This document shows, one piece after another, positions 1 through 32,043 of a DNA stretch of 32,043 nt (positions are counted from its first letter, which is position 1; every line of letters begins with the position of its first letter). The notes below the pieces were generated by a model. It worked only from the letters and a program-made list of their open reading frames with translations, had not been told where the DNA came from and made no database searches. The DNA is from Hydrogenophilales bacterium CG_4_10_14_3_um_filter_63_21. Its GTDB lineage: Bacteria; Pseudomonadota; Gammaproteobacteria; Burkholderiales; Thiobacillaceae. The position numbers were made by a program, and so were the translations under genes. The stretch is from assembly GCA_002784045.1 (NCBI GenBank), contig PFJX01000134.1, positions 1-32,043 on the forward strand, written 5' to 3'.

Positions 1-91
1 TGAGCGCGCCTTGCCAGGCAGCCCGAAAACCGCACACTTGGGCGCGTCCAACTGAGCTTTCTAGGTTAATGAATAACGCTCACCATTCAAG

Positions 92-150
92 GGCGGATGC
101 CCGAAGGGCGATCCGCCACGTAAATCGGCGGAACCGCTTCGCGTTCCGCC
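92..150. repeat. Two adjacent hairpins, REP-like or terminator
   Basis: Two inverted repeats lie just past the 3' end of the minus-strand GGDEF-EAL gene. The first pairs 92-98 with 111-117 (GGCGGAT/ATCCGCC) around an inner GCCC-GAA-GGGC hairpin. The second pairs 127-134 with 143-150 (GGCGGAAC/GTTCCGCC). Neither is followed by a real U-tract in the minus direction, so a REP-type repeat is as likely as a terminator. Positions 1-91 hold no gene that I can see. Confidence 0.5.
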
Positions 151-2412
151 TTACTTGGCTTCTCCCGCGCGCCAGCGCGCGATCCAGGTTTCCGCAGGTT
201 CCGGGCGGCCGTAGAGGTAGCCTTGATGGGTGACCTTGGCGCGGGCGTTGAGGAAGTCGGCTTGTGCTTCGGTTTCCACGCCTTCGGCGACGACTTTCAG
301 GTGCATGTGTTTGGCCACGGAAAGGATGGTTTCCACCAGGGCCGCGTCGTCGGGGTTGTCGGGCGCGTCCTGGACGAAGGTCTTGTCGATCTTCAGTTCG
401 TGGATCGGAAGGCGTTTCAGGTAGGCCAGTGAAGAGTAGCCAGTGCCGAAGTCGTCCACCGAGAAATGGATGCCGAGGGCCGCGAGTTCGCCCATCTTGG
501 CGACCACTTCGCCCAGGTTGTCGATCATCAGGCCTTCGGTGACTTCCAGGGTGAGTTGGCTGGGGTCGGCGCCGCTGCTGGCGAGGAGATCGCGAATCCA
601 GGGCACGAAGTCGGCGCGGCGGAAATGGCGCGGGCTGACGTTCACCGACAAGCGCAGCGGGTGGCCGGCCATGTTTTCGCGCGCCATCAGGGCACAGCTC
701 TCCGCCATGACCCAGATGCCAAGCTCGACGATGAGGTCGGATTCCTCGGCCAACGGGATGAATACGACTGGCGGCAGCAGGCCGCGCAGCGGATGTTGCC
801 AGCGCACCAGCACTTCCGCGCCCATCAGCCGGCCGTCGCCCTCAAGTTGTTCGCCGGGCCGCCCCAAGAACGACTTGGCCCTCTCGGGGGCACAGCCCTC
901 CACCTGCGGTTGCAGGTAGAGCCGCAGCTCGCCGGCGGGAATCGCGCTACGCAGTTCGCGTTCCACCTGGAAACGCTGTTCCGCCGATTCGCCCATGCTG
1001 CTTTCGAAAAATTCGCTCTGGTTGCCGCCGGCGGCCTTGGCACGGTGCAACGCGGTGTCGGCGCGGCGCAGGATGGTTTCCGATGTTTCCGCCAATTCCT
1101 CCGAGAACAGAGCAAGCCCCAGGCTGGCGGTGACCGTCACCTCTTCGTCGCCGATGCGGAGAGGGGCGCGTAGCGCCGTGTGAATTTTTTCCGCCACCAC
1201 CAGGGCACTCCGACTCGCCTTGATCATGTGCTGGCTGAGATCCGGCAGCAGCAGGGCGAATTCGTCGGCGGCCAGGCGAGCCAGGGTGTCGCCATCGCGC
1301 AGCAGGTCGGTGAGGCGCTCCCCCAGCGCTTGCAGCAGGGCGTCGCCGAAAGCATGGCCGCGCGCGTCGTTGATGGTCTTGAAGCGGTCGATGTTGAGCA
1401 AGATCAGCGCCTCTTGTTGCCCGGAACGGCGTCCGGCGGCCAGCAATTGCGCCAGGCGATCCAGCAGCAGGACCCGGTTGGGTAGGCCGGTGATGCCGTC
1501 GAAATAGGCGAGGCGATGGATTTCGGCGGCGCCGCGCTGCTTCTCCGCGATCTCGCGCTGCAACGCCTGATCACGGGTTTCCACCGCCTCCGCCATCCGG
1601 TTGAAGGCGTCAGCAAGGCGGCAAATCTCGTCCTCTCCGGTTTTCTCCATGCGCACGCCGTAGTCGCCCGCCGCAAGCTGTTCCGCTCCCGCCTGCAGCC
1701 GGGCCAGACGTCGCGTCACTAGACGGTCGAAGAGAAAGCCCAGGGCCAGGAACAGGATGGCGTAGCTGGCCAGACTCTTGAGCAACTGACCGCCCCAGAG
1801 TTCGTTGCGCCGCGTGTCCAGGCGCAGGGTGGGCATCTTGATGCTGACCACGCCGCGCAAGTCGCCCACCTGGTAGCCGTAAGCGCTGGTGTAGCGATCG
1901 CGAATGCTCTTCGGGGCGCTTTCCCGCGTACCGTGGCATTGCAGACAGTAGGGTTCGATCCAGATGGGCGCCGTGTAAAGGAGATAACTGACACCCTGGG
2001 CATCGGCAATGTTGCGTGTCCTGTCCCTGAGTTTTGGGTTGGCGCGATACAGGGCGATGTCTTCCATTTCGAAGCGGTCGGCGCGGTTGTTCGGGTTGCG
2101 CGGCTGGTCGGAGACGTTGTTGAACAGGATGCCGCTCTGGTTCCAGTTGGCGAAGTCGCGGGAGATGCGCGAGAAAGAATGCGCCGGCAGGAAGCCGACG
2201 GTCTTCTCGTTTACCGGCAGACCGCTGGCGACGAACTGCTGCTGATACACGCGCCGGGTCGCCATCATGTAGCCGTAGATGGTGCGCGCCTCGGCCTCGG
2301 TTTCCCGGCGTAGATCGGCGGTGAGTTTCTGGTAGCTGATATTCAGATCGATCACCAGCACCACGCTCATCAGCGCGCCCAGCAACAGCCAAATTTTGGT
2401 CTTGAGCTTCAT
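151..2412 (-). CDS. Haem-motif sensor HAMP-GGDEF-EAL protein (c-di-GMP)
   Basis: Membrane c-di-GMP signalling protein of 753 residues. An N-terminal membrane helix (about residues 6-26) is followed by a periplasmic Tll0287-like (DUF3365) sensor domain with a CLQCH haem-binding motif near residue 155. A second helix (about 215-235), a HAMP linker, a GGDEF domain (about 305-460) and an EAL domain (about 485-740) follow. The GGDEF signature is degenerate (AADEF), so cyclase activity is doubtful. The EAL domain reads EVL but keeps DDFGTGYSS and VAEGVE, so phosphodiesterase activity is plausible. The start is set at 2412 because its ATG overlaps the TGA of the upstream kinase gene (ATGA). An in-frame start seven codons earlier would overlap further. 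Coupling suggests that both proteins serve one signalling route, perhaps redox or ligand sensing through the haem. Domain calls are firm; ligand and output direction are inferred. Confidence 0.9.
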   Translation of the reverse strand: MKLKTKIWLLLGALMSVVLVIDLNISYQKLTADLRRETEAEARTIYGYMMATRRVYQQQFVASGLPVNEKTVGFLPAHSFSRISRDFANWNQSGILFNNVSDQPRNPNNRADRFEMEDIALYRANPKLRDRTRNIADAQGVSYLLYTAPIWIEPYCLQCHGTRESAPKSIRDRYTSAYGYQVGDLRGVVSIKMPTLRLDTRRNELWGGQLLKSLASYAILFLALGFLFDRLVTRRLARLQAGAEQLAAGDYGVRMEKTGEDEICRLADAFNRMAEAVETRDQALQREIAEKQRGAAEIHRLAYFDGITGLPNRVLLLDRLAQLLAAGRRSGQQEALILLNIDRFKTINDARGHAFGDALLQALGERLTDLLRDGDTLARLAADEFALLLPDLSQHMIKASRSALVVAEKIHTALRAPLRIGDEEVTVTASLGLALFSEELAETSETILRRADTALHRAKAAGGNQSEFFESSMGESAEQRFQVERELRSAIPAGELRLYLQPQVEGCAPERAKSFLGRPGEQLEGDGRLMGAEVLVRWQHPLRGLLPPVVFIPLAEESDLIVELGIWVMAESCALMARENMAGHPLRLSVNVSPRHFRRADFVPWIRDLLASSGADPSQLTLEVTEGLMIDNLGEVVAKMGELAALGIHFSVDDFGTGYSSLAYLKRLPIHELKIDKTFVQDAPDNPDDAALVETILSVAKHMHLKVVAEGVETEAQADFLNARAKVTHQGYLYGRPEPAETWIARWRAGEAK

Positions 2413-5102
2413 GGTGTTTCCCGCCGCGCCCACTTCAACACCGTTGCCAGCAATAAATCCGGGTCGATGGGTTTACTGAGCTGCTCGACCATGCCGGCTT
2501 GCCGGCATTTTTCGTATTCCTCCACCAGAGCGTGGCCAGTCTGGCCGACGATCGGCAGCCCCGGGTCGAGGGCATGAATCGCGCGGGTCGCTTCCAGGCC
2601 GTTCAGCACCGGCATCTGCACATCCATCAGCACCAGGTCATAAGCCCCCGGCCCCGCCGCGCGCACGGTGTCGACCGCTTGCTGCCCATCCGCGACCAAT
2701 TTCAGCGTGCAGCCTTCGTCGTCGAGCAAGCCTTGCAAAAGCATCTGGTTCACCGCGTTGTCCTCGGCGACCAGCAGTCTGAGGCCGCTCAGTTGCGGCA
2801 CCCGCTCAGCGGAAGTGGCGTTGGCAGCGGGGATGGCGGCAACCTCCGGCGCGGGCAAACAAGGCCAATGAACTCGGAAAGTGCTGCCAGCGCCGACCCG
2901 GCTTTCCACCGTGATGTTCCCCCCCATCAGTTCCACCAGGCGGTGGCTGATGGCCAGGCCGAGCCCGCTACCGCCGTAACGTCGGGTGGAGGTGTTGTCG
3001 GCCTGGGTGAAGGCGCTGAACAAGTGAGCCTGCTGTTCCGGAGTCAGGCCGATGCCCGTGTCGCGCACCGTGAACAGCAGATGCTCGCCTTCCCGCGTCG
3101 CATCGAGCGCTACCTGTCCGTGTTCGGTGAACTTGATTGCATTCGAAAGCAGATTCAGCAACACCTGCTGCAGCCGCACAGCATCGCCCACGCAGCGCTG
3201 TGGCAGGTCGGGCGACATTTCCAGGGTGAGGGTGATGCCACGGGCGGCGGCACGTTCGCGCAGCAGTTCCAGCGGCTCCCGCAGCACCCGTTCCAGCGCA
3301 AAAGGCAGCGCTTCGATCTTGAGTTGCCCGGCATCCAGCTTGGAGAAGTCGAGGATGTCGTTGATCACGCCGAGAAGCAGGCGGCCGGAGTCGATGATCT
3401 TGGCGAAGTACTCCTGCTCCCTGCCACGCCCCGCGCTTGCGCGCAGGCCGATCTGCGCGAAGCCCAGAACCCCATTCAACGGCGTGCGGATTTCATGGCT
3501 CATGTTGGCCAGGAACTCACTCTTCACCCGTGCCAGCCGTTCCGCTTCCTGGCGCGCGGCGACCAGCTCGACCGTACGGATCTGCACCTGCTCTTCCAGA
3601 TGATTGCGATATTCCGCCAGTTCCTGTTCCAGCACGCGCTGAGCGGTGATGTCGTGGCCGATGCAAAGCACCCCGATAGGGTGCTGCCGTACATCGAAAA
3701 TAACCTGGTTGGCCCAGCGCACCCAGACCCGGCGGCCCGCTTTGGTGACGTTCTCGTTCTCGCTGGCGGCATGATGCGGCGGGTCGGCCAGGATCCCGGC
3801 GATCAGGCCGGGGAGGTCGCGTCGACTGCCAGACTCGACCGCCGGGACGATGCTCCCCACCACCGGCTTGCCGAGAATTTCAGCGGCCGCATAACCAAAC
3901 AACCTCTCCGCGACTTCGTTGAAGTAAGTCACCGTGCCATCCGGCGCCAACCGCACAATGATCGCGTTGGCGTTGTCCACCAGCTCGCGGTATTTCGCTT
4001 CGCTCGCTTGCAAGGCCACCTCGGCCCGCTTGCGATCCATGATCTCGCGCTGAAGTTTGCGGTTGAAGGCGCGCACCCGGGCCACCAGCAACAGCGCGGC
4101 GAGCAGGCCGGCGAGCGCCGCAGGCAGTGCCCAGCGCACCCAGGCCGGGATTTCCGCCGGGTTCGGGTCATAGAGGAAACCGGTCAGATCGAAATCGGCG
4201 GGCATCTTGTTCTGGCCGGCATAAACCTCCACCACATGGCGCCAGCGGCCGCGGCTCATGTAGCCCGGCTCGACGATGTCCGGGCGGGTCAGTTCGCGAA
4301 TCTGCTCGGCCTCGAAGAGCAGATGCTCGCGCGATTTGTTCTGCGTGTTGTAGCGCGCCAGGATCAGATCGGCGGCCTCCTCCGGATGCGCCAGGGCATA
4401 GGCCCAGCCCTTGAGTGTGGCTTCGCGGAAAGCCTTCACGGTTTCCGGACGCCGCTGCACCACAGCCTCGCTAGTGAACAACAGATTGCCGAACAGATCG
4501 ATGCCGGCGGAACGCGGCGTCAGCAGAAGATATTCGTGTTCCCTGCCGCGAATCAAGAAAGGTTCGTTGGAAACGTAGATCGCCTTCGCGGCTTCCTGCC
4601 CCGCATCGAGGGAGGCCAGGGTCCAGTCGCTTTGTTCGATCAGCCTGATCTGCCTGGTGGGAAGGCCGGAAGCGCGCAGATAGGCTTCGATCTCGTCGCG
4701 GCTGTGTGTATCCACGGCAATCGGCTTGCCGGCGAGATCGTGGACACTTTCCACCCCGTTATGGCGCCGTGCCAGCAACGCAATCGGCGAGTGCTGCATC
4801 AGGGTGGCCAGCGCCACGACCGGCTTTCCACCCTGGTAGCGATCCACGACCAGCGCCGAGGTGCCGACGCCAAAATCCGCGCGGCCATCCAGCACCTCCT
4901 TCACCGCGTCGATGCCGGGGCCCCCTTCTCGAATCGCCACCTCCAGGCCGGCGGCGCGGTAGTAGCCCTGTTCCTCGGCCATGTAAAAAGCGGCGAATTC
5001 AAACTGATGCTTCCAGATCAACTGGACAGAAACCGCTTCGCCAGCCTGCGCCCCGGGCAGCGCCAGACAACACAAGGCCAGAAAAGAAAACAGCCGATTC
5101 AT
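2409..5102 (-). CDS. Hybrid histidine kinase with NMT1/THI5-like sensor
   Basis: Membrane sensor kinase of 897 residues. A signal peptide (about 1-20, ending AQA) leads into a periplasmic NMT1/THI5/SsuA-type solute-binding domain (about 24-310). A single membrane helix (about 325-345), a coiled linker, a PAS domain (about 365-485), a HisKA domain with the phospho-acceptor box NMSHEIRTPLNG, and a HATPase_c domain with DTGIGL and GGSGLGLAI motifs come next. A C-terminal receiver domain holds the phospho-acceptor aspartate in LMDVQMP and the lysine in LSKPID. There is no HPt domain, so phosphate must pass to a separate protein or the receiver acts internally. Such solute-binding modules usually recognise small amines, pyrimidines, sulfonates or nitrate-like ligands; the ligand here is unknown. 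It is the first gene of a two-gene unit with the c-di-GMP protein. No strong Shine-Dalgarno sequence is visible before the ATG. Confidence 0.92.
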   Translation of the reverse strand: MNRLFSFLALCCLALPGAQAGEAVSVQLIWKHQFEFAAFYMAEEQGYYRAAGLEVAIREGGPGIDAVKEVLDGRADFGVGTSALVVDRYQGGKPVVALATLMQHSPIALLARRHNGVESVHDLAGKPIAVDTHSRDEIEAYLRASGLPTRQIRLIEQSDWTLASLDAGQEAAKAIYVSNEPFLIRGREHEYLLLTPRSAGIDLFGNLLFTSEAVVQRRPETVKAFREATLKGWAYALAHPEEAADLILARYNTQNKSREHLLFEAEQIRELTRPDIVEPGYMSRGRWRHVVEVYAGQNKMPADFDLTGFLYDPNPAEIPAWVRWALPAALAGLLAALLLVARVRAFNRKLQREIMDRKRAEVALQASEAKYRELVDNANAIIVRLAPDGTVTYFNEVAERLFGYAAAEILGKPVVGSIVPAVESGSRRDLPGLIAGILADPPHHAASENENVTKAGRRVWVRWANQVIFDVRQHPIGVLCIGHDITAQRVLEQELAEYRNHLEEQVQIRTVELVAARQEAERLARVKSEFLANMSHEIRTPLNGVLGFAQIGLRASAGRGREQEYFAKIIDSGRLLLGVINDILDFSKLDAGQLKIEALPFALERVLREPLELLRERAAARGITLTLEMSPDLPQRCVGDAVRLQQVLLNLLSNAIKFTEHGQVALDATREGEHLLFTVRDTGIGLTPEQQAHLFSAFTQADNTSTRRYGGSGLGLAISHRLVELMGGNITVESRVGAGSTFRVHWPCLPAPEVAAIPAANATSAERVPQLSGLRLLVAEDNAVNQMLLQGLLDDEGCTLKLVADGQQAVDTVRAAGPGAYDLVLMDVQMPVLNGLEATRAIHALDPGLPIVGQTGHALVEEYEKCRQAGMVEQLSKPIDPDLLLATVLKWARRETP

Positions 5103-5264
5103 GGGTTTTGGAAACTCGACGCATCAAGGTGCTACTGCATCGGCATCCGGATCAAAAACTTGAGTGCTCGTTTATTTGTAGTGCTCGTTTCTTGTAAGCG
5201 GATCGGCAGCCGTGCTTAAACTTGGGGACTTCAGTTGACCGCCCCTTGGCTTCTATGAGGCCGC

Positions 5265-5290
5265 GTGGATGCGCTATCGCTTATCCACCC
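5265..5290. repeat. Short palindromic repeat copy (GTGGAT...ATCCAC)
   Basis: In the 258-base gap between the divergent kinase and cytochrome genes there is a unit of the form gtggatgcgct-at-cgcttatccac. A near copy occurs at 19546-19568. The ends are inverted (GTGGAT/ATCCAC), so each copy can fold. Nothing else coding is seen in 5103-5360. Confidence 0.45.
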
Positions 5291-5360
5291 GCGTGTTTCT
5301 TCGGCGCGATTTGCGGCTTCGGGCCAATTACTTCGCCAACTTCGCATTTCAGGACACCAC

Positions 5361-5744
5361 ATGAAAACTCTTGTTGCAGCGCTGCTCATGGGAATCGCTC
5401 TCCCCGCCTACGCCGACACCCCCGCGCAAATTCTCGACCGCCTGCAAACCGAGGCCGGCACGACGGCCTCGCGGGAACGCGGCAAGCAGCTTTATCACGG
5501 CAAGTTCAGGGGTGGCAAAACCGAGTCCTGCGCGACCTGCCATACCGTCAACCCCCAAGAGGCCGGCCGCCACGCGCGCACCAACAAAACCATCGAACCG
5601 CTGGCGCCAAGCGCTAACCGGGAACGCTTCACGGATCCGGAGAAGGTGGAAAAGTGGTTCAAGCGCAATTGCAACGATGTCCTGAGCCGCTCCTGCACGG
5701 CGCGGGAAAAGGCGGATTTTGCCGCCTATGTGATCGCGCAATGA
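5361..5744 (+). CDS. SHP-type one-haem cytochrome c (DUF1924)
   Basis: Periplasmic c-type cytochrome of 127 residues, with a signal peptide at about 1-18 (cleavage after AYA). The single haem motif is CATCH (near residue 55). The conserved TNKTIEPLAPSANRERFTD stretch and the KWFKRNCNDVLSRSC segment mark the DUF1924/sphaeroides haem protein (SHP) family. SHP proteins have a high-spin haem with an unusual, displaceable asparagine axial ligand and a disulfide between two downstream cysteines; both cysteines and asparagines are present. SHP genes often sit beside a dihaem cytochrome and a cytochrome b. Neither is here, so the redox partner is unknown. The ATG at 5361 is chosen over an upstream in-frame start because it begins the signal peptide and has AGGA a few bases upstream. 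Confidence 0.88.
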   Translation: MKTLVAALLMGIALPAYADTPAQILDRLQTEAGTTASRERGKQLYHGKFRGGKTESCATCHTVNPQEAGRHARTNKTIEPLAPSANRERFTDPEKVEKWFKRNCNDVLSRSCTAREKADFAAYVIAQ

Positions 5745-5791
5745 CTGCATGGGCACGCGCTTCAGCCTGACGATCATGGCCGGATGGCCAT

Positions 5792-5808
5792 CCGAGAAAA
5801 TGAAACCC
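5792..5808. repeat. 17-base dispersed repeat, copy 1
   Basis: The string ccgagaaaatgaaaccc occurs here and again at 10050-10066. Weaker similarity extends about 28 bases upstream (both begin with AGCCTGA and contain TGGCC). Both copies follow the 3' end of a plus-strand gene. Function unknown. Confidence 0.45.
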
Positions 5809-5871
5809 GCGGTTGTTTTTTGCTGAACGCAGCCGGCTTTGACGAGTAGTCGTTTGGTTTAATCTCGGCGC

Positions 5872-8532
5872 ATGCCAGCGTCAGCCGAACTTCCCCACGC
5901 CCTCAGCGCCAAGGCGGTGCTGGAAGCGCTCGCCAGCGACGCTGAAGCCGGGCTATCCAGCGAGGACGCGGGAAAGCGGCTGGCGCGCCATGGTCAAAAC
6001 GCCCTGCCCGAGCGGCCCCGCAAGCCAGACTGGCTACGTTTTCTTCTGCAATTCCACCAGCCCCTGATCTACATCCTGCTGGCTTCTGGCTTCACGACGG
6101 CGTTGCTGGGGGAATGGGTCGATTCCTCGGTGATCTTTGGCGTGGTGCTGATCAATGCCGTGGTCGGCTATTTGCAGGAAGCCAAGGCGGAAAACGCCCT
6201 GCTGGCCTTGAAGAAGCTACTGGCAGCGAGCGCGCGGGTAATTCGCGATGGCCGCAAGAGCACGATCAATGCCAATGAACTGGTGCCAGGCGACCTCGTG
6301 CTGCTCGATGCCGGCGACAAAGTGCCGGCGGATTTGCGCCTGTTGCGCTGCCACGAATTGCAAACCGACGAGGCCATGCTCACCGGCGAATCACTGCCCG
6401 TGGCCAAACAGGCCCATGCGCTGCCCGCCGATACCGTACTGGCCGACCGCCGCAACCTGGCCTGGTCCGGCACCTTGGTGACGCGGGGTTCCGGCCTCGG
6501 CGTGGTGGTGGCCACCGGTCTGGAGAGTGAAACCGGCCGCATTTCCGATCTGGTGGCGGGCGCGCCGGATCTTTCCACCCCGTTTACCCGCAAGATCGCG
6601 CGCATGAGCCAGGTGCTGCTCTGGCTCATCCTGGCGCTCGCGGCGCTCACCTTCGCCGTCGGCTGGTTGCGCGGCCAGCCGGCCATCGACATGCTCATGG
6701 CGGCGGTGGCGATGGCGGTCGGCGCGATTCCAGAAGGCCTGCCGGCGGCGGTGACCGTGGTCCTGGCGCTGGGGGTAAAACGCATGGCCGGCAAGCGCGC
6801 CATCATCCGCAAACTGCCTGCGGTCGAGACCCTGGGCGGGGTAACGGTGATCTGCACCGACAAAACCGGCACCCTCACCCAGAACCAGATGACCGTGCAG
6901 GCGCTGTGGTGCGCTGGCCGAGAATACCGCGTGAGCGGCGTGGGCTACGCGCCGGAAGGTGAAATTCTCGCCGCCGAACAGCCCGCCGACCTGGCCGGTG
7001 CCCTCTATGAAACCCTGCTGGCCGGCCTGTTGTGCAACGACGCCGCCCTGCACCAGGAAGGGGGTGAATGGCGCGGCTCCGGCGACCCCACTGAAATCGC
7101 CTTGCTGACCGTGGCCTACAAGGCCGGGATGGGCGCCGACCACCTCGCCGATCACCCACGCCTGTCAGTCTTGCCATTCGATTCCGAGCAGCAATACATG
7201 GCGACATCCCATGCGCGGGGTGATCAACGTCTGCTTTACGTCAAGGGCGCGCCGGAACGCCTGCTGGAACGCTGCGTAGCGCAACTCGATGGCGACGGCC
7301 GCGAGGCCCCCTTCGACCGGGCGGCGGCGGAAGCGGCGGCGGCGGACCTGGCGCGGCGCGGCCTGCGCGTGCTGGCCCTGGCGCGCAAGGGCGAGGTTGG
7401 CGCTGACCTGGGCCACCACCACGTCGCCGGCGGCCTGGTGTTTCTCGGCCTGCAAGCCCTGCTGGACCCACCGCGCCCGGAAGCCCTGCGCGCCGTCGCC
7501 GCCTGCCAGCGCGCCGGGATACAGGTCAAGATGATCACCGGCGACCATGCCCTTACCGCCGCCACCATCGCCGCCCAACTCGGTCTGGCGGAGGCCGGCC
7601 GGGTACTGACCGGGCGCGATCTTGCGCTGCTGGACGAAGCCGCCTTTGCCCGTGCCGCGCGGGAGTGCAGCGTGTTCGCGCGCGTGGAACCGGAACAGAA
7701 ACTCCACCTGGTGCACGCCCTGCAAGTGGCCGGCGAGGTGGTGGCGATGACCGGCGACGGGGTCAACGACGCGCCCGCTTTGAAATCCGCCGACATCGGC
7801 GTGGCGATGGGCAAGAACGGCACCGAAACCGCGCGCGAGGCCGCCGACATGGTGCTCACCGACGATAACTTCGCCACCCTGGTCGCCGCCGTCGAAGAAG
7901 GCCGCGGCGTATTCGACAACCTCACCAAGTTTGTGGTGTGGACCCTGCCCACCAACTTCGGCGAAGGCCTGGTGCTCACGGTCGCCATCCTGATGGGGTC
8001 CGCTTTGCCCATCACCCCTTTGCAAATTCTCTGGATCAACATGACCACGGCGGTGCTGCTGGGCCTCACCCTGGCATTCGAGCCGATCGAAGCCGGCGTC
8101 ATGAACCGCCCGCCACGCCGTCCCGATGCGCCCCTGCTCGACCGCCGCCTGGGATTTCGCATCCTGTTCGTCGGTTGCTTCATGGTGGCCGGCGCCTTTG
8201 GCCTGTTCGAATGGAAACTGGCGATGGGCGGCAGCCTGGAACAAGCCAGAACTGTCGCCGCCAACCTGTTCGTCATGGCGGAGATCGGATTTCTGTTCAA
8301 CTGCCGCTCCATGAGTCGATCTGCCTGGTCGCTCGGCCTGTTCAGCAACCCCTGGCTGCTGGCTGGCGTGGCCAGCATGTTGCTGCTGCAAGGCCTGTTC
8401 ACCTATCTGCCGCCCATGCAATCAGTCTTCGGCACCACCGCCCTGAGCCTGGAGGATTGGCTCTGGCTGCTTGCTGCCGCGACCGCCATTGCGCTGGCGG
8501 CAGGTCTGGAGAAGCGGCTGAACCCGATGTAG
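5872..8532 (+). CDS. Cation-translocating P-type ATPase (P2-like)
   Basis: Inner-membrane ATP-driven cation pump of 886 residues. An N-terminal cation-ATPase domain (about 8-75) precedes the first helix pair. The actuator TGES motif lies near residue 170. M4 carries AIPEGLP (near 285). The phosphorylation site is DKTGTLT (near 330), and the hinge motif GDGVNDAP lies near 630. A C-terminal cation-ATPase domain with several helices completes the pump. M6 reads LWINMTTAVLLGL: the asparagine of the Ca2+-ATPase site is kept, but the usual next aspartate is alanine. Calcium transport as in SERCA is therefore uncertain, and the ion cannot be assigned. The ATG at 5872 has no strong Shine-Dalgarno sequence. 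The gene stands alone between repeat sequences, and its stop codon lies inside a downstream inverted repeat. Confidence 0.92.
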   Translation: MPASAELPHALSAKAVLEALASDAEAGLSSEDAGKRLARHGQNALPERPRKPDWLRFLLQFHQPLIYILLASGFTTALLGEWVDSSVIFGVVLINAVVGYLQEAKAENALLALKKLLAASARVIRDGRKSTINANELVPGDLVLLDAGDKVPADLRLLRCHELQTDEAMLTGESLPVAKQAHALPADTVLADRRNLAWSGTLVTRGSGLGVVVATGLESETGRISDLVAGAPDLSTPFTRKIARMSQVLLWLILALAALTFAVGWLRGQPAIDMLMAAVAMAVGAIPEGLPAAVTVVLALGVKRMAGKRAIIRKLPAVETLGGVTVICTDKTGTLTQNQMTVQALWCAGREYRVSGVGYAPEGEILAAEQPADLAGALYETLLAGLLCNDAALHQEGGEWRGSGDPTEIALLTVAYKAGMGADHLADHPRLSVLPFDSEQQYMATSHARGDQRLLYVKGAPERLLERCVAQLDGDGREAPFDRAAAEAAAADLARRGLRVLALARKGEVGADLGHHHVAGGLVFLGLQALLDPPRPEALRAVAACQRAGIQVKMITGDHALTAATIAAQLGLAEAGRVLTGRDLALLDEAAFARAARECSVFARVEPEQKLHLVHALQVAGEVVAMTGDGVNDAPALKSADIGVAMGKNGTETAREAADMVLTDDNFATLVAAVEEGRGVFDNLTKFVVWTLPTNFGEGLVLTVAILMGSALPITPLQILWINMTTAVLLGLTLAFEPIEAGVMNRPPRRPDAPLLDRRLGFRILFVGCFMVAGAFGLFEWKLAMGGSLEQARTVAANLFVMAEIGFLFNCRSMSRSAWSLGLFSNPWLLAGVASMLLLQGLFTYLPPMQSVFGTTALSLEDWLWLLAAATAIALAAGLEKRLNPM

Positions 8533-8583
8533 CGCCGGCCCCCAGCCGGCTGTTTTGAAATGCCGGCTGGAAGCCGGCGCTAC
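8529..8583. repeat. REP-like imperfect palindrome, 22-base arms
   Basis: Arms at 8529-8550 and 8562-8583 pair at 20 of 22 positions around an 11-base loop. The cores are GTAGCGCCGGC and GCCGGCGCTAC, with CCAGCCGGC/GCCGGCTGG inside. The TAG stop of the ATPase gene (8530-8532) lies within the left arm. There is no T-tract, so this looks more like a REP or small mobile palindrome than an intrinsic terminator, although it may protect or end the upstream transcript. Confidence 0.7.
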
Positions 8584-8648
8584 ATGGCGATGTCCTGCGT
8601 CCGCCCGACCTACGTTAGCATCCAGCCAACTTTCCGTTGGAACCCCCC

Positions 8649-9989
8649 ATGTCCGAGCAAGCCGCCTCTTCGCAAACCGCCGACCTTCGTATCGACGCCG
8701 GCTGGATCATTCCCGTTGAACCCGCCGGCAGCGTGCTGGCTGGCCATAGCCTGCTGGTGAAGGACGGCCGCATCGCCGCCCTGTTGCCGAACGCGGAGGC
8801 GGACAACTGGCGTTGTCGGGAGCGCGTGGCTCTGCCCGGCCATGTGCTGATTCCCGGCCTGGTCAACCTGCACACCCACGCCGCAATGACGCTGCTGCGC
8901 GGTTATGCCGACGATCTACCGCTGATGGACTGGCTCAACCAGCACATCTGGCCGGCCGAACAACGCCATGCCTGCCATGACTTCGTGCGCGACGGCACCC
9001 TGCTGGCCTGCCTGGAAATGCTCAGCGGTGGCATCACCTGCTTCAACGACATGTACTTTTTCGCGGAAGCCGCGGTTGCGGCGGCCACCCAGGCCGGTAT
9101 GCGGATCGCCGCGGGGCTGATTCTGGTGGACTTCCCCACCAGCTATGCCGCTGATCCGGACGGCTACCTGCAAAAAGGCCTGGCCCTGCGCGACGCCTGG
9201 CTGGACAACCCCCTGGTGAGCTTCTGCCTGGCGCCGCATGCGCCTTACACGGTGGGTGACCGCAGCCTGGAAAAGATCATGACCTATGCCGAGCAGCTCG
9301 ATTTGCCGGTGCATATCCACCTCCATGAAACCCTGGACGAACTGAGCCACAGCCGCGAGCAATACGGCGTGCGCCCGCTCGCCCGGCTAAAGGCGCTGGG
9401 ACTGTTGTCACCCGGCCTGATCGCCGTGCATGGCGTGCATCTCAACGACCTGGAAATGGGCTGGCTGGCCAGCCACGGCTGCCATGTGGCGCACTGCCCG
9501 GCGTCCAACCTCAAGCTCGGTAGCGGTTTCGCGCCGGTGGCAAAACTGTTGGCGGAGGGCGTCAATGTTGGCATCGGCACAGATGGCGCCGCCAGCAACA
9601 ACCGCCTCGACGTGTTGGGCGAAATGCGCCTGGCCGCCCTGCTTGCCAAGGGCGTGTCCGGCGACCCCGCCGCCCTTCCCGCCGCTCAGGCCCTGGAAAT
9701 GGCCACCCTGGCCGGCGCCCGCGCCCTTGGCCTGGAACAGGAAATTGGCTCGCTGGTGGCAGGCAAGCAGGCCGACATCGTCGCCATCAATCTGGCCAAC
9801 CCAGGCAGCCTCCCCTGCTACGACCCGCTCTCCGACCTGGTCTACAGCGTCGGCCGCGAACAGGTCAGCCACGTCTGGGTGGGCGGCCAGATGCGCGTGG
9901 AAAACGGCCTCTGCCTGACCCTGGACAGCCTGGAAATCCTGCGCGCGGCGGGGCGGTGGAAGGGCATTATCAGCCGGGCCAATCCTTGA
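8649..9989 (+). CDS. mtaD: TRZ/ATZ-type amidohydrolase (MTA/SAH deaminase-like)
   Basis: Cytosolic metal-dependent deaminase of 446 residues, amidohydrolase superfamily. The metal-binding HTHAAM motif (near residue 73) is followed by LLRGYADDLPLMDWL, typical of the 5-methylthioadenosine/S-adenosylhomocysteine deaminase and N-ethylammeline/atrazine hydrolase group. Further metal and substrate positions are HIHLHET, AVHGVHL and GTDGAASNN. The likely reaction is deamination of S-adenosylhomocysteine or methylthioadenosine to the inosine form, in methyl-cycle salvage. The substrate in this subgroup is hard to fix from sequence. The ATG at 8649 is chosen because GGAA lies six bases upstream; an in-frame TTG at 8637 is less likely. 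The neighbours give no pathway context. Confidence 0.88.
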   Translation: MSEQAASSQTADLRIDAGWIIPVEPAGSVLAGHSLLVKDGRIAALLPNAEADNWRCRERVALPGHVLIPGLVNLHTHAAMTLLRGYADDLPLMDWLNQHIWPAEQRHACHDFVRDGTLLACLEMLSGGITCFNDMYFFAEAAVAAATQAGMRIAAGLILVDFPTSYAADPDGYLQKGLALRDAWLDNPLVSFCLAPHAPYTVGDRSLEKIMTYAEQLDLPVHIHLHETLDELSHSREQYGVRPLARLKALGLLSPGLIAVHGVHLNDLEMGWLASHGCHVAHCPASNLKLGSGFAPVAKLLAEGVNVGIGTDGAASNNRLDVLGEMRLAALLAKGVSGDPAALPAAQALEMATLAGARALGLEQEIGSLVAGKQADIVAINLANPGSLPCYDPLSDLVYSVGREQVSHVWVGGQMRVENGLCLTLDSLEILRAAGRWKGIISRANP

Positions 9990-10008
9990 TCCGGAAGGAA
10001 CCAAGGAT
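9982..10008 (+). terminator. Weak hairpin at the deaminase gene end
   Basis: ATCCTTG at 9982-9988 pairs with CAAGGAT at 10002-10008, with a further short TCC/GGA pairing inside. It spans the stop codon. No T-tract follows, so the terminator role is only a guess. Confidence 0.3.
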
Positions 10009-10049
10009 GAGGGCGGCGAAGCCTGATGAAGCCCCTGGCCTTCGGTAAC

Positions 10050-10066
10050 CCGAGAAAATGAAACCC
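10050..10066. repeat. 17-base dispersed repeat, copy 2
   Basis: Second copy of ccgagaaaatgaaaccc (first at 5792-5808), in the 156-base gap between convergent genes. Nothing else is recognised in that gap. Confidence 0.45.
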
Positions 10067-10145
10067 ACCGTAGGAGCGGACCGTGTGATGAAGCCGGGTG
10101 TCCCTGTCGCGCGGCGACGGGCCGATTACTTGGCTGATCACCCCA

Positions 10146-11072
10146 TCACAGCGCGAACTCTTCGTCGTAGGGCGTCTCGCCCGCCACTACCGGCAGCGTG
10201 AAGGCGCGGTCCCAGATGCCCCAGCCGCCGTCCAGCACGCGCACATCCTGGTAGCCGAGTGACTTCAACTGCACCCAGCCCAGGCTCATACGGAAGCCGT
10301 CGTGGCAGTAGAGATAGACGGTCTTGTTCTTCGGCACCTCCTTGTACATGGCCGCCAGGCGCTCCTCATCGAACCACTTCTGGCTCTGGCCATCGGTACC
10401 AGCCAGGCTGACGATGTTGAGCGCGCCGGGAATGTGGCCGCCCTGCACGGAATGCTTGATGAGCTTGCCGGTGTACATGTCGTGCGGACGCGCATCCACC
10501 AGCACCACGTTGGGATCGCGGCGGGATAGCACATCGTCATAGACCTGCTGCCATTGCACGAACAACGCGCCATTGGCCGGCTTGAGGGAGACGTTGCCCG
10601 CCCTGGGGGCGGGCGTGGAGACCTTGCTCAGCTCGTTGAAGCCGGCCCATTCTTGGCCGCCGCCATCGAGAATCTTCACCCGGCTCATGTCGAAGCCGTA
10701 CAGGTCGAGCAGGTAAAACAGCCGCGCGGTCAGCGCCGAGCGGGAATCGTCATACAGCACGAGGGTGGAATCGTCGTCCACCCCCCAGCCGCGCAAGGTG
10801 GCCTGGAATTTGTCGCGCGCGGGAAACAGCATGATGGAGCGCCCCGTGTTGTCGCCCAGGTCCTTGAAGCGCTGCACCTGCAGCGAGCCAGGGATATGGC
10901 CGACGGTGTAATAACGGTGCGGGTGGTAACGCACTTCCAGAATCACCAGCTTGGGGTTCTTCGCCTTCTCGGCGGAGAGCCAGTCGGCATCGACCAGGAA
11001 GGAACGGTCGGCGAAAGCCGGGTTGGCCAGGAACGAGGCCAGGGCGGCCAGAAGGGAAAGCCATTTGCGCAT
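10146..11072 (-). CDS. Exported tandem-rhodanese sulfurtransferase
   Basis: Protein of 308 residues with a signal peptide at about 1-21 (cleavage after AFA) and two rhodanese domains (about 25-155 and 170-300). The C-terminal domain has the catalytic cysteine in YCHDGFRMS, fitting the Cys-x-x-Gly-x-Arg active loop. The N-terminal domain has YDDSRSALTAR at the matching place, so it lacks the cysteine and is probably structural, as in thiosulfate:cyanide sulfurtransferases. The likely role is transfer of sulfane sulfur, for example from thiosulfate, in the periplasm; the acceptor is unknown. A palindromic element (11093-11276) begins only about 20 bases upstream of the ATG, so the promoter must lie in or beyond it. 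Transcription could also come from further upstream. Confidence 0.88.
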   Translation of the reverse strand: MRKWLSLLAALASFLANPAFADRSFLVDADWLSAEKAKNPKLVILEVRYHPHRYYTVGHIPGSLQVQRFKDLGDNTGRSIMLFPARDKFQATLRGWGVDDDSTLVLYDDSRSALTARLFYLLDLYGFDMSRVKILDGGGQEWAGFNELSKVSTPAPRAGNVSLKPANGALFVQWQQVYDDVLSRRDPNVVLVDARPHDMYTGKLIKHSVQGGHIPGALNIVSLAGTDGQSQKWFDEERLAAMYKEVPKNKTVYLYCHDGFRMSLGWVQLKSLGYQDVRVLDGGWGIWDRAFTLPVVAGETPYDEEFAL

Positions 11073-11092
11073 GGTGCACCTCTAGAAAAAAA

Positions 11093-11276
11093 CGCGGCCC
11101 TAGCTGCCTGTCGGATTTTGGAATCGTCGGCTGCGAAACGGCCGCAGCGGCCCATTTTTCACCAGTTTTTTGCCCCATAGTTCGACTATGCGGCGGCAAA
11201 TCCGGCAAAAACTGGCCTCGCTGGGGCCGCTTCTCGCTTTTCGACGACCATAGCCCGACAGGCAGCGAGGGCCGCG
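11093..11276. mobile_element. Nested palindromic element, MITE-like (184 bases)
   Basis: Terminal arms 11093-11114 and 11255-11276 are complementary at 21 of 22 positions. Inside are further paired blocks: GCGGCCC with GGGGCCGC, CCAGTTTTTTGCC with GGCAAAAACTGG, and a central CATAGT-TCG-ACTATG hairpin. The element could fold almost end to end. It has no coding capacity. Runs of A on both sides (at least five) might be a target duplication but are low complexity. The end motif recurs in a second element at 11878-11944. The mobile origin is inferred; the folding is seen directly. Confidence 0.6.
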
Positions 11277-11307
11277 AAAAACCTGACGGAATAAAGCAAG
11301 AAAACGA

Positions 11308-11802
11308 TCAATAACCGAATTTGGCGTTGATGCCCAGGGTGAAGATTTGATAGTTCTTGGCGGCGGTGGTGCCGAACGCGTCTTCAGAGCGATCCACCCA
11401 GGCGGCGAACAGTTCCAAATCCTTGGTCAGGGCGTACTTGGCGCCCAGGCTCCAGGTGTCTATGTCGCGGTTGAAAAACTGGGTGGCATCGCGGTTCTGG
11501 CCGTAGGTGGCGATCAGCGTGGTTTTGCCCAGTTTGTAGGTGCTGTTCAGGTAGGTGTTGGTGTCCAAGCCGAGGTTTTTCACGTCATCGTAGAAGGCTG
11601 CCACGGACCAGTCCTTGGCCTGGTAGCGGCCGGCGATCTGCCAGCCGGAGTCGTTGTGGATCTTGGCGTTGGCCACGAAGAGTGTGCCACTACCGATGCG
11701 GTTGGCATTGATGTCGATCCAGTCCACCCCGATATACCACGGCCTTTGTTTGAACTTCACGCCCAGGCCCTTGGCCTCGCCACCCTGATAGTTGCTGATC
11801 GG
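11308..11802 (-). pseudogene. Porin, C-terminal remnant
   Basis: The frame encodes about 164 residues of alternating hydrophobic/polar beta strands, such as WQIAGRYQAKDWSVAAFYDD and DLELFAAWVDRSED. It ends in INAKFGY, with the aromatic C-terminal residue expected of Gram-negative general porins. A full porin has about 330-400 residues with a signal peptide. Here the similarity stops near 11800, where the frame runs into unrelated arginine/proline-rich sequence without a signal peptide. The 5' half is therefore missing. Related palindromic elements lie on both sides (11093-11276 and 11878-11944), which suggests that mobile-element activity removed the start. Unlikely to be expressed as a functional porin. 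Confidence 0.75.
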
Positions 11803-11877
11803 GCCGGCTGGAAAGGCGCGACGACGTGGCGGGTCCGCCCCCGCAAGGGGCACGGCAGACCCGCAATCGAGCACGCG

Positions 11878-11944
11878 GCAGCCCGTCAGACTTTGGTCGT
11901 CGAACGCTTTGCAGGCGACGATTAAAAAAGTCCAACAGACTGCT
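11878..11944. mobile_element. Second, shorter palindromic element
   Basis: The left arm at 11878-11902 (agcccgtcagactttgg then tcgtcg) is an imperfect inverted copy of the right arm at 11916-11944, with a 13-base loop. Both arms resemble the terminal arms of the element at 11093-11276, whose end reads gctgcctgtcggattttgg and then tcgtcg after a short spacer. It lies just upstream of the truncated porin. No transposase reading frame was found in 11803-12003. Confidence 0.45.
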
Positions 11945-12003
11945 AAACCAACGGGCTGTGATGTGCTTCTTGAAAGCCGAACAGCGGAAAATCCACCGCT
12001 GAA

Positions 12004-12222
12004 TCAGCAACCTGTCACCTTGCCCGGCACCCCGTTTCTGTCCAGGCGGCCGAGAATTTCCGCACGCTGACAGCGCGATTCGTCGTACTTCATCAAGATC
12101 AGATTTGGACAATTTTGGGATCGCTGCATCGAGGTGACGCAGGCGTCTTCTCCCAGCGCTCCGCCCAGCGTTTCCATCTGCGATTCATCCAAGATTTTTC
12201 GCACACCTATGACGACGGCCAT
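12004..12222 (-). CDS. Small protein, possible ferredoxin-like (HMA-like) fold
   Basis: Protein of 72 residues with a strong Shine-Dalgarno sequence (AAAGGAG, about eight bases before the ATG). The order of hydrophobic strands and helices (VVIGVRKI, SQMETLGGAL, CPNLILMKYD, RAEILGRLDRNG, VPGKVTGC) suggests a beta-alpha-beta-beta-alpha-beta fold like heavy-metal-associated domains. It lacks the MxCxxC metal motif. Cysteines occur in the middle and as the last residue. I do not recognise a named family. It could bind a metal or act as a small partner protein, but that is a guess. Positions 12223-12375 beyond it hold nothing recognisable. Confidence 0.6.
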   Translation of the reverse strand: MAVVIGVRKILDESQMETLGGALGEDACVTSMQRSQNCPNLILMKYDESRCQRAEILGRLDRNGVPGKVTGC

Positions 12223-12375
12223 GATCGTTCTCCTTTCATCGAGTTCCTGGCGCCCCATGCCCACCAACCATTTGGAGGGGATGGATGGCCCTTCGTTAAC
12301 CGGTAATTTCGGCCCACGTGGCCTGCTTTCCCGCATCAAGGGATTCCCTGGCAAACCGGGGCGACCATGTAAGCG

Positions 12376-12693
12376 CTAGTCCGAGCGGCCACCGAAGTAT
12401 CCGTTATCGAGGTATTCCGACGAGTACGGGCTCGCGGTGCCGGAGTTGTCCTCATGTGTTGCGGATTTCCCTTGCACGCCTTCCTGGTCTCGGTCCGTGG
12501 CCGGTGTTTGGGTCAGACTGGTACCCACCCATTTCACGGCTTCCGCTTGCTGTGTTGCGACTAGTTCCTGCTTTTCTTTCTTGTCGACCGTTACGATGCC
12601 TGCAGCCGTGGCGCCGAATAAGGCGGTAAGCGCCAAGCCAAGGCCTACGGCAAAGAAGCCTCGCTGATTTACCTGTGTGTTATGGGTTTTCAT
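12376..12693 (-). CDS. Small membrane-anchored protein of unknown function
   Basis: Protein of 105 residues. A basic/polar N-terminus is followed by one hydrophobic helix (about residues 13-34, FFAVGLGLALTALFGATAAG), then a charged, disordered-looking tail rich in Q, E, S and D. Probably a single-pass inner-membrane protein or an uncleaved exported protein. The start at 12693 is chosen because AAGGAG lies six bases upstream; an ATG two codons earlier would abut the Shine-Dalgarno sequence. No family recognised. It is transcribed away from the large regulator gene's 3' end in the same direction, with a gap of 183 bases that shows no clear terminator. Confidence 0.6.
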   Translation of the reverse strand: MKTHNTQVNQRGFFAVGLGLALTALFGATAAGIVTVDKKEKQELVATQQAEAVKWVGTSLTQTPATDRDQEGVQGKSATHEDNSGTASPYSSEYLDNGYFGGRSD

Positions 12694-12876
12694 GGTCATC
12701 TCCTTCAGGAACCTTGCCCCTCTAGATGAGGGAGCAATAAAGTCAGGCCCATTGGCTGGACCCTCGGCTTGCGCTTGGTCTGCGGTTTGCTGAAGGCTCA
12801 CCACCGACAGTCAGCGTGGTTTCACGATAAACGAGCATCACTCACGGATGACCCACAGATCGAAAAACTGGCAGAA

Positions 12877-15800
12877 TTACCCTAGACGGGCGCGGGCGGC
12901 GAGGGCTTGTGTCTTGGCGCTGGGGCTGACGCCCAGGACAACCGATAACATCTGTCGGCAACGACGGTAGGTTTCCAGGGCCTGTGCGGGCTCGTCCTGT
13001 TCCAGATAGCAATGCATCAGGCTCTGGTAGATTTCCTCGGCCAGCGGCTCCAGTTCCAGGGCGCGGCGATAGCATTCGGCGGCCTGGTTCCTTTGACCGA
13101 GCCGCTCCAGGGCGGCTCCATGCGCGGCGACCAGGCGCAAATAGCGGCTGCGCAGCCTATCCCGCCGCCCCAGCAGCCACGCGGCCTCATCATCTCCGGC
13201 GAGAAAAGCGCCCGTGTAGCGCGCCATGGCCTGTTGCGCCAGGTCCATTGCCGCATCCCCCTGGTGCGTCTCGAAGTCGCCGGCGAGGCGCTCGAACGCC
13301 CAGGCATCCACCCAGACCCGCTTGTCGTTGAGCGAAAGCTTGCCTTCCTGGATCAGGATGGCCTTATCGTCGCCCAGCAGCTTGCGCAATCGGGAAATGG
13401 CCATGTCCAGCGCGTGCCGGGCGGTGCCTTCGCCACTGTCCTCCCACAAGGCCTCTGCCAGGCTGCTTGCCGCCACGTTGCGGCCACCGAGAGCGATCAG
13501 CGCTTTGAGCAGTTCCAGGGGTTTTTTCTGCGTCTTGCCGGAGGTGCTGATGGGGACATCGTCCTTGAGAACCACGAAGCGGACCAGGGTGTAAACGCGG
13601 ATGGGCCAGGGCCAGTTCTCAGTGGTGGGCGAATCGGGCAGCAGGCCGCGCCTGCGGATAAGGCGGCGCACGTAATCCACCTCGATGCCCGCCTCCAGCG
13701 CGCGTCGGCAAAGCGGGGCCAGCATCCGCGGCAGCCAGAACGGGAAGATGGCCATGGCGTTCAAGCGTCTGCCGGCCGCCAGCGCCCGACGCAGTGCGGC
13801 CAGCCCCTGCGCCTCCTGGTCCTGGCTAAACCACGAATAGGCCTCGACCAGATCCGCCTGAAAGGCCGTCATGGCGCTGGGAAAGCGCTGCGCGAAATCC
13901 CTCGGCCGGGGCAGATGAGCGCGGGCCGCCTTTGCCTGCCCATTGAGCGCCAAGGCCTGGGCCAGTAGCAGCTCCCCTAAAGCCATCGGGGTGACGGCAC
14001 CGGTCGCCACGACCCTTTCCTGAAAACCTTCCAGTGATTTCACCGCGACAGCGGAGTCGCCGGACATGAGCAGGATGCCGGCACGCAGGTATTGGATCTG
14101 CAACACATGCAGCGTCCAGGCGGGGTCGAGCAATTGTTTCATCCTGACCAAAGACGTTTCGGCCATGACCAGGTCGGCCACGATGGTGGCGGAAAAGCAC
14201 GCGCTGGCCTGCACCATGGAATCCATCAGATGGATGCCGGTTTGAGTGGCCACATCCAGCCCTCTTGCCACCCATTCGCGCGCGCCCGGCAGGTTGAGCG
14301 CGGCGCCCTCTATTTGCGCCCGGGCGCTGGCATAGAGCAGGTAGGACAAAGGGAAGGCCTCGGCCTGGGGGGCGGGAAAACTCACCCGGGAGAGCAGGGT
14401 TTGGGTCTGTTCGATGCCGTCCCCTCGCCAGACGGTGTTCATCACCACCATCCATGCGAAAAGGCCAACACTTTGCAGTGAAGGCGGATCGAGGAGCAGG
14501 GTTTCGGCCCTGGCTATCCAATATTGAAGTTGAGGCGTGTAGGGAGCAGCCGTAAGCAGGGTCATCCCCGAGCTCAGGACGCGGGCCTCGATATCCGGAC
14601 TCGGAAATTGTGGAAAGCGTTGTTGCAATCGTTTCAGCTCGACGAGCCAGGGGTCGATTTCAGCGAAGGTATGCCAGGGCGCGGAAAACGACTCGACGAT
14701 GGCGGCCCAGGCCAGGTAGGCGCCGGCGGTATCCTCCCGCGCCATGAACTGTTGATAGGCCCGCGCCAGCGGCAGCCGAGCCGCTGGCGGATCAAACAGG
14801 CGCAGCACCGAGCCGTGCCAAAACTGCAACCAGGGGTCGGCGTTCCGCACCGTCTCGGTCAGCGCCTCCAACCATTGCCGCAGCGGAGCCATACGGCCTG
14901 TTTCCATCCAATCCGCCGCGTGGGCGCAGATCAGGCGGGCCAACTCATCCCAAGCAAGGGCTTGCATCAGGAGGCCGGCGGCTGCCTCCACTTTGCTCTG
15001 CGCCTCCAGCAAGCCGGCGGCCCGGATTCGCATTGCCGTCACCTCGTCCGCCGGATAGTCGCGTTCCAGGCGCAACAGCAGGAATTCACGCAGGATCGGG
15101 TGGAATTGGTAGTTGCCCGAGCCGGCGCCTGGTTCCTCCTGTCCGTGCTCGCTGATCAGGAGGTGTTCCCGGCTGAGCCGGGCAAGGATGGCGGCGGCTT
15201 GTTCGACACCCGTCAGGTCTCGGGCAAGCGCGCCGGACGCGAAAGGCAGCAGCGCGGCCTGGAGCAGGAAAGCGCGATCGCTGGCCGGAAGTTTGTTGAA
15301 GAACTCGCGGTCAAGGAATTCGGCCACGGGTTTGGCGTGGGCCGGGTTCAATGTCGGTCCCTCATGGACACCCAGACGCATGATCAATACCTGTATCGCC
15401 GCCCAGCCGTCGCAGGCGGCGTGCAAGCCCGCCGCAGTTTCGCCAGGAACGTCCCACAGCCGCGCCAGTTCTTCACTCTCGAATTCGGTGAAGCGCAGGT
15501 CGCCCCAGCCGATCCGCAGGGTGCTGGCATAGGCGTAGCGTCGAGACAGCGGATCGGGGGCATCACGGCGGCTGGCGACCACCATGAGGCTGTCCCGCGG
15601 CAGCAGGTCCAGCACCAGGTCCAGCAGCCGGTGCAGGGGCGCGGCGTCGGCCAGTTTCTGGTATTTGTCGAGGACCAGCACCCGCGGCGTCGTCCAGCCC
15701 TGGAACAGTTGCGTGAAATAGCGGCGGGCGAAAATCTCGGGCGCCATGAGATGTTCCGGCGACAGACGCGGAAGCCCTCGGCGCGCCCCCGCGGCCAGGT

Positions 15801-16047
15801 TCAAGTAATGGAAGAAGGTGGCGAGGTCGTTGTCGCCCTCGTCAAGCTGATACCACAGCACGGGCAAACCCCGCGCCCGCGTCCAGCTCGCCAGCAGGGA
15901 CGTCTTTCCCGAGCCGGCCGGGGCGGTCACCCACGCCAGGCTGCCTTTGCGCGCTTCGTCGAGGCGCCGGAACAGGCGCTCGCGTGGCAGCAGGCCGGAA
16001 GTGTCCGGTGCTGCCAATTTGCCTAGTAATGCTTTTTTCTCGGCCAT
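12877..16047 (-). CDS. Large MalT-like ATPase regulator with BTAD domain
   Basis: Cytosolic signal-integrating transcription regulator of 1056 residues. The N-terminal part is a MalT-type STAND ATPase with a Walker A TAPAGSGKTS (near residue 40) and a Walker B-like RVLVLDKY (near 130; the second acidic residue is replaced by lysine). A long helical-repeat (TPR-like) region covers about 340-790. The C-terminal part has an OmpR/SARP-type winged helix (about 810-900, with KKPLELLKALIALGG) and then a bacterial transcriptional activator domain (BTAD, about 910-1050) made of TPR-like helices. This differs from MalT itself, which ends in a LuxR-type helix-turn-helix. The start at 16047 has GAGGGGG just upstream; an in-frame TTG five codons earlier is less likely. 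Inducer and targets are unknown. The adjacent thiol/sulfur cluster is an obvious candidate target, by position only. Confidence 0.85.
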   Translation of the reverse strand: MAEKKALLGKLAAPDTSGLLPRERLFRRLDEARKGSLAWVTAPAGSGKTSLLASWTRARGLPVLWYQLDEGDNDLATFFHYLNLAAGARRGLPRLSPEHLMAPEIFARRYFTQLFQGWTTPRVLVLDKYQKLADAAPLHRLLDLVLDLLPRDSLMVVASRRDAPDPLSRRYAYASTLRIGWGDLRFTEFESEELARLWDVPGETAAGLHAACDGWAAIQVLIMRLGVHEGPTLNPAHAKPVAEFLDREFFNKLPASDRAFLLQAALLPFASGALARDLTGVEQAAAILARLSREHLLISEHGQEEPGAGSGNYQFHPILREFLLLRLERDYPADEVTAMRIRAAGLLEAQSKVEAAAGLLMQALAWDELARLICAHAADWMETGRMAPLRQWLEALTETVRNADPWLQFWHGSVLRLFDPPAARLPLARAYQQFMAREDTAGAYLAWAAIVESFSAPWHTFAEIDPWLVELKRLQQRFPQFPSPDIEARVLSSGMTLLTAAPYTPQLQYWIARAETLLLDPPSLQSVGLFAWMVVMNTVWRGDGIEQTQTLLSRVSFPAPQAEAFPLSYLLYASARAQIEGAALNLPGAREWVARGLDVATQTGIHLMDSMVQASACFSATIVADLVMAETSLVRMKQLLDPAWTLHVLQIQYLRAGILLMSGDSAVAVKSLEGFQERVVATGAVTPMALGELLLAQALALNGQAKAARAHLPRPRDFAQRFPSAMTAFQADLVEAYSWFSQDQEAQGLAALRRALAAGRRLNAMAIFPFWLPRMLAPLCRRALEAGIEVDYVRRLIRRRGLLPDSPTTENWPWPIRVYTLVRFVVLKDDVPISTSGKTQKKPLELLKALIALGGRNVAASSLAEALWEDSGEGTARHALDMAISRLRKLLGDDKAILIQEGKLSLNDKRVWVDAWAFERLAGDFETHQGDAAMDLAQQAMARYTGAFLAGDDEAAWLLGRRDRLRSRYLRLVAAHGAALERLGQRNQAAECYRRALELEPLAEEIYQSLMHCYLEQDEPAQALETYRRCRQMLSVVLGVSPSAKTQALAARARLG

Positions 16048-16369
16048 CGCGCCCCCTCGCAATTCATTCGTTATCGATCCGGATGGATCACCCGCGTCAA
16101 CTTAACGTGAAAGAACATGCGGACGAGGATCGCGAGCGCCTCGACTGCCTCACAGCTGCGGCGCGCGAGACGCCCACGATCCCGGTTTCACCTTGCGGGG
16201 TGGCCTTTCGGTCATGCCCGTTGGAATGACGCGCATGGCCGACCTTTTTACTCGTGTTTGAGTTTTCGCTACAAGAGGGGGCCGGGTCGATACCCAGTTG
16301 CCGTGCCGAGGGTACGGTTGCCGCTGCAACATTCCAGGACCGGGGTGATCGAGGCCGCTTCTCATCGCC
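16048..16369. other. Region without a recognisable gene
   Basis: About 320 bases between the regulator start and the truncated CcdA-like gene. No reading frame here resembles a protein I know. It should contain the regulator promoter and the broken downstream part of the CcdA-like gene. The minus-strand frame of the CcdA fragment stays open to 16097 but loses its membrane character, becoming rich in R and S. Confidence 0.5.
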
Positions 16370-16513
16370 GGCATGGCCGCCGACATAGCCCACCACCAGC
16401 GGCACCGTGGCCAGCGCGCAGGGGCTGGCGGAAGACGCCACGCCGGCGGCGAATACCAGACCGAAAGCGATCAGCGGATAGGCAGCGAGGAGATCGGGGA
16501 CTTGTTCGAACAT
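16370..16513 (-). pseudogene. CcdA/DsbD-type thiol transporter, 5' fragment
   Basis: The first 48 codons encode LLAAYPLIAFGLVFAAGVAS, then SSASPCALATVPLVVGYVGG. This is the first membrane helix and the Ser/Pro-Cys motif of the CcdA/DsbD transmembrane family, which passes electrons across the membrane to periplasmic thioredoxins. The family normally has six helices and 220 or more residues. Here membrane-like sequence stops near 16370, so the gene is truncated. Its ATG is two bases past the stop of the thioredoxin gene, the natural partner of such a protein, so the original operon order is clear. A hydrophobic tail typical of this family lies at 22441-22560; any link is speculative. Confidence 0.65.
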
Positions 16514-16515
16514 GG

Positions 16516-16890
16516 TCAACGCGCCCCCAGTTCGTGCAGCTTTTGCGCCACCTTCACTTCATCCTGGTCACCATAACGGCGTTCCACCTCGCGGCCCTTG
16601 GCGTCGAAGAACACCAGGGTGGGAATGACCATGATCTTGAATTGCCGGGTGACGGCCCGGTCGCGATTGACATTGACCTGAACGATCTGGGCGCGGCCCT
16701 GATAGCGCTGGGTGATGCCGTCCAGCACGACTTTCATGCGCTTGCACTGGCTGCACGTCTCGGCGCCGAACTCGATCAGCGCCAGTTGGCGCGAGGTCAG
16801 CGCGGTTTGCACCAAGGCCGCCGTGTCGGCGTGCGCCATCGCGGACACACTGGCGAGCAGCAGGATCAAGGCGGAACGGGGAAGTTTCAT
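16516..16890 (-). CDS. Periplasmic thioredoxin-fold protein
   Basis: Protein of 124 residues with a signal peptide (about 1-20, ending AHA) and a thioredoxin fold. The redox motif is CSQCK (near residue 46), in the context FGAETCSQCKRM. The cis-proline region is IMVIPTLVFFD. Likely role: thiol-disulfide exchange in the periplasm, reduced by a CcdA-type membrane partner, the gene for which follows but is truncated. It sits between a broken TauE gene and a broken CcdA gene but itself looks intact. The start at 16890 begins the signal peptide. No named family member is recognised with certainty. Confidence 0.8.
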   Translation of the reverse strand: MKLPRSALILLLASVSAMAHADTAALVQTALTSRQLALIEFGAETCSQCKRMKVVLDGITQRYQGRAQIVQVNVNRDRAVTRQFKIMVIPTLVFFDAKGREVERRYGDQDEVKVAQKLHELGAR

Positions 16891-16909
16891 GGTCGTGATC
16901 GCATCGAGT

Positions 16910-17772
16910 TCATAGCAGGTAGGACAAACCCAGCCCGGCCAGCAGAAGACCCAGGCCGAGTTTGAGTACCCGCTGCGGAATGTGCCGCTGGGCGGCCGCC
17001 CCGCAATACATCCCCGCCAGCCCGCCCAGTCCGAACAGTGTACCCAGTGCCCAGTCCGGCGAAGCATGGCCGCCGCCGGGCAGAGGCAGCACGGAATACA
17101 CCAGCACGCCGACCACCGAGGTGGCGAAGGTGCCGGCCAGTGCCGCACCCGCCACCACATATACCGGCAGCTCGAAGACCGCGATGCAGAACGGCGCGAT
17201 GATCGCGCCGCCGCCAATGCCATAGGTGCCGCCGATGATCCCGACTACGAAGGCCAGGGCGAGCATGGCGCGGCGGTCGAAGCTGTGTTCCTGGCCGGCG
17301 AAGCTGAACGCCACGCGGCCGCTTGGCGCAGGCAGCAGGCGCAAACCCATGTCGCCCGCCGCCGCCACCGCTTGAATACGCTTCGCCCAAGGCGCGAATT
17401 CCATCAGTAGTCGCAGGCTAAGCAACAGCAACACGGCGCCAACGAACAGCTTGAAGCGCGCCGCATCGGGCAGGTACCACACACGCAGCCAGGCAAGGTG
17501 CCCAGCACGATCAACCGCGCCAGCGGCCAGAACATGCGGCCCTCGCGCCCATAGCGCCAGACGCCGCCGGGCGTGGCGTAGAGGTTGAACACCAGATTGG
17601 TGGCGGAAGCCGACGGCCCGGCATAACCCAGCACACTCATCTGAAATGGCATCAGCAGGAAGGCGCCGGAGATGCCCACCATCGACGAGAAGAAAGACAC
17701 CACGAAGGCCGCCAGCGGCGGTAGCCAGAGCCAGGTATCTACTCCCGAGACCGGGAAGTGGATAGGAGTCAC
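16910..17772 (-). pseudogene. TauE/SafE-type sulfite/anion exporter, frameshifted
   Basis: Two frames together encode one membrane protein of the TauE/SafE family, whose members move sulfite, sulfoacetate or related organic sulfur anions. The N-terminal part (17772 to about 17490) has helices such as FVVSFFSSMVGISGAFLLMP. The C-terminal part (about 17490 to 16910) continues LRVWYLPDAARFKLFVGAVL and contains FVVGIIGGTYGIGGGAIIAP. The shift lies around 17481-17492. About eight residues expected between GTLPG and RVWYLPD also seem missing, so a small out-of-frame deletion fits better than a single-base error. The start is a GTG overlapping the TGA of the upstream metallo-beta-lactamase gene (GTGA), with GGAGG ten bases before it. 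Pseudogene unless a sequencing error. Confidence 0.75.
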
Positions 17773-18704
17773 AGACTTTCCGCCTCCAGATACACCCGGT
17801 TGGCGTTGCCGCCCTTGAGCAACTCGTAATTGGGCAGCTTGGCAAAGGCGTTCTGGTCCAGGCTGTCGATGGCCTGTTGCAAGTCCTTGCCTTGGTTCAC
17901 CGCCTTGGCCATGTGGTCGAGCAGCAGACGCAGGTAATCGGCGGTTTCACGCTTTGCCTTGGCCAGATCGCAGACCTCGCCGTGGCCGGGGACGATCAGT
18001 CGCGGTTACAGCTTGGCCATGGCGTCGAATGAGGCCAGCCAGCCGCTGGCGTTGCTGAACGGCAGCACCCCGAGCAGGCGATCGACAAACACGATGTCGC
18101 CGCTGAACAGCACGCCTTCCCTGGGCAGCCAGACCACGCTATCACCCGGCGTGTGGGCCGGCTGAAAATGCAGAATACGGATGTCGCGACCGCCCAGGTT
18201 GAGCACCAGTCCCTGGTCAAAAGTGCGAGTCGGCAGCACGGTTTCTGTACCGGCGAACTTCTCTTTGAGTTCGCCCTTCAAGCTGTTCATCTGCATGCCG
18301 CCACGCTCGGCCATGTCGGCCACCGCTTTGGTGTGGGCGATGATCTCCGCGCCCTGCGCCGTGAATTAGCCGTTGCCCAGCCAGCGATGATCCTTGCCGC
18401 CGGTGTTGATGACAAATTTCACCGGCTGCTGGGTAACCTGGCGGATGGCGGTGTGGATTTTCCGCGCCACCTGATAGCTGGAACCGCTGTCCACCACCAC
18501 CACGCCGGCGTCGGTGACGATGAAGCCGACGTTGCCGTTCATGCCCTCGTTCTCGTAGGTGCGCAAGCCCAGCTCGCCGATGCTGGCGTAGATGCCGGGG
18601 GCGACTTGCTTGAAGGCCAGGTCCAGGGCTGTCGCCAGATGCGAGCAGACGAGAAGCAGGACGAATAGCGGGAGCGTGAGAGGGCGTTTCATGGTCGGTT
18701 TCAT
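17769..18704 (-). pseudogene. Metallo-beta-lactamase-fold hydrolase with two in-frame TAA
   Basis: One frame of 312 codons encodes an exported MBL-fold protein (signal peptide about 1-26) but contains TAA at 18366-18368 and at 18006-18008. Around both stops the protein sequence continues without any shift. The first stop follows HRWLGNG and precedes FTAQGAEIIAH; the second lies in AMAKL-stop-PRLIVPGHGEV. Later metal-site motifs are kept: HTPGDSVVW, LFSGDIVF and VPGHGE. The first metal motif is degenerate (TGGKDH in place of HxHxDH). The family resembles periplasmic SoxH/quinoprotein-associated hydrolases. It starts a cluster with the TauE, thioredoxin and CcdA-like genes. Two nonsense mutations make it a likely pseudogene. 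ATG at 18704 or 18692; neither has a clear Shine-Dalgarno sequence. Confidence 0.8.
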
Positions 18705-18762
18705 TGGGTTGGAGAGCGAAAAGGACCGATGCGTCTGCCCGTTGAATTACCTGTTGAGGGGT

Positions 18763-19422
18763 CTACTTGCAGTTATGGTGCAGTTTCCACTGTTCTGAAT
18801 GGCCCATCTTCACCGCCCAGTCCGGCGGCGTACAGTCGTCGCCGGCGGGCTGTTTCGCGAGCGGGGCCGTATTGGCGGGAACCGCGTGCGCTGCCGGTGC
18901 TTCACGATTGAATGCCTGTGCGACGGCAGCCATGACGCCGACAAACAGGATGAACACGACGATTTGCGCGAAGGCGATCTTCTGGCTGTCGTGGCGGACG
19001 AAGACTTCGCATGTCCCCCCGGGACACAGCGCGGCCTTGTCCTTGTGGAACACGTTGTAAACCTTGCAGGCAAGGCAGATGCCGAACGCCGATTCGAAGA
19101 ACAGTAGCAACAGACAGGTGGCACAGATGATCAGATTGATCGGGCCGATCACCTGGTTGATCACGACCAGGTACAGCATGGCAGCAGCCAGCGCCAGGCC
19201 GATGCTCCAGGTGAAGCGCTTCTGCGTCGCGCCGACAAATTCGGGTACATGGTTACGCACCACGAAGCGGCCCAGCACCAGGCTTGGCGAGTAGCGCGGA
19301 TTGACCAGCACGCGGATGGCGAAGAAGAACAGGATGCCGGCGCTGGCGCGGACTTCACGTTCGTTGAGGACGTTGACGCCATAACCGGCGACGCGCTCGC
19401 CGAAGTGGAAAACCGCATTCAT
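18763..19422 (-). CDS. DUF4395 membrane protein
   Basis: Integral membrane protein of 219 residues of the DUF4395 family. It begins with the conserved cytoplasmic stretch ERVAGYGVNVLNEREVRA, followed by helices at about 25-42, 75-98, 100-120 and 155-175. The family cysteine pair is visible in GICLACKVYNVF. The family often sits beside TauE, rhodanese and thioredoxin genes, and that holds here, but its biochemical role is unknown. It carries an extra C-terminal periplasmic-looking tail (DDCTPPDWAVKMGHSEQWKL and a terminal NCK) longer than the usual 140-residue family core. The start at 19422 has an ideal Shine-Dalgarno sequence (AAGGAG, seven bases upstream). It appears intact although the genes downstream are decaying. 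Confidence 0.8.
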   Translation of the reverse strand: MNAVFHFGERVAGYGVNVLNEREVRASAGILFFFAIRVLVNPRYSPSLVLGRFVVRNHVPEFVGATQKRFTWSIGLALAAAMLYLVVINQVIGPINLIICATCLLLLFFESAFGICLACKVYNVFHKDKAALCPGGTCEVFVRHDSQKIAFAQIVVFILFVGVMAAVAQAFNREAPAAHAVPANTAPLAKQPAGDDCTPPDWAVKMGHSEQWKLHHNCK

Positions 19423-19511
19423 GTATATCTCCTTCCGTTCGAGAAACGATTGCAACCTAAACCGGACAAGCCGGAAGCAAATAGGTATGACAAACCCTCG
19501 GCTTTGCTCAT

Positions 19512-19568
19512 GCGTAGAGCATCCACCTTTGCTGCACCTGCCATGGTGGATGCGCTGCGCTTATCCAC
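19512..19568. repeat. Hairpin repeat related to 5265-5290
   Basis: Arms at 19512-19527 (gcgtagagcatccacc) and 19545-19560 (ggtggatgcgctgcgc) pair imperfectly around 17 bases. The right arm continues into gtggatgcgctgcgc-ttatccac, a near copy of the unit at 5265-5290. It lies about 90 bases upstream of the DUF4395 start. Confidence 0.5.
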
Positions 19569-19697
19569 GCTTATCCACCCTATGATTTTGCTCAAAAAAA
19601 TGCGAAGACTTAAGGCGTAAGCGACTATTGGAACCCGATGCGCGCAATTTCCAACATGATTGGAATCAGAACTGGCCATTTTTTTGTGCCAGTTCAA

Positions 19698-19817
19698 TCA
19701 GTCCATCGGCGATCGGCAGCAGGTCGGCCAGGCGGTGAGGATCAAGCTGCCCGCCACCAGGCCGGCGGCGGCCAGACCCAGCGCGAGCCAGAGATGTTGG
19801 AGTTGGAGACGTTTCAT
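19698..19817 (-). pseudogene. Short signal-anchor ORF, probably frameshifted relic
   Basis: Encodes 39 residues, with MKRLQLQHLWLALGLAAAGL followed by VAGSLILTA, a typical signal/anchor helix, then a non-protein-like end (PTCCRSPMD). Reading one base out, the sequence continues as LADLLPIADGLIELAQKNGQ and stops at 19666. A small exported protein with one frameshift would explain this. Family unknown. Confidence 0.35.
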
Positions 19818-19852
19818 ATCGGGTTGCTTGTGGGAAAGAGGCGATTTTCCGT

Positions 19853-19981
19853 TCAGAAATACCACCACGCATAAACCTCCGCGCGGCGCCGGTTGGGTTT
19901 TTCGCCGAACTCGCTGTTCCAGTCGTCATGGGTGAGCACCGCCAGCGCCGTGAGAGACACGGTGGCCAGCTCTTCACCCAT
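19853..19981 (-). CDS. Possible small ORF (42 residues)
   Basis: Encodes GEELATVSLTALAVLTHDDW followed by NSEFGEKPNRRRAEVYAWWYF. The composition looks like real protein, with a hydrophobic helix and an aromatic end, and it lies 35 bases upstream of the signal-anchor relic. It has only a weak purine-rich stretch before the ATG. It may be an intact small protein or the 3' end of a lost gene. Not recognised. Confidence 0.3.
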   Translation of the reverse strand: MGEELATVSLTALAVLTHDDWNSEFGEKPNRRRAEVYAWWYF

Positions 19982-20046
19982 TCCGCCCCGGCCATGAGGC
20001 AGCCCTCGCGGCTATGCTACGGGTCGTCGAGGTCCTTGGCGCGTTC

Positions 20047-20080
20047 ATGTTTGATTTCGATATGTTTGATTTCAATCAAA
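20047..20080. promoter_or_regulatory. AT-rich tandem repeat and palindrome upstream of moaA
   Basis: A 15-base unit occurs twice (20047-20061 and 20062-20076, atgtttgatttc plus gat or aat). A perfect 7+7 palindrome, TTTGATT-TC-AATCAAA, lies at 20065-20080, about 80 bases before the moaA ATG. In this GC-rich setting it could be an operator, but no regulator can be named. Confidence 0.4.
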
Positions 20081-20159
20081 CCATCGGGACGCGGCGGTCG
20101 CCGTAGCCCAACTCTCGGAGTAGTTTCATGCACGGTTTTTCATCGAGCCTCACACCACC

Positions 20160-21128
20160 ATGCTGACTGACCGTTTCGGCCGTGCCATCGAATATCTGCG
20201 GCTTTCCGTCACCGACCGCTGCGACCTGCGTTGCGCCTATTGCATCCCGGAAGGTTTCAAGGGTTTCGAGGAACCGGCGCACTGGTTGAGCTTCGATGAA
20301 ATCGAACGCCTGCTCGGCCTGTTCGCCAATCTCGGCATGAGGCGGGTCCGCCTCACCGGCGGCGAGCCCCTGTTGCGCCGCAACGTCACCGACCTGGCCC
20401 GCCGCATCGCCGTCCTGCCTGGCGTCGATGAGGTGTCGCTCTCTACCAACGCCACCCAGTTGAGCCGGATGGCGGTTGGCCTGAAAACCGCCGGGGTCAC
20501 CCGCCTGAATGTCAGCCTCGATTCCCTTCGCGCCGAGACCATCGAAAAAATCAACGGTCGGCCCGTGCTGGACGAGGTCTTGGCCGGACTGGAAGGCGCC
20601 AGCGCCGCCGGCTTCGCGCCGATCAAGATCAACATAGTGGTGATGCGCGACAACGCCGACGAGGTCGATGCGATGGTTGATTTCTGCCTGCAACGGGGTC
20701 ATGTCCTGCGTCTGATCGAACTCACGCCGATGGGCAACACCGCCCGCAAGATGGGTTATGTCGATCTGCAACCGATCAAACGGCAACTGCAACAACGCTT
20801 CGGCCTGATCGACAAGGTCATGCCCGGCGGCGGCCCGGCCCGCTATCTCGGCACGGCGGACGGCCGCTTCACCGTGGGCTTCATCACGCCGCTATCGCAA
20901 CACTTCTGCGCAACCTGCAACCGGGTGCGCCTGACCGTGGACGGCCAGTTGCACCTGTGCCTGGGCCAGGAAGACCGGGTAGATTTCCGTGCCCTGCTGC
21001 GCAATGGCGCCACGGACGACGACCTGATCGCCGCCTTCCACCAGGCGATGAACCTCAAGCCCGAGCGTCACGAATTCCGCGAACAGCCGGAAAAACTGAT
21101 TCGTTTCATGAGCATGACGGGGGGATAA
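20160..21128 (+). CDS. moaA: GTP 3',8-cyclase MoaA
   Basis: Cytosolic radical-SAM enzyme of 322 residues that catalyses the first step of molybdenum cofactor synthesis (GTP to 3',8-cyclo-GTP, with MoaC). The radical-SAM cluster motif is CDLRCAYC (cysteines near 20, 24 and 27), followed by RLTGGEPLLRR for SAM binding. The C-terminal second [4Fe-4S] site is FCATCNRVRL plus LCLG. The protein ends in the catalytically required Gly-Gly (MSMTGG). Length is normal. The C-terminal cluster and Gly-Gly separate it from NirJ-like haem d1 enzymes. It has no clear Shine-Dalgarno sequence and is followed after 52 bases by the beta-propeller gene. Other moa genes are not in the window. Confidence 0.95.
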   Translation: MLTDRFGRAIEYLRLSVTDRCDLRCAYCIPEGFKGFEEPAHWLSFDEIERLLGLFANLGMRRVRLTGGEPLLRRNVTDLARRIAVLPGVDEVSLSTNATQLSRMAVGLKTAGVTRLNVSLDSLRAETIEKINGRPVLDEVLAGLEGASAAGFAPIKINIVVMRDNADEVDAMVDFCLQRGHVLRLIELTPMGNTARKMGYVDLQPIKRQLQQRFGLIDKVMPGGGPARYLGTADGRFTVGFITPLSQHFCATCNRVRLTVDGQLHLCLGQEDRVDFRALLRNGATDDDLIAAFHQAMNLKPERHEFREQPEKLIRFMSMTGG

Positions 21129-21180
21129 CCCCAGATCCGAACGCGCAAGTGTTCACCCACTCACTGATGAAGGAGACACC

Positions 21181-22392
21181 ATGAGCAATAAACCCGCACT
21201 CGCTATCGCCGCCCTGGCCGGCTTGATCGCCACCCCCACCCTCGCCGCGCCCGTCTGGCCCGACGTCGTGGTGCAACTGCACGGTTCTGGCCATGCCTAT
21301 ATCGTCGATACCAAGACCGATGCCGTGGTAGCCGACCTGGAAACCTGCAAGGGCGGTGGCCTCGGTACCACCACCCCGGACGCGAAGAAGGTCTATGTGA
21401 GCTGCGCCGGCGAAGGCCAGAAGGAACTGGTCGTCATCGACCTGGCCGGCAGGAAGGTGATCAAGCGCATCGAGACTGGCAACCGGCCCAAGCACGGCGT
21501 GGTCAGTCCGGACGGCCGATGGGTCGGCCTCAACCACTGGGGCCTGGATGGCGGCAAGCTGCGCCACACCTTCGTGAGCACGGCCGACGACCGCATCACC
21601 AAGGCCATCGATCTGTCCGTCTCCGGCACGGCCAAGGGCGTGGCCTCCATGCACAACGCCTGGAGCCTGGATTCGCGCTATTTCTTCGCCGTGGATCGCG
21701 TGGACAACCGCCTGGTGGTGATCGACACGAAAGACTGGAGCATGAAGACCCACGCCGTACCCAGCGCGCCACACTATGCCGTGCCCAGCCCGGACGGCAA
21801 GGAGCTGTGGCTGGTACATGAGGGCAACGACACGGCCATGCCCGGCATCATCGTCTATGACCTGACCCACACCGACATGCCCGTCATCGCTCGAATGGAT
21901 ATGCCCCTGATCGGCGAGGAAGCGGTGGAGGCCCACCACGGCAACTTCACCCAGGACGGCAAGTATTTCATGGCGCTCAACCGCGGTCCTGGCGGCAATC
22001 TCAAGGGCCGCGAAGTGGCCTTCTTCCGCGCCGACAACAAGCAACTTGTGTATCGGCTCACCACCGCCAGCAACGGCATCGGCCACAGCTACAACACGCC
22101 GGACGGGCGCTACGCCGTGATCACCAATTACGGCAACAACGTCATCTCGATCATTGATGTGGCGCAGAAGAAAACCGTCAAGGACCTGAAGATCGGCGCC
22201 GGCCGCATGGGCCATGTAGCCTTCACACCGGACGGGCACTACGGCTACGTGTCGAACGACAAGGACGGCAACCTCCACAAGCTGGACATGTGGAAGCTGG
22301 CCGTGATCAAGGAAATCAAGACCGGCGGCAAGCCAGGCGGCGGCCAGGTGTTCAACGTCTGGACCAACGTGTTCGAGGAATTGCCGCGCTGA
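21181..22392 (+). CDS. Secreted YVTN/cytochrome d1-like beta-propeller protein
   Basis: Periplasmic protein of 403 residues with a signal peptide (about 1-22, ending LAA). Repeated blades include YVSCAGEGQKELVVIDLAGR, FFAVDRVDNRLVVIDT, YAVITNYGNNVISIIDVA and YGYVSNDKDG. This is the seven-to-eight-bladed YVTN/cytochrome d1 haem-domain fold, shared with NirF, NirN and the d1 part of cd1 nitrite reductase. There is no CxxCH motif, so no covalent haem is expected. Whether it binds haem d1 or acts only as a scaffold cannot be told; no nir genes are nearby. AAGGAG lies eight bases before the ATG. A strong terminator follows the stop. Pairing with moaA may reflect a molybdoenzyme-related role, which is inference. 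Confidence 0.82.
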   Translation: MSNKPALAIAALAGLIATPTLAAPVWPDVVVQLHGSGHAYIVDTKTDAVVADLETCKGGGLGTTTPDAKKVYVSCAGEGQKELVVIDLAGRKVIKRIETGNRPKHGVVSPDGRWVGLNHWGLDGGKLRHTFVSTADDRITKAIDLSVSGTAKGVASMHNAWSLDSRYFFAVDRVDNRLVVIDTKDWSMKTHAVPSAPHYAVPSPDGKELWLVHEGNDTAMPGIIVYDLTHTDMPVIARMDMPLIGEEAVEAHHGNFTQDGKYFMALNRGPGGNLKGREVAFFRADNKQLVYRLTTASNGIGHSYNTPDGRYAVITNYGNNVISIIDVAQKKTVKDLKIGAGRMGHVAFTPDGHYGYVSNDKDGNLHKLDMWKLAVIKEIKTGGKPGGGQVFNVWTNVFEELPR

Positions 22393-22418
22393 ATAGGTCA
22401 TTCAGGTTTCTGCATACC

Positions 22419-22442
22419 GGCCGCCGCGAGGCGGCCTTTTTT
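22419..22442 (+). terminator. Intrinsic terminator of the moaA-propeller unit
   Basis: A perfect stem GGCCGCC/GGCGGCC (22419-22425 and 22430-22436) with a GCGA tetraloop is followed by six T (22437-22442). It lies 27 bases past the propeller stop codon. Textbook rho-independent terminator. Confidence 0.92.
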
Positions 22443-22530
22443 ATCCCCAGGCCAGCCAGGCCAGATAACCCCCCACTGCCACCAACAGCAGGCCCAGCGC
22501 CTGTTTCAAGCGCGCCGAGAAAGCCATCAT
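22441..22530 (-). pseudogene. Membrane-protein C-terminal fragment, CcdA-like
   Basis: The frame encodes MMAFSARLKQALGLLLVAVG and GYLAWLAWG, then stops at 22441. Upstream the same frame continues back (LVRVWAQSRG) to the EF-hand stop at 22576. An amphipathic segment followed by a final hydrophobic helix resembles the C-terminal end of CcdA/DsbD-type or similar transporters. It may be a gene relic or a tiny membrane protein. Evidence is weak. Confidence 0.3.
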
Positions 22531-22575
22531 CCCGCGCGATTGTGCCCAGACCCGCACCAGACCAGTTTTCCTGGT

Positions 22576-22905
22576 TTAACGCCCTTCACCCCGCCAGCCG
22601 AAGCCACCGCCCCGATAGCGCCGCGCCAACGTTTCCACCAACTCGCCCTCGCCGATACGGCCATCACGGTTGCTATCCAGGTCGTCGAATTCGAGCAAAC
22701 GGCGTGGGTCGCAGCGTGGCCGCCCCCTGGAATCCCGCCGCTCCTGGCACTGGGCGCGCAGGGCGGCATATTCCTCGCGGCTCAGATAGCCATCATGGTC
22801 CTGGTCGTGCACCGAGAAAGCTCGCGGCGAAGCGGGGTTTGGCCCGACCGCCGCGCTGGGCAGCGGCGCGGCCAGGAGCACAAGAATCATGAGCAAAGCG
22901 CGCAT
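22576..22905 (-). CDS. Exported EF-hand protein
   Basis: Periplasmic protein of 109 residues with a signal peptide (about 1-19) and two EF-hand calcium loops. The first is DQDHDGYLSREEY (about 34-46); the second is DLDSNRDGRIGEGEL (about 74-88). The D-x-D-x-D-G pattern and terminal Glu are kept in the first loop, and the second is close to it. The tail is rich in R and G. The ATG shares its A with the TGA of the hydrogenase small-subunit gene (TGATG), so the two are translationally coupled. A calcium-sensing or structural role next to a periplasmic hydrogenase subunit is unusual; a direct interaction is only inferred. Confidence 0.82.
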   Translation of the reverse strand: MRALLMILVLLAAPLPSAAVGPNPASPRAFSVHDQDHDGYLSREEYAALRAQCQERRDSRGRPRCDPRRLLEFDDLDSNRDGRIGEGELVETLARRYRGGGFGWRGEGR

Positions 22906-24086
22906 CAGCGGGCCTCTTTCAGGTAATCCACCAGGGCTTGCATGTCGGCGTCCTCCAGAGTGAAACGGTGCGAGCGGATTTTTCCGGAGCGCAACAGGGC
23001 CGGTACGTCATTGGGCGGGGTCTTCAGGCTGGCCGGATCGGCGTCGTGGCAATAGACGCAGTTGCTGTCGTATACCGCAGCACCCCGTTGCGCCGGGGCA
23101 GTGTCGGGTTCGACCGCCGCCAAGGCTTTCGCCTCGATGGGCCGGTAGAAACTGCCCTTGTCCCAGAACCCTGCCTCGCTGCAGCCCAGGCAGGGGTGGC
23201 CGGATTCGACCGGATTGCTCACCCCGTTCCAGCGCACCGTGGAACAGGCGTTATGGGTCAGCGGCCCCTTGCAGCCCAGTTCCAGCAGACACCAGCCGCT
23301 GCGCGCACCGACATCGTCGAAGGTCTTGGCGAAACGCCCGGCCTCATAGTGGCCGCGCCGCGAACAACGGTCATGCACTGTCTCGCCGTAGAAGGCAAGT
23401 GGGCGGCCTTGCGCATCCAGCGCGGGGAAGTCGCCGAAGGCAACGCGATGCGCCAGCACGGCGCTCATCACCTCGGGGATGGGCGGGCAGCCCGGCAGGT
23501 TGACCAGGGGACGGCGCGGCACCAGGCCGCGCTGCATCAACTCGCCGATACCCATCGCCCCGGTGGGATTCGGCGCGGCGGCGGGCAGGCCACCAAAACT
23601 GGCGCAGGTGCCCACCGCCAGCACCGCTTCGGCCGCTTCCAGGCATCGCCTGAGCTGGCTCAGGTTGTCCTCGCCGGCAATGGTGGAATAGGCGCCATCC
23701 AGCGCGGTGGGCACGGAACCGTCCACCACCAGCAGGAGCCGTCCGGCGGATTCCTTCAGCACCGTCTCCCGCGCCGCTTCCGCCGCTTCGCCGGAAGCCG
23801 CTTGCAGGGTGTGGTGGTAATCCAGCGAAATCAGTTCGAACAGCAACCGCTCGATGGAGGGCGCCGACGAACGAGTCAGCGATTCGGTGCAGCCGGTGCA
23901 TTCCTGGAACGACAGCCAGACCACCGGCAGCCGCCGCGCCCGACTCAGGGCATCAGCCAGAATCGGGCCGGCGCTGGGCGGCAGCGCCAGCAGCGAAGCG
24001 CTCAGCGCGCAGAACTTGAGAAAGGCGCGCCGACTAAGGCCAGAACCGGGGGATAAAGAAAAATCAATGCGAGCGGTGCGATCCAT
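22905..24086 (-). CDS. [NiFe]-hydrogenase small subunit fused to cytochrome c
   Basis: Tat-exported Fe-S subunit of 393 residues. The Tat motif SRRAFLKF has its arginines at 19-20. Proximal-cluster cysteines are in ECTGC (63 and 66), GTCASFGG and LPGCPP. The distal-cluster histidine and cysteines are in HDRCSRRGHY and WCLLELGCKGP. The medial-cluster cysteines are in ACSTVRWN and HPCLGC, followed by SEAGFWD. The proximal motif reads CTGC rather than the CTCC of oxygen-tolerant enzymes. In place of the usual C-terminal membrane helix there is a small c-type cytochrome domain (about 325-393) with CVYCH at 343-347. No MP-type methionine is seen; His373 or Met382 could be the sixth ligand. The start at 24086 has GAGG upstream. 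No large subunit or hyp genes are nearby. Electrons could pass from the Fe-S chain to the fused haem and on to periplasmic carriers. Confidence 0.88.
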   Translation of the reverse strand: MDRTARIDFSLSPGSGLSRRAFLKFCALSASLLALPPSAGPILADALSRARRLPVVWLSFQECTGCTESLTRSSAPSIERLLFELISLDYHHTLQAASGEAAEAARETVLKESAGRLLLVVDGSVPTALDGAYSTIAGEDNLSQLRRCLEAAEAVLAVGTCASFGGLPAAAPNPTGAMGIGELMQRGLVPRRPLVNLPGCPPIPEVMSAVLAHRVAFGDFPALDAQGRPLAFYGETVHDRCSRRGHYEAGRFAKTFDDVGARSGWCLLELGCKGPLTHNACSTVRWNGVSNPVESGHPCLGCSEAGFWDKGSFYRPIEAKALAAVEPDTAPAQRGAAVYDSNCVYCHDADPASLKTPPNDVPALLRSGKIRSHRFTLEDADMQALVDYLKEAR

Positions 24087-24141
24087 GGCGTGCCTCGCGC
24101 AATAAATCGCCGGCCCCGGCAACGTCGGGGCCGGCCGTCGT

Positions 24142-24471
24142 TCACTTGATAAAACCGCGCGCTTTCATCTGATCACAGGCGTTGTTGCGCGGGGCCAGCA
24201 AGGTGACGCCTTTCTCCTTGGCGCGAGCTTCCATGGCCATGTGATGTTCGGCCTGGGTGGCCTTGCAGTCGCCATAGGTCTTGGCGCTACGCATCTTGGT
24301 CTGAAACTCGCTGCGCTCGGCCGGGGCCATCAGGGTCCAGCCCGGCGCATTGTCCTGGTTGAAGCGGTAGCGGCCGGGTCCGGCCTCGGCGGTTACCGCG
24401 CCCAGCGTGGCGGCGATCAGGCCGGCGAGGATGAGCGTTTTGCGGGTCAAACTGTAAGTCGTCGATTTCAT
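24142..24471 (-). CDS. Small exported protein, conserved-looking, unknown
   Basis: Protein of 109 residues with a signal peptide (about 1-31, ending AEA). The mature part begins GPGRYRFNQDNAPGWTLM and is rich in charged helices (APAERSEFQTKMRSAKTYGD, HHMAMEARAKEKG), with two cysteines (in YGDCKAT and NNACDQM). It has no haem motif. The two cysteines may form a disulfide. The start at 24471 has GGAG six bases upstream. It is the upstream neighbour of the hydrogenase-cytochrome fusion on the same strand, 55 bases away, and may be cotranscribed with it. Function unknown. Confidence 0.7.
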   Translation of the reverse strand: MKSTTYSLTRKTLILAGLIAATLGAVTAEAGPGRYRFNQDNAPGWTLMAPAERSEFQTKMRSAKTYGDCKATQAEHHMAMEARAKEKGVTLLAPRNNACDQMKARGFIK

Positions 24472-24629
24472 GGTGTGCTCCATTGGGTTGTTGAGAAAAC
24501 CGGAGAAAACGTCTTTCAGACTTTTTTCTCCTGATTCTATTCAAGCTCATTTTTACGGTACGGACGTATCAGGTTGTAACAGGCTGTTACCGCCCCGGTT
24601 CGGGTCTCATTCCGCAGGTTTGCCGGGTT

Positions 24630-24710
24630 CCCACGCTCCAGCGTCCAGATTTCCCCACGGCACTCGCGACGCTGGAGCCTCCAAGATAGCGCCCACGCTG
24701 GAGCGTGGGC
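24630..24710. repeat. REP-like cluster of CACGCTGGAGCGTG units
   Basis: Three related units occur between the CDF gene and the small exported protein gene. gctccagcgtc (24635-24645) is a perfect inverted copy of gacgctggagc (24668-24678). A third unit is a 9+9 palindrome, GCCCACGCT-GG-AGCGTGGGC (24691-24710). No T-tract, so this is more likely a dispersed repeat than a terminator. It may still separate the xfp operon from the hydrogenase group. Confidence 0.6.
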
Positions 24711-24754
24711 GTCAGAAGCCTGCAGAAGCCAATGGGCTTCCAGCAACCCCATGA

Positions 24755-25663
24755 TCAACCGTGCTCGTGTTCATGCCCCGGCGGCTCGCGCCAATGCACG
24801 GTGCGGGTCATCGGTTCTGGTTGCAGGGTGGCGTGGTGGATGTCGAAGCGCTCCGCCAGCAGCGCGTGGCCGGCTTCCATCACACTTTCCCAGTGGGCGA
24901 TGTCGTGAACGACCAGATGCGCCGAGAGCAGCGGCTGTTCCGCCTTCACGGCCCAGATGTGCAGATCGTGCACCGAGGCGACGCCGGGTACGCCGGCCAG
25001 GGCGTGGCCGACTTCCTCCGTATCGACGCTGAACGGCGCGCCCTCCATCAGCCCGTGCAGGGCTTCGCGCAGCAGCCGCAGGCTGGAGACCAGAATCAGC
25101 GCGCCGATGGCCAGTGACAGCAGCGGGTCGATCGGCATCCAGCCGGCGAAGGTGATGACCAGGCCGGACAGCAGGGCCGCCACCGAACCGAGCAGATCGC
25201 CAATGACGTGCAAGAGCGCGGCGCGGGTGTTGAGGTTCTTCTCGCCGCGCGCCAGCAGCCAGGCCACCAACAGGTTGATCGCCAGGCCGATGGCGGCGGT
25301 GACCGAGACCGCCTCGCCCTGCACCGCCTGCGGCGATTGCAGGCGCTGGACGGCGGAGACGGTCAACCAGGCCACCAGCACCAGCAACCCCAAGCTGTTG
25401 ATCAGGGCGGCGATGAATTCGGCGCGGCCCAGACCATAGCTGTGCCGGAGCGAGGTCGGCCGCCGCGCCAGCCAGGCCGCACCCGCCGCCAGCGCCAGCG
25501 CCGCCGCATCGTTGACCATGTGGCCGGCATCCGCCACCAGCGCCAGCGAGCCGGCCCAGAGGCCGACCCCGGCTTCGACCCCAGCGAAGGCCAGGGTAAG
25601 GAGCGTCGCCAAAATGAGCGTGGCGCCGGCACCGGGGTGGGCGTGGTCATGAGCGTGGCTCAT
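24755..25663 (-). CDS. CDF-family Zn/Cd-type cation efflux transporter
   Basis: Inner-membrane cation/proton antiporter of 302 residues. It has a histidine-rich N-terminus (HAHDHAH) and C-terminus (GHEHEHG), six predicted helices and a cytoplasmic ferredoxin-like dimer domain (about 205-290). Transport-site motifs are DAGHMVNDA in helix 2 and HVIGDLLGS in helix 5. The HxxxD pairs point to zinc, cadmium or cobalt rather than manganese. The protein resembles the CzcD/ZitB group. Its ATG overlaps the TGA of the thioredoxin-fold gene (ATGA), making it the last gene of the xfp operon. The metal specificity is inferred from motifs. Confidence 0.92.
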   Translation of the reverse strand: MSHAHDHAHPGAGATLILATLLTLAFAGVEAGVGLWAGSLALVADAGHMVNDAAALALAAGAAWLARRPTSLRHSYGLGRAEFIAALINSLGLLVLVAWLTVSAVQRLQSPQAVQGEAVSVTAAIGLAINLLVAWLLARGEKNLNTRAALLHVIGDLLGSVAALLSGLVITFAGWMPIDPLLSLAIGALILVSSLRLLREALHGLMEGAPFSVDTEEVGHALAGVPGVASVHDLHIWAVKAEQPLLSAHLVVHDIAHWESVMEAGHALLAERFDIHHATLQPEPMTRTVHWREPPGHEHEHG

Positions 25664-25947
25664 GGTTGATTCCCGGATTGAAAAGCCTGGCGCAGCCAGG
25701 CCTCGATTTCCTCGGTGCGCGGCAGGCCGCTCAACACCAAGCGTCCATCCAGCAGCACGGCCGGCGTCTGGGCAAAGGGAATACCCAGCGCGGCGGCGTC
25801 CTTCTGGATGTCCAGGTCCAGCGCCAATCCCAGCCCTGCGGCGGCGCAATGCAAGCGCTTTTCCAGGCGGATCAGCGGCTCACCTGCACCGACCAGGGTC
25901 AAGGCGATATGTGGTGCATCGGGTGATGATGGGATGCATGCGGCCAT
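25660..25947 (-). CDS. Thioredoxin-fold protein without the CxxC motif
   Basis: Cytosolic protein of 95 residues resembling the small glutaredoxin-like/thioredoxin_3 (MTH895) group. The fold is read from HIALTLVGAGEPLIRLEKRL, LDLDIQKDAAALGIPFAQTP (with the cis-proline region TPAVLLDGRLVLSG) and the final helix EEIEAWLRQAF. The usual GCPxC active site is replaced by GAGEP, and a lone Cys lies a few residues on (LHCAA). Redox activity is therefore unlikely in the usual form. It may bind metal or act as a partner of the coupled CDF transporter. The start at 25947 has AGGAGAGG upstream; an upstream in-frame ATG inside the ATPase gene is also possible. Confidence 0.65.
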   Translation of the reverse strand: MAACIPSSPDAPHIALTLVGAGEPLIRLEKRLHCAAAGLGLALDLDIQKDAAALGIPFAQTPAVLLDGRLVLSGLPRTEEIEAWLRQAFQSGNQP

Positions 25948-26029
25948 GAATAGTGTCCTCTCCTGAAAGTTCAACGCATCGCCCAAGCCCGTCCGGCGCC
26001 AGGCGCTGATGCAGTCATCGGCATGGTTT

Positions 26030-28569
<2,540 letters not shown>

Positions 28570-28570
<1 letters not shown>

Positions 28571-29646
28571 CAATCAGCCTTTGTCCTGGCCAACGCGTTT
28601 TCAACCAGCTCACGCATGACGGCTTCCTCGTCGGCAGCGATGCGCAACACGGGTTTGGAGCAGGCTGCGCTGATCCCGGTGCTGTTGGCCTGGTTGGCTT
28701 CGGCGTCGAGGACAAACCCCAGATGCCCGAGTGGATCGCAAATGCGCGCGCGTACCTGTGGGGCGTGTTCGCCGATGCCACCGCTGAACACCAGCGCATC
28801 GATGCCGCCTGCCTTAGCGGCAAATGCACCGATGGCGGCGCGTACCTGACGGCAGAAGTAGTCCACAGCAAATCGGGCGACCTCACTGGGGCTCTCCAGC
28901 AGGTGCTGCATCTCGCTGCTTTCTCCATCTGACAACGCGAGCAGCCCCATGCGGTGATAGACCAGATCGCGCAACGCCTCGCTGTCATAGTTCTGAGCCA
29001 GTTCCAGCATTACGCCCGGATCCAGATCGCCGCTGCGCGTGGCCATCGGGATACCGCCAGCAGGGGTGTAGCCCATGCTGGTATCCACCGATTTCAGTCC
29101 TTCCAGCAGGCACAGGCTGGCCCCCGCGCCCAGGTGGGCGACCACAATGCGGCCCTGTGCAAGCTCACCCAGATGTGACGGCAGCGTTGAAGCGATGTAA
29201 GCGTAGTTGAGACCATGAAAACCGTAGCGGCGCATGCCAAGCTTGCCCGGAATCGGCAAACGACGCGCCAGTTCCGGCAGGGTGTGGTGGAACGCGGTAT
29301 CAAAACAGGCGACCTGCGGCGCGTCAAACCGCCCCCGGCACAGTTCCACCCCGAGCAGGTTGCCGGGTATGTGCAAGGGCGCCAGCCGGGTGATGCCGCG
29401 CAGTCGCTCGATTTCGGTGGCATCCAGAATCCGCGCCGCCGCGACCGCCTCGCCGCCATGCACGAAACGATGGCCGACGATGTCCGGCGCCGCGCCGCCC
29501 AGATCGCCGAACAAGGCCTCGAAGGCCTGGGCAAGCGCGAAAGGCCGCGGCGCATAGTGAAAGTCCTGCCGCGTACCGTCGGCGCGGAACAGGCTGGCCT
29601 TGAGGCTGGATGAGCCACTGTTGAGAACAAGGATGACCTGACTCAT
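28570..29646 (-). CDS. ackA: Acetate kinase
   Basis: Cytosolic enzyme of 358 residues converting acetyl phosphate and ADP to acetate and ATP, reversibly. Family motifs are LNSGSSSLK at the N-terminus, [39 protein letters not shown] and FSGGIGEHA. It is shorter than the usual 400 residues, with loss in the N-terminal half loops, but all active-site motifs are present. Its ATG overlaps the TGA of the phosphoketolase gene (ATGA), so acetyl phosphate made by the phosphoketolase can go straight to ATP. The gene downstream is a P-type ATPase. This is a confident assignment. Confidence 0.95.
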
Positions 29647-32027
29647 CGCGACCATTTCCAGTCGCGTATTTCCGGCATATCTTCGCCGTGCTGGTGAATG
29701 TATTGCGTGTGCTCGTTGAGCTTGTCGCGCATGCGCTGCTTGATGTGCGCCGCCTGCGCCTGCAACTTCGGTACGCGGTTGGCTACATCCATCACCAGAT
29801 GGAAGCGGTCGAGCGTGTTGAGCACCACCATGTCGAACGGCGTGGTCGTCGTGCCTTCTTCCTTGTAGCCGCGCACATGCAGGTTGGCGTGATTGGTGCG
29901 GCGATAGGTGAGCCGGTGGATCAGCCACGGGTAGCCGTGGTAGGCGAAGATGATCGGCTTGTCGGGGGTGAACAAAGAGTCAAACTCCCTGCTCGGCAAA
30001 CCATGCGGGTGCTCCTCCTGCGGTTGCAGGGTCATCAGGTCCACCACGTTGATGAAGCGGATTTTGAGATCGGGCGTGAGCTGGCGCAGGAGGTCGATGG
30101 CTGCCAGCATTTCCAGCGTCGGCACATCGCCCGCCGCCGCCAGCACCACGTCCGGCTCGCCATCCTGATCGCTGCACGCCCATTCCCACAGGCCGATGCC
30201 GGCGCTGGCGTGATTGATGGCGGCGTCCATATCCAGCCACTGCTGCTCGGGCTGCTTGCCGGCGACGATGACGTTCACCAGGTTGCGGCTCTTCAGGCAG
30301 CGGTCGGCGACATAGAGCAGGGTGTTGGCATCCGGCGGCAGATAGACGCGGATGATGTCGGCCTTCTTGTTCACCACATGGTCGATGAAGCCGGGGTCCT
30401 GGTGCGAGAAGCCGTTGTGGTCCTGGCGCCAGACGTGCGAAGTGAGCAGGATGTTGAGTGAGGCGATGGGCCGGCGCCAGGGAATCTCGTTGCACACCTT
30501 GAGCCACTTGGCGTGCTGGTTGAACATCGAGTCGATGATGTGGATGAACGCCTCGTAGCAGGAGAAAAAGCCGTGCCGGCCGGTCAGCAGATAGCCTTCC
30601 AGCCAGCCCTGGCAGGCATGTTCGGAGAGGATTTCCATCACCCGGCCAGCGGGCGCGAGATGATCATCGGTGTCAAAACGCTCGGCCATCCAGGCGCGGT
30701 TGGTGACTTCGAACAGCGCGCCAAGGCGGTTGGAAGCGGTCTCGTCGGGACCGAATACGCGGAAGTTGTCAGCGTTGGTGCGCATCACGTCGCGCAGGAA
30801 TACGCCCATTGCCCGCGTGGATTCGGCCAGCGTGGCGCCGGGCGTGGCGACGGATACTGCGTAGTCGCGGAAATCCGGCAGGCGCAGGTCGCGCAGCAGC
30901 ACCCCGCCGTTGGCGTGGGGGTTGGCCCCCATGCGCCGCTCGCCGCCGGGCGCGAGTTCGGCCAGCTCGGGTTTCAGTTTGCCGCTGGCATCGAACAATT
31001 CCTCGGGCCGGTAGGAACGCAGCCAGTCTTCCAGCAGCCGCATGTGCTCCGGCTTCTGCATGTCGCTGAACGGCACTTGATGCGAGCGCCACGAACCTTC
31101 GGTTTGCTTGCCATCTACCTGTTTCGGCCCGGTCCAGCCCTTGGGGCTGCGCAGCACGATCATCGGCCACAACGGGCGGCTCGCCTCTCCGCCTGCTCTT
31201 GCCTTGCGCTGGATCGCGCGTATCCCGGCGATGACCTTGTCCACCGTGGCGGCCATCAACCGATGCATGGCTTCCGGCTCGTCGCCTTCGACGAAATAAG
31301 GCTGGTAGCCGTAGCCGACGAACAGGCTTTCCAGCTCGGCGCGGGGGATGCGCGCGAGCACGGCGGGATTGGCGATCTTGTAGCCGTTCAGGTGCAGGAT
31401 GGGCAGCACCGCGCCGTCGCGGGCCGGGTTGAGAAACTTGTTGGAATGCCAGGACGTAGCCAGCGGCCCGGTTTCCGCCTCGCCGTCGCCGACCACGCAA
31501 CAGGCGATGAGATCGGGGTTGTCGAACACCGCACCATAGGCATGAAACAGCGCGTAGCCCAGTTCGCCGCCTTCATTAATCGAGCCGGGCGTCTCCGGCG
31601 CGGCATGGCTGGGTATGCCGCCGGGGAAGGAAAACTGCCGGAACAGCCGCCGCATGCCCTCCTCGTCCTGCGACACATCGGGATACAGCTCGCTGTAGCT
31701 GCCTTCGAGATACGTGTTCGCCACCACCGCCGGACCGCCATGGCCGGGCCCGGCAACGAAGATCATGTCGAGATCGTGCTGCTTGATGACCCGGTTCATG
31801 TGTACATAAATAAAGTTCAGCCCCGGCGTGGTGCCCCAGTGCCCGAGCAGGCGCGGCTTGATGTGCAGCCGTTGCAGCGGCGCTTTCAGCAGCGGATTGT
31901 CGAGCAGGTAGATCTGTCCCACCGACAGGTAATTGGCTGCGCGCCAATAGGCATCGATGCGCTGGAGTTCGTCGGTGGCAAGGCTTGAGCCGACTGCGGG
32001 CAAGCGCTTTGCATCATCTTGATTCAT
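29643..32027 (-). CDS. xfp: Xylulose-5-P/fructose-6-P phosphoketolase
   Basis: Cytosolic thiamine-diphosphate enzyme of 794 residues, the usual length. It splits xylulose 5-phosphate (or fructose 6-phosphate) with phosphate to give acetyl phosphate and glyceraldehyde 3-phosphate (or erythrose 4-phosphate). Motifs include [27 protein letters not shown], the ThDP-binding [40 protein letters not shown] and [13 protein letters not shown]. The ATG at 32027 is preceded by AGGAG at a good distance; the gene ends 16 bases before the window edge, so its promoter is outside. It leads an operon with ackA, a P-type ATPase, a thioredoxin-fold protein and a CDF transporter. Confidence 0.95.
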
Positions 32028-32043
32028 TGGCCTTCTCCTGGGT

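Follow-up and report, generated by a model that had tools for sequence, protein, structure and literature searches.

To our knowledge, group 1 [NiFe]-hydrogenases have been treated as fixed pairs of a small and a large subunit encoded together, and a small-subunit gene that stands alone and continues into a cytochrome c domain raises the question of where its catalytic half lies and where its electrons go. Such a gene occupies positions 22905-24086 of the minus strand, a strand that an initial annotation had left unspecified, in the stretch of DNA analysed here, which is 32,043 nucleotides long, is referred to below as the window and corresponds to contig C127 of a draft genome (3.03 Mb in 174 contigs, 99.92% complete). 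The stand-alone gene recurs in relatives without an adjoining catalytic half, which suggests that its product borrows the catalytic half of another hydrogenase in the same cell.

Anatomy of the fusion protein

The open reading frame runs from an ATG at 24084-24086 to a stop codon at 22905-22907 and encodes 393 residues, and profile matches and orthologues support it as a gene. Its product is a hydrogenase small subunit by its score against TIGR00391 (hydA; 381.5 bits, with a cut-off of 179.5) and also matches the Pfam family NiFe_hyd_SSU_C (103.5). The N-terminal Tat signal reads SRRAFLKF, and within the twin-arginine motif itself (RRAFLKFCA, residues 19-27, 24006-24032, minus strand) R19, R20, F22 and K24 are invariant in 15 aligned sequences. 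The core that follows (residues 50-314, 23145-23939) houses three Fe-S cluster sites, and all 11 ligands of a group 1-like small subunit, which the initial annotation had reported as visible, were found, namely C63, C66, C161 and C200; H238, C241, C266 and C272; and C281, C299 and C302. They are conserved across the fusions, one of them falling within a masked stretch of the protein at locus L145.

The C-terminal membrane tail of unfused small subunits is absent, as judged from a comparison of the tails by eye, and its place is taken by a haem c domain of about residues 328-393 (22908-23105, minus strand). Pfam Cytochrom_C matches the whole protein at 22.8 and the isolated domain at 29.3 (cut-off 21.3), while Cytochrome_CBB3 scores 24.4 on the whole protein, below its cut-off of 27, and 28.3 on the isolated domain, above it. 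The haem-binding motif, CVYCH, lies at residues 343-347 (23046-23060), the position given in the initial annotation, and C343, C346 and H347 are present in 25 of 25 fusion loci, in agreement with the earlier statement that the haem is attached covalently to the same chain. With a CxxCH motif and a cytochrome c fold, recognised by Pfam and by three modelled helices, this is a class I-like c-type cytochrome domain. Overall, the protein is intact, carries a Tat signal and belongs to the group 1e (Isp) type of small subunit, with a mono-haem c domain in the position of the membrane tail.

An AlphaFold model built from 60 aligned sequences (mean pLDDT 79.8, pTM 0.71; a run from only 10 close sequences gave a mean pLDDT of 43.8) folds the haem domain into three helices, at a pLDDT of about 76-93, and places His373 in the loop preceding the last of them. 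The core is modelled less well in places, for instance at residues 67-97 and 288-317 (pLDDT about 55-70), and the best fold match, HydA of Allochromatium vinosum (3myr), was superposed on this partly poorly modelled core with an rmsd of 2.3 over 270 columns.

His373 (22968-22970, minus strand) is, like the CxxCH motif, invariant in all 25 fusions and is the sole histidine after that motif in 20 of them; a methionine that might act as the sixth ligand is missing after CxxCH in 16 of the 25. Because of these two features, the simplest reading of the sequence is that His373 probably provides the sixth ligand, and such bis-His ligation would give the haem a low potential.

A single clade within the Isp-type small subunits

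Small subunits with a C-terminal CxxCH domain, for which the initial annotation had proposed to look, were found in Betaproteobacteria of the Thiobacillus type and in other Gammaproteobacteria, at no fewer than 25 distinct loci. In a sample of the same family, 10 of 117 genomes carry the fusion, with proteins 74-86% identical to that of the window; the remaining matches with a listed E of 1e-100 or lower all end between residues 318 and 363 and reach at most 65% identity. The class sample contains it in 8 of 369 genomes, these being the window's own genome and seven from five other families (f135 and f187, twice each, and f175, f203 and f204, once each). Of the 399 genomes sampled from the order and the 398 sampled from the phylum, only the window's own genome yielded it. 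A scan of named genomes returned at least 15 fusions among the best 80 of 584 loci, and the carriers among those 80 include Thiobacillus sp. 65-1059, Thiobacillus sp. 65-1402, a Hydrogenophilales genome and metagenome-assembled genomes called Thiohalomonas denitrificans and Sedimenticola thiotaurini; the other samples had already supplied seven of these 15 fusions, which brings the number of distinct loci to 25.

A tree was built from 74 small subunits (17 fusions, 48 Isp-type and 9 outgroup sequences, with a leading stop sign in the L096 row read as a gap). In it the 17 fusions group together as a single clade (support 100/100), which is nested among the Isp-type sequences and has a long stem of 0.59 changes per column, and the window protein thus belongs among the group 1e HynS proteins by its position. 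The fusion would on this evidence have originated once, from an Isp-type HynS that exchanged its C-terminal membrane tail for the haem domain. Estimates of dN/dS for eight orthologue pairs (nine were run and the pair L096-L097 was left out) range from 0.09 to 0.18 in the core and from 0.12 to 0.49 in the haem domain, indicating purifying selection on both.

An assembly artefact, a frameshift or a decaying pseudogene might be suspected in a draft of 174 contigs, and a relative (G007) does have a broken second fragment behind its gene. We rejected artefact, frameshift and chance because the fusion is uninterrupted in 25 distinct loci from different assemblies, including a single-contig genome, and dN/dS is low in both parts, which leaves this explanation a practically negligible probability; the stop or frameshift between the FWD and CVYCH motifs that would have undone the initial annotation was looked for, and there is none. 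The same annotation had asked whether such a fusion is already described for a named hydrogenase subgroup. Our searches, which covered open-access literature, showed no description of the fusion or of a named subgroup with it.

The search for a large subunit

As the initial annotation had claimed, there is no large subunit in the window, in which no frame holds both large-subunit motifs, and a reading of the list of open reading frames agrees with its further claim that the window lacks hyp genes and a maturation protease. The motif pair was likewise found in one frame at 0 of the 25 fusion loci, of which 18 have at least 4 kb of downstream sequence and some have short flanks, and the order hynS-isp1-isp2-hynL is accordingly found at none of them. 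By the same scan, 50 of 65 unfused control loci contain both motifs, and all 47 controls with at least 4 kb downstream have the large subunit downstream on the same strand. A PF00374 search of 17 fusion genomes gave a match on the contig of the fusion only in G059, where it is 64 kb away, weak and group 3-like, and in the single-contig genome G627, in which the fusion lies at 260,686 and hynS and hynL at 2,138,598 and 2,134,306. On the motif scan and this search, a large subunit within the window or close to an orthologue was rejected.

The initial annotation had also advised a search of the rest of the genome for a large subunit and hyp genes, and this uncovered a group 1e operon. A second small subunit on contig C69, which has an ordinary tail and is 60% identical to the fusion, is followed by isp1 and isp2 (both assigned by eye), a gene for a 152-residue protein and the first codons of hynL, which is cut by the end of the contig. 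This order matches that of the group 1e hydrogenase in the available text of PMC7735108, and Isp1 and Isp2 are assigned to electron transfer rather than maturation in that of PMC3102683; the 152-residue protein between isp2 and hynL (locus L006, 14053-14508) has no Pfam match. Hyp-like genes lie on C15, hoxFUY on C81 and hoxH on C76, all named by eye with Pfam matches for some genes. The hoxH gene sits directly behind an hsdR-like restriction gene (locus L007, 3934-8720), at a distance from hoxFUY, which runs out at the C81 contig edge, and this hox operon is rearranged or mis-assembled. A Hyf/Hyc-like cluster on contig C136 (locus L080, 7485-9615, minus strand) includes a large-subunit-like protein of 526 residues without any CxxC, where a NiFe site could therefore not be coordinated as usual, and the cluster is probably a hydrogenase-related complex of another function.

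When subunits are counted genome by genome, the small ones outnumber the group 1/2-type large ones by exactly one copy in all 13 of the fusion genomes tabulated. The tally was typed by hand, with only strong PF00374 matches of group 1/2 type taken as large subunits and pieces summed; the cut hynL start of the window's own genome (G000) counted as one, and the 79-residue remnant in G007 was left out. Three of the four genomes kept out of the tally show the same excess of one (G710, fragmented, with three against two, and G031 and G078 with one against none), and G099 (one against one) has no excess, with a fusion and a large-subunit fragment at a contig edge. Alongside the fusion, an Isp-type HynS without the haem domain occurs in 14 of the 17 fusion genomes, all 14 at least 87% complete, and was not found in the other three, which are 75, 79 and 84% complete. 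Full-length Isp-type HynS (identity of at least 60% and a match reaching residue 344 or beyond, with rows counted by hand) occurs in 42 of the 369 genomes of the class sample, and all eight fusion genomes are among these 42 (hypergeometric 1.5e-8, or 1.3e-7 for seven of seven without the window's own genome, both uncorrected for kinship). Conversely, only 8 of the 42 carry the fusion, which is therefore dispensable.

Flanking genes

Directly downstream of the fusion, at 22576-22905 on the minus strand, is a gene for an EF-hand protein (EF-hand_7, 43.6 bits) whose start codon overlaps the fusion stop codon. A gene for such a small protein with a signal-like start lies directly behind the fusion in 19 of the 25 loci (12 of the 17 in the first set, together with L147, L148, L149, L151 and L152 and, by eye, L155 and L172), and Pfam confirmed EF-hands in all three neighbour proteins tested. 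It was not found intact in the other six, with no copy found at L073, L074, L076 and L145, an apparently decayed one at L096 (by eye) and none seen at L075, which ends 626 bases downstream. From this linkage we would guess that the EF-hand protein is a probable partner or assembly factor of the fusion.

Other features of these neighbourhoods are more local. A moaA-like gene lies near the EF-hand and fusion pair both in the window (20160-22905) and in another genus of the family (locus L077, 7828-9130), and in the window a gene for a cytochrome-D1-like propeller separates it from the pair. Genes for NnrS-like membrane proteins, named by eye, are found near the fusion at the gammaproteobacterial loci L095, L096 and L097. 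In G007, a broken second copy of the fusion core lies behind the EF-hand gene (locus L069, contig C282, 3261-3497); it covers about 79 residues at 73% identity, has one internal stop and is the remnant of a tandem duplication.

Conserved and rewritten positions

The pattern of conservation differs between the two ends of the electron path. The 57 unfused sequences compared (48 Isp-type and 9 outgroup) are invariant at 86 core positions. All 24 unmasked fusions have the same residue at 61 of these (54 when the masked row, L145, is included), and at 80 the consensus residue is seen in most of the 25 fusions. The three loops around the proximal cluster, whose known neighbour is the large subunit, retain each of their 21 invariant positions in at least 20 of 24 fusions. 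Six of the 86 are lost in most fusions, and five of these (237, 239, 242, 245 and 248) surround the His-x-x-Cys of the distal cluster, in a loop of residues 237-251 (23334-23378, minus strand) that has lost 5 of 10 invariant positions, compared with 1 of the 76 outside it (Fisher p 4e-5, a post hoc value, since the loop was chosen after the alignment had been inspected). In the Desulfovibrio fructosovorans enzyme, according to the available text of PMC5297734, electrons exit at Phe193 and Ser196 and the distal ligands are residues 184, 187, 212 and 218. The window ligands 238, 241, 266 and 272 differ from these by a constant shift of 54, and on that text the exit residues therefore correspond to 247 and 250. 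With the distal loop changed and the proximal loops kept, it is the electron-exit side that has been rewritten and the active-site side that has been retained. The initial annotation had mentioned neither this altered loop nor the invariant His373 or the EF-hand neighbour.

Single positions vary further. E62, which adjoins the proximal cluster, is replaced by alanine in 2 of 17 fusions. Residue 148 is an extra cysteine in 15 of 17 and is alanine, valine, threonine or isoleucine in the 57 unfused subunits. Position 65 is glycine in 17 of 17 fusions and cysteine in all nine outgroup sequences (a CTCC proximal motif), and the O2-tolerant six-cysteine type of the group 1d membrane-bound enzymes was rejected, the extra proximal cysteine being absent.

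A proposed sharing of the catalytic subunit and its rivals

The initial annotation had left two possibilities, an electron-transfer module with a distant large subunit and a repurposed Fe-S/haem protein, of which we favour the former. With moderate confidence, we propose that the group 1e enzyme has in the fusion an alternative small subunit, soluble and periplasmic, which shares HynL and passes electrons from H2 to periplasmic cytochromes. Having no large subunit of its own, it would bind the HynL made by the Isp operon elsewhere on the chromosome, HynL being exported through the Tat pathway with whichever small subunit it met; electrons from H2 would then run from the distal cluster to the attached bis-His haem and on to periplasmic cytochromes, instead of to Isp1/Isp2 and the quinone pool, with the EF-hand protein as a probable partner or assembly factor. 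We favour the sharing of HynL because the proximal loops are kept and the Isp-type enzyme is present in the 14 sufficiently complete fusion genomes, and the excess of one small subunit, the rewritten distal loop, the Tat motif and the lost tail also count towards it. Against it stand the cut hynL of the window's own genome, the three fusion genomes in which HynS was not found, the dispensability of the fusion (8 of 42), the EF-hand gene that is not intact in 6 of 25 loci and the change of E62 to alanine in 2 of 17; the conserved proximal loops could serve only to hold their cluster, and the long stem of the clade would also be expected if the function had changed.

The main rival is the repurposed protein, a duplicated HynS that gave up its large subunit and became, with the EF-hand protein, a periplasmic carrier with three clusters and a haem, or a redox sensor. 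The lack of a large subunit beside any of the 25 loci, the long stem, and a genomic place and conserved neighbour of its own all accord with such a protein, which we nonetheless consider rather unlikely, about half as probable as the sharing of HynL, given that 21 of 21 proximal-loop positions that face a large subunit in known enzymes are kept, each in at least 20 of 24 fusions, and that an independent carrier would not be expected to co-occur so strictly with the Isp-type enzyme. The co-occurrence, together with linkage to a protein of Ca2+-binding type, would suit an aid to HynL assembly or export, or a regulator of the Isp-type enzyme whose haem senses the periplasmic redox state, but three conserved cluster sites and a haem site are needless for a mere chaperone, and a role of this kind seems improbable. 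Pairing with a different large subunit of the same cell, such as the group 3 HoxH or another of group 1/2, is to be thought highly improbable: such subunits do occur in the window's own genome (HoxH, on C76) and in several fusion genomes, but the fusion itself is a small subunit of the group 1e type, G002, G029, G059, G060, G627, G639 and G860 have no group 1/2-type large subunit other than the Isp-type HynL, and HoxH is assigned by eye to hoxFUY, although these lie on separate contigs.

Were HynL shared in this way, a single catalytic subunit would suffice to switch the destination of electrons from H2. A haem-bearing small subunit that is conserved as an orphan, and kept in single copy alongside the Isp-type enzyme, points to the exchange of electron-transfer subunits on one core, which bears on H2 use in bacteria like Thiobacillus and Sedimenticola and would offer a natural example of a hydrogenase wired to haem. 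More tentatively, one catalytic subunit may be common to two interchangeable and distantly encoded small subunits, one of them anchored and delivering by way of Isp1/Isp2 to the quinone pool, the other soluble, ending in the haem domain and delivering directly to periplasmic cytochromes, with the choice of partner, possibly tuned by an EF-hand protein that binds Ca2+, switching where the electrons go.

Comparison with known systems

In working with a c-type haem in the periplasm, the fusion would resemble the periplasmic cytochrome-reducing hydrogenases of Desulfovibrio, which are soluble and pass electrons to the c-type haem of cytochrome c3; in those enzymes, unlike here, the electrons go to a cytochrome that is a multi-haem protein of its own, and the gene for the large subunit adjoins that of the small one. 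Its haem domain shows a weak likeness, across nearly its whole length, to SorB, the cytochrome subunit of sulfite dehydrogenase (2blf_B), at an E of 0.068 that is below significance, and SorB is a separate subunit of another enzyme, whereas the haem domain of the fusion shares a chain with the Fe-S core. The nearest solved relative is A. vinosum HydA (3myr), also the best sequence match at 378 bits. With the Isp-type HynS of hynS-isp1-isp2-hynL operons, to which it is 60% identical in its own genome, the fusion has in common the core fold, the 11 Fe-S ligands and the clade; it differs in lacking the membrane tail and the isp1, isp2 and hynL genes behind it, and in possessing a haem c domain, an altered distal-cluster loop and an EF-hand neighbour.
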